Shown here: one piece after another, positions 1 to 64,000 of the stretch | Position numbering within the stretch: the first letter of the stretch is position 1 | Layout: each line of letters starts with the position of its first letter | Assembly (NCBI GenBank): GCA_947172415.1 | Contig: OX359194.1 | Coordinates: 4,402,001-4,466,000 of the forward strand | Source of the DNA: Chondrosia reniformis | Lineage: Eukaryota; Porifera; Demospongiae; Chondrillida; Chondrillidae | DNA: 64,000 nt | Direction of reading: 5' to 3' | Program-made: the position numbers and the translations under genes | Notes under the pieces: model-generated | What the model was told of the DNA's origin: nothing | The model's database searches: none | What the model saw: the letters and a program-made list of their open reading frames with translations, nothing else

Positions 1-489
1 TTGAGTGAGTGGGAAAATGCTGTACTTAGGAAAATTAAAATCTCTAAGCTGCCTAAATTGTATACCAAATCCTCAGTAGCCAAGAAGACCCTTACTTGCA
101 CTAAAATTAAGAAATTCTTAGCAGACCTACATGATAAATATGTTATAGCCCCTGCCGATAAGGCCTCTAATAATATAATATTTATATGTAAGTCCTACTA
201 TAGACAAATTATTAATGAAGAACTAGGCAGTACCTCCAATTATTCTAAATGTACAGTAGAACCCCAACAGTTAATTAGGAAACATGTAGATTTCTTAAAA
301 CTAGAGAACTTAAAACCTAAACCAGACTGGTGTAACCTTCCCTCTTTTTACTGGATGCCTAAGTTACATAAGAACCCTTACAGCTACAGATTCATAGCTG
401 CCTCTCATAAATGTACAACCAAACCCCTTTCTAGATTTCTAAATTCGGCACTGGGACTCATTATCAAACATTTTAGAGAATACTGCCTA
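1..489 (+). pseudogene. PLE-type reverse transcriptase fragment, open at the window's left edge
   Basis: The open frame runs in from the left edge and encodes about 163 recognisable residues of a reverse transcriptase N-terminal (fingers) region. Visible motifs are a VIAPADKASNN block near residues 48-58 and FYWMPKLHKNPYSYRF near 116-131, followed by a CTTKPLS block. In the Penelope-like group these are the PADK and LPKIHK-type motifs that come before the catalytic palm. The palm with its YxDD box is absent: similarity stops around KHFREYC, and the next bases are 13-bp satellite, which supplies the last residues and the stop at 516. It is therefore a truncated fragment. The family (PLE or a closely related RT) is inferred from these motifs. 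It differs clearly from the PLE at 8146-9862. Confidence 0.6.
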
Positions 490-3176
490 AGTATATATAC
501 TAGTAAATGTATATAGTACATACAATTAGTACATATAGCTAGCGCATACAACTAGTGCATATAACTAGTAGACACACATAAATAGTTCATACAAATAGTA
601 AATACAACTGGTACATACACCTAGTACGTACCACTAGTACATACAACTAGTGCATACTAGTAGTACACACAAATAGTACATGCAGCTAGTTAATATTACT
701 AGTTCATACGACTAGTACATAGAAATAGGACATACGAATCGTACTTGCAACTAATAAATACAACTAGTAAATACAACTAGTACATATAACTGGAACTAAT
801 ACATAAAACTAGCATATACAACTACTACTAACAACTAGTAACGGGTACATACAACTAGTACATTGAACTAGAACGCACAACATTTACATGCAACTTGTAC
901 ATGCAACTTGTACATACAATTAGTAGATAAAATTAGTACATTTAACTAGTACATACAAATAGTAACGAAAACATAAAACTAGTACATTGAACTACTACAC
1001 AAAACTTGTACATAAAACTAGTAAATAGTACAATCAGCTAGGACAAACAACTGGTACATACAACTAGAACATACAACTGGTATATACATCTAGGTCATAT
1101 AACTACTTTATATAACAAGTACATACAAGTAGTTTCTAGTACATATAACTATATAGTCCCTCCCTAGTACCTAGTTTAAGTAGTACTAGAACCTACAACT
1201 AGTACATACAATCATTGCATACAATTAGTACACACAAATAGTATATACAGCTAGTAAATATAAATAGGACATACTAATTGTACTTGCAACTAATAAATAC
1301 AACTAGTACCTACAACTAGTACCTACAACTAGTACATATAACTAGAACTAGTACATAAAACTAGTACATACAACTACTACTAACAACTAGTAACGAGTAC
1401 ATACAACTAGTACATTGAACTAGAACGCACAACATTTACATGCAACTAGTATATGCAACTTGTACATACAATTAGTAGATAAAATTAGAACATACCACTA
1501 GTACATAAAACTGGTACATAAAACTGGTACATATAACTAATACATATAAAGAGTACACACAACTAGTTCATAAAACTAGTTCATACAACTAGTACATGCA
1601 ACAAGTATCTAGTACATACAAATAATACCTACCTAGTACATAGTATAACTAGTACAAGAATCAACAACTGGTACATACACATAGTACATACAACTAGTAC
1701 ATATAACTAGTACTTACAACTAGAAACTAGTAAATACTACTAGTTCATAGAATGAGTACATAATACTATATAGAACATACAACTTGAATATACATCTAGT
1801 ATATAGCTAATATTAACAACTAGTATATACTTACAACTATTACGTACAACTGGTACATAACTAGTACATAGAAATAGTACATACAACTTGTACATACCAA
1901 ATAGTACACACACCTAGCACATACAATTAGTACATACAACTAGTACATTCAACTAGTCCATACAACTACGACAAACAATTAGGACATATATCTAGTACAT
2001 ACATCTACTACATTTAACTAGTAAATACACATATACCTAGTTATTATGAATAGTACATACAACTAGTACATATAACTAGTAAACAAACATAAAACCAGTA
2101 AATACATATATAACTGGCACTTAAAAATAGTACATACGCATAGTACATACAATTAGTACATACATCAAGTACATACAACTATAAACTAGTACATACAACT
2201 GGTTCATAGAACGAGTACATAATACTAGAATGTAAAACTTGTATATACAACTAGTGCATAGCTATTATTTATAACTAGTATATACATACAACTAGTACAT
2301 ACAACAGGTACATAACTAGTACCTACAACTACTAGTACATACAGTACATTTGTACATACAACTAGTACATAAAACTAAAACATACAACCAGTACATAGCT
2401 AGTACATACAACTAGTATATACATACAACTAGTACATACAACTAGTACATACAACTAAAACATACAACCAGTACATAGCTAGTACATACAACTAGTATAT
2501 ACATACAACTAGTACATACAACTAGTCTCTACAACTAGTACAATTATTACATATAATTAGTACCCACATCTACCACATATAACTAATACATTAAAATATA
2601 ACTAGTACGTATAAATAGTACATTAACATAGTACATACAAGTAGTTCATACCATTACTAGTACATAGAACGAGTACATAAAACTAGGACCTATAACTAGT
2701 AAACACCTACTACATATAATTAGTACATAAATATATAACAAGTACATATGAATAGTGCATCCATATAGTATATATAACTAGTACATAAAACTAGTACGTG
2801 CAACTAGAAACTAGTATATACAACTAGAAACTAGTACATACAACTAATATATACATAAAGCTAGTACTTTTAACTAGTTCATACAACTATTATATACAAA
2901 CAACTAGTTCATACAACTAGTATTTACAATTAGGTCGTACAAGTAGTTCACACAACTATTAACTAGTACATATATATAACCAGTACATGAAACTAGTACA
3001 TACAACTAGTATATACATACAACTAGTTCATACAACTAGTATTCACAATTAGTACATTCAATTAGTCCATACAACTAGGACAAAAAACTAGGATATATAT
3101 CTAGTACATACACCAACTACGTATAACTAATAAATAAACATATACCTAGTAATTATAAATAGTACATATACTGGTT
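490..3176 (+). repeat. 13-bp satellite, forward polarity, block 1
   Basis: Diverged tandem copies of ACTAGTACATACA with single-base variants and small indels; no coding capacity. Higher-order structure is visible. An approximately 70-bp unit is repeated almost exactly at 2381-2450 and 2451-2520. The segment around 1970-2150 recurs at 6978-7160 and, shortened, at 3080-3175. The forward strand is G-poor. Nothing else is seen in this stretch. Confidence 0.95.
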
Positions 3177-4842
3177 AAATGTACTAGTTTTATATATATT
3201 CTAGTTGTATGTACTAGTTTCTAGTTGTATGTACTATTCATATATACTAGTTATATGTAGTAGGTGTGTGTATTTGTTATATGTAGTAGGTGTGTGTATT
3301 TGTTATATGTAGTAGGTGTGTGTATTTGTTATATGTACTAGTTGAAAGTACTAGTTGTTTGTCCTAATTGTATATACATGTTCTGTGTACTAGTTGTATG
3401 TTGATACTGGTTGTATGTACCTAGTTGTATGTACTAGTTGTATGTACTAGTGTTTTGAACTAGTTGTAGGTTCTGGTACAAGTTATACTAAGAACTAGGA
3501 AGGAACTCGTTCTCTATACTACTTGTTTCTTTGTTTGAACTAGTTTTATCTACTAATTGTATGTACTATAGGTATGTACTAGCTTTAGGTTCAAGTCCTA
3601 GGTACTAGGGAGGTGCTAGTTGTATGTACTAGATTCTAATTGTATGTACTAGTTGTATGTACTAGTCACATGCACTAATTATATTTACTATTTAAAAATT
3701 TATGATCTAGTTGTACCTTGTATGTATTAGTTGTATGTACTAGTTGTATTTACTTGTTTCTAGTTGTGTGCAGTATGTGTATGTACTATTCATATATACT
3801 AGTTATAAGTTTAGGTATTAGTTATATGTAGTAGGTGTGTGTAATTGTTATATGTACTAGTTGAAAGTACTAGCTGTATGTCCTAATTGTATGTACACAT
3901 TCTGTGTACTAGTTGTGTGTTTATACTAGTTGTATGTACTAGCTTTATAACAGTTGTATGTACTAGTTGAATGTACTAGTTTTTTGAACTAGTTGTAGCT
4001 TCTGGTACAAGTTATACTAGGAACTAGGAAGGAACTCGTTCTCTATACTACTTGTTTGTTTGTTTGAACTAGTTTTTTGTACTAATTGTATGTACTAGTT
4101 GTAGGTTCAAGTCCTAGTTATAATAGGTACTAGGGAGGGGCTAGTTGTATGTACTAGATACTAATTGTATGTACTAGTAGTATGTACCCCTTCTGGGTAA
4201 TTGTACTAGTTGTATGAACTATTTATATGTACTATTTATATGTTTATGTACTATGTATATGTACTATTTGTATGTACTAGCTTTATGTTCTGATTATATG
4301 TGCTAATTGTATCTACTTGTTGTATGTACTAATACTATATAGTTATATTTAATAGTTTGTTGGTGCTACTTGTTTGTACAAGTTGTATGTGGTAGTTGTG
4401 TTTACTAATTGTAGGTACTAGTTGGATGTACTGGTTGTATGTACTAGTTTTATGTACTAGAAATGAGCCTGTTGTATTTACAAGATGTATGCACTAGTTG
4501 TTTGTGCTAGCTATATACTTGTTTTATGAAGTTATTGTATGTACTAGTTGTATGTACTAGTTACTAGTTGTGTGAACTAGTTGCATATACTATTTATAAT
4601 TACAAGGTATATGTGTATGTACTAGTTGTATGTAGTAGGTGTATGTACTAGTTATATGTCCTAGTTGTTTGTACTAGTTGTATGTTCTATTTGAATGTAC
4701 TAGCTGTATGTACTAGTTGTATGTACTATTTGTGTGTACTATTAGGATGTATTAGTTTTATGTACTAATTGCATGTACTAGTTGTATGCACTAGTTTTAT
4801 GAACTAGTTCTATTTATATTTACTAGTTGTATAAAACTGGTA
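3177..4842 (-). repeat. 13-bp satellite, reverse polarity, block 2
   Basis: The same satellite in the opposite orientation (TGTATGTACTAGT on this strand). The polarity change at about 3177 is abrupt and cuts a higher-order copy in its middle. At about 3251-3335 a 26-bp dimer (two monomers) is repeated three times almost identically. A larger unit of about 550 bp repeats within the block (about 3226-3620 against 3780-4160). It has no gene. Confidence 0.95.
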
Positions 4843-5060
4843 TCAGAGAGTACGGTAGTACTCTCTATGTAGGGATGGTACGGGTTGTTTCGTTTTCCCC
4901 ATACATTGGTATAGGAGCGAAATTCTGAAATAGGCTGAAAATCGCCAAAACGAGACTATGTAGAGTTGAATATAGAACAAACATGCTATAAATTGGCCTT
5001 GAAGGCAAGCGACCGTGTATCGTTGGCAAACGAACGAACTTTGAAATCTCCCATTTTCGT

Positions 5061-5115
5061 TTTCTTCTTCTTCATCTTCTTCTTCATCTTCTTCTTCATC
5101 TTCTTCATCTTCTTC
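5061..5115 (+). repeat. TTC/TCATCTTC microsatellite inside Helitron-like copy 1
   Basis: A run of TTC triplets interrupted by TCA. The matching purine-rich stretch in the reverse-oriented copy is at about 37545-37600, so the microsatellite belongs to the element and has diverged in length. Confidence 0.85.
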
Positions 5116-5376
5116 GCCCGCTGTAACTAAAAAACGAAATAAGCCTTCGGACTACTTCTTAATCGAAATTACTCTAAATTTTCCGAGCTGTATTCTTTTG
5201 TAGAAGCGAGAGCGATAACGCTATTATTGAGTATGACAGTTTTCATGGCTCAAGAGTCAAGACCTCAATAAATTCGCCATTTTAATGACGTCATAATCAG
5301 TCGAAGATTGCAAAACCAAAGTGGTTTAAAATACAACGAATTCCTAGCTTATGCTCCATAAAAAGTACAGAAACTA

Positions 5377-5619
5377 GAGAACAAAAAAAATTTTCTACAA
5401 AAATAGTGAAGATGTAGGGATGGCACAAAAAGCATAGAAACAAGAAAGGGATGTTACACAGTGAAGCATTAGCTATGCATGAATCCTACAAGCAAGGGTG
5501 TTGTATGATTCGTGCATATATAGCTAATGCTTCACTGTGTAACATCCCTTTCTTGTTTCTATGCTTTTTGTGCCATCCCTACATCTTCACTATTTTTGTA
5601 GAAAATTTTTTTTGTTCTC
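5377..5619. repeat. 243-bp near-perfect palindrome (Helitron-like copy 1)
   Basis: Two arms of about 120 bp meet at about 5498. The outer ends read GAGAAC and GTTCTC, and the pairing runs almost unbroken through the arms, with weaker pairing in the centre. The transcript or single strand would form a long hairpin. The counterpart in copy 2 spans 37046-37289 and differs by paired changes in both arms. A short reading frame here (5451-5648) is only the palindrome read through. Confidence 0.9.
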
Positions 5620-5623
5620 TTCT

Positions 5624-7257
5624 ACATACAACTAGTCCATACATCTAGTATATACAAGTAGTACATAATATTCGTAGGTACAACCAGTTCATAAATTAGT
5701 AACTAGTAAATATAATTAGTACATGCGACTAGTACATACAACTAGGACATATAACTAGTAGATAAAACTTCTACATATAACTAGTACACACACGTATACC
5801 TAGTAAATGTAAACAATAAATACATCTCGTACATACAACTAGTATCTACAACTAGTACATACAACTAGTATCTAGTACATACAACTAGAACATACAACTA
5901 GTACATAGCTAGTACATACAACTAGTACACAGATCTTGTACACACAATTAGCCCATGCAACTACTACATACATCTAAAACATACAACTAGTACCTAAAAC
6001 CAGTAAATTAAGCTAGTTCTAGTACATACAACTAGTACATACAACTAGTACTTTCAACTAGTACATATAACTAGTACAAACATCTACTACATATAACTAT
6101 TACATAAAAATATAACTAGTTCAAATAAATAGTGCATCCACATAGTACATACAACTAGCACATAAACGTAGTAAATACAACTAGAAACTAGTAGATACAA
6201 TTAGTATATATATAAAATTAGTACACATAACTAGTACATACAACTGGTATATACATACAAGTAGTACATGCAACTAGTACATAAAATTAATAGGTACAAC
6301 TAGTTCATACAACTAGTAACTAGTACAAATAACTAGTACATGTGACTAGTACATAAAAGTAGTACATATACCTAGTACATACACATATATATAGTACATA
6401 TAAATAGTACGTACAACTAGTATATATAACTAGTACAAACAACTAGTACATACACCCACTACATACAAATGTGACTAGTACATATAAGTGGTACATACAA
6501 CTAGTACATATAACTAGTACATATAAATAGTACACACAACTAGTACATACAACAATTACATAAAACTGGTACAAACAACTAGTACATATAACTAGTAAAT
6601 ATGACTAGTACATACACATATAATTAGTACATAAATATAGTACATACAACTAGTACAGAAAACTAATTCACACAAACAAACAAGTAGTTCATAGAACTAG
6701 TTCATACCTAGCACCTAGTATAACTTGTATTAGAACCTAAAATTAGTTCAAACATCTAGTACATACAACTAGTACATACAATTAGGCAATAGTACGTACA
6801 ACTAGTACACACAACTATTACATACATATAGTACATAAAACCAGTACATATAACTAGTACATACAACAATTACCCACTACTTATACATTCAACTAGTACA
6901 AATAACTACTACATTCGACTAGTACATACAAATAGTATTGAGTACGTACAACTAGTTCATACAACTAGGACAAAAAACTAGGACGTATAACTAGTACATA
7001 CATCTACTACATATAACTAATAAATACACATATACCTGGTAATTATGAATAGTACATACAACTAGTACATACAGCTAGTGCACACAACTAGTACATATAA
7101 CTAGTAAACAAACATATAACCAGTAAATACATATATAACTGGCACATATAAATAGTACATACAAATAGTTCATACAATAACTACATAAAACTAATACATA
7201 CAACTATAAACTAGTACATATAACTGGTTCATAGAACGAGTACATAATACTAGAATG
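5624..7257 (+). repeat. 13-bp satellite, forward polarity, block 3
   Basis: Forward satellite. Its right part (about 6978-7257) is a direct duplicate of about 1970-2250. The block stops abruptly inside that higher-order unit at about 7257, whereas the paralogue at 2250 continues as satellite. This marks the boundary of inserted or rearranged DNA. No gene is present. Confidence 0.93.
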
Positions 7258-7835
7258 TTAAAGCAAAAGGAATCTAGGTTGTAAATTGAAGGTTGTCAGG
7301 GTACTAAATGGGCAGGCTAAACTAACATTTCTGTAAATATATAATTATGTGTAACTCAAGAAACAAGTAGAAACTGTAAAAACGGCTTCTATTGCAATAA
7401 ATACTACTTATCAATCTACAAATTAACAACAAATCCTATGTAAAAAGTGTCTTCTTCATAAAGTTAAATTGGCAATTTTGGAAAATAACAGAAACTAAGT
7501 CGAACCTCAATAACTCATATGACGAATGAGCTCGAAGCTTCTAGATTTCATCAGTTATTACTTATAATACATCTAATAATTGTATAACGTCATTAAGATA
7601 ACACTTACCTAACCTTAGAAACGGCTACTTCTCAACAAGAAGGAATCCTTTAACTACTCAATTCCACAACTACCGGTGTCCGTAGCAACGGATGTCGCAA
7701 TAATTATATATAATGTTACATTCCCAAACTATTAATATTTTAGTTTCTGAGTGTTTTGAAGGCTATCTTACTTCATTAATCGCTTTTTCAGCATTAATCA
7801 AGCACCTCTTGGCCTAAAGAAATTTGTCTAGTGGT
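7258..7835. other. Non-satellite spacer, no recognised feature
   Basis: About 580 bp of AT-rich single-copy-looking DNA between a forward and a reverse satellite block. I find no long reading frame, no inverted termini and no similarity to any other part of the window. It could be an unrecognised old insertion or genuine flanking DNA trapped by an inversion. Confidence 0.5.
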
Positions 7836-8145
7836 ATGTACTAGTAACTAGTTGTATTTACTAGTATTGGTTTTGTTTATTACTTATAGGTACTGGTTAT
7901 ATGTACTAGTTCTATGTACTAGTTAGAGTACTATTTGTATGTACTTGTTGTATGTAATTATATGTACTACTTGTATGTACTAGTTGTGTGTAATTGTTGT
8001 ATGTTCTAGTTATTTGTACTAGTTGTAGTTACTAGTTGTATGCACTAGTTTAATGTACTGGTAACTAGATGTTTGTACTAGTTCTATGTAGTAGTTGTAT
8101 CTACTAGTTGTATTTACTAGTTTTATGTATATATAGTGCATTTAC
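7836..8145 (-). repeat. 13-bp satellite, reverse polarity, block 4
   Basis: A short reverse-polarity satellite stretch (TGTATGTACTAGT type) ending at the PLE terminus. It has no other content. Confidence 0.93.
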
Positions 8146-8208
8146 CTTAGGGATGGTACATCCTTCGACTTTTGAGCGTTTAAAAACACAGTTGGTTTTT
8201 TGATTCTT

Positions 8209-8252
8209 GGTCAAACGTTTCAACCCTGGGGATCTTCCTCAGTGACTGATGG
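8209..8252 (-). ncRNA. Hammerhead-ribozyme-like core in the PLE terminal region
   Basis: The minus strand reads CTGAGGA, a GATCCCC/GGGTT stem with a short loop, then GAAACG. This fits the hammerhead core order CTGANGA - stem II - GAAA. Hammerhead motifs with a very short stem III are known in PLE terminal repeats. The same pattern recurs at 20217-20242 and 15088-15128. Full folding, including stem I and a cleavage site, has not been checked. Confidence 0.5.
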
Positions 8253-8269
8253 TTGAGTGGAAGAATTGC

Positions 8270-8284
8270 CTCTATTTATAGAGG
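8270..8284 (-). promoter_or_regulatory. TATA box of the PLE terminal region
   Basis: Reads CTCTATAAATAGAGG on the minus strand, upstream of the hammerhead-like core in the transcription direction. The same box is present in the related PLE at about 20177-20191. Confidence 0.55.
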
Positions 8285-8446
8285 ATTTTTCCCGCCATTT
8301 CCACTTCCTGTCTTGAGACCCTCAGCAGGATGAGAAAAACAGGAAGTATGAATATTAAATCGTCTCCAGGCTTGATGTAACACAATGCCTTGATCTAAAT
8401 TCATTCTCACCTGACTCTTCTGGATCCTGATGGCTTCTTTGACCCT

Positions 8447-8671
8447 TCACCTTTGCCAGTGGGTTTCCCTGTCTGTAATCTTGGACTTTTCCCAAGCAAT
8501 TGAGTGGCCAGTCTTGAGGGAGTGAACAGCTATACCGTTGTTCACATCCCCCATCCTGACTGCTCGCTTGTGTTCTGCCAATCTCTCTTTCAGGGTCCTT
8601 CCAATTCCACCAATGTAGACTGCAGAACACTCAGAGCAAGGAATTAGGTAAACTACACCCTTGAAATCCAT
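8447..8671 (-). pseudogene. PLE GIY-YIG endonuclease domain
   Basis: The frame begins MDFKGVVYLIPC and continues AVYIGGIGRTLKERLAEHKRA, then GIAVHSLKTGHSI. The VYLIPC...VYIG pair is the GIY-YIG signature, the arginine of RTLKERL matches the catalytic arginine region, and the downstream histidine block is usual for PLE endonucleases. In the active family this domain nicks target DNA to prime reverse transcription. It lies directly downstream of the RT on the same strand, as expected. Related fragments lie at 15344-15535 and 19800-20096. Confidence 0.8.
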
Positions 8672-8769
8672 AGGTGGTTGTGGCTGTTTTGGGTTGGATA
8701 AAACGGTACTCAGTGATCTCTGCTTGGAGAAAATGATCTAGATACCCATTTTTCTACAGCTTTTATCGA

Positions 8770-9850
8770 TCATCTCACTGAGCCCTTTATATATGGAATA
8801 AAGAGTTTGTGTTTACACTCATCCTCACTCCCCTTAGTCTGCCTTCTCCTGTTGAGCAGTCTGTGAGCCTCCCGTTTAGGGTATCCATTAGCTTGAAGTA
8901 CTCCTTCCAGGTGCTCCTTTTCTTTTTCCAAGCTACTGGAGTTTGGTCCACAAATCTTTTCGGCTCTGTCTTTGAGACACAGTGCGATACCAGGTTTTAC
9001 CCTAGGGTGGTGATGAGAGGTAAAGTGAAGGTACCTGTCTGTGTGTGTTGGTTTCCTATACACAAATGTGTCCAAACTTCCCATGCACTTCTTTACTTGC
9101 ACATCCAGGAAGGGTAAGGAACCATTGGTCTCCTTCTCCATGGTAAATTTGATGTTGCGATGTCTTCCATTGAGGAAACTCAAGAAGTCCTCCAGCTGCT
9201 CGTCACTATAATTCCAGATGACAAAGGTGTCATCCACATATCTCAACCACAACTTAGGCCTTATCACAGCAGTACGAAGAGCTTCTATTTCGAATTCCTC
9301 CCTGAAGATGTTCGCTACCACCAGGGAGAGAGGAGATCCCATGGCTGCCCCTTCCTTCTGCTCAAAGAACTCATCACTGTACAGGAAGTACATTGTCCTG
9401 AGACAGAGTTCTGTAAGATCCGCAATGGTGGATATATCCAAGGGTGTCCATTGCTCCAAGTTAGGGTCTTGGGTAAGTCATCTCCTGATGATCTGTAGAG
9501 ATAGATCAATGGGTATTTTGGTAAATAGGCTCCTTACATCGAAACTGATCAACTTATCTTCGGTGTTCACATCCATTCCCTGATCTTCTTGACAAAGTCA
9601 TGAGAATCCCGCAAAAAGTGAGAAGTTTTCCCCATAGCGGTGACAATACCCCTGCCAGGTACCTGGAAAGGTTGTAGGTAGGGGAATTAATGGAGGAAAC
9701 AATTGGTCTCAAGGGGCCTTGTGGATTTTTGGTAATCCGTAGAGCTGAGGTGTGGAGCTGTTTTGGTTCTGAACCTTCTTCCTCAAATCAGAAGGGAGTT
9801 TGCCTTTTTTCTCAAGTGACCTTAGAACTTCAGTTACCTTCTGTTCTATC
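8770..9850 (-). pseudogene. PLE reverse transcriptase domain
   Basis: The longest open stretch (9459-8770, 229 residues) holds the core palm: a GAAMGSPLSLVVANIF block (RT motif 4) and RYVDDTFVIW (motif 5) with the catalytic YVDD. After it come the FLDV and VYRKPTHTDRYLH blocks typical of the PLE thumb. Upstream on the same strand, outside this frame, a YGLPKIHK-type motif (about 9740) and a LISFDVRSLFTKIPI block with the first catalytic aspartate (about 9560) can be read. All core RT motifs are therefore present but spread over frames. Plus-strand frames across 8809-9583 are shadows of this domain. Confidence 0.85.
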
Positions 9851-10031
9851 TTCATTGTGGGGTCACCTGAAAAAAGAAAAAAGTATACATCTTATATATG
9901 TATTATATATCTTATATATAATATATAATGCTAATATCTTATATGTATATTATATATCTTATATATTACATATATATATAGAGTCAAAAATGAGTGATAT
10001 TTAAAAAAGACTTCATTTACAACATATATTG

Positions 10032-10124
10032 GGTGACCCACATGACGGATGGTGTTATGGATGACATCGTCTGGATACATGGTACGAGGATGTCCTGGTT
10101 CAATACCATGCAGGCTGGGTCACC
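10032..10124 (+). ncRNA. tRNA-like SINE head, unit 1
   Basis: A 93-nt unit bounded by complementary GTGACCC and GGGTCAC. It has a box-B-like GGTTCAATACC and a box-A-like TGACGGATGG. The T-arm region carries four extra bases compared with units 3 and 4. Confidence 0.5.
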
Positions 10125-10269
10125 TGAAAAAAAAAACAGTAGACATCTTATATATGTATTATATATCTTATATACAATATATATTGTTTATATCTTCTAT
10201 GCATATTATATATTACATATATATGTAAAGTCAAAAGTGAGTGATATATAACTAGAACAACATATATTG

Positions 10270-10362
10270 GGTAACCCACATGACGGATGGTGTTACGGAT
10301 GACATCGTCTGGATACATGGTACGAGGATGTCCTGGTTCAATACCATGCAGGCTGGGTCACC
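10270..10362 (+). ncRNA. tRNA-like SINE head, unit 2
   Basis: Nearly identical to unit 1, including the longer T-arm region. Its outer stem is slightly weakened (GTAACCC against GGGTCAC). Confidence 0.5.
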
Positions 10363-10521
10363 TGAAAAAAGAAAAACAGTAGACATCTTATATATGTATT
10401 ATATATCTTATATATAATATATATTGTTTATATCTTCTATGCATATTATATATTACATATATATGTAAAGTCAAAAGTGAGTGATATATAAATAGAACTT
10501 CATTTACAATATATATATTGA

Positions 10522-10608
10522 GTGACCCGCGTGACCGATGGTGTTACGGATGACATCGTCTGGATACAAGGTACGAGGATGCTCTGGTTCAATACCAGGC
10601 TGGGTCAC
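10522..10608 (+). ncRNA. tRNA-like SINE head, unit 3
   Basis: An 87-nt unit with a perfect seven-base outer stem GTGACCC/GGGTCAC. Box A-like TGACCGATGG is at about 10532-10541 and box B-like GGTTCAATACC at 10586-10596. The T stem is separated from the outer stem by two bases, unlike a real tRNA. The length recalls class II (Leu/Ser) tRNAs. Confidence 0.55.
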
Positions 10609-10759
10609 CTGAAAAAAAGTATACATCTTATATACGTATTATATATCTTATATATAATATATATCTTATATTCATATTATATATCTTATATATTACATAA
10701 ATATGTAGAGTCAAAAGTGAGTGATATATAAATAGGACTTCATTTACAACATATATTGT

Positions 10760-10846
10760 GTGACCCAAGTGACCGATGGTGTTCCGGATGATATCGTCTG
10801 GATACAAGGTATGAGGATGCCCTGGTTCAATACCAGGCTGGGTTAC
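10760..10846 (+). ncRNA. tRNA-like SINE head, unit 4
   Basis: An 87-nt unit with GTGACCC/GGGTTAC ends, one G-U pair, and the same box-A-like and box-B-like words. A CCTGG/CCAGG stem encloses a seven-base TTCAATA loop, exactly a T-arm shape. The hairpin at 10852 follows at once. Confidence 0.55.
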
Positions 10847-10851
10847 CTGAA

Positions 10852-10914
10852 ACAAGTAGTTCGAGTTTAAAAACTCGTGGGGCTGCCGCCCCCGAATTAA
10901 CTCGAACTACTTGT
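10852..10914. repeat. 63-bp perfect-stem hairpin
   Basis: Arms ACAAGTAGTTCGAGTT and AACTCGAACTACTTGT pair completely, and an inner GGGG...CCCC stem lies in the loop. Two longer relatives with diverged stems and different loops are at 30683-30759 and 54986-55052, each heading a larger element. Confidence 0.75.
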
Positions 10915-11702
10915 CCGCATCGTTGGGATTTAATATATATATTCGTAATGCTAAGTGGCTCTTGAGAACTTCCTGAAAATTATAAAATGGTATACGTTAC
11001 TGTACTAGTGTTGTTGTATCCTTGCCTACCTGTAGTTAATCCTTGGGGATGAAAAATTTGCGATACTGGGGCCCAACGTTTGGAGGCTGCTACCACCCTT
11101 GCTTCAGAACGTTTTTTCTTTCTCCAATAAGGCTACTTAGAGGTTGCTGTTGGTAAACATTCCATAGCATTATTAGACCTGCTGCTCTCCTGATTGTCCT
11201 ATAAATTGGCAGAATCCGTGTGGATCGGTAAACGGTCGTCATAGACTCTTCTTTCTTCAGTAATATTTTGATATTCATTGGACATATTATACTTTAAAGA
11301 GTTGTGTAACCCTTTAAAATATTGATTGCACTGTTAAACAAAGCGTTTTTAGCTTTGGAGGCTTGTGTGCAGCAAAAAAGCAAGTGTTGGTGGGAGTTGC
11401 TTCTATTTATAGAGTTAGCCATGTTTGTGTCCAAGGAAACCCATGAAGCTTGCATGTTACCCAGTTTGTGGTCTAATTAATTATGCAAAATTTACACAAG
11501 CTACTAATCTGATTGGTTAAAAACGTTTTTATTATAAAATAGTTAATATCTCCTTTGCTGAGTATGATATTAAAATTCCGATTACAAGAGGTTTGAGCTT
11601 GTTAAATGCTCTTTCTTTTGATATAAAGTTATCAAAGCGCTTTAAAAGAATAACACTTTTAAGGAACTTTACATTTCTGCAATTTTATGGTGAAATGCAC
11701 TA
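10915..11702 (-). other. Non-satellite segment, possible retroelement terminal remnant
   Basis: About 790 bp without a convincing gene. On the minus strand there is a TATA box (CTCTATAAATAGAAG, about 11401-11416). Further downstream, at about 11075-11110, a CTGAAG...AAACGTTGGG segment resembles the terminal regions of the PLEs in this window, with a degenerate hammerhead-like order. This may be the terminal part of a further PLE family; the evidence is only these two motifs. The small minus-strand frame at 11090-11278 has no recognisable domain. Confidence 0.35.
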
Positions 11703-14700
11703 TAGGCACTAGGTAGGCTATAGTTGTTTGTATTAGTTTTTGTACTAGTTATATGTATTAGTTGTGTGGACTAGTAGTACGTATTACTTGTATGTAGTAG
11801 ATGTGTGAACTAGTTTGATGTACTAGTTGTATGCACTAATTGTAAGTACATGTTATATGAACCAGTTAAATGTAATTGTACCTGTTATATTTCCTAATTG
11901 TAGGTACTAGTTGTATGTACTAGTTGTATGTACTAGTTGTTTGTACTATTTGTATGTACTATTTGTATGTAGTAGTTTTATGTACTAATTGTATGTACTA
12001 ATTGTATTTACAAGTTGTATCTACTAGGTATATACTAATTGTATGGACCAGTTGTATGTACTATATAGTTGTATGGGTAACTACTAGTACTACACACTAG
12101 TTGTAGTATTAGTTCCAAGTACTTGTTGTATGTATTAGTTGTATGTACTAGTTGTATGTAGTAGTTTTATGTGCTAGTTCTATGTACTAGTTGCAAAAGT
12201 TTTATGTACTAGTTGTAATGACTAGTTGTTTGTACTAGTTGTATGTACTAATTTTATGTATTAGTACTGGTTATATTTCCTAGTTGTAGGTACTAGCGTA
12301 TGTGCTAGTTGTATGTACTAGTTGTATGTACTAGCTTTATGTACCAGTTCTATATACTCTTTGTAGTACTAGTTTAATGTAATAGTTGTGTGTACTAGTT
12401 GTATGTCCTAGTTGTGTGTTATAGCTGTAAGTACTACTTGTATGAACTAGTTGTATGTACTAGTTGTATGTATTAGTTGTATGTACCTGGTGTGATTACT
12501 AGTACTAGTTTTATTCACTAGTTGCAGGTAGAACTTTTATGTCCTAATTGTATATATTTATATGTACTAGTTTAATGTACTAGTTGGGTGTACTAGTTGT
12601 CAGTAGTATTTGAATGTACTAGTTGTATGTATATACTAGTTTTATGTACTAGTTCTATGCATTAGTGGTTGTACTAGTTTAATGTACTAGATGTGTGTAC
12701 TAGTTGTAAGTAGTACTTGAATGTACTAGTTGAATGTACTTCTTGTATGTACTAGTTGCATGTACTCGTTTTATGTACTAGTTGTATGTACTAGTTGTAG
12801 GAACTATTTATATGTACTATATAGTTATTTTTGTATGTATTAGTTGTATGGTCTAGTGTTATGTAATTGTTCTATGTACTAGTTCTATGTACTAGTAGTA
12901 TGTACTAGTAACTAATTGTATATACTAGTTGTTAGTACTAACTATAGATACTAGTTGTATGTACTTGTACCAAATTGTATGTATCAGTTGTCTGTACAAG
13001 TTGTATGTACTAGTTGTATGTACAAGAACTGGTTACATTTAGTAGTTGTAGGTGCTAGTTGAATGTACAAGTACAAGTTATATTTACTATTGAAATGTAC
13101 TAGTTGTATGTACTGGTTATATGTACTGGTTTAATGTACTAGTTGGGTGTTCTATTTATAAGTAGTACTTGAATGTACTAGTTGAATGTACTAGTTGTAT
13201 GTACTAGTTGTATGTATTCGTTGTATGTATTCGTTGTATGTATTCATTGTATGTACTAGTTGTATGTACTAGTTATTTTGTATGTGCTAGTTATATGTGG
13301 TAGTTGTGTGTTCTAGTTATATGTACTACTTGTATGTACTACTTGTATGTACTAGTTGTATGTACTAGCTATATATACTAGTTGTAGGTACTAGTAACAA
13401 ATTGTGTGTACTAGTTGTTTGTACTGGTTACATTAACTGGATGCAGGTACTAGTTAAATGTACTAGTTGTATCTAGTACTAGTTGTATTTATTAGCTGTA
13501 TGTACTAGTTGTATGGATATACTAGTTTTATGTACTAGTTCTATGTATTAGTTGTAGTCCTAGTTTAACGTACTAGTTGTGTGTACTAGTTTTAAGTACT
13601 ACTTAAATGTACTAGTTGTATGTACTAGTTTTATATACTAGTTGTATATACTAGTTTTATGTACTAGTTGAATATACTTATTGTATGAACTAGTTGTATG
13701 TACTAGTGGTATTTACTAGTTCTAATTAAATTTACTAGTCGTACATACTACTTGCATATACTAGTTGTATGTAGTAGTTTTAAGAACTAAGTTTATGTAC
13801 TAGCGTTATGACTCGTTATATATATTAGTTATGTACTAGTTTTTGTGTATGTGCTAGTTATATGTGGTATTTGTGTGTTCTAGTTATATGTATTAGTTGT
13901 GTGTACTAGGTGTATATACTAGTTGCTTTTACTAGGTGTATGTATTAGTTGTTTGTAATTGTTGTGTGTACTAGTTTTAAATACAAGTTTTAGTTACTAG
14001 TTGTATGTACTAGTTGTAGGGACTAGTTGTATGTACTTGTTGATTGTACTAGTTATATATACTAATTGTATGTACTGGTAACAAGTTGTATGTACTAGTT
14101 TAATGTTCAAGTATTATGATCTAGTTGTATGTACCAGTACTGGCTTCATTTATTAGTTGTAGGTACTAGTTGAATGTACTAGTACAAGTTATTTTTACTA
14201 TTTTTAGGTACTAGTTGGAGGTACCAGGTATATGTACTAGTTATATGTACTAGTTGTATGTGCTATTTATATGTACTAGTGATATGTGTATGTACTAAGT
14301 ATATGTACTAGTTGTATGTACTAGTTATATGTTCCAGTTGTATTTATTAGCTCTACGTACTATATAGTTGTAGGTTCTAGAACTAGCAATACTAGGTAAG
14401 TAAGAGTTGTATGTACTAGTTGTTTGTAATAGTTGTATGTACTAGTTATATGTACTAGTTGTAAGGACTACTTGTTTGTACTAGTTGCATGTACAAGGTT
14501 TATGTACTGGTTGTATGTACTAATAGTATGTAGCAGTTTTCTGTACTAATTGTATGTACTTGTTGTATATGCTAGTAATCTACTATATACTATTGCCAGG
14601 GTTATGGTTAGAGTTAGGCACATTCTAGTTTTATGGAATTGTTTATGCACTAGTTCTATGCCCTGGTTGTAGAACTAGTTGTATGTACTAATTATATGTA

Positions 14701-15017
14701 CTAGTTGTATGTACTAGTCGTATGTACTAGTCGTATGTACTAGTTGTTAGATCTAGTTGTATGTACTAATTATATGTATTAGTAATATGTGTATGTTCTA
14801 GTTATATGCGGTAGTTGTATGTTCTAGTTGTATGTACTAGTTGTATATACTAATTGTATGTACTACTTCTATTTACAAGTTGCATGTACTTGTAACTGGT
14901 TGTGTGTACTAGTTGTATGTACTAGTTGAATGTACGATTAACTAGTTGTATGTAGTAGTTTTATGTACTAGTAACTAATTGTATGTATTAGTAGTATTTA
15001 CTAGTTGCATGTAGTCA
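11703..15017 (-). repeat. 13-bp satellite, reverse polarity, block 5
   Basis: Continuous reverse-polarity satellite. The part from about 13700 onward is a near-copy, in inverse orientation, of 57200-60930. A recurrent landmark of the higher-order repeat (TATAGTTGTAGGTTCTAG followed by a TACTAGGTA-type word) is seen near 11703, 14360, 15880, 19110, 19445 and 23140. It contains a telomere-like patch at 14596-14619 and no gene. Confidence 0.95.
14596..14619 (-). repeat. Telomere-like patch inside the satellite (reverse arm)
   Basis: Reads AGGGTTATGGTTAGAGTTAG, a degraded (TTAGGG)n stretch. Its better preserved inverted partner is at 60050-60072. Confidence 0.55.
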
Positions 15018-15087
15018 TCTTTGTAAAGGTTCATCTTTCGACTTTGGGAGCGTCAAGAGAAGCAGTTATTTTCGTTTCTTCTTTCTG

Positions 15088-15128
15088 CCAAACGTTTTGA
15101 CCCTGGGGGTCTTCTTCAGTGACTGATG
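15088..15128 (-). ncRNA. Hammerhead-like core, second-family PLE
   Basis: The minus strand reads CTGAAGA, then a GACCC/GGGTC stem, then AAAACG. The inverted partner at 15592-15625 keeps GAAACG but has lost the CTGA part. The two halves of the core are thus each better kept on a different side. Confidence 0.45.
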
Positions 15129-15343
15129 TTAGTCTTCAAGGTGTCTTCATTTATAGACATCTTTTACTGCCATTTGCGATTACCTCATCAGTGATGTCAT
15201 CGGTTACCTCATTTCCGGAGGAAGGAGAAGTGAAAGGAGTATTCATAAAAGAGGGTTTCCAACCATTTTTCAATACAATTCCTTTATCAAAGTTCATTCT
15301 CACCTGACATTGTTGGATCTTCAGGGCTTCCTTAATTCTTCTT

Positions 15344-15535
15344 CTATACCAGTTCTCTTCCCTCTCCACCACTCTGGTTGGCTCCACTCAATTGGATGGC
15401 CAGTTTTAGGGAGTGAACAGCTAAGCCATTGTTCACATCCCCCATCCTGACTTTCAGTGTTCTTCCTGTTTCTCCAGTGTACACTGCAGGGCAACTAGAA
15501 CTGGGGATGTGGTAAACGACACCTTTTATATCCAT
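15344..15535 (-). pseudogene. GIY-YIG endonuclease remnant of second-family PLE
   Basis: The frame starts MDIKGVVYHIPSSSCPAVYTGETGRTLKVRM and continues into DVNNGLAVHSLKLA. The GVVYHIP...VYTGETGRTLK pattern is the GIY-YIG core. It is clearly homologous to 8447-8671 but lacks part of the middle of the domain. It is not functional. Confidence 0.7.
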
Positions 15536-15724
15536 GATATTGTTTAGGCCTAGAGAGGATACTCCTCAGTGATCTCTGCTTTGTGAAGATGAAGACCCTC
15601 AGGGTCGAAACGTTTGGCAGAAAGAAGAAACGAAACAACTGCATCTCTAGACGCTCCCAAAGTCGAAAGATGAACCTTTACAAAGATAAGTTCGACGCAG
15701 TTAGAAGAAATCCTTATTCTATTA

Positions 15725-18700
15725 TTGCATGTACTCGTTGTATGTACTAGTTGTTTGAAATTGTTGTATGAACTAGTTTTATCTACTACTTTTAGTTAAT
15801 AATTGTACGTTCTTGCTGCATGTACTAGTTGTATATACTAGTAGTAGGTCCTAGCTGTATGTTCTATATAGTTGTAAGTTCCATCGTTAGCTATACTAGG
15901 TACTAAGTAGGTTATAGTTGTTTGTACTAGTTTTTGTACTAGTTGTATGTACTAGTTGTATGTACCAATTGTATGTACTAGTTGTATGGGTATCTACTAA
16001 TACTCTGCACTAGTTGTAGTATTAGTTGTATGTATTAGTTGCATGTATTAGTTGTATGTACTAGTTTTATATAGCAGTTTTATACACCAGTTGTATGTTG
16101 TAGTAGTAAGTACTATTTATATGTACTAGTTGTATGTACTAGTTATATGTTATAGTTGTATGTACTAATTCAATTTACAAGTTGCATGTACTTGTAACTG
16201 CTTGTGTGTCCTAGTTGTGTGTACTAGTTGCATGGACGATTAACTAGTTGTATGTAGTAGTTTTATGTACTAGTAACTAGTTGCATGTATTAGTTGTAGG
16301 TAGTAGTTGTATGTACTAGTTGTATGTACTAGTTGTATGTTCTAGTGCTGGTTATATTTACTAGTTGTAGGTACTTCTTGTATATACTAGTACAAGTTTT
16401 ATTCACTAGTTGTAGGTACCAGTTGTTTGTAATAGTTGTCTGTACTAGCTACTAGTTGTATGTACTAGTTGTATGTAGTAGATTTATGTAATAGTTCTAT
16501 GTACTAGTTGCAGAAATAATTTAATGTACTAGTTGTGTGTAATAGTTTTATGTGTTAGTTATATGTTCTAATTGTATGTACCAGGTTTATGTAGTTGTAA
16601 GTCCTACAATTAGTTATATATACTAGTTGTAGGTACTAGTGGTATATACTAGTTGTATGTACTAGTTGTATGTACTAGTTGTATAAACTACTTGTATCTA
16701 CAATTTATATGTTCTAGTTATATGGATATGTTCTAGTTCTATGTACTAGTTGTAGTACTAGTTACAAGTACTAGTTGTATGTTCTAATTCTATGTACTAG
16801 TTGTAGTACTAGTTACAAGTACTAGTTGTATGTTCTAATTCTATGTACTAGTTGTATGAACTAGTTGTATGTACCAGTTGTATGTGCTAGTTATATGTGT
16901 ATGTAATAGTTCTATGAACTAGTTGTAGAATTAGTTCCTAGTACTTGTTGCATGTACTAGTTATATGTACTGGTTGTATGTACTAGTTGCATGTACTAGT
17001 GCTAGTTGTATGTACTAATAACATATACTAGTTTTATGTACTGGTTGTATATATGTACTAGTAACTAGATGTTTGTACTAGTTATATATATTAGTTCTAT
17101 GGACTAGTTGTATCTAGTACTAGTTTTATGTACTAGTTGTATAGACTAGTTGTAGTACTACTTTAATGTACTAGTTGTGTGTACTAGTTGTAAGTACTAC
17201 TTGAATATACTAGTTGTATGGACTAGTTGTATGTACTAGGTGTATGTACTAGTTGTTTGTACTAGTTGTATGTACTAGTTGTATTTACTACTAATTAGTA
17301 GTATTTTATCAGTTGTATGTACTAGTTTTATGTACTACTTCTATGTACTAGTGGCAGAACTAATTAATGTACTAGTTGTGTGTACTAGTTGTATGTACTA
17401 GTTGTATGTACTAGTTGTATGAACTACTTGTTTCTACAATTTATATGTTCTAGTTATATGGATATGTTCTAGTTCTATGTACTAGTTGTAGTACTAGTTA
17501 CAAGTACTAGTTGAAAGTACAAGTTGTATGTACTAGTTGTTTGTACTAGTTGTATGTACTAGTTTTATGTACTTATTGTGTGGACTAGTTGTATGTACTA
17601 CTTGTATGTACTAGTTGTATGTACTAGTTGTATGTACTGGTTGTATATACTAGTTGTATGTATTAGTTTTATGTTCCCGTTCTATGTACTAATTCTATGT
17701 ACTAGTTATATGTACTAGTTATATGTACTAGTTGTAGAACTAATTGCATATACTACGTAGTGGTATGTACAAGTTGTATGTACTAGTTTTATTTACTAAT
17801 TGTAGGTACTAGTGCTAGTTATATTTACAAGTTATAGGAACTAGTTGTATGTACTAGTATTATGTAGTAGATTTATGTACTAGGTGTATGTACTAGTTGT
17901 ATGTACTAGTTGTATGTGTTTTTATTTTAACTAGTAATAGTTATATTTACTTGTTGTAGGTACAAGGTGTATGTACTAGTTGTATGTACTAGTTATGTAC
18001 AAGTTGTATATACTTTTTGTGTGTACTAGTTATATGTACTAGTTATATGTACCATTTAAATGTTTATGTACTAGTTCAATGTACTAGTTGTATATAGTAC
18101 TAGTTGTAGGTACTCGTTGTTTGTACTAATTGTATGTCGTAGTTGTAAGTACTTGTACTAGCTATATTTACTAGTTATGGGTACAACTTTTATGTACTAG
18201 TTGTATATACTAGTTGTATGTACTAATTGTATGTACTAATTGCAAGTACTAGTTTTATGTACTATTTATATGTACTAGTTACATGGACTAGTTATATGTA
18301 TATGGACTATTTCTATGCACTAGTTGTAGTACTAGTTGTACTAGTTGTATGTACTTGTTTTAGGTGTTAATTGTATTTACCAGTAATGGTTATATTTACT
18401 TGTTGTAGGTACTAGATGTATGTACTAGTTGTATATACTAGTTATGTAAAAGTTGTATGTACTTGTTGTATGTGCTAGTTTTATTTTCTCGTTCTATGTA
18501 CTAGTTATATGTACTAGTTGTAGAGCTAGTTGCAGGTACTGGTTGTATGTACCAGTTGTATGTCCTAGTTGTAAGAACTAGTACTTGTTATATTTACTAG
18601 TTATAGGTACTAGTTTTATGTACTAGTATTATGTACTAGTTTTATGTACTAATTGTATGTACTAGTTTAATGTACTCGTTGTATGTATTAGTTGTGTACT

Positions 18701-19570
18701 AGTTGTATATAGTACTTTTATGTACTATTTTTATGTAATTTTTCGATATATTAGTTCTATGTACTAGTTGTAGTACTAGTTGTAAATGCTAATCATATGT
18801 ACTAGTTGTATGTACTAGTTGTATATACTAATTGTATGTAATAGTGGCATGTACTAGTTGTATATATGTACTATTTATATAAACCAGTCGTATGTGTATT
18901 TACTAGTTATATGTAGTAGTTGTGTGTTCTAGTTAGATGTACTAGTTGCGTGTCCTAGGTGTCTGCACTAGTTTAATGTACTAGTTGCATGTACTAGTTG
19001 TATTTACTAATTGTGTTTAATTGTTGTAAGTACTAGTTATATTTACTAGTTGTAGTTAATTGTTGTATGTACTAGTTGTATGTACCAGTTGTATGTACTA
19101 TATAGTTTTAGGTTCAAGTACTAATTATGCTAGGTATTAGGTAGGTTGTTTGTTTTAGTTGTATGTACTAGTTGTATGTACTGGTTGTGTGGACTAGTTG
19201 TATGTACTACTTGTATGTACTAGTTATGTACAAGTTGTATGTAGTTTTTGTATGTACTAGTTTTATGTTCTCGTTCTATATACTAGTTTATATATACTAC
19301 TTATATGTACTAGTTACATGTGTATGTACTTCTTCTATGTACTAGTTGTAAAACCAGTTGCAGGGATATACTTGTTGTATGTACTAGTTGTAGTTCTAGC
19401 TGTATGTACTGGTTATGTGGACTAGTTGTATGTACCAGCTGTATGTACTATATAGTTTTAGGTTCTAGTACTAGGTATGCTAGGTATTAGGTAGGTTGTG
19501 TGCGTTAGTTGTATGTACTAGTTGTATGTACTGGTTGTATGTACTGGTTGTGTGGACTAGTTTTATGTAC
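15725..19570 (-). repeat. 13-bp satellite, reverse polarity, block 6
   Basis: Uninterrupted reverse satellite with local duplications, for example a roughly 55-bp unit repeated at about 16745-16855. The frame at 19509-19724 is satellite translation running into a PLE end. No gene is present. Confidence 0.95.
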
Positions 19571-19799
19571 TAATAATAGAATATGGATTCCTTATAACTG
19601 CGTTGAACTTATCTTTGGGATGGTACATCCTTTGACTTTTAAGCGTATAAAAACGCAGTTGTTTTTCGATTGTTGGTCAATTCTTTGTCAAACCCTGGGG
19701 TCTTCCTCAGTGACTGATGGTTGAGTGGAAGAATAGCCTCTATATATAGAGAACCGTTTTATCCAACCCAAAACAGCGACAACCACCTAAGGATATCAA

Positions 19800-20096
19800 A
19801 GGTGTAGTTTAACTAATTCCTTGCTGTGAGTGTTCTGCAGTCTACATTGGTGAAACTGGAAGGACCCTGAAAGAGAGATTGGCAGAACACAAGCGAGCAG
19901 TCAGGATGGAGAATGTGAACAACGGTATAGCTGTTCACTCCCTCAAGACTGGCCACTCAATTGCTTGGGAAAAGGCCAAAATTACAGACAGGGAAACCCT
20001 CTGGCAAAGGAGAAAGGTCAAAGAAGCCATCAGGATCCAGAAGAGTCAGGCGAGAATGAATTTAGATCAAGGCATTTTGTTACATCAAACCTGGAG
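19800..20096 (+). pseudogene. GIY-YIG endonuclease remnant
   Basis: Plus-strand translation shows GVV, LIPC and AVYIGETGRTLKERLAEHKRAVR, then GIAVHSLKTGHSIAWEKAKITDRETLWQRRKVKEAIRIQ. It is closer to a GIY-YIG consensus than the copy at 8447-8671 (YIGETGR instead of YIGGIGR). The longest open part starts at 19879. It is a fragment without RT. Confidence 0.7.
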
Positions 20097-20176
20097 ACAA
20101 TTTAATATTCATATTTCCTGTTTTTCTCATCCTGCTGAGGGTCACATGACAGGAAGTAGAAAGGGCGGGAAAATCC

Positions 20177-20242
20177 TCTATAAATAGAGGCTATTCTTCC
20201 ACTCAATCATCAGTCACTGAGGAAGACCCCAGGGTCAAAACG
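20177..20242 (+). promoter_or_regulatory. TATA box and hammerhead-like core of the PLE
   Basis: CTCTATAAATAGAGG at 20177-20191 is followed by CTGAGGA at 20217, a GACCC/GGGTC stem, and AAAACG at 20237. The core begins about 38 bp after the TATA box, so a transcript started from this box would carry the hammerhead-like motif near its 5' end. Confidence 0.5.
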
Positions 20243-20281
20243 TTTTACAAAGAATTGACGAAGAATCGAAAACCAACTGCC

Positions 20282-22641
20282 CGCTAGTGGAACATGTCCA
20301 CACTTCCGGGAATTTTCGATAAAAGTTGCTAAATGACACTCTTTTTTAATTTATTCTATTTTACTTTAGAAACATCGTATTGCTAAACAAATTATATAGA
20401 ATTGAAGCGCTATTCTTTCTTAATATTTTGGCTACAAGAGCGTTACGATTGCAGGCTTTTAAAAGAAGGTAAGGAGCCGTAAGTGATAGGTGCCAAATTG
20501 CCAAAAATGTTTTATTAGACTGTGGAAAATACGAATATAGAATAAATGGTGACACCAATCTATGAAGGATAATGATATTTAATGATTGTATTGTAGTCCT
20601 TCATATCTCAGTTAAACAAGGGAATATTCCAGGAGTATACATACAACTTTTAGGCTGTTACTTACTGAAGAGATTGATGTCAAAAAATGGTTAGATATAC
20701 AATCCTCCACTGTCTAATAATTGGTTCGTTTTCCATTTGTCTCTTCTCCTTCGAGTAATGGTATTGTCACATGATTATCGGCTAAAATTAGTAGTATAGC
20801 TTAGCCAATATACAATAATTTTTTATGATGTTGCTTATGCACCCAAATATTTGGTAACACGTTTTACAAACATTAGACTTCCGAAGTTGATATGTCAAGT
20901 AAGGCTTCTCCATAGCGATCAGTTTCCTTGATCCGCTAGTGGAACATGTCCACACTTCCGGGAATTTCAGTAAAAGTCGCTAACTAACACTCTTTATTAG
21001 TTTATTCTATTTGACGGTAGAAACATCGTATCGTTAAACAAATTATATAGAATTGAAGCGCTATTCTTTCTTAATATTTTGGCTACAAGAGCGTCACAAT
21101 TACAGGCTTAAAGGAGAAGTTAAGCGGCCGTAAGTGAGAGGTGCAAAATCACCAAAAATGTTTTATTAGACAGTGGAAAATACGAATACAGAATAAATGG
21201 TGACACCAATCTATGAAGGACAATGATATCTTACAATTGTATGTATACTCCTTTTAAATTCCCTTTAGTTCACGAATTATAATCGAAAACATATTTTTGT
21301 AGCTTTTTCGGGTACCTATAGTACTTCATATCTAGGTTAAACAAGGGAATATACCAGGAGTATACATACAACTTTTAGGCTGTTACTTACTGAAGAGATT
21401 GATGTCAAAAAATAGTTAGATTTACAATCCTCCACTGTCTAATAATCCGTTTATTTTCCATTTGTCTCTTCTCCTTCGAATAATGGTATTGTCACGTGAT
21501 TATCAGCCACAATTAGTAGTATAGCTTAGCCATCATACAATGACGTTTTATGACGTTGCATATGCACCCAAATATTTGGTAACGCGTTATACAACCATTA
21601 GAAGTAAGGCTTCTCGGTAGCGAGACAGTTTCCTTGATCAAAGTTTTTGTTGTCGTAGGAGGTAAGTGGAAACAGTAAGCATATTGCATGTCTACTATTA
21701 TCTATGTAAATATCAATGGCGAAAATGTATGAGCAATTAACGAAGCATAATCAAAAGAAAAAGAATAGAACGTTTTGGTCACGTAGGCCTTAATTCCTCA
21801 GCTAATAATAATTGCTGAGGAATTAAGGCCTACATAACCGAAACGTTCTATTCTTCTTTTGAATATTAACGTAGTATAATGATGAATTAAGGCCTACGTG
21901 ACCGAAACGTTCTATTCTTCTTTTTTAATATTAACATAGTATAATCAAAAGGAAAATAAAACGTTTCGGTCACGTAGGCCTTTATGGGCCTTCCTCCGTC
22001 GTTGGCCTTCCTACGCTATACTATAATTTAACATCTATAACGACTAGTGATGAATGGTGACGTTTCAGTGCTGGGTGCTCCGCTTCACGCGCAGGTCACA
22101 TGCTAAAGACACTTCCGCCTGGAATGTGACACTTCTGTAGGCAATAATAAGACGATTTACAAAAATCGGAAATTCGTGGACATGTTCCACATGCGTCAAA
22201 GTTTTTTGTTGTTGTAAGAGGTATGTATGAGCAATTAACGAAGTATAATCAAAAGAAAATAGAACGTTTTGGTCACGTAAGCCTTAATTCCTCAGCTATT
22301 ATAATACGTAAGTAATAGCTGAGGAATTAAGGCTTACGTGACTGAAACATTGTATTCTTTTTTGATTATTAACGAACTATAATCAAAAGAAAAAAAGAAC
22401 ATTTCGGTTATGTAGGCCTTTATTGGTCTTCCTTCGTCATTGGCCTTCCTCCCATATACTATATAAATTCCTCTCACAATTGATAACGACTAGTGATGAC
22501 TCGTGACGCTTCAGGGGCTGGTGCTCCACTTCACGCTCAGGTCACACGCTAGAGACACTTTCGCCTGGAATGTGACACCTCTGTAAGCGCTAATATGACG
22601 ATTTACAAAAATTGGAAATTTGTAGACATGTTATACATGCA
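20282..22641 (+). mobile_element. TIR element copy A (interrupted by copy B)
   Basis: The two halves are 20282-20931 and 22198-22641, together about 1.1 kb; it is inserted in the terminal region of the PLE. Its 5' end CGCTAGTGGAACATGTCCAC is an inverted match (about 18 of 20) of the 3' ends of copies B and C; its own 3' end is more mutated. Flanking dinucleotides CC and CA replace TG of the uninterrupted PLE at about 8180, consistent with a 2-bp target duplication. It has no transposase gene. Confidence 0.75.
20934..22195 (+). mobile_element. TIR element copy B, nested in copy A
   Basis: A 1262-bp complete copy. Terminal inverted repeats are CGCTAGTGGAACATGTCCAC and CGCATGTGGAACATGTCCAC (3' end read inward). 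The flanks are TC on both sides, and copy B's own uninterrupted sequence at the equivalent place (TTGATCAAAG) shows a single TC, so TC was duplicated on insertion. Near 21770-21850 there is a long internal palindrome with arms containing AGAACGTTTTGGTCACGTAGG. It has no reading frame of transposase type. The superfamily is not assigned: a 2-bp non-TA duplication is within the range reported for CMC-type transposons, but the ends do not read CACTA. Confidence 0.8.
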
Positions 22642-22686
22642 CATTTTTAAACGCTAAAACGTTGAAGGATGTACCATCCCAAAGAT

Positions 22687-25600
22687 TCTATGTACTACTT
22701 GTATGTACTAGTTGTATGTACTAATTGTATTGACCTGTTGTATGTACTAATTGTGTGTTCTTGTTGTATGTATTATTTGTATGAACTGGTAATAACTATA
22801 TTTACTAGCTGTAGTTACTAGTTGTATGAACTACTTGTGTGTACTCGTTCTTAGTACTTGTTCTATGTACTATTTGTATGTTCTAGCTATTTGTGTATGT
22901 GCTAGTTATATGTAGTAGTTGTGTGTTTTAGTTATATGTACTAGTTTTGTGTACTAGTTGTATGCACTAGTTGTATGTACTAGTTGTATGTACTAGTTGT
23001 ATGTACTAGTTGTATGTAATTGTTGTAAGTACTAGGTATATTTACTAGTTGCAGTTACTAATTGTATGTACTAGTTGTATGTATTAGTTGTATATACTAG
23101 TTGTATGTACAAGTTGTATGCATCAGCTGTGTATACTGTGGAGTTGTAGGTTCTTGTACTAGTTATACTAGGTACTAGGTAGGTAATAGTTGTATGTACT
23201 AGTTGTTTGTACTAGTTGTATGTACTAGTTATATGTACTAGTTGTAGTGATAGTGCATGTAATAGTTGAATGTTCTAGTTGTATGTAATTGTTGTAAGTA
23301 CTAGTTATATTTACTAGTTGCAGTTACTAATTGTATGTACTAGTTGTATGTACTAGTTGTATGTACTATTTTTATGTTCCAGGGTTATGAAATCGTTCTA
23401 TGTACTAGTTCAAAGTACTAATTTTAGTACCAGTTGTATATGCTAGTTGTATGTACTAGTTGTTTGTACTAGTTGCATGTACTCATTCTATGTACTAATT
23501 GCATGGACTAGGTGTTTGTACTAGTTGTATGTACTATTTATATGTACTAGTTATATTTGTATGTGCTAGTTATATGTATTAGTTGTGTGTTGTGTTTTAT
23601 ATATACTAGTTGTATGTACTAGTACTGGTTATATTTCTTAGTTGTAGGTACTAGTTGTGTGTGCTAGTTGTATGTACTGTTGTATGTACTAGTAACTAGT
23701 TGTATCTATTAGTTGTATGTAATAATTGTATGTCCTAATTGTATATATGTACTAGTAACAACTAGTTGTATGTACAAGTTGTATGAACTAGTAACTAGTT
23801 ATATGTATAAGTTCTATGTTATAATTGTATGAACTAGTTGTATGTAAAAGTAACTAGTTATATGTACTAGTTGTATGTTCTGGTAACTAGTTGAATATAC
23901 TAGTTGTAAAGAGTAGTTGAATGTACTAGTTGTATGTACTAGTAACTAGTTATATGTACTAAATGTATTTACTAGTTGCATGTACTAGATGAATGTACTA
24001 GTTTATATGCTAGTTGCATGTTCTAGTTTTATGTGCTAGAAAATAGTTGTATGTACTAGTTGTATGTGCTAGTTGTATGTTCTAGGTGTATTTGCTTGTA
24101 ACTAGTTGTAGGTACTAGTTGTATGTACTAATTGTATGTACTAGTAACTAGTTGTATACACTAGTTGTTTGTACTAGTTGTGTATTCTAGTTCTATGTAC
24201 AAGTTGTATGTCACTAGTTTTATGTACTAGTTGTATGTACTAGTTCAATGTACTAGTATGTAGTTGTATGTACTAGTAATGTGTACTAGTTGTAGGTACT
24301 AATTGTATGTACTAGTTGTGTGTACTAGTAACTAGTTGTATGTACTAGTTATGTGCACTAGGTTTATGTGCTAGTTAAATGTACTTAGTTGTATATACTA
24401 GTTGTATGAACTTGTAACCTTATGTATGTACTAGTTGTAGGTACTACCTGTATGTACTAGTTGTAGGTACTACTTGTATGTACTAGTTGTGTGTAATTGC
24501 TGTATGTACTAGTTATATTTACTAGTTGTGGTTACCTTTTGTATGTACTAGTTGTATGTACTAGTAACTAGTTGTATATACTAGTTGTTTGTACTAGTTG
24601 TGTATTCTAGTTCTATGTACAAGTTGTATATCACTAGTTGTATGTATTAGTTGTATGTACTAGTTGAATGTAATAGTAATTAGTTATATGTACTAGTTAT
24701 GTGTACTAGTTATATGTACTTGTTGTATGTACTAGTTGTATGTACTAATTATATGAACTAGTAAATAATGTGTAGGTACTAGTTGTAGGTACTAGTTGTA
24801 TGTGCTAGTTGTATGTAATTATTTGTATTAATTGTCTGTAGAAGTTGTGTGTAATTGTTGTATGTACTAGTTATATTTACTAGTTGTAGTTACTAGTTGT
24901 ATGTACTAGTTAAAGTACGCGTTACTAGTTGGTATGTTCTAGTTGTTTGTACTAGGACTAGTTATATTTACTAGTTGGAGGTTCTAGTTGTATGCACTCA
25001 ATTATAAGTAGTAGTGGCATATTATAATTGTATATACTAATTGTATACTGGTTATGTGCTAGTTGAAAGTTCCAGTGGTATGTGCTAATAGTATGTACTA
25101 GTTGTAAGTTTTAATTGTATGTACTAATTTTATGTACTTGTTATATGTACTAGTAGTATGTTCCAGTTTTATGTACCATTTATATGTACTAGGTATATGT
25201 GTATGTACTGGTTATTTGTTCTGGTTGTATGTACTAGTTGTATGTACTAGTTATATGTACTAATTCTGTGTAATAGTTATGTACCAGTTGTAGGTACTAG
25301 TTGTATACACTAGTTATATATACTAGTTGTATGTACTATTAACTATCTGTATGTCCTAGTTGAATGTAGTAGTTGTATGTAGTAGTTGCATGTAGTTATA
25401 TGTACTAGTTTTATGTACTAGTTGTGTGAACTAGTTGTACGTACTACTTGTATGTACTACTTGTATGTATTAGTAACTATATGTATGTACTAGTTGTATT
25501 TACTAGTTGTATGTACTACATGTATGTACTAGTTGTATGTACTTGTAACTATCTGTGTGTCGTAGTTGAATGTATTAGTTGTGTGTACTAATTTTATGTA

Positions 25601-26272
25601 GTTATATGTGCTAGTTTTATGTCCTAGGTTTGTGTAATTGTAGTATGTACGAGTTATATTTACTACTTGTAGTTACTAGTTTTATATACAGGTTGTATGT
25701 AGTAGTTGTGTGTACTAGTTGTTTGTACTAGTAACTAGTTGAATGTACTACATATATATACTGGTTGTATGTACTAGTTGTATGTACTAGTTGTGTGTAC
25801 TAGTTCTATGTACTAGTTGTATGTAGTAGTTGAATGTACTAGAAACTAGTTGTATGTACTAGGTATAAAACTAGTTGTATCTACTAGTCGTATGAACTAG
25901 TTGTATATATGTACTTGGTGTAGGTTCTAGTAACAATCTGTATTTACTAGTTGTAGTTACTAGTTGTAAGTACTAGTTGTATGTACTAGTTGCATGTTCT
26001 AGTAATTAGTTGTATTTACTAGGTGTAGGTACTGGTTGTGTGTACTAGTTCTATGTACTAGTTGTATATACTAGTTGTATGTACTAGAAACACTCTGCCT
26101 TTACTAGTTGTAGTTATTAGTTATATGTACTTGTAACTATCTGTATGTCCTAGTTGAATGTATTAGTTGTATGTACTAGTTGTATGTAGTTATGTGTACT
26201 AGTTTTATGTACTTATTGTGTGTAATTGTTGTGTGTCCAACTTATATTTACTACTTGTAGTTACTAGTTTTA
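22687..26272 (-). repeat. 13-bp satellite, reverse polarity, block 7
   Basis: Reverse satellite with internal direct duplications: a unit at about 24130-24240 recurs at about 24555-24670, and the segment at about 24950-25025 recurs near 28000-28080. No gene is present. Confidence 0.95.
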
Positions 26273-26612
26273 TGTAAAATTTGTTTGTAGATTGCAAACA
26301 TCAACATGAACGGAAGGACTTGGTGGTACAACTGAGGCATAGACAACTCCCTGATTTGTTGAAGTGATCGAGGCAAAGTAGGAATTGAGACTTGATGCAG
26401 ATGGAGTGTTAGTGACTGATGACTGAGAAGAAAGACCATTGTATTTGCAAACTTTAATCTCTGACCACAGGTTAGAGGGACTGACTTTCTTTACCACAAG
26501 ATCAGACACATAAGACTTCTGGGCTGATCTCTGCCATTTTGTCACTTGATTGCAAAATTTTCTGTACTTTTATAGTCAGTATATAGGTGGGTCTGCAGGA
26601 ACTTCCGATGCA
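26273..26612 (-). pseudogene. LINE polyprotein fragment (linker before the RT)
   Basis: A 340-bp insert in the satellite. The minus-strand frame (26545-26270) encodes TKWQRSAQKSYVSDLV...NLWSEIKVCKYNG and, later, LNSYFASI. A basic stretch with KSYV, then a conserved NLW, then an N.YF.SI motif is the usual linker between the endonuclease and reverse transcriptase domains in APE-type LINEs such as CR1/L2 relatives. Neither catalytic domain is included. The coding similarity seems to extend a little upstream of the first methionine. The assignment rests on motif resemblance only. Confidence 0.5.
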
Positions 26613-28109
26613 GTTATATGTACTAGTTGTATGTACTAGTTGGTGTACTAATTCTATGTACTAGTTGTATGTACTAGTTGTATGTATTAGTAAATAAACT
26701 AGTTGTATGAAGTAGTTGTATGTACTAGTTGTATATATTAGTAACAATCTTTATTTACTAGTTGTAGTTACTAGTTGTGTATACTAGTTGTATGTACTAG
26801 TGCTATGTACTGATTGTGTGTACTAGTTGTATGTACTAGTCGTATATACTAGTTGTATGTTCTAGTTGTATGTACTAGTTGTATGAACTAGTAACACTCT
26901 GCATTTACTGGTTGTAGTTACTAGTTGTATATACTAGTTGTATGTACTAGTTGCATCTACTAGTAACTAGTTGTATGTACTAGTTGTAGGTACTAGTTTA
27001 ATGTACTAGTTGTATGTACTAGTTGTAAGTAATACTTGAATGTACTAGTTGTATATACTAGTTTTATGTACTAGTCGCATGTACTAGTTGTGTGTACTCG
27101 TTGTATGCACTAGTTGTATGTCTTGTGTTATGGAATCGTTCTATGTGCTAGTTGTATGTGCTAGTTGTAGTACAAGTTGTATGCGCTAGTTGTATGTACT
27201 AGTTGTATGAACTAGTTGTATGTACTAGTTGTAGGTATTATTTATATGTACTAGTTATTTGTGTATACCCTAGTTGTATGTTCTAGTCTTATGGAATCGT
27301 TCTGTTTGTCCTAGATACACGTTGTATGTGCTAGTTGCTAGTTGTATACACTATTTGTATGTATTAGTTATATGTTCTAGTAGTATGTACTAATTGTATG
27401 GCCTCCTTTAATGTACTAGTTGAATGTATATATTAGTTAAGAACTAGTTGTATGGACTAGTTGTATGTACTAGCTGTATTTACTTCTTCTATGTGCTAGT
27501 TGAATGTAATAGTTGCATGCACTAGTTGTATGTACCAAGTTGTATGTACTTGTTATATGTACATGTTGAATGAATTAGTTGAATTTACTTTGTGTGTATA
27601 CTGATTGCATGCACTAATTGTCTTTACTAGTTGTCTGTACTAGTTGTATGAACTCTTTCTATGTACTAGTTATATGTGTATTTTTAGTTATACGTATATA
27701 TCCTAGTTATATGTACCACTTGGATGTACTAGTTATATGTACTAATTGTAAGTACTAGTTGTATGTACAAGTTTTATGTACCAGTTGTATGTACTAGTTG
27801 TATGTACTAGTTGTATGTACTAATTGCATGTACTAGTTTCTAGTTGGAAGTACTAGTTGTATATACTAATTATATGATCTAGTTATATGAGTATGTAATG
27901 GTTATATGTACCAGTTGTGTGTAACATTTGGATGTAATAGTTGTATGTACTTTAGTTGTATGTACTATTGTAAGTACTCGTTATTAGTTGTATGGTCTAG
28001 TTGTATGTACTAGGACTAGTTATATTTACTAGTTGGAGGTTCTAGTTGTATGTACTCAATTGTAAGTAGTAGTTGCATGTTCTAAACGTATATACTAATT
28101 GTATGTACT
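26613..28109 (-). repeat. 13-bp satellite, reverse polarity, block 8
   Basis: The last reverse-polarity block. It ends without any spacer at the palindromic switch 28099-28120. No gene is present. Confidence 0.95.
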
Positions 28110-28120
28110 AGTACATACAA
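28099..28120. repeat. 22-bp palindromic satellite polarity switch
   Basis: TTGTATGTACT and AGTACATACAA are exact reverse complements joined directly. The left half belongs to the reverse block and the right half to the forward block, so the satellite flips strand at one base step. Confidence 0.9.
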
Positions 28121-28934
28121 CTAGTTCATACAATTATTAAAAATAACCAGTACATGCAACTAATTACTAGTACTTACCACTACTACATACAACTAGCACA
28201 TAAAGTTAGTAAATATAGTTTGTTAATAGTACATACACCTAGTACATACAACTAGTACATACAACTAATACATATAACTAGTACATATGATAACTACATA
28301 CAACTACTATATATAACTAGTACATAGAACAATTACACACAACTAGTATATACATAAAACTATTTACATAAAACTACATACAACTAGTATATGCAACTAG
28401 TTACTAGTACATCCAACTAGTACATCAAACTAGTACATACAACTAGTAGATATAACTAGTTACTAGTACATACAACTAGTAAATACAAATAGTCCATACA
28501 TCAATTTCACAAAACTAGTACATAAAATTAATACACAGAACTATATAGTTCATACAATTAGTACATACAACTAGTTACTAATATAATCCAACTAGTACAT
28601 ACAGCTAGTACATCCAACTAGTACACATAACTAGAACATACAGCTAGTACATCCAACTAGTACATATAACTAGTACATACAGCTAGTACTTACAACCAGT
28701 TCGTACAACTATTACGTATAATAGTTGCTAGTACATATAACTAGTACATACAACTAATACATACAACTAGTACATACAAGTAGTACATATAACTACATAC
28801 AACTTGTTCAAACATACATGCAACTAGCTACTAGTATATACAACTAGTACATGCAACAAGCTACCAGTATATACAACTAGTATATAAAACTAGTATGTAC
28901 AACAATTAAATGCTACTAGTACATCAATCAAGTA
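28110..28934 (+). repeat. 13-bp satellite, forward polarity, block 9
   Basis: Forward satellite. About 28125-28340 is a direct duplicate of 42540-42720, and about 28320-28420 of 47695-47800. No gene is present. Confidence 0.95.
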
Positions 28935-29383
28935 TAGTGTAACCCGATAATCCGCCCCCGCTTAATACGCACAACCCCCCAATCTGCCTGAGTTCGTAAT
29001 AAACGAATTCATTTACATACTAGAAGTATTTATGTAATTCGCCAAACGCCAAATCCACCATCCCCCATTATTTTCTCGCCTCAATTATACATTTATAGGT
29101 GTTTTCCACCTTTGTTATCCGCCGCTTTCATCAACATTTTAATCGTACCAAATAAATCTTAGAGATTGCCTCTAAGCGTTCCAAAACTGACTTGAAAATT
29201 GCCCGATATGTGACTGTAAGAGGAAGTATTCGACGGAAAGGCAAAAGCAAATATTGTTCATCATTTTATTTAGCTGGTTATAATTAGAATTGTATAATGA
29301 CGATATTTGGCTAAACCGCCAAACTCAATATTCTGCCAAAAAAGTGCTTGAACGAATTGTGGCGGATTTTCCCAGTTACACTG
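28935..29383 (+). mobile_element. TA-target MITE, copy 1
   Basis: A 449-bp non-autonomous DNA transposon. The 3' terminus reads inward CAGTGTAACTGGGAAAATCC and the 5' terminus TAGTGTAACCCG, with a first-base C-to-T change compared with copy 2. It is flanked by TA on both sides. CAGT-type ends with TA duplication fit the Tc1/mariner-pogo superfamily. It has no coding capacity. Copy 2 is at 44073-44522 within duplicated satellite. Confidence 0.8.
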
Positions 29384-30682
29384 TACATATAAGTACATAA
29401 AACTGGTACATAAAACTGTTATATAACTAGTTCATACATTCATTGCACACAGTAGTACACACAACAAGTACATATATTTAACTATATACACCTAGTACAT
29501 ACAACTAGTAAATACAACATGTAGAGACAACTGGTACATAAAATTTGGTATATACTACCAGTACATACAACTATGTAATACTTTCAACTATTACTACAAC
29601 AATGACATAGTACTAGTTCATATAATCTGTATATATATAAAACTAGTACATACAACTAGTACATACAACCAGTAACTACATCTAGTAAATATAACTAGTT
29701 CATACACAAATTTCACACAACTAGTATATACAAGTAGTACATATAATTAGATACAACTAGTTCAAAAAACTAGTACATACAACAATTTCACACAACCAGT
29801 ACATATAACTAGTACATACAACAATTTCACACAACTAGTACATACAACTAGTACATTTTATTACTTAAAACTAGTACATTCAACTGGTATATGCAATTAG
29901 TAAATACAGATTGTTACTAGTACCTACACCTAGTACCTACAACTAGTTCATAAAACTATTACATATAACTAGTACATGCAACTACGTACAAGTACTTACA
30001 ACTATTACATACCATTAGTACATACAACTACTACATACAACTAGTGCATATATCTAGTTACTAGTACATACAACTAGTACATACAATTAGTAACTACAAC
30101 TAGTAAATATAACTACTACATACAGCTAGTAAAAACAACTAGTACATACAACTAGTAAATACAACTAGTGCATACACCTAGTATATACAACTAGTTCATA
30201 CAACTATTACATATAACTAGTACATGCAACTACTTATTAGTACATACAACTAGTACATACAATTAGTAACTACAACTAGTAAATATAACTACTACATACA
30301 GCTGGTAAAAACAACTAGTTCATACAACTAGTAAATACAACTTGTACATGCACCTAGTACATACAACTAGTACATACAACTAGTCCATATAACTAGTACA
30401 TGCAACTAATTACTAGTAGATACCACTACTACATACAATTAGTACATACAACTAGTACATACATCTAGTACATACAACTAGTTCATATAACTAATGCAAA
30501 AAACTACAAACTAGAACACCTATACAACAAGTTCGTACAATTAGTACATTATACTAGTCCATAGAACTAGTACATACAACTAGAACATTCAAAGAGTACA
30601 TAAAAGTAGTACATACAACTAGTTACTACTACATAAAACTAATACATACAACTAGTAACTACAAATAGTAATTAAAATTAGT
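29384..30682 (+). repeat. 13-bp satellite, forward polarity, block 10
   Basis: The segment about 29440-29640 is repeated at 44575-44830 and 49090-49340. The segment about 29905-30110 holds an uninterrupted paralogue of the RLE LINE target (GTAACTAC at 30090-30097). The segment about 30380-30682 recurs at 54660-54985. No gene is present. Confidence 0.95.
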
Positions 30683-31050
30683 AGATACAAAAACAAGGAG
30701 TTCAAGTTTAAAAAACTCATGGGGCCCTAGGAGACCCTGAGTAAACTCAAATTACTTGACTGGTTCTCATCGATATCCGGTAAACTGATTTCAGATCGAC
30801 TCTTGTTGGCCATCAATTTTTGGACAAGCTTTAGGTTACATTGTTTTAGTAATGATGGTTTTTAAGTCCATTTTGTTCTTTCAATGTTCTACCCCAAGGA
30901 AGAGAAAACTAGAAAACGAAAGCTATCCGAACATCCGCCATTTTTAAAAGGTATATAGATGTATATATTTACAAAACTACGAACAGGAAGCCATACGTTA
31001 ACATAATTTCTGAAAACAATATAGGGGCCCTTACGGCGCCCCAATTAGAG
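30683..31050. mobile_element. Hairpin-headed element, longer copy
   Basis: About 368 bp of non-satellite DNA. It starts with a diverged hairpin (30683-30759; GTTCAAGTTTA against TAAACTCAAATTAC) and ends near a short GGGGC...GCCCC inverted repeat (31023-31042). It has no reading frame. A shorter copy is at 54986-55198, with the same satellite context on its left, so copying included flanking satellite. The class is unknown; a terminal hairpin alone does not decide it. Confidence 0.55.
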
Positions 31051-31976
31051 ACAACTAGAACATACAACTAGCATATAAAACTAGTTCATACAAATAGAGC
31101 ATACAACTAGTGCATACAAGTAGTACATATAACTAGTACATATAGCTAGTACATACAATGAGTACATATAACTAGTACATATATCAATTTCACACAACTA
31201 GAACATGAAAATAATATATAAATAGTAGTCTAGTACATACAACTAGTACATACTTCTAGTTACTAGTTCATACAACTAATACATATAACTAGTACATACA
31301 GTTAGTACATACAACTAGTACATATAACTAGTACATACATCAATTTCACACAACTAGTACAAAAACCTAATATATACATAGTAGTAGTACCTACATCTAG
31401 TACATACATCTAGTTACTAGTGCATACAAGTAGTACATATAACTAGTACAATACAGCTAGTACATACAACTATTACATATAACTAATACATACAACAATT
31501 TCACACAACTAGCACATAAAACTAGTACATATTATTACATACAACTAGTACATACAACTAGTACATACAATTAGTAAATACAGATTGTTACTAGTACGTA
31601 CACCTGGTACATACAACTAGTACATACAACGATTACATATAACCAGTACATGCAACTACTTACTAGTACTTACAACTAGTACGTAAAATTAGGACATACA
31701 ACTACTACATACAACAAGTACATACAACTAGTCTCAACAACTAGTAAGTACAGATTGTTACTAGTTCTTACACCTAGTATATACATCTGGTACATACAAT
31801 TATTACACACAACTAGTACATACAACAAAAACATATAACAGTACATACCACAATTTTACAAAAATAGTAAATACAACTAGTACATATAATTACTTACAAC
31901 TAGTATATACAACCAGAACATACATCCAGTTACAAGAACATACAACCAGAACATACAACTAGTTACTAGTACATAC
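31051..31976 (+). repeat. 13-bp satellite, forward polarity, block 11
   Basis: The left part of a segmental duplication: about 31085-31975 corresponds to about 33590-34437. The word AATACAGATTGTTACTAG, a landmark of this higher-order repeat, occurs here at about 31590 and 31745. No gene is present. Confidence 0.95.
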
Positions 31977-32215
31977 CAAGGATTCACAGAAGATCAAGAT
32001 AAAGAAAAAGACAAAGACTCCCAGGATCACTGATGAAGGGTGGAATTCCCAGAAACGGCTCTCTGACCCAGTGGAGAAGAAGATGAAAGAAGGGAAAAGA
32101 AGGAAGAAAAGACTCCTGTATCTTCATCTAAAGCTCTCTTTAGGTTTAGTTCCCCTATAGGCTCTTTTTACAGAATAGGCATATAGCATGTAGGAAAATG
32201 GTATCTTAGATTTTT
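31977..32215 (+). mobile_element. Short copy of the TATA/hammerhead-like retroelement
   Basis: A 239-bp insertion flanked by CATAC on both sides (31972-31976 and 32216-32220). It is almost identical to 43275-43513, the 3' half of the longer copy, and lacks everything upstream. Its first base corresponds to a point about 31 bp downstream of the TATA box in the longer copy, as expected if an RNA starting at the transcription start was reverse transcribed. It carries the hammerhead-like CTGATGA (32030-32036) and GAAAC (32052-32056). The paralogous satellite at about 34437 has no insertion. It has no protein-coding potential. Confidence 0.75.
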
Positions 32216-34752
32216 CATACAATTAGTACAGACAACTTACATATAACTAGTACATAGCACAATTACACACAACTAGTACATACAACTAGTATATACAACT
32301 AGTCCATACTACTAGTACATACAACAAGTACATACAAGTAGTACATACAACTAGTTACTACTACATTCAACTAGTACATAGAACTAGTTACTACAACTAT
32401 ATAGTAAATATAAGTAATACATACAACAATTACACACAATTAGTACATAAAACTGGTAACTACAACAAGTAAATATAACTAGTACATACAAAAATTACAC
32501 ACAACTGGTACATACAAGTAATACATGTAACTACATTCAACTAGTTCAAACTACTAGTAATACGTATAACTACATACAACTAGTTCAAACTATTAGTATA
32601 TAAAACTAGTAAACACAACTAGTACACACAGCTTATACTAAAAACTAGTACATAGAACTAGTACATAGAACTAGTCACTAGTATGTACAACTAGTACATT
32701 CAACAAGTACATACAACTAGCACATACAAATAGAACATTCAACTAGTGCATTCATCAAGTACATACAACTAGTACATACAACTTGTAACCTCATCTAGTA
32801 AATATAACAATTTCATACACAAATTTCACACAACTAGTACATACAAGTAGTACATATAATTACATACAACTAGTTCAAACAACTAGTACAAACCATTAGT
32901 ACATACAACTACTACATACAACTAGTGCATATATCTAGTTACTAGTACATACAACTAGTACATACAATTAGTAACTACAACTAGTAAATATAACTAGTTC
33001 ATACACAAATTTCACACAACTAGTACATACAAGTAGTACATATAATTACATACAACCAGTTCTAAACAACTAGTACATTCAACAATTTCACACAACTAGT
33101 AAATACAACTAGTTCATATAATTACTTAAAACTAGTACATTCAACTGGTATAAACAATTAGTAAATACAGATTGTTACTAGTACCTACACCTAGAAACTA
33201 CAACTAGTTCATACAACTATTACATATAACTAGTACATGCAACTACGTATTAGTACATACAACTAGTACATACAATTAGGAACTGCAACTAGTAAATATA
33301 ACTACTACATACAGCTAGTAAAAACAACTAGTACATACAACTAGTAAATACAACTAGTACATACACCTAGTACATACAACTAGTTCATACAACTAGTTCA
33401 TACAACTATTGCATATAACTAGTACATGCAACTACTTATTAGTAAATACAATTAGTAACTACAACTAGTAAATATAACTACCACATACAACTAGTAAAAA
33501 AAACTAGTATATACAACTAGTAAATACAACTAGTACATACACCTAGTAAATATAACTGGTTCATACACAAATTTCACACAACTAGTACATACAAGTAGTA
33601 CATATAACTAGGACATATAGCTAGTACATACAATGAGAACATATTACTAGTACATATATCAATTTCACACAACTAGTACATGAAACTAATATATACATAG
33701 TACTAGTACATACAACTAGTACATACTTCTAGTTTCTAGTTCATACAACTAGTACATATAACTAGTACATACAGTTAGTACATACAACTAGTACATATAA
33801 CTAGTACATACATCAATTTCACACAACTAGTACAAAAACCTAATATATACATAGTAGTAGTACCTACATCTAGTACATACATCTAGTTACTAGTGCATAC
33901 AACTAGTACATATAACTAGTACATACAACTAGTACATATAACTAATACATACAACAATTTCACACAACTAGCACATAAAACTAGTACATATTATTACATA
34001 CAACTAGTACATACAACTAGTACATACAATTAGTAAATACAGATTGTTACTAGTACATACACCTGGTATATACAACTAGTTCACACAACGGTTACATATA
34101 ACCTGTACATGCAACTACTTACTAGTACTTACAACTAGTACGTACAATTCGGACATACAACTACTACATACAACAAGTACATACAACTGGTCTCAACAAC
34201 TAGTAAATACAGATTGTTACTAGTTCTTACACCTAGTATATACATCTGGTACATACAATTATTACATACAACTAGTACATACAAGAAAAACATATAACTA
34301 GTACATACCACAATTTCACAAAAATAGTAAATACAACTAGTACATATAATTACTTACATACAACTAGTATATACAACCAGAACATACATCCAGTTACAAG
34401 TACATACAACCAGAACATACAACTAGTTACTAGTATATACAATTAGTACAGACAACTTGTACATATAACTAGTACATAGCACAATTATACACAACTAGTA
34501 CATACAACTAGTATATACAACTAGTCCATACTACTAGTACATACAACAAGTACATACAAGTAGTACATACAACTAGTTACTACTACATTCAACTAGTACA
34601 TACAACTAGTAACTACAACTATATAATAAATATAAGTAATACATACAACAATTACACACAATTAGTACATAAAATTAGTTCATATAACTAGTACATAAAA
34701 CTAGTAACTACAACAAGTAAATATAACTAGTACATACAAAAATTACACACAA
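32216..34752 (+). repeat. 13-bp satellite, forward polarity, block 12
   Basis: Contains the right half of the segmental duplication with 31051-32600. It includes the uninterrupted paralogue of the RLE LINE target (GTAACTAC at 32971-32978) and the uninterrupted paralogue (about 32480) of the TIR element copy C target. No gene is present. Confidence 0.95.
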
Positions 34753-35994
34753 CGCTAGTGTAACATGTCCATACTTCCGGAAATTTTCGATAAAAGTCGC
34801 TAACTAACACTCTTTTTAATTTATTCTATTTTACTTTAGAAACATTGTATCACTACACAAATTATATAGAATTGAAGCCCTATTCTTTTCTAATAATTTG
34901 GCTACAAGAGCGTCACGATTGCAGGCTTAAAGGAGAACTTAAGCGGCCGTAAGTGATAGGTGCCAAATCGCCAAAAATGTTTTATTATACAGTGGAAAAT
35001 ACGAATATAGAATAAATGATGACACCAACCTATGAAGGATAATGATATCTAACGATGGTATGTATACTCCTTTAAAATTCCCTTTAGTTTTTAAATTATA
35101 ATCGAAAACGTATTTTCGTACTTTTATCAGGCGCCTCTAGTACTTAATATCTCAGTTAAACAAGGGAATATTCCAGGAGTATACATACAACTTTTAGGCT
35201 GTTACTTACTGAAGAGATTGATGTCAAAAAATGGTTAGATATACAATTCTCCACTGTCTAATAATCGGTTCGTTTTCCATTTGTCTCTTCTCCTTCGAGT
35301 AATGGTATTGTCACGTGATTGTCAGCCAAAATTAGTAGTATAGCTGAGCCATCATACAATGACGTCTTATGACGTTTAATATGCACCCAAATATTTGGTA
35401 CAAACATTAGACTTCCGAAGTTGATATATCAAGTAAGGCTTCTCGGTAGCGATTCAGTTTCTTTGATCGGAGTTTATTGTTGTTATAAGAGGTAAGTGGA
35501 AACAGTAAGCGTATTGCATGTCTACTAATATCTAAGTAATTATCAATGGCGAAAATGTATGAGCAATTAACGAAGTATAATCAAAAGAAAATAGAACGTT
35601 TCGGTCACGTAAGCCTTAATTCCTCAGCTATTATAATACGTTAATAATAGCTGAGGAATTAAGGCTTACGTGACAGAAACGTTCTATTCTTTTTTGATTA
35701 TTAACGTAGTATAATCAAAAGAAAAATAGAACGTTTCGGTCACGTAGGCCTTTATTGGCCTTCCTCCGTCGTTGGCCTTCCTCCACTATACTATATAAAT
35801 TGCTCATAAGTTTTCACAATTGATAATTTAACATCGTAACGACTAGTGATGACTCGTGACATTTCAGTGGCTGGTGCTCCGCTTCACGCGCAGGTCACAT
35901 GCTAGAGACATTTCCGCCTGGAATGTGACACCTCTGAAAGCGCTAATAAGACGATTTACAAAAATCGGAAATTTGTGGACATATAACACATGCG
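34753..35994 (+). mobile_element. TIR element copy C
   Basis: A 1242-bp copy inserted in satellite and flanked by AA on both sides (34751-34752, 35995-35996). The paralogous uninterrupted satellite at about 32480 reads CACACAACTGGTAC, supporting a 2-bp duplication. The ends match copy B with some decay. The internal palindrome (about 35590-35700) has arms AGAACGTTTCGGTCACGTAA and their complement, then a third partial arm near 35728. The frame at 35856-36095 straddles the 3' end and satellite and is not a gene. Confidence 0.8.
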
Positions 35995-37042
35995 AATTGG
36001 TACATACAAGTAATACATATAACTACATACAACTAGTTCAAACTACTAGTAATACGTATAACTACATACAACTAGTTCAAACTACTAGTATATAAAACTA
36101 GTAAAAACAACTAGTACATACAGCTTATACAAAAAACTAGTACACACAACTAGTTACTAGTCTGTACACCTAGTATGTACAACTAGTACATTCAACAAGT
36201 ACATACAACTAGCACATACAAATAGAACATTCAACTAGTGCATTCAACAAGTACATACAACTAGTACATACAACTTGTAACTACATCTAGTATATATATC
36301 TATTTCATACACAAATTTCACACAACTAGTACATACAAGTAGTACATATAATTACATACAACCAGTTCTAAACAACTAGTACATTCAACAATTTCACACA
36401 ACTAGTAAATACAACTAGTTCATATAATTACTTAAAACTAGTACATTCAACTGGTATATACAATTAGTAAATACAGATTGTTACTAGTACCTACACCTAG
36501 AAAGTACAACTAGTTCATAAAACTATTACATATAACTAGTACATGCAACTACTTACTAGTGCTTACAACTACTACGTACAATTAGGACATACAACTACTA
36601 CATACAACTAGTCCCTACAACTAGTAAATACAGATTGTTCCTAGTTCTTACACCTAGTATATACATCTGGTACATACAAATATTACATACAACCAGAACA
36701 TACAACTAGTACATTAATCTAGTAACTACAACTACTAAATATAACTAGTATATAAAATTATGCACAACTATAACATACCAGTAGTACCTGTAACTACTTA
36801 CAACTAGTACATACATCTAGTATAAAAAACTAGTACATAGAACTAGTTACTGCTACATACAACTAGTACATACAACTAATAACTACAACTAGTAAATATA
36901 AGTAATACATACAACAATTACACATTATTAGTATACAATTAGTTCATATAAATAGTACATAAAACTAGTAACTACAACAAGTAAATACATCTAGTTACTA
37001 GTACATACGAAAAATACACACAACTAGTACATACAACTAGTA
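35995..37042 (+). repeat. 13-bp satellite, forward polarity, block 13
   Basis: Continues the duplicated segment (about 36010-36560 against about 32520-33240) and ends at the Helitron-like element. No gene is present. Confidence 0.95.
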
Positions 37043-37809
37043 TTAGAGAAAAATAAAAATTTTCTACAAAAATAGTGAAGATGTAGGGATGGCACAAAAA
37101 GCACATAAACAAGAAAGGGATGTTACACAGTGCAGCATTAGCTATATATGCATGAATCATACAACACCCTTGCTTGTAGAATTCATGCATAGCTAATGCT
37201 TCACTGTGTAACATCCCTTTCTTGTTTATGTGCTTTTTGTGCCATCCCTACATCTTCACTATTTCTGTAGAAATTTTTTATTTTTCTCTAGTTTCTGTTC
37301 TTTTTATGGAGCATAAGCTAGGAATTCGATTGTATTTAAACCCATTTTGATTTTGCAATCTTCGACTGAATATGACGTCAGTAAAATGGAGATTTATTGA
37401 GGTCTTGACTCTGGGGCCATGAAAACTGTCATACTCAATAATAGCGCTATCGCTCTCGCTTCTGCAAAAGAATACAGCTCGGAAAATTTGCAATCGTTTC
37501 GTTTAACCATTAGTCCAAAAGTTTATATAGTTTTTTAGTTATGGCTGACGAAGAAGAAGAAGAATGAGAATAAGAAGAAGAATATGAAGAAGACGAATAT
37601 GGGAATTTTTAAATTTTATTATTTCGCCAGTGGGACATATTCGCCTGCCTTTAAGGTCTCTTTAGAGTATGTATATTGGATATTTGGTTATACATAACCT
37701 TGTTTTGTCGATTTTCGGCCTATTTCGGGATTTTGCTCCTATACCGATGTTTGGGGAAAACGAAAAAACCACGTCATCCCTACATAGGGAGTACTGCCGT
37801 ACTCCCTGA
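37043..37809 (-). mobile_element. Helitron-like foldback element, copy 2
   Basis: A 767-bp copy on the minus strand. In element orientation it starts TCAGGGAGTAC after A and ends CTAA before T. The uninterrupted paralogue at about 46371-46390 (CTAGTATATTCTGAT) equals the two flanks joined, with the insertion between A and T and no duplicated bases, as Helitrons do. It carries the 22-bp palindrome near its 5' end (37786-37807) and the 244-bp palindrome at its 3' end (37046-37289). It has no helicase gene, so it would be non-autonomous. Frames at 36972-37214 and 37278-37493 are not genes. Confidence 0.65.
37046..37289. repeat. 244-bp near-perfect palindrome (Helitron-like copy 2)
   Basis: The arms pair almost throughout. 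Compared with copy 1, both arms carry matching replacements (AAGCACATAAACAAG with CTTGTTTATGTGCTT here; AAGCATAGAAACAAG with CTTGTTTCTATGCTT there). Confidence 0.9.
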
Positions 37810-40800
37810 TATTCTGAGGGTTACTAGTACATACAACTAGTACATACAATTAGTACATACACTAATCCATAGAGCTAGTACATGCAATTAGTACATAGAA
37901 CTTATACATACAACTATATACTACTTACAACTAATGCATAAAACTAGATACTAGTACATCCAACTTGTACATACAACTAGTATATAAAACTAGTAACTAC
38001 AACTAGTAAATATAACTAGTACATACAAACATTGCACACAACTAGTACATACAAGTAGTACATATAACCACATTCAACTAGATCAAACAGCGAATACATA
38101 AAATTAGTAAAAATAATTAGTACATAAAACTAGTCCATATAATACATAAAAAAAATTCAATACAGCTACTACTTACAACTAGTATATAAATACAGATTGC
38201 CACTCCTTCATACACCTAGTACATACAGCTAATACATACAACTAGTACATACAACTAGTAAATACAACTAACTACTAGTATATACTACTAGTACATAAAA
38301 TTTGTACATTCAACTAGTACATACACCTAGTTCATACAACTAGTACATATAACTAGTGCATCCACTACTTACTAGAACACATATACAACAAGTACATACA
38401 ACAAGTACATACATCTAGTTACTAGTACATACGAAAAATACACACAACTAGTACATACAAGTAGTACATATAACTGCATACAACTAGTATATTCTGATAG
38501 TTACTAGTACATACAACTAGTATATACAATTAGTACATACACTAGTCCCTACAACTAGTACATAGAACTAGTACATACAAATAGTACATACAGCTCGTAT
38601 ATAAAACTAGGACATAGAACTATTTTATACAACTAGTACATACAACTAGTAACTAGTACACACAACTAGTACATACAAAAAGTATATACAACTAATATAT
38701 ATAACTAGTACATGCAGCTATTACATACAACAAGTACATATAACTAGTACATGCAGCTACTTACAAGTACAAAAAACTAGAACATACAATTATGACATTC
38801 AACTAGTACATATAACAATTACATACAACAATTAAACACAACAAGTACATACAACTAGTACATATAACTAGTACAGGCAACCATTTACTAGGACATACAA
38901 CTAGTATATACAATTAGTACATACAACTAGTACATACAGCTAGTACATACAACTAGTACATACAATTACTACACACATTTAGTTATTAGTACATTCAACT
39001 ACTACATAAAACTAGTAGCTACAAATTTAACTAGTATACAAAAAATCCACACAACTTGTACATACAAGTATTATAAATAACTACATACAACTAGTACACG
39101 CAGCTAGTACATACAACTAGTTACCAGTACATACAACTAGTACATACAACTATTATATACAACTCTTGCATATAACTAGTACATACAGTTATTTCATACA
39201 ACTAGTACATACAACTAGGACCTATAACTAGTATATACAGCTAGTACATACAATTAGTCCATAAAACTAGTAAATATATCAATTTCCTGCAACTAGTACT
39301 AAAAACTAATACAGAGAACTAGTTCATACAACTAGTACATGCAACAAGTTACTAGTACATATATACAACTACTACATACAACTAGTACATAAACCTAGTA
39401 CATATAACTAGTATATACAGCTAGTACATACAACTAGTACTTATAACTATTAAATACATCAATTTCCTGCAACTAGTACTTAAAGCTAATAGAGAGAACT
39501 AGTTCATACAATTAGTACATACAACTAGTTACTCGTACATATATACAACTAATACATACAACTAGTACATACAACTAGTACATATAACTAATACATACAA
39601 CCACTTTACACAACTAGCACATAAAACTAGTACATATTATTACATACAACTAGTACATACAATTAGTAAATACAGATTGTTACTAGTACATACACCTGGT
39701 ACATACAACTAGTTCATACAACTGTTACATATAACCAGTACATGTAACTACTTACTAGTACTTACAACTAGTACGTACAATTAGGACATACAACTACTAC
39801 ATACAACAAGTATATACAACTAGTCCCTACAACTAGTAAATACAGATTGTTCCTAGTTCTTACACCTAGTATATACATCTGGTACATACAATTATTACAT
39901 ACAACCAGAACATACAACTAGTACATTAATCTAGTAACTACAACTACTAAATATAACTAGTATACAAAATTACACACAACTATAACATACCAGTAGTACC
40001 TATAACTACTTACAACTAGTACATACATCTAGTATAAGAAACTAGTACATAGAACCAGTACATACAACCAGTAGATACAACTACTTACTAGTATATACAA
40101 TTAGTACAGACAACTTGTACATATAACTAGTTACTGCTACATACAACTAGTACATACAACTAGTAACTACAACTAGTAAATATAAGTAATACATACAACA
40201 ATTACACTCAATTAGTACATACAATTAGTTCTTATAACTAGTACATAAAACTAGTAACTACAACAAGTAAATACATTTAATTACTAGTACATACGAAAAA
40301 TACACACAACTAGTACATACAAGTAATACATATAACTATATACAACTAGTTCAAACAACTAGTACATACAACTATTATATTCTGATAGTTACTAGTACAT
40401 ACAACTAGTTCATACAATTAGTACATACACTAGTCCATAGAGCTAGTACATGCAATTAGTACATAGAACTTATACATACAACTATATACTACTTACAACT
40501 AATACATACATCTAGATACTAGTAAATAAAACTTCTACATACAATTAGTATATACAACTAATTAATACATCTAGATACTAGTACATCCAACTTGTACATA
40601 CAACAAGTCTATGAAACTAGTAACTACAACTAGTAAATATAACTAGTACATACAAACATTGCACAAAACTAGTACATACAAGTGGTACATATAACTACAT
40701 TCAACTAGTTCAAACAGCGAATACATATAACTAGTAAAAACGATTAGTACATAAAACTAGTCCATATAACTACATACAAATTTTAAATGCAGCTAGTACT

Positions 40801-43001
40801 TACAATTAGTATATAAATACTGATTGGCACTCCTTCATACACCTAGTACATAGAGCTAATACATACAACTAGTACATACAACTAGTAAATACAACTAACT
40901 ACTAGTACATACTACTAGTACAAAAAATTTGTACATTCAACTAGTACATACATCTAGTTCATATACAACTAGTACATATAACTAGTGCATCCACTACTTA
41001 CTAGAACACATATACAACAAGTACATACAACTAGCACATACAAGTAGAACATTCAACAAGTACATACAACAAGTACATACATCTAGTTACAAGTTCATAC
41101 GAAAAATACACACAACTAGTACATGCAAGTAGTACATATAACTGCACACAACTAATTTAAACAACTGGTACATACAACTAGTATATTCTTATAGTTACTA
41201 GTATATACAACTAGTATATACAATTAGTACATACACTAGTCCCTACAGCTAGTACATACACTTAGTACATATAACTAGTACATAAAACTACTTACTAGAA
41301 CACATATACAACATATACATACAACTAGCACATACAACTAGAACATTCAACAAGTACATACATCTAGTTACTAGTACAAACGAAAAATACACACAACTAG
41401 TACATACAAGTAGTACATATAACTATATACAACTAGTTCAAACAACTAGTACATACAACTAGTATAGTCTGATAGTTACTAGTACATACAACTAGTACAT
41501 ACAATTAGTACATACACTAGTCCATACAGCTAGTACATACACTTAGTACATATAACTAGTACAACTAATTACTAGAACATATATACAACTAGTACATAGA
41601 ACTAGTACATAGATCTAGTGCATACAAATAGTACATACAGCTCGTATATAAAACTAGGACATAGAACTATTTTATACAACTAGTACATACAACTAGTTAC
41701 TAGTACATACAACTAGTACATACAAAAGGTACCTACAACTAATATATATAACTAGTACATACAGCTATTACATACAACAAGTACATATAACTAGTACATG
41801 CAACTACTTACAAGTACATACACTTAGAACATACAATTTTGACATACAACTAGTACATACAACTAGTACAGGCAACCATTTACTAGGACATACAACTAGT
41901 ATATACAATTAGTACATACAACTAGTACATACAGCTAGTACATACAACTAGTACATACAATTACTACACACATTTAGTTATTAGTACATTCAACTACTAC
42001 ATAAAACTAGTAGCTACAAATTTAACTAGTATACAAAAATCCACACAACTTGTACATAGAAGTAGTATATATAACTACATACAACTAGTACACGCAGCTA
42101 GTACATACAACTAGTACATACAACTATTATATACAACTAGTGCATATAACTAGTACATACAGTTATTTCATACAACTAGTACATACAACTAGGACCTATA
42201 ACTAGTATATACAGCTAGTATATTCAATTAGTCCATAAAACTAGTAAATACATCAATTTCCTGCAACTAGTACTTAAAGCTAATACAGAGAACTAGTTCA
42301 TACAACTAGAACATACAGCTATTTCATACAACTAGTACATAAAACTAGTCCATGTAACTAGTACATACAGCTAGTACCTACAACTAGTACTTATAAATAG
42401 TACATAAAACAATGTCACACAACTAGTATATACAACTAGTACATATAATTATATACATGCAACTAGTACCTACAACTTGTTCACAGAATTAGTAAATATA
42501 GATTATTACTAATGCATACACTAGTATATACACCTAGTTCATACAATTATTACAAATATCCAGTACATGCAACTAATTACTAGTACTTACCACTACTACA
42601 TACAACTAGTACATAAAGTTAGTAAATATAGTTTGTTAATAGTACATACACCTAGTGCATAAAACTAGTACATACAACTAATACATATAACTAGTACATA
42701 TGATAACTACATACAACTTCTACATATAATTAGTACATATAACAATTTCACACAACTAGTACATACAACTAGTACATATAATTACAAACAACTAGTACAT
42801 ACAAAAAGTACATACAATATTAAAATAAAGATTGTTACCAGTACATACATCTAGTACATACAACTAGTTCGTACAACTATTACGTATAATAGTTGCTTGT
42901 ACATATAACTAGTATATGGAACTAGTACATAGAACTAGTAGTTACAGATTGTGACTAGTACTTACACCTAGTACATACAACTAGTACATGCAACTACTTA
43001 C
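37810..43001 (+). repeat. 13-bp satellite, forward polarity, block 14
   Basis: About 5.2 kb of forward satellite containing a large tandem duplication: about 37830-39640 corresponds to about 40400-42440, with offsets of 2.6 to 3.05 kb. Part of the same unit recurs at about 46000-46600. The 39665-39900 stretch is also shared with about 34030 and 45090. No gene is present. Confidence 0.95.
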
Positions 43002-43242
43002 ATATTGTGTTACCCCACCTCAAAAGAAATGTAACTACTAGAAGACCTAAGGGTAGACTTACGTAATATGTCCTACTTTTGTCTATAGTTATGCTGAGAT
43101 TGTCTTACCTGTACAAGCAAGTTTACTAATAGATTTATAATTAATTCATAAAAGTTAATTGGACCTACATTCCTTTCATAAAATTAAATTTCATCATGTG
43201 TCTTAGTTAACACCTTATTTAACTTTTGGCGCCAAAATAGTG

Positions 43243-43250
43243 TATATAAG
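43243..43250 (+). promoter_or_regulatory. TATA box of the retroelement
   Basis: TATATAAG, about 31 bp upstream of the base at which the short copy (31977) begins. This makes a transcription start at about 43274-43275 likely. Confidence 0.6.
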
Positions 43251-43327
43251 GCCCCTAGATTTAGCATAGAGAGCCAAGGATTCACAGAAGATCAAGATAA
43301 AGAAAAAGACAAAGACTCCCAGGATCA

Positions 43328-43354
43328 CTGATGAAGGGTGGAATTCCCAGAAAC
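43328..43354 (+). ncRNA. Hammerhead-like core of the retroelement
   Basis: CTGATGA, then AGGG and CCCA flanking a seven-base loop, then GAAAC: the hammerhead core order with a three-base-pair stem II. It is identical in the short copy (32030-32056). The A-A pair at the base of stem II is a weakness. Confidence 0.4.
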
Positions 43355-43513
43355 GGCTGTCTGACCCAGTGGAGAAGAAGATGAAAGAAGGGAAAAGAAG
43401 GAAGAAAAGACTCCTGTATCTTCATCTAAAGCTCTCTTTAGGTTTAGTTCCCCTATAGGCTCTTTTTACAGAATAGGCATATAGCATGTAGGAAAATGGT
43501 ATATTAGATTTTT

Positions 43514-44072
43514 CATGCAACTACTTACTAGTATATAGATCAGGTACGTAAAATTATTACACACAACTAGTACATATAACTATTACATACAACAATTTCA
43601 CACAACTAGTACATACAACAATTTCACACAACTAGTAAATACAACTGGGAAATACAATTAGTACATACAACTATGTACTAATACATACAACTACTACATT
43701 CAACTAGTAAATACAGAGAGTTACTAGTAGATACACCTATTATATACAGCCAGTACACACAACTAGTACATATAACTAGTTCATACAACAACTATATACA
43801 ACAAGTACATACAACTAGTACATATAATTAGAACATGCAACTTTTACTAGTTCATTCAACTACTACATACAATTAGAACATCCAACTAATACATGCATCT
43901 AGTCCATGCAAATAGCACATAAAATTAGTGCATAAAACTACATACTAGAACACATATACAACAAGTACATACAACTAACGACTAGTATATACAACTAGTA
44001 TATGTAACAAGCTACTAGTATATACAACTAGTACTTAAAACTAGTACGTAAAACAATTACACACTACTAGTA
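43514..44072 (+). repeat. 13-bp satellite, forward polarity, block 15
   Basis: Forward satellite. The last 100 bp match the left flank of MITE copy 1 (about 28830-28934). No gene is present. Confidence 0.95.
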
Positions 44073-44522
44073 CAGTGTAACCCGGATAATCTGCCCCCGC
44101 CTAATACGCACAACCCCCCAATCGGTCTGAGTTCCTATTAAACGAATTCATTTACATACTAGAAGTATATATGTAATCTGCCAACCGCCAAATCCACCAT
44201 CCGCCATTATTTTCTCGCCTCAATTGTACATTTATAGGTGTTTTCCACCTTTGTAATACCCCGCTTTCATCAACATTTTAATCGTACGAAATAAATCTTA
44301 GAGATTACCTCTAAGCGTTCCAAAACTGACTTGAAAATTGTCCGATATGTGACTGTAAGAGGAAGAATTCGACGGCAACGCAAAAGCAAATATCGTTCAT
44401 CGTTTTATTTAGCTGGTTATAATTAGAATTGTATAATGACGATATTTGGCTAATCCACCAAACTCAATTTTCTGCCAAAAAAGTGCTTGAACGAATTGTG
44501 GCGGATTTTCCCAGTTACACTG
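44073..44522 (+). mobile_element. TA-target MITE, copy 2
   Basis: 450 bp, flanked by TA (44071-44072 and 44523-44524). The termini CAGTGTAACCCGGATAATC and, from the other end, CAGTGTAACTGGGAAAATCC are the better preserved version of this family's inverted repeats. The satellite on both sides matches copy 1, so the pair arose by segmental duplication rather than two insertions. It has no coding sequence. Confidence 0.85.
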
Positions 44523-47134
44523 TACATATAAGTACATACAACTGGTACATAAAACTATTACATATAACTAGTTCATACATCTATTGCACACACTAGTATA
44601 CACAACAAGTACATATATTTAACTATATACAACTAGTACATACAACTAGTAAATACAACATGTAGAGACAACTGGTACATAAAATTTGGTATATACTACC
44701 AGTCCATACAACTATGTAATACTTACAACTAGTACTACAACTAGGACATAGTACTAGTACATATAACCTGTATATATAACTAGTACATACAAATAGTACA
44801 TACAAATAGTCCATACAAGAAGTACATACAACTAATTAATACTATATAGAACTAGTACACACAACTGCTAACTGCAACTAGTAAATATATTTAGTAGATA
44901 CAAAAATTACACACACCTAGTACTTTCAACTAGTACATACAACTAGTACATACAAATAGTTCATAAAACTAGTAAATATAACTGGTACATAAAACTCCAT
45001 AATAGTACATACAACTAGTACATACAACTAGTACAAACAACTAGTACATATAACTAGTACAAACAGCTAGTACATACAACTAGTACATACAATTAGTAAA
45101 TACAGATTGTTACTAGTATATACACCTGGTACATACAACTAGTTCATACAACTGTTACATATAACCAGTACATGTAACTACTTACTAGTACTTACAACTA
45201 TTACGTACAATTAGGACATACAACTACTACATACAACAAGTACATAAAACTAGTCCCTACAACTAGTAAATACAGATTGTTACTAGTTCTTCCACCTATA
45301 ATATACATCTGATACATACAATTATTACATACAACTAGTACATACAATTAGTACATGCAACAAGTATATATAACTAGTACATACCACAATTTCACACAAA
45401 TAGTAAATACAACTAGTACATATAATTACTTACAACTAGTACATACAACTTGTTAATACAATTAGTAAATACAGATTGTTACTAGTATATACACCTAGTC
45501 CATACAACTAGTACATACAACTAGTACATATAACTAGTACATGCAAGTACTTACTAGTACTTACATCTAGCACATACAGTTACTACATACAACTACTACA
45601 TATAACTAGTACATAAAATAATTACAAACAACTAGTATATGCATACAACTATTACATATAACTACATACAACTAGTGCAAACAACTAGTACATACAACCA
45701 GAACATACATCCAGTTACTAGTACATACAACCAGAACATACCAGTAGTACCTATAACTACACACAACTAGTTCATAAATCTAGTATAAAAAGCTAGTACA
45801 TAGAACTAGTACATACAACTAGTTACTAGTATATACAATTAGTACAGGCAAATTCTAAATATATATAACTAGTACATAGAACAATTACACACAACTTGTA
45901 CACACAACTAGTACATACAACTAGTCCATACTACTAGTACATACAACTAGTACATACAACTAGTACATACAACTAGTCCATATAACTACATACAAATTGT
46001 CCATACAGCTAGTACTTACAACTAGTAAAAACAGATTGTTACTACTTCATAAACCTAGTACATACAACTAATACATACAACTAGTACATACAACTAGTAA
46101 ATACAACTAACTACTAGTAAATACTACTAGTACATAAAATTTGTACATTCAACGAGTACATACATCTAGTTCATAAAACTAGTACATATAACTAGTGCAT
46201 CCAACCACTTACTAGATCACATATACAACAAGTACATACAACTAGCACATGCAACTAGAACATTCAACAAGTATATACATCTAGTTACTAGTACATACGA
46301 AAAATACACACAACTAGTACATACAAGTAGTACATATAACTACATACAACTACTTCCAACAACTAGTACATACAACTAGTATATTCTGATAGTTACTAGT
46401 ACATACAACTAGTACATACAATTAGTACATACACTAGTCCATACAGCTGGTTCTAGTACATAAAACTACTTACTAGAACATATATACAACTAGTACATAG
46501 AACTAGTACATACAACTAATGCATACATGTAGATACTAGAACATAAAACTTGTACATACTTCTAATATATACAACTAATACATACATCTAGAACTAGTAC
46601 ATACAACTTGTACATACAACGAGTACATAAAACTAGTAACTACATCTAGTAAATATAACTAGTACATACAAAAATAACACCCAACTAGTACATACAAGTA
46701 GTACATCTAACTACATTCCACTAGTTCAAACAACTAGTACATAAAACTAGTAAACAAAATTAGGACAAACAGCTTATGCATAAAACTAGTACATAGAACT
46801 GGTACATACAGCTAGAACATACAAATAGTACATATAACAAGTAGATACAACAATTACACACAACTGGTACAAACCACTACTCCATATAACTACATACAAA
46901 TTGTCCATACAGCTAGTTCTTAAAACTAGAAAATACAGATTGTTACTACTTCATACACCTAGTACATACAACTAATACATACAACTAGTACATACAACTA
47001 GTACATATAACTAGTGCACACAACTTCCTACAACACATATACAACAAGTACATAAAACTAGTACATAAAACTAGTACATAAAACTAGTACATACAATCAG
47101 TACATTCAACTAATAAATACAACAAGCACATACA
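44523..47134 (+). repeat. 13-bp satellite, forward polarity, block 16
   Basis: Holds the second of three copies of the 29440/44575/49090 segment and further copies of the 39665-type and 40800-type units. The frame at 44623-44814 is satellite translation. It includes the uninterrupted target of Helitron-like copy 2 at about 46371-46390. Confidence 0.95.
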
Positions 47135-47212
47135 TCTAGACGCTCCCAAAGTCGAAAGATGAACCGTTACAAGGATAAGTTCGACGCAGTTAGAAGAAAT
47201 CCTTATTCCATC
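47135..47212 (+). mobile_element. 78-bp PLE terminal tail (second family)
   Basis: Matches the right end of the PLE at 15018-15724 (about 15647-15722) with a few changes: AGACGCTCCCAAAGTCGAAA, then the GATAAGTTCGACGCAGTTAG tail. Satellite lies on both sides and no other PLE part is present. Confidence 0.8.
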
Positions 47213-49908
47213 ACATACATCTAGTTACTAGTATATACAACTAGTACATAATAAAAGTAACTTAAACTAGTAAATAAAACTAGTGCTTACAAAAAATACA
47301 CACAACTAGTACATACATGTAGTACATACAACTAAATACAACTAATTCAAACAACTAATACATACAACTAGTATATACTTAAAGTTACTAGTACATATAA
47401 CTAGTACATACAACCTCTGCCTACAACTAGTACATAAAACTAGTACTCAGAACAAGTACATACAACTATTACATGCAACTACCTACTAGAACATACAACT
47501 AGCACATAAAACTAGTACAGATAAGTACATACAACTAGTACATATAACTAGTATATACAACTAGTATATACATACAATTAGTACACAACTAGTACATACA
47601 TCTAGTAAATGCAACTATATATTACATACAACTAGTACTACAACTAGGACATAGAACTAGTACATACAAACAGTACATACAGCTAGTATATAAAACTAGT
47701 ACATAGAACAATTACACACAACTAGTATATACATAAAACTATTTACATAAAACTACATACAACAAGTATGTGCAACAAGTTACTAGTACATCCAACTAGT
47801 ACATCAAACTAGTACATACAACTAGTACATATAACTAGTTATTAGTACATACAACTAGTACAAAGAAATAGTCCATACAACTACTACATATAATTAGTAC
47901 ATACATCAATTTCATAAAACTAGTACATAAAACTAATACATAGAACTAGTACATAAAATTAGTACATACAACTAGTTACTAGTATAATCCAACTAGTGCA
48001 TACAGCTAGTACATCCAACTAGTACATATAACTAGTACACACAGCCAGTCCCTCCAACTAGTACATATAACTAGTACATATAACAATTTCACACAACTAG
48101 TAAATACGACTAGTACATACAACAAGTACATACAATATTTAAATAAAGATTGTTACCAGTACATACATTTAGTACATATAACTAGTTCATGCAAGTATTA
48201 CGTATAATAGTTGCTAGTACATATAACTAGTACATACAACTAGTACATAGAACTAGTACATAGAACTAGTAAATACAGATTGTTACTAGGACTTACACCT
48301 AGTACATACAACTAGTACATGCAACTACTTACTAGTACATAGAACTAGTACGTAATATTATTACACACAACTAGTAGATATAACTAGTACATACAACAAT
48401 TACCCACAACAAGTATATACAACTATTACATACAACTAGTACATATAACTAGAACATGCAACTTTTTACTAGTTCATTCAACTACTACACACAATTAGAA
48501 CATCCAACTAGTTCTTGCATCTAGTACATACAACTAGTACATAAACTTAATGCATAAAACTACTTACTAGAACACATATACAACAAGTACATACACCTAG
48601 TACATACAACTAGTACATACAACTAGTACATACAACTAGTACATACAAAAAAACACACAACTAGTATATACGTACAAGTAGTACATAAAATTACATACAA
48701 CTTGTTCAAACAACTAGTACATACAACTAGTACATACAACTTGTACATTCAACTAGTACAAAAAACAATTTTACACAACTAGTACATACAATTAGTATAT
48801 ATAATTACAAACAACTAGTACAAACAACAAGTACATACAACTAGTTCGTACAACTGTTACATATAATAGTTGCTAGTACATATAACTAGTACATACAACT
48901 AGTACATAGAACTAGTACATAGAACTAGTAAATACAGATTGTTACAAATACTTATACCTAGTACATACAACTAGTATATGCAACTATTTACTAGTACGTA
49001 GAACAAGTATGTAAAATTATTACACACAACTGGTACATATAACTAGTACATACAATTAGTACATACAATTAGTATATACAACTATTACAAATAACTAGTT
49101 CATACATTAATTGCATACACTAGTATACACAACAAGTACATATATTTAACTATATACAACTAGTACATACAACTAGTAAATACAACAAGTAGAGACAACT
49201 GGTACATAAAATTTGGTATATACTACCAGTACATACAACTATGTAGTACTTACAACTAGTACTACAACTAGGACATAGTACTAGTACATATAACCTGTAT
49301 ATATAACTAATACATACAAATAGTACATACAAATAGTCCATACAAGGAGTACATAAAACAAATCACTTTTATACAGAACTAGTACACACAACTGCTAACT
49401 GCAACTAGTAATTATACTTAGTAGATACAAATATTACACACGCCTAGTACATTCAACTAGTACATACAACTAGTACATACAGCTAGTTCATACAACTAGT
49501 ACATATAACTGGTACATACAACTAAATAATAGTAGATACAACTAGTACATACAACTAGTACAAACAACTAGTACATACAACTAGTACATACAGCTAGTAC
49601 ATACAACTAGTACATTTAACTAGTACATACAAAAATTACACACCACTAGTACATACAACTGGTATGTATAAATACATACAACTAGTGCATACAATTAGTC
49701 TATACAACTAATAAATACAGATTGTTACTAGTACCTACACCTAGTACCTACAACTCCTTCATACAACTATTACATATAACTAGTACATGCAACTACGTAC
49801 TAGTACTTACAACTATTACATACCATTAGTACATACAACTACTACATACAACTAGTGCATATATCTAGTTACTAGTACATACAACTAGTACATACAATTA
49901 GTAACTAC
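47213..49908 (+). repeat. 13-bp satellite, forward polarity, block 17
   Basis: Includes about 47695-48100, matching 28320-28690, and 49090-49340, the third copy of the 29440 segment, here without the MITE upstream. The frame at 49150-49341 is satellite translation. It ends with the LINE target duplication GTAACTAC (49901-49908). Confidence 0.95.
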
Positions 49909-49946
49909 TTTAGAAACAAAAGCCTTAATGGAGAACTTTGTTACTT

Positions 49947-49970
49947 CTTGCCTTAGTGTACTAAGGCAAG
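49947..49970. repeat. Perfect hairpin in the LINE 3' UTR
   Basis: CTTGCCTTAG and CTAAGGCAAG flank TGTA: ten perfect base pairs with a four-base loop, about 40 bp from the 3' end of the element. In many LINEs a 3' stem-loop is the RNA feature recognised by the reverse transcriptase; that role here is inference. Confidence 0.75.
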
Positions 49971-50177
49971 GAGTATCCGGCTTGGACAACCCTCAGTCAG
50001 TTATGTTTTCCTTTCTTTGGGTTTTTAGCCAGAAGCCACGGCTTTGCCTCCTTCCAGCAGCAGCAGACAGGTGCACGTCGGGCCAAAGTTGACCGTCATA
50101 ATAGGAGGGAGTACCTCCATACACAAATCCACCACTACTTTCCAGAGGTCGACAGGCAAGGACTGGGACAGGACTAC

Positions 50178-51020
50178 TTATCGTCCAGGCCCCAATCCCT
50201 CAACAGATAGATTTCGCCTCAATATACTTACAGCCGAGCAGAGAACAGTTCTCTGCATCGCTCTCATCACTTCTATTGCACTTTTTGACAACTTTGGAAT
50301 TCCACTTAGGTCTTCCAAGAGCGTGTCCACTGTCCCCAAAGCACCAATTATCATCGGGACTACCTTAATTCGGTAGCCCCTAAATTGTTTCCTCATATCA
50401 GCCGCCAGCTTCTGGTACTTTTGGAACTTCTCTTGCCATCTTCCATTAATATTACTGTCAGTAGGAACTGACATCTCAATAATGAAGATGGACTTACATA
50501 GCCGATCCTCAACCACTAAGTCTGGCCTTCTTTCTGTCATTTCATCATCTGTAGGGATACTAGGATCCCACAAGATTTTGACAGCCCTATTCTTATAGAC
50601 TGGTTTTGCTTCTAGTTTGTACCAAGGCTCTTCCTGCTTGAATCCATATTCTTTCAACAGTCTCCACAACACTATCAGTATTGCCCGGTCATGTCTCTCT
50701 TTGTAGAGAGAAAATCCCTTGGGCTCACACATGTTTAGTATGTGTTTGACCGTTTCCATAGCCTTGCCACATTCTCTGCACATTAGGAGGCTAGAATTCT
50801 TCAGAATCCTATTTTGGTACCACCTAGTGTGCAGCACATCATCTTGGGCTGCGAGAATCAGAGCCTCAGTTTCAGGTCTGAGTCTCCCCTCCGAAAGCCA
50901 CACATAAGACTCCCTATTTGTGACTTGTCTGTGGTATGAGCCCTGGTGAGACTTTTCGGCTAGGTTACTTTTTAACCTTTCAGTCTGAGCCTCCCGGAGC
51001 TCACGTGCCACTCTCTCCAT
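50178..51020 (-). pseudogene. LINE zinc knuckle and restriction-like endonuclease
   Basis: 280 residues. CRECGKAMETVKHILNMC is a CCHC knuckle (C-x2-C-x8-H-x4-C) at about 82-99. RPDLVVEDRLCKSIFIIEMSVPTD (about 170-193), with PD, a central E, and KYQKLAADMR downstream, is the PD-(D/E)xK-like nuclease, followed by KVVPMIIGALGTV. In R2-like LINEs this nuclease makes the first nick. Key residues look present. Plus-strand frames at 50044-50376 and 50719-50907 are shadows. Confidence 0.85.
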
Positions 51021-51649
51021 TCTCTTACACTATTTTGTGAGGGATCTATCTTCAGCCACATTTCCGGTTCTAGTTCTATTCCGTGGCTTCTCAGTATCAA
51101 TCTGGCTTCTTTCAAGACAGTCTTCCTCTGCTTTGAGCACTCCAGCCACTTTTGGTGTTTAACCACAACAGCTATGAGTGGATCATTGGCAGTATGGAGG
51201 TATCTCGCCAGATTCACAACAGCCCTGTCGTGATCCAAAGGAAAACTACAGAGCCCTCTACCACCTTGAGAGCGAGGCAAATTCACTCTCTCAATGGCAG
51301 AGTTATAGTGATGACACTGGTACTTTCTCATGATCTTTCTCACCATTCGGTCCAGTTTTGGAAGCTCACTTTGAGTCCACTTCAAAACTGGGTAAGAGTA
51401 TCTCAATAGAGAGGCACACAACATGTTAGAGGCTTCTGCAGCATTCTTACCATTGAGGTGAGAGCCCCACACTTTGTGGAGTCTCCTCCTCAATTCATTG
51501 ATCAAGCAAGCTTTGACCTTGCTGTCATCTACCTCAAACAGTTGTTCTAGCCCTAGGTACTTATAGGTAGTACCTTTTTCAAGGCTGCTTGTGGATTCTT
51601 CACTGCGTTCAGGGTTGTCTGGGCCAGCCAGAACTTTCCCCTTTTGCAT
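50972..51649 (-). pseudogene. LINE RT thumb region
   Basis: 225 residues in the same frame as the RT core. TTYKYLGLEQ corresponds to the RT motif 7 region, followed by SYPVLKWTQSELPKLDR and VNLPRSQGGRGL, a thumb signature of RLE-type LINEs (LPR..GG.GL). The frame shifts again in 50972-51020 before the zinc knuckle. Confidence 0.75.
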
Positions 51650-51658
51650 GTGAGCCGT

Positions 51659-52600
51659 TCAACACTTTCTCACTCCAAACCTCATGCCAATGGCATTTGA
51701 GGTTTTCTCCACACATTCCATGGCTTCCCTGAGTTTATCAGGCCCTCCAGCATATATCTTAAGGTCATCCATGTACAGCAAGTGTGACATGGTGTTCCTT
51801 TCCCCATTATGCCAGAGGGTATATCCCTTGGTTCTGCTAAGAACTTGGGATATGGGAGCTATGGCCAGACAAGAGAGGAGTGGCGATAGGGAGTCTCCTT
51901 GGAAGAGTCCCCTGTTATATTTAACAGGGGTGCTCCTAACCACCTTCCCCGCGGTCCTCAACTCAAGCACAGTAGCCCAGTGTTTGGAGAAGAGCTCTAT
52001 AGACCTCTGGATCCAACCTGGGCACTTGATGGTTTTTAGCACCTTCATCACCCACTTGTGAGGGACTCTGTCATATGCCTTCTCATAATCGATCCATGCC
52101 ACACTAAGTGGCTTGCCCATAATTTTGGCATCTAGACCGATTGATTGATCCAGCAGTAGACAGTCCACACAGCCCCACCTCCCTTTTCTCATGGCTCGTT
52201 GAGCCATAGGTAAAAGATCATTAGTGTAGGTGTAAGTGAGTAATTCTGATGCAATGTATGCTGTGACAGCCTTGTACATTGTGTTGAGACACGCAATAGG
52301 TCGGTAGTTGGCCGCACTTTTCGGGTCAACCTTTTTGGGGATGAGTAGAGTGCGACCCCTTGTAAGCCAGTCTGGCACTGACAGATCTCCGCTCACCACC
52401 CTCCGTAGTGCATCTGCCAAGGCAGACTGTGCAGAGGGGAGTGCTTTCCACCAAAAAGTGTGGATGCCATCCGGCCCAGGGGCTGACCAGCTTTTTGCCT
52501 TTTTCAAGGCTTTCCTCAGTTTGGTCTCATCAATGCTATCGGGACCTTCAGAGGAGGTTCTACCCACCCTCTTTTTGGTTTCCTTTAGCCATTCTCTCAC
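51659..52600 (-). pseudogene. LINE reverse transcriptase core
   Basis: 313 residues containing the RT motifs in order: KSWSAPGPDGI (motif 1), RGRTLLIPKK and NYRPIACLNTMYK (motif 2), AWIDYEKAYDRVPH (motif 3, first catalytic Asp), GLFQGDSLSPLLSCL (motif 4) and LLYMDDLKIYAGG (motif 5, YMDD). The family copies RNA at a nicked chromosomal target in the nucleus. It starts from GTG at the frame junction, so it is a segment of a larger polyprotein and not a separate gene. One in-frame stop near 51659 separates it from the thumb. Confidence 0.85.
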
Positions 52601-52944
52601 CCCTGGGTCATCTTGTTGACCTTACCAACAGTACCTACAATCTCCGTCCAAAAGTCTCTTACTACCTCAATTGAAGGAGCTTCATTGGAGGTTGGAACAT
52701 TGCCATTCATCCGGAACTTCCTTTGGGTATTCCAAAGGTGGTTTTGTTCCTGGAATTTCCTGCGTTCAGCCGATCTTCGCTCTTGTAGGGTCCAGACCCT
52801 GGGTTTCCCCAGTGTCTGTTCCCGAGCTCTGATCAGCACATTCAGGTTTAATGAATGGAACTCCCTCCTAAGCTTTCTTCGGAGTACTTTCTGGCGTTTG
52901 GTCATAGGATTATTATTCTGTTGACGTGCTATTTCCACATCCAA
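52597..52944 (-). pseudogene. LINE polyprotein linker before the RT
   Basis: 115 residues, highly basic at the start (TKRQKVLRRKLRREF), then RDFWTEIVGTVGKVNK, which is the usual lead-in to RT motif 0 in RLE-type LINEs. It overlaps the RT frame by four bases at 52597-52600, at a run of four Gs. A one-base length change there is the simplest explanation for the frame break. Confidence 0.65.
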
Positions 52945-54095
52945 CCAGGCAAGCAGTCTTCTAAACCTAAGGCCTTCCTGTCACTTATGTGACCTTCCTG
53001 TCTCTTATTTCCCTTCTGATTATCTGATTTCCTTCCCTGGTTGCATGGCTGTGATTCGTAGGTTGTTTTTCCCCTCACAGCCATAACAACAGAGTAGACT
53101 AGGCAGTTCAGGTGCCAGGCCGACCTAGGGCCTTCCTGCCACTCTTTCTCCACCCAATCATTGGCCTCCTGAAGCAGTGCCGTATCAACATGGTTGAACC
53201 TCACTGCCCCCCAGGGTTTTCTACCAGAGAAATCTCCAGGTTTCTTTCGGAGACAGGCATCTTTTGCTTTGCCTAAAAGTTGCATCAGTTGATCATTGCC
53301 ACTTGTCCTGGGACTAGGATGATCATTTGTAGGAGTTTCAACAGGGGCTGCAGGCAGCTCACCATTTTGTTCAGTCACAGCCTGAACTTGGTGAAGCTCC
53401 CCCTGCCCCTGGGCTCCCAAACCTTCCTCCACAGTCTCAGTTAGGGTGGCTAAACCACAAGAGTCAGGTTCCACAAGGTTTAGTCTCGAGAGACCTTGAC
53501 CTCTTCGGATTCTACTAATTCTCGTAGTTAGCGCTACCTTTGTGGTTTTATGGTCTGGCATTTTAGCATTCCATGCCTGGTACAACCACTCGGCATACCC
53601 CTTTTCCATGGGCTTACTTTCTCGGTAGAGCTCCATGAGGATATTATCCCTCTGAAGGTTGCAGATTACCCCTTGGATCCTTCTCCTTCTAGAGGCACCT
53701 TGCGGTGCATCATTAACCAAATCTAAATCTCGGCTACCCGTTACTTGCAGTACTCCGTCTCCTACCAAGCTCCTTTTGGCTTGGAAGGCAGGGGTTCGAC
53801 CGATCTGAGGCAAATGTGGGTATTTGCTCAGCCATTCCCGCTCTAAACGCTTTAGATAGCCACCTCTTTTGGGTTCAGATCGCTCAAAGCAATCAATTAG
53901 TGCCCTAACCATTTCCTCGGTCCAGAGGGCTGGTTGGCCCATCACGGGGACCAAAGAAGGGTTATTACATTCAGGTACATCTACCTGTGAGGCACCAGTG
54001 GAATCACCTATTCTGGTTGACCCAGGGTTTTCTTCACCACTGGTGCACCTAGGCCACAGCCTGTCTTGAAAATTTTCTTCGTCATAACGTAACAT
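52929..54095 (-). CDS. LINE polyprotein N-terminal part, DNA-binding-like repeats
   Basis: 388 residues from ATG at 54095. It contains two similar segments. At about residues 57-95, ALWTEEMVRALIDCFERSEP continues to a GGYLKRLEREWLSKYP block. At about 148-185, LMELYRESKPMEKGYAEWLYQAWNAKMP follows the same plan. The spacing of aromatic and basic residues resembles SANT/Myb-like or trihelix DNA-binding repeats, which in RLE-type LINEs help choose the target. The rest is low-complexity and rich in Q, E and P. The frame continues into the linker only by a frame change at about 52930-52944. The start is the first ATG after the leader, and its assignment is tentative. Confidence 0.65.
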   Translation of the reverse strand: MLRYDEENFQDRLWPRCTSGEENPGSTRIGDSTGASQVDVPECNNPSLVPVMGQPALWTEEMVRALIDCFERSEPKRGGYLKRLEREWLSKYPHLPQIGRTPAFQAKRSLVGDGVLQVTGSRDLDLVNDAPQGASRRRRIQGVICNLQRDNILMELYRESKPMEKGYAEWLYQAWNAKMPDHKTTKVALTTRISRIRRGQGLSRLNLVEPDSCGLATLTETVEEGLGAQGQGELHQVQAVTEQNGELPAAPVETPTNDHPSPRTSGNDQLMQLLGKAKDACLRKKPGDFSGRKPWGAVRFNHVDTALLQEANDWVEKEWQEGPRSAWHLNCLVYSVVMAVRGKTTYESQPCNQGRKSDNQKGNKRQEGHISDRKALGLEDCLPGWMWK

Positions 54096-54272
54096 AACCC
54101 AGTGAAGCTGCCAGACAGGGGGTTAGCCCATACGGGCAGGGAGGCTGATTTAGCCACAGGATGCCACATGAAGGGCTAAGCACCCTGCTCCGTCGGGGGG
54201 TTGAACTGGACAATACCCATCCTCTTGTCAGCTCGGAACCACAGCCTCCAATTCCCACGACATTAACTACAC

Positions 54273-54985
54273 GTAACTACAACTAGTAAATATAACTAGT
54301 TCATACACAAATTTCACACAACTAATACATACAAGTAGTACATATAATTACATACAACTAGTTCAAACAACTAGTACATTCAACAATTTCACACAACTAG
54401 TACATACAACTAGTACATATAATAACTTAAAACTAGTACATTCAACTGGTATATACAATTAGTAAATACAGATTGTTACTAGTACCTACACCTAGTACCT
54501 ACAACTAGTTCATACAACTATTACATTTAACTAGTACTTGCAACTACTTATTAGTACTTACAACTAGTATATACTATTAGTATATACAACTACTACATAC
54601 AACTAGTGCATATATCTAGTTACTAGTACATACAACTAGTAAATACAACTAATACATACAACTAGTTCATATAACTAGTACATGCAATGAATAACTAGTA
54701 GATACCACTACTACATACAATTAGTACATACAACTAGTAAATACATCTAGTACATACAACTAGTTCATATAACCAATACAAAAACTACATACTAGAACGC
54801 CTATACAACAAGTTCGTACAACTAGTACATAAAACTAGTACATTCAATTAGTACATAGAACTAGTACATACAACTAGTACATTCAAAGAGGACATAAAAG
54901 TAGTACATACAACTAGTTACTACTACATACAACTAATACATACACTAGTAACTACAAATGGGAATTAAAATTAGTAGATACAAAA
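54273..54985 (+). repeat. 13-bp satellite, forward polarity, block 18
   Basis: Begins with the right copy of the LINE target duplication. About 54300-54480 matches 32995-33170, and about 54640-54985 matches 30360-30682. No gene is present. Confidence 0.95.
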
Positions 54986-55198
54986 ACAAAGAGTTGCAGT
55001 TTAAAAAACTCGTGGGGCCCTAGGAGACCCTGAGTAAACTCGAAATACTTGACTCGTTCTCATGGATATCCGGTAAACTGATTTCAAATCGACTCTTGTT
55101 GGCCGTCAATTTTTGCACAAGCTTTATGTTACATTGTTTTAGTTAGGAAGGTTTTTAAGTCCATTTCGTTCGTTCAATGTTCTACCCTAAGGAAGAGA
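54986..55198. mobile_element. Hairpin-headed element, shorter copy
   Basis: About 213 bp homologous to 30683-30898. The hairpin (54986-55052) and the next 145 bp match, but the right part with the GGGGC/GCCCC repeat is missing and satellite resumes after CTAAGGAAGAGA. The satellite on the left also matches. Confidence 0.55.
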
Positions 55199-55463
55199 GT
55201 ACATACAACTAGTACATACAACTAGTAACTACAATTAGTAAATATAACTAGTACATACAAACATTACACACAACTGGTACATACAAGTAATACATATAAC
55301 TACATACAACTAGTTCAAACTACAAGTATATAAAACTAGTCAAAACAACTAGTACATACAGCTTATACCAAAAACTAGTACATAGAATAGGTACATACAA
55401 CAAATACATACAACTAGTTATTTGTATGTACAACTAGTATTTACAACTAGTGCATAGAACTAG

Positions 55464-55590
55464 TAGAGATAAGTGGTTTCCGAGCCGGAAGGCGAGACAA
55501 GTAATCTGGATGCCAGTCTCACCGTGCGTCTGTATGTATGTATATATCTATATATATATATATCTATATCCGTAGCATTTACATCATTTA
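55464..55590. repeat. Short non-satellite insert with TATG/TA microsatellite
   Basis: About 70 bp of GC-richer sequence (GGTTTCCGAGCCGGAAGGCG, then GTCTCACCGTGCGTCTG) runs into GTATGTATGTATATATC and a TA-rich run. The layout suggests the 3' end of a SINE or similar with a microsatellite tail. I do not recognise the family. Confidence 0.4.
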
Positions 55591-55860
55591 CATACAACTA
55601 GAACACACATCTAGTACCTACATCTAGTAAATAAATAACTAGCACATACAACTAGTACATACAACCAATACAAACAACTACTTCATAAAACAAGTACATA
55701 CAACTAGTATATACCACTTGTACAATCAACTAGTAACGAGTACATACAACTAGTACTTGGAACTAGTACAAACAACTGATACATACCACCGGTACATATA
55801 ACTAGTACCTTCAACTAGTACATACAACTAGTAAATATAACTCCGACATACAACTAGTAC

Positions 55861-56428
55861 ATTACACTAGAACATACAACTAGTACATTCAACTAGTACA
55901 TAAAAGTAGTATATACAACTATTACTTTAAACTAGTACTACAACTAGTACATAGAACTAGCAGATAGAATTAGTAAATGCATATAGTATATACAACTAGT
56001 ACATACAACTAGTACTTACAACTTATACATACCACTAGTATATGCAACTATAACAACAACTAGTACATAGAACTAGAGTATACAATTAGTACATACAATT
56101 AGTACATACAACTTGTATGTACAACTAGTACTTACAACTAGTACATTACACTAGAACATACAACTAGTACATTCAACTAGTACATAAAAGTAGTATATAC
56201 AACTATTACTTTAAACTAGTACTACAACTAGTACATAGAACTAGCAGATAGAATTAGTAAATGCATATAGTATATACAACTAGTACATACAACTAGTACT
56301 TACAACTTATACATACCACTAGTATATGCAACTATAACAACAACTAGTACATAGAACTAGAGTATACAATTAGTACATACAATTAGTACATACAACTTGT
56401 ATGTACAACTAGTACTTACAACTAGTAC
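55861..56428 (+). repeat. Exact 284-bp tandem duplication in satellite
   Basis: The unit 55861-56144 is followed at once by 56145-56428. By eye I found no difference between them, in contrast to the heavily diverged satellite around. Confidence 0.85.
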
Positions 56429-57793
56429 ATACAAGTGAAAGTCCAACTAGTATATACAACTAGTTCAGGTAATTAGTGCATAAAACTAGTACTACAATTA
56501 GTACATACAACTGGACCCTACAACTAAAACATACACGTAAAACTAGTATATTGAAATACTACATCCAACTAATACATAAAACTAGTAAATACAACTAGTA
56601 CATACAACCAGTACATAAAACTAGTACAATCAACCAGTTCATATAGCTAGTTCGTACAACTAATACATACAACTTATACATTCAACTAGTGCAAACAACT
56701 AGTACATAAAACAAGTTCAAACAACTTTTCCATACAACTTGTACTTACAACTAGTACATCCAACTAGTACATACAACTATGTACATACTAATAGTACATA
56801 AAATTCCTACATTCAACCACTACATACAACTAGTGCTACAACTAGTACATAGAACTAGAGTATACACCTACTACATACAACTTGTACATACAACTTGTAA
56901 GTACAACTAGTGTATACAACTAGTACCTACAACTTTATGCTACATACAACTATATGCTACATACAACTGGTACGTACAATTAGCGCATCCAACTAGTTCA
57001 TACAACTGGTACATACAACTAGTACATACAACTAGTACGTACAACTACAACATACAACTAGTACATATAACTAGTACATACAACAAGTACATAAAATTAG
57101 TACCTACAACTAGTAGATATATCTAGTAATAGTGCGTACAACTAGTACATACAACTATTACGTACAGCTAGTTCATTGAAATTGTAACGAGTACATACAA
57201 TTAGTACATAGAACTAGTTACTAGTACATAAAACTACTACATACAACTAGTTAATCGTACATTAAACTAGTACATACAACTAGTACACACAACCAGTTAC
57301 AAGTACATGCAACTCGTAAATAGAAGTAGTACATAGAACTAGTACATACAACTAGTACATACAACTAGTACACACAACTAGAACGCACAACTACCACATA
57401 TAACTAGAACATACACATATTACTATCACATATAAATAGTACATACAACTAGATCTAACAACTAACACATACAACTAGTATATACAACTATTACATACAA
57501 CTACAGTGGAACCTCCTATAGTGGAAACGTCTCTACTACAGACATTTTCCTGTGGCCCGAATAGTTGTCATAGGATTCCATACTTTCGTAACCTCCGAAT
57601 AACGAAACCTCTATATCCCGTATAACGAATGCTAAAGAAATGATATAGCCCCAATAAAATCTCTCTGAAACGGAACATAATGTAAAATCGTATTAAAATG
57701 GATTATATAAAGATAGATTGCATGACTCTGCGATAACTCTGTGCCAATGCGCCGACTAGTTAACACCCTTCCTGTGATGATTTAGTGCCACGG

Positions 57794-57876
57794 TCGTCTA
57801 GCCTCGTGAACCACACCCCTGAAAGGTTTGAAGAACTGCCAGGGGTCTGGTTCACGTTCAAAAGACTAGACACCAT
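57794..57876. repeat. Imperfect inverted repeat in the Tigger 5' region
   Basis: GTCTAG...GTGAACCACACCCCT on the left pairs with AGGGGTCTGGTTCAC...CTAGAC on the right, around a 20-bp centre. It lies between the left terminus and the transposase, outside the normal terminal repeats. It may be a small nested insertion or a structural feature of this Tigger subfamily. Confidence 0.6.
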
Positions 57877-58098
57877 CATGCCTCCCTTTTCAATTTGGCA
57901 GTACAGGGACGTAATTCACGCGCTTCCGTATTCTATTCGCACGACTGCCTCAGCTCAGGCTCGCCCCATGATGATAAGCATCTGCCTAGTGTAAATATAC
58001 ATCGCACAAAAGAGGTAACTTCGACGACTGAACTCTGTTCAGACTGATCGTACTGTATGACATTGTTAATAATGTTTTTGGCGCTTAGGTGCTCTACC

Positions 58099-59730
58099 AT
58101 GTGTTCGAGAAGTATGGCTTCAGCAAGTTTCAAGAATGCTACCTGTTCAAGAAACGCTTTAACACTGAAGGAGAAATACAGTGTAATCAAAGAGGCAGAG
58201 AAACATCCCAAGCCTGATATTAAAGCAATTGCTAAGCAGTTTAAATGTGGAAAAAGTCAAGTTTACACTATCTTGCAGAAAAGGGCTTCAATTACAGAAA
58301 TGTATGAATCAAATGCTTCCGATGGCATCCAACATTGCAGCAAGCAGAGCAGGACATCAAAGTACACAGATATAAATGACAACCTGTACAAGTGGTACCT
58401 AATGGCTGTGCGCAAAAATATCTACCCTGATGGCCCCATCCTTTCTCAACAGGCCAAAAAAATTGCTGAGCATCTCAACATAGAGGATTTCAAGGCCTCC
58501 AATGGATGGCTTGAGAAGTGGAAAGCAAAGCATAACATAAAAAAAGATGAAAATCAGTGGTGAATCAGATCCTGTCTCAGGTCAGACCATAGAGTCTTGG
58601 AAGGAGTGTCTCCCTGAAATTTTGGCAGGATACAATCCCAGGGATATATGGAATACGGATGAGACTGGATGCTTCTGGAGGACATTACCAACTACTGGTC
58701 TGGCACAAAAGAGCAAAAGTTGCAAACGAGGCAAAAACAGTAAGCAAAGGATGACATTGGCATTTTTTGTCAATGCTGCAGGAAGAAAGAAACAAAGCCA
58801 ATTTTGATTGGGTCATCAGAAAATCCAAGATGCTTTAAGGGTGTTGACAAAAAGCAGCTACCAGTTCATTATTATCACAATGCATCATCATGGATTAATG
58901 GAAACATTCTTCACAAAGTCCTTTGTAAAGTCAATCAAAGGTTATTATCAGAAGGTCGCTCAGTATTACTTTTAATGGATAATGCTGGTTGCCACCCAGT
59001 TGATGTAGTTGATAAATACAGCAATATCAAAGTAGTGTTTCTTCCGCCAAACACTGCGTCCATGCCCCAGCCCTTGGATCTAGGTATCATTAAGAGCTTC
59101 AAAGTACATTACAGAAATTTTTTTCTCAGCCATGTGATAGCGAAACTAGAAGAATCTTCATGTGCTTCAGAAATTGTCAAATGTGTCAATAGTTTGCATG
59201 CATTGAGGTGGGCAGCCCAAGCATGGGAAAGTGTTCGTTCAGAAACCTTCAAAAAATGTTTTCGCAATGCTGGTATTTTAACAGCTGATTTCTCTGTTGT
59301 GTCATCTCACTCTACTCCAAGCAGTGATCCCTGGATGCAGACCCGGGCATTGGTGATTTGGAGCCCCTTAAAAATGATATTTCTGGAGAAACCTGCAGTG
59401 TTGAAGAGTTTGTTTCTGGTGACAATGAACTGCCCACATGCCAAGATATGGCTTCTGAACACTGGGAGGAGTTTCTGGCACAATTGACAGATGACACCAA
59501 GTGAAGAACCAAATGATGATGACATTAGTGATTTGGTTACTACTGTGCCCACGATCAGAAATTTCAGAGAAGCAGTCACATCACTTGAGGATGTAGCAGC
59601 ATTCTTGGACTATCATGGACACACTAAGGAAGCTAACAATACAAGCAGGCTAGTGGATGTAGTTACCACTTTGTGTATTAACAGTAGTAAAAGTCAAACA
59701 AGTTTGGACACTTTTTTTGGCAGGATCTAA
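58099..59730 (+). pseudogene. Tigger transposase (CENP-B-like HTH plus DDE domain), frameshifted
   Basis: Likely start ATG is 58099 or 58114. The N-terminal helix-turn-helix is ALTLKEKYSVIKEAEK...IAKQFKCGKSQVYTIL. A second CENP-B-type HTH follows around LSQQAKKIAEHLN...ASNGWLEKWKAKHNI (ending near 58555). The catalytic core shows three aspartates: WNTDETGCFWR (about 58655), LLLMDNAGCHP (about 58980) and QPLDLGIIKSF (about 59085), the DDD triad of Tigger elements. The reading frame changes near 58550-58563 (plus one), 58800 (back), about 59335 (to the third frame, an acidic tail) and about 59500 (back), with the stop at 59730. With four shifts this copy cannot make a transposase. Confidence 0.9.
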
Positions 59731-59975
59731 CCTTCTATGGTATCTTGTTTTCTTTAGCATAACATTATATACTATTATTGTAGTAACTGTTATAATAGTT
59801 TTGGTTTATCATTATAGCCTTTATAAACTGTCATTTTGGTTTAGTGTTAATCATATATATTCATATATTCATTACATATTCATTGACTTCAGTGAAAACC
59901 TCGGAATAGTGCAAAGCTCTGTATAACATCCTTTCTTTCAGTTCCTAAAGTGTCCATTATAGAGAGGTTCCCCTG

Positions 59976-62900
59976 TAGTACATATAATTAGTACATACAA
60001 CTAGGGCATAGAACTAATACATAGAACGATTCCATAACACTTGAACGAGCCTAACTCTAACCCTAACCCTAGCAATAGTACATAGTAGATTACTAGCATA
60101 TACAACTAGTACCTACAATTAGTACAGAAAACTGCCACATACAACTAGTACATATAACTAGTACATAAACCTAGTACATGCAACTAGTACAAACAAGTAG
60201 TCCTTACAACTAGTACATACAACAATTACATACACCTAGTACATACAACTCTTACTTACCTAGTATTGCTAGTTCTAGAACCTACAACAATATAGCATCT
60301 AGAGCTAATACATACAACTGAAACATATAACTAATACATACAACTAGTACATATACTTAGTACATACACATATCACTAGTACATATAAAGAGTACATACA
60401 ACTAGTACATATAACTAGTACATATACCTGGTACCTCCAACTAGTACCTAAAAATAGTAAATATAACTTGTACTAGTACATTCAACTAGTACCTACAACT
60501 AGTAAATGAAGCCAGTTCTAGTACATACAATTAGATCATAATACTTGAACATTAAACTAGTACATAAAACTTGTTACTAGTACATACAATTAGTATATAT
60601 AACTAGTACAATCAACAAGTACATACAACTAGTAACTAAAGCTTGTATTTAAAACTACTACACACAACTATTACAAAAACTAATATATACACCTAGTACA
60701 AGCAACTAGTATATACACCTAGTACACACAACTAGTACATATAACTAGAACACACAAATACCACATATAACTAGCACATACACAAAAAACTAGTACATAA
60801 CTAGTATATATAACGAGTCATAACGCTAGTACATAAACTTAGTTCATAAAACTACTACATACAACTAGTATATGCAAGTAGTACGTACGACTAGTAAATT
60901 TAACTAGTACTAGTAAATACCCCTAGTACATACAACTAGTTCATACAATAAGTATATACAACTAGTACATAAAACTAGTAGATACAACTAGTTTTATTCA
61001 AGTAATACTTAAAACTAGTACACACAACTAGTACATTAAACTAGGACTACAACTAGTACAAACAACTAGCACACACAACTTGTACTAGTACCTCAAACTA
61101 GTATATATAGCTAGTGCATGCAACTAGTACATTCAACTAGTACATTCAAGTACTACTTACAACTAGTACACACAACTAGTACATTAAACTTGTACTACCA
61201 CTAATGCATAGAACTAGTACATAAAACTAGTATATACATACAACTAGTACATTCAACTAGTACATTAAAATACTACTTACAACTAGTACATTTCAATAGT
61301 AAATATAACTTGTATTTGTACATTCACCTAGTACCTACAACTAGTAAATTAAACCAAAACTAATGCTAAAAACTGGTATTTAGAACTAGAGCATACAACT
61401 AGTTACTAGTTCCTACAACTAGTTACTCCTACATACAACTAGCTCATGCAACTAGTACATACAACTAGTAACAACAACTAGTAATTATAACTAGTACAAA
61501 CAACAATTACACACAACTAGTACATATAACTAATAAATGCAGCTAGTACATACAATTAGTGCATGCAACTATTACATACAACTAGTACATGCAACTAGAA
61601 CACGCAACTACCACATATAACTAGCACATACAAATATAACAGGTACAAATAAATAGTGGATACAACTAGTACAAACAACTAGTACATACAACTAGTACAA
61701 AAAACTAGTATATCCAACTAGTACTTATATCTAGTACCACAACAAGTTAATAAGCTAGTACATGGAACGATTCCATAACACTAGAACACAAAAATAAGTA
61801 CATACAACTAGTACATAACTAGTACACACAACTAGTACATACAAATATATACAATGAGGTCATAAAACTACTGCATACAACTAGTACATACAAGTTGTAC
61901 CCACAACTAGTAAATAAAACTAGTACTAGTACTTACACCTGGCACAAAAAATACTACGTAAAACTAGTACATACAACTAATACATACAACTAGTACATAC
62001 AACTAATACATACAAGTAGTACCTTCAAATAGTAAATATAACCAGTACTAGTACTTACAATAGTACATACAACTAGTATATATACCTAGAATATTCAACT
62101 AGTACATACAACTAGTTACTAGTACATAAACTAGTCCATACAATTATTACACACAACTAATACATACAACTAGTAACTAGTACATGCAACTAGTACATAC
62201 AACTAGTACATACAACTAGTTCATACAACTAGTTGCTAGTACATATATACAACTAGTACATACAATTAGTTCATAAAACTAGTTGCTAGTACATATATAC
62301 AACTAGTACATACAAGTAGTACTTACAGCTAATACACACAACTAGTACATACAACTAGTAAACACAACTATTACATTCAACTAGTACTACAAATAGTATA
62401 ACATAAAACTAGTACTAACTATACAACTAGGACATAGAACTAGTCCATACAACTAGTACATAAAACTATTCCATACACCACGTACATAGAACTAGTACAT
62501 ATAATGAGAAGATATAACTAGAACATGCAACTAGTAACTGCAAATAGTAAGTATAACTTATACTAGTAGATACACATAGTACCTACAACTAGTAAATATA
62601 ACCAGTACTAGTACTTACAATATTACATACAACTAGTATATATACCTAGAACATACAACTAGTACATACAACTAGTAAATATAACCAGTACTAATACATA
62701 CATACAAATAGTACATAACTGACACACACAACTAGTACATACAAATACATACAATTAGTACATAAAACTACTGTATACAACTAGTTCATACAAGTAGTAC
62801 CTAGGATTAGTAAATAAAACCAGTACTAGTACAGACATCTGGTACATACAACTACTATATACAACAACTACATACAGCTAGTACACACAACTAGTATATA

Positions 62901-63700
62901 CAACTAGTACACCCAACTATTACTTTAAACTAGTACTACAAATAGAATATAGAACTAATACATAAAACTAGTACATAAAACTAGTACTAACTACAACTAG
63001 AACATAGAACTAGTAAATAGTACATAAAACAATTCCATACAACTAGCACATACAACTAGTACATATAACAAGCACATATAACTAGTAAATGCAACTAGTA
63101 AATATAACCAGTACTAGTACTTACAATAGTACATACAACTAGTATATATACCTAGTACATACAACTAGTACATACAAATAGTTACTAGTACAAACAACTA
63201 GTAACTACAACTAATACATACAACTAGTATCTAGTACATACAACTAGTACATAGAACTAGCACATACAACTAGTACATAGAACTAGCAAATACAAAAAGT
63301 ACTTCCAAATAGTACATCCAACTAGTACTTGCAACCAGTTACTAGTACATGCAACTAGTACATAAAACTAGTCTTTACAACTTGGATATACAACTAATTA
63401 CCAGTACATACAACTAGTACATACAATTATTACACACTACTTAAACATACAACTAGTTACTAGTACATACAACTAGCACACACAACTAGTTCTTACAACT
63501 AGTCACTAGTACATACAACCACTACATACAACTAGCACATACAACTAGTACCTACAACTAGGAAATATATCCAGTAATAGTACATACAATTAGTCCATTC
63601 AACTATTAAAACTAGTTACCACAACATACAACTAGTACATATAACTAGTTAATTTTACATACAACTATTACATACAATTATTGCATACAACTTATACGGT
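59976..63700 (+). repeat. 13-bp satellite, forward polarity, block 20
   Basis: Begins with the right TA of the Tigger insertion. About 59978-60930 is the inverted duplicate of about 13700-14703, with long runs of matching variants. The correspondence seems to continue more weakly to about 61780 against 12860. It contains the telomere-like patch at 60050-60072. No gene is present. Confidence 0.95.
60050..60072 (+). repeat. Interstitial telomere-like repeat
   Basis: CCTAACTCTAACCCTAACCC followed by TAG: about three to four units of CCCTAA, the animal telomere repeat in reverse, within the satellite. The inverted partner is at 14596-14619. Confidence 0.65.
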
Positions 63701-64000
63701 ACAAGACAGAAAAAAGTTGACGGAGTATGTGTGTATTACGTATGCGCCTACATGTCTTCCTATGGTTTAACTACGGGCGTAGAATAAATTTCTTACGGTT
63801 ATCACAACGGACATACTAAAGCATTTTTAATCGACAAGTTGTAATAATGAAAGACGTGTTAACGCACTTTTCTTAGGTGTGATATTAGTCAGAATCAAGG
63901 AATAGACCTCATCGAAAACGTCTGAGAATGAGTTTACACAGCACGCTTTAAGCCACGATGATGCAGGAGGACTATGCACTCGTATACTGGTCCATAGAAG
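63701..64000. other. Non-satellite sequence at the right edge, nothing recognised
   Basis: From about 63701 the satellite gives way to mixed-composition DNA with more CG dinucleotides. It has no reading frame of note and no similarity to other parts of the window. It may be the end of the array or the start of another insertion continuing past the edge. Confidence 0.6.

Follow-up and report, generated by a model that had tools for sequence, protein, structure and literature searches.

Animal transposons of the CACTA type, or TRCs, offer the closest described comparison for the family reported here. In the available excerpt of PMC1636069, 7 of 14 SmTRC1 copies are flanked by a 2-bp repeat, and the TRCs of Tribolium and Aedes make 2-bp target duplications and have ends that need not read CACTA. 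The excerpted text of PMC4298943 gives Spongebob of Hydra (EnSpm-4N1_HM) a 2-bp duplication and CCC ends, and that of PMC4482050 gives the CMC group a target duplication of 2-4 bp. The family analysed here is a gene-less transposon of about 1.1-1.3 kb with more than 100 copies in the genome of the sponge Chondrosia reniformis. It resembles the animal CACTA elements and TRCs, as those excerpts present them, in its 2-bp target duplication and in short inverted ends that are not necessarily CACTA. In contrast to the animal TRCs (ends CCC) and plant CACTA elements (CAC), its ends begin CGC. TRCs were named via their transposase, and none was found for this family in a genome profile search of one transposase family. 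We consider the family a DNA transposon with terminal inverted repeats (TIRs) and 2-bp target duplications (TSDs), with a probability of about 97%, and regard it as a new, non-autonomous family whose general type is familiar. In the literature searched (Repbase and Dfam lay outside that search), no description of the family was found, nor any paper joining Chondrosia reniformis with transposable elements.

The window, which is the whole stretch of 64,000 nucleotides analysed (C6:4402001-4466000), belongs to a genome of which 117,379,552 bases in 15 contigs were searched. It holds three copies of the family (Table 1). An earlier note on this DNA had described an unclassified TIR element that duplicates two target bases of varying sequence and has one copy inserted in another, and the genome-wide set agrees with that description. 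The ends are found at the positions that it claimed, with four matches to the end pattern in the window (up to three mismatches) against a shuffle mean of 0.01, and ends reaching beyond them were not seen in the 34 insertions read.

Table 1. Positions in the window of the three copies and of their ends, target duplications and hairpin.
Feature	Position	Strand	Remarks
Copy A	20282-22641	+	Split by copy B; inside the end of a Penelope-like element; flanks CC / CA
Own parts of copy A	20282-20933 and 22198-22641		TC at 20932-20933 is the target of copy B
Left TIR of A	20282-20301	+	With near-palindrome GTGGAACATGTCCAC
Left TC duplication of B	20932-20933
Copy B	20934-22195	+	1262 bp, inside copy A; TSD TC/TC
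Left TIR of B	20934-20953	+
Right TIR of B	22176-22195	-	CGCATGTGGAACATGTCCAC
Right TC duplication of B	22196-22197
Left AA duplication of C	34751-34752
Copy C	34753-35994	+	1242 bp; TSD AA/AA
Left TIR of C	34753-34772	+
Long hairpin inside C	35575-35705	+	Stem predicted to exceed 50 pairs; z-score -14.9 for 35550-35760
Right AA duplication of C	35995-35996

The TIRs are 20 bp long and imperfect (CGCTAGTGGAACATGTCCAC / CGCATGTGGAACATGTCCAC), and each end contains one near-palindromic site, GTGGAACATGTCCAC. The consensus starts of the ends are CGCTAG and CGCATG. Genome-wide, the end pattern has 269 matches at up to three mismatches (135 forward, 134 reverse), and the control, the same pattern read backwards, has one. 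Left ends occur in three main forms (…TCCAC, …TCCAT and …TCAAC) and right ends in two (CGCATGTGG… and CGCATGTGT…). The ends listed number at least 162 left and at least 133 right (295 in all), and the exact-match lists favour less diverged ends. A few ends read CACTAG, which looks like CpG decay of CGCTAG. The sequence GAACATGTCC, present in every canonical end (e.g. 20290-20299), is what we take to be a p53 half-site (RRRCWWGYYY), a likeness that is probably a by-product of the palindrome. Viral contigs contain no end-pattern match, and the three matches in prokaryote genome contigs were taken as chance.

Among the ends listed there are 84 convergent left-right pairs no more than 12 kb apart. 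Since 74 of them span 749-1435 bp (66 span 1052-1302 bp), the family is a short element. Spans above 2 kb occur in six listed pairs; judged by the positions of further ends within or next to these pairs, several seem to be adjoining copies. No ORF of 150 codons or longer in the window ORF list overlaps copies A, B or C. The family has the features of a non-autonomous, MITE-like TIR element, namely inverted ends on dispersed copies of one length class, a TSD of constant length with unfilled counterparts, and, for A, B and C, no coding capacity. The hairpin inside copy C stands out in the predicted fold of 35550-35760, at -93.9 kcal/mol versus -35.6 in shuffles (z -14.9). Inverted hairpin units are more numerous in B than in C, and their count may explain part of the length variation.

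Target duplications were read from 42 distinct 12-bp flank pairs. Five with wrongly called ends (L001/960, L025/1461, L037/1639, L038/1508 and L038/1654) were dropped and the four variants of A were treated as a single insertion, leaving 34 distinct insertions; those sharing identical 12-bp flanks entered the count once, and duplicates with altered flanks could remain. The loci read are mostly top-scoring (40 of 274 candidates were scored) or exact-end, and old copies are under-represented. A 2-bp direct repeat flanks 29 of the 34 insertions, and the third base agrees in only one of the 29. When the right-hand pairs were redealt among the 34 insertions in 5000 trials, the mean was 7.2 matches and the maximum 15. 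Besides A, the insertions that lack an exact 2-bp repeat are L026 (CT/AG), L036 (TT/TA), L052 (GT/AT) and L054 (TA/TT). A relative of the L026 site in the window (50010-50087, 87.5%) has no insertion and shows CT once, which suggests that L026 carries a CT duplication plus two extra bases at its right end.

DNA without the insertion is present for several of these cases. Copy B lies inside copy A with TC at both borders, and TC occurs once in B's own equivalent sequence and in seven further, uninterrupted A copies in matching Penelope-like surroundings (L002-L008). For the test of unfilled sites, the flanks were joined with the two bases present once and compared with the DNA collected for the analysis, and gap-free matches across the junction were obtained. 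The counterpart of B matches at 94.3% over 70 bp (L060). Copy C, with AA at both borders, has an insertion-free counterpart in array DNA that is 98.75% identical over 80 bp (L056). Further counterparts include those for L010 (TA; 97.5%, L012), L013 (CA; 96.25%, L017), L020 (CT; 96.25%, L056), L035 (CT; 97.5%, L017) and L050 (CA; 98.7% over 77 bp, window 1627-1703). Apart from that of B, these are mostly 13-bp array units, whose weaker matches number in the hundreds to thousands. Because the targets are so repetitive, the counterparts count as near-identical relatives of their targets and not as proven alleles. Large arrays of the 13-bp unit (TAGTTGTATGTAC-like) are found, for example, at window 19000-19590, 22686-24000 and 33500-34750; such arrays accompany many of the ends read and receive many insertions. 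The family provides a clean and countable case of a sequence-free 2-bp duplication in a sponge, in which the nested insertion and the unfilled counterparts settle the rule.

Copy A is less clear. Its flanks read CC and CA, as the earlier note had stated, but the TG that the note gave for the related Penelope-like element is CG. These flanks are compatible with a decayed 2-bp duplication, and because the Penelope-like end without the insertion has CG where A has CC/CA, they cannot prove one. Of the three insertions that the note had found in agreement, B and C are therefore the clean cases, to which 27 more are now added, and A is not one of them. The element that hosts copy A (window 19611-20281 and 22642-22686) is a Penelope-like element end with long inverted repeats and a putative GIY-YIG-like reading frame, CSAVYIGETGRTLKERLAEHKRAV; this frame has no Pfam match. 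A reverse transcriptase fragment at window 8770-9477 (RVT_1, E 1.1e-4, below cut-off) perhaps comes from a Penelope-like element as well.

The genome of C. reniformis contains CACTA elements of its own. A profile search with PF02992 (Transposase_21) gave at least 55 matches, 54 of them over the cut-off, and none in 14 control genomes. Open frames longer than 700 codons contain 23 of the 55. Two of these CACTA families could be followed to their apparent ends. At L072 the end is CACTGGAAAAG (CACTGG), set where the matches of other copies stop. At L073 it is CACAGGGGAAAACGC, where two copies with different flanks begin, and three copies of the L073 family are 99-100% identical. The three-copy CACTA family with this level of identity at C14:2499500-2506500, C7:3113504 and C8:1999975 starts CACAGGGG, has an 886-codon frame in two copies, and has probably been active recently. 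The L072 and L073 families share with the family studied here the genome and a C-purine-C start, and differ from it in their CACTGG and CACAGGGG ends and in one long transposase ORF. The ends CGCTAGTGGAAC and CGCATGTGGAAC of the family have in common with the L072 and L073 ends both C-purine-C and a later GGAA or GAA, a likeness of letters that would be too little to establish kinship. Neither B nor C is detectably similar to any of the three CACTA transposases or elements compared, which include the L072 and L073 families.

Plant CACTA members carry repeated subterminal motifs. In copies B and C, any 11-mer (up to one mismatch) occurs at most twice per 300-bp end, as in shuffles (six each). 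A short target duplication (2-4 bp) without fixed sequence is a CACTA trait that the family shares, and its starts CGCTAG and CGCATG are neither CACTA or CAC nor CCC. The family works like a CACTA-type element. It is not filed under CACTA because it lacks the CAC or CCC start and, in the two copies compared, the subterminal repeats.

The enzyme that mobilises the family is probably, though with considerable reservation, a CACTA-type (En/Spm, tnp2-type) transposase. Such a transposase, made elsewhere and acting in trans, would bind the 20-bp inverted ends, each with its near-palindromic site, and would excise the element by a cut-and-paste process. The element would then be inserted where the target has been cut, at no fixed sequence and with a stagger of two bases, and repair of the staggered target would produce the 2-bp direct repeat. 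Later, amplification of repeat blocks multiplied some resident insertions without transposition. If the partner is a CACTA element, the range of ends accepted by CACTA enzymes widens; if it is not, the family points to a new superfamily.

An autonomous relative with the same termini, which the earlier note had proposed to seek, was not found when the PF02992 matches were set against the listed ends. None of the 55 matches is bracketed by family ends (295 ends listed), and five have a listed end no more than 16 kb away; of these ends, three face away and two inward. The inward end at C2:4085921 (L043) continues for about 890 bp into interior sequence of the family itself and leads to no partner. 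The other, at C2:4387960 (L078; read with L076, L079 and L080), is an end fragment of 77-80 bp joined to a repeat of about 390 bp, three other occurrences of which lack this end. An exon lying 546 bp inside this end has five weak relatives (E 3.6e-4 to 9.7e-4). For four of these, a PF02992 match follows 0.7-1.7 kb downstream; the L073 family accounts for four of the five, the exception among them, so that the evidence comes from just two families. At C2:4387960 itself, the PF02992 match located 8.9 kb downstream is of another family (94.6% to L074). A piece of a CACTA gene probably adjoins the end fragment at C2:4387960; the junction looks secondary and is counted as a joining of unrelated pieces, not as a partner, and as an unproven lead. 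A nested element at about C2:4389050-4390790 (from about position 150 of L076 to about 1190 of L080) has ends that look inverted by eye (AAAGGTCCTAT...) and two frames, one with a THAP domain (PF05485, E 5.7e-14) and the other matching no Pfam family.

The exact-end loci were also read. Thirty were cut out, 13 other exact-end places lying outside this set, and nine of the 30 have no right end within reach (L041, L042, L043, L047, L049, L053, L056, L061 and L062). Compared with B and C, these nine are complete or fragmentary family copies, several of them broken by other repeats, and were rejected as partners. L061 runs on into sequence of Tc1-like appearance, and L041 and L042 run on into a repeat with GGGGCTGCC..GGCAGCC. 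L062 retains 217 bp of the family, and the open frames near it look like a membrane-protein gene. The candidates at C1:5182804 and C2:8435158 are truncated family ends, and the copy with two right ends at C1:5076663-5077161 (L077) is rearranged and has no duplication by eye.

The absence of a partner bears on the alternative that survives best, a DNA transposon of no described superfamily that uses a palindromic end site, accepts any target and cuts it with a 2-base stagger. This we consider unlikely. It agrees with the CGC termini, the near-palindromic core, the lack of a fixed target and the lack of a partner beside the at least 55 CACTA matches (among the ends listed), and the end sequence matched no transposon paper by title in the literature searched. 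However, CACTA and TRC elements, as the excerpts cited above describe them, already account for a free 2-bp target rule, and the partner's absence says little because PF02992 is the only transposase family searched in the genome. The corresponding proposal of an undescribed eukaryotic superfamily, with the near-palindromic end site GTGGAACATGTCCAC, CG...CG termini, any two bases duplicated, and an autonomous member that is rare or lost here, is rather doubtful.

The identity of the duplicated bases decides against two other types. The 29 duplications comprise TA 13, CA 3, CT 3, AA 2, AG 2, TG 2, TT 2, GA 1 and TC 1. Tc1/mariner and pogo elements duplicate TA and, like the family studied here, have short inverted ends and small non-autonomous derivatives. 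A Tc1/mariner or pogo type with relaxed target choice would fit the 13 TA cases, and a pogo/Tigger-like transposase is present in the window (58048-59487) as two open pieces, the first with CENP-B_N and HTH_Tnp_Tc5 and the second with DDE_1. However, 16 of the 29 duplications are not TA, including the well-supported TC of the nested copy and the AA of copy C, and these non-TA insertions with insertion-free DNA largely refute the proposal. The excess of TA is unsurprising because many insertions sit in 13-bp arrays of ACTAGT-like units, so that it would be expected from the targets. We therefore regard a Tc1/mariner or pogo origin as quite improbable. The duplications are also neither longer nor TA-only, the outcomes that the earlier note had named as telling against its claim.

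An ISL2EU (PHIS) type element would agree in the length of the duplication alone. The excerpt of PMC4482050 describes ISL2EU as duplicating AT within A|AT|T, and AT occurs in none of the 29 duplications here; unless a partner shows otherwise, the target sequences refute this reading, to which we give very little weight.

Some copies have been multiplied together with their surroundings. Copy A occurs in eight places, the window's included; about 1.5 kb of left flank is common to all seven others, and six of the seven (not L008) also have a long right-flank match to the window's A. These copies show that an insertion has been multiplied through amplification of the surrounding repeat block. Regularly spaced series of copies are present on C10, C11 and C13. 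Both observations would suit a satellite or segmental-duplication unit whose ends merely resemble inverted repeats, but the insertions have 29 different pairs of flanks with exact 2-bp duplications, spread over many chromosomes. Together with the insertion-free DNA, these refute the satellite reading, and we give it next to no credence.

The transposon reading with 2-bp duplications also agrees with the similarity among copies in different surroundings. In an alignment of 36 sequences, of which one has a wrongly called end, identity to the nearest neighbour is as high as 99.4%. L026 and L027 reach this value and have different flanks. The nearest relative of copy C is 98.1% identical and the nearest independent copy to B 98.6%. 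Such similarity between independent copies suggests that the family moved recently. Along each chromosome, the listed ends are concentrated in a single inner zone.

Other repeats were observed in the window and beside the family. A retrotransposon-like stretch occupies window 50178-54122 on the minus strand, with RVT_1 in 51659-52621 (E 9.7e-27); neither of the neighbouring open frames (50178-51029 and 52929-54122) has a Pfam match. DNA related to this stretch is the insertion-free counterpart of L026. A repeat with GGGGCTGCC..GGCAGCCCC near one end occurs in L041 from about position 510, in L042 at about 66-465, in L080 at 1427-1851, and in L074. It is inserted in the family copies L041 and L042, and its L074 and L080 copies are 85% identical.
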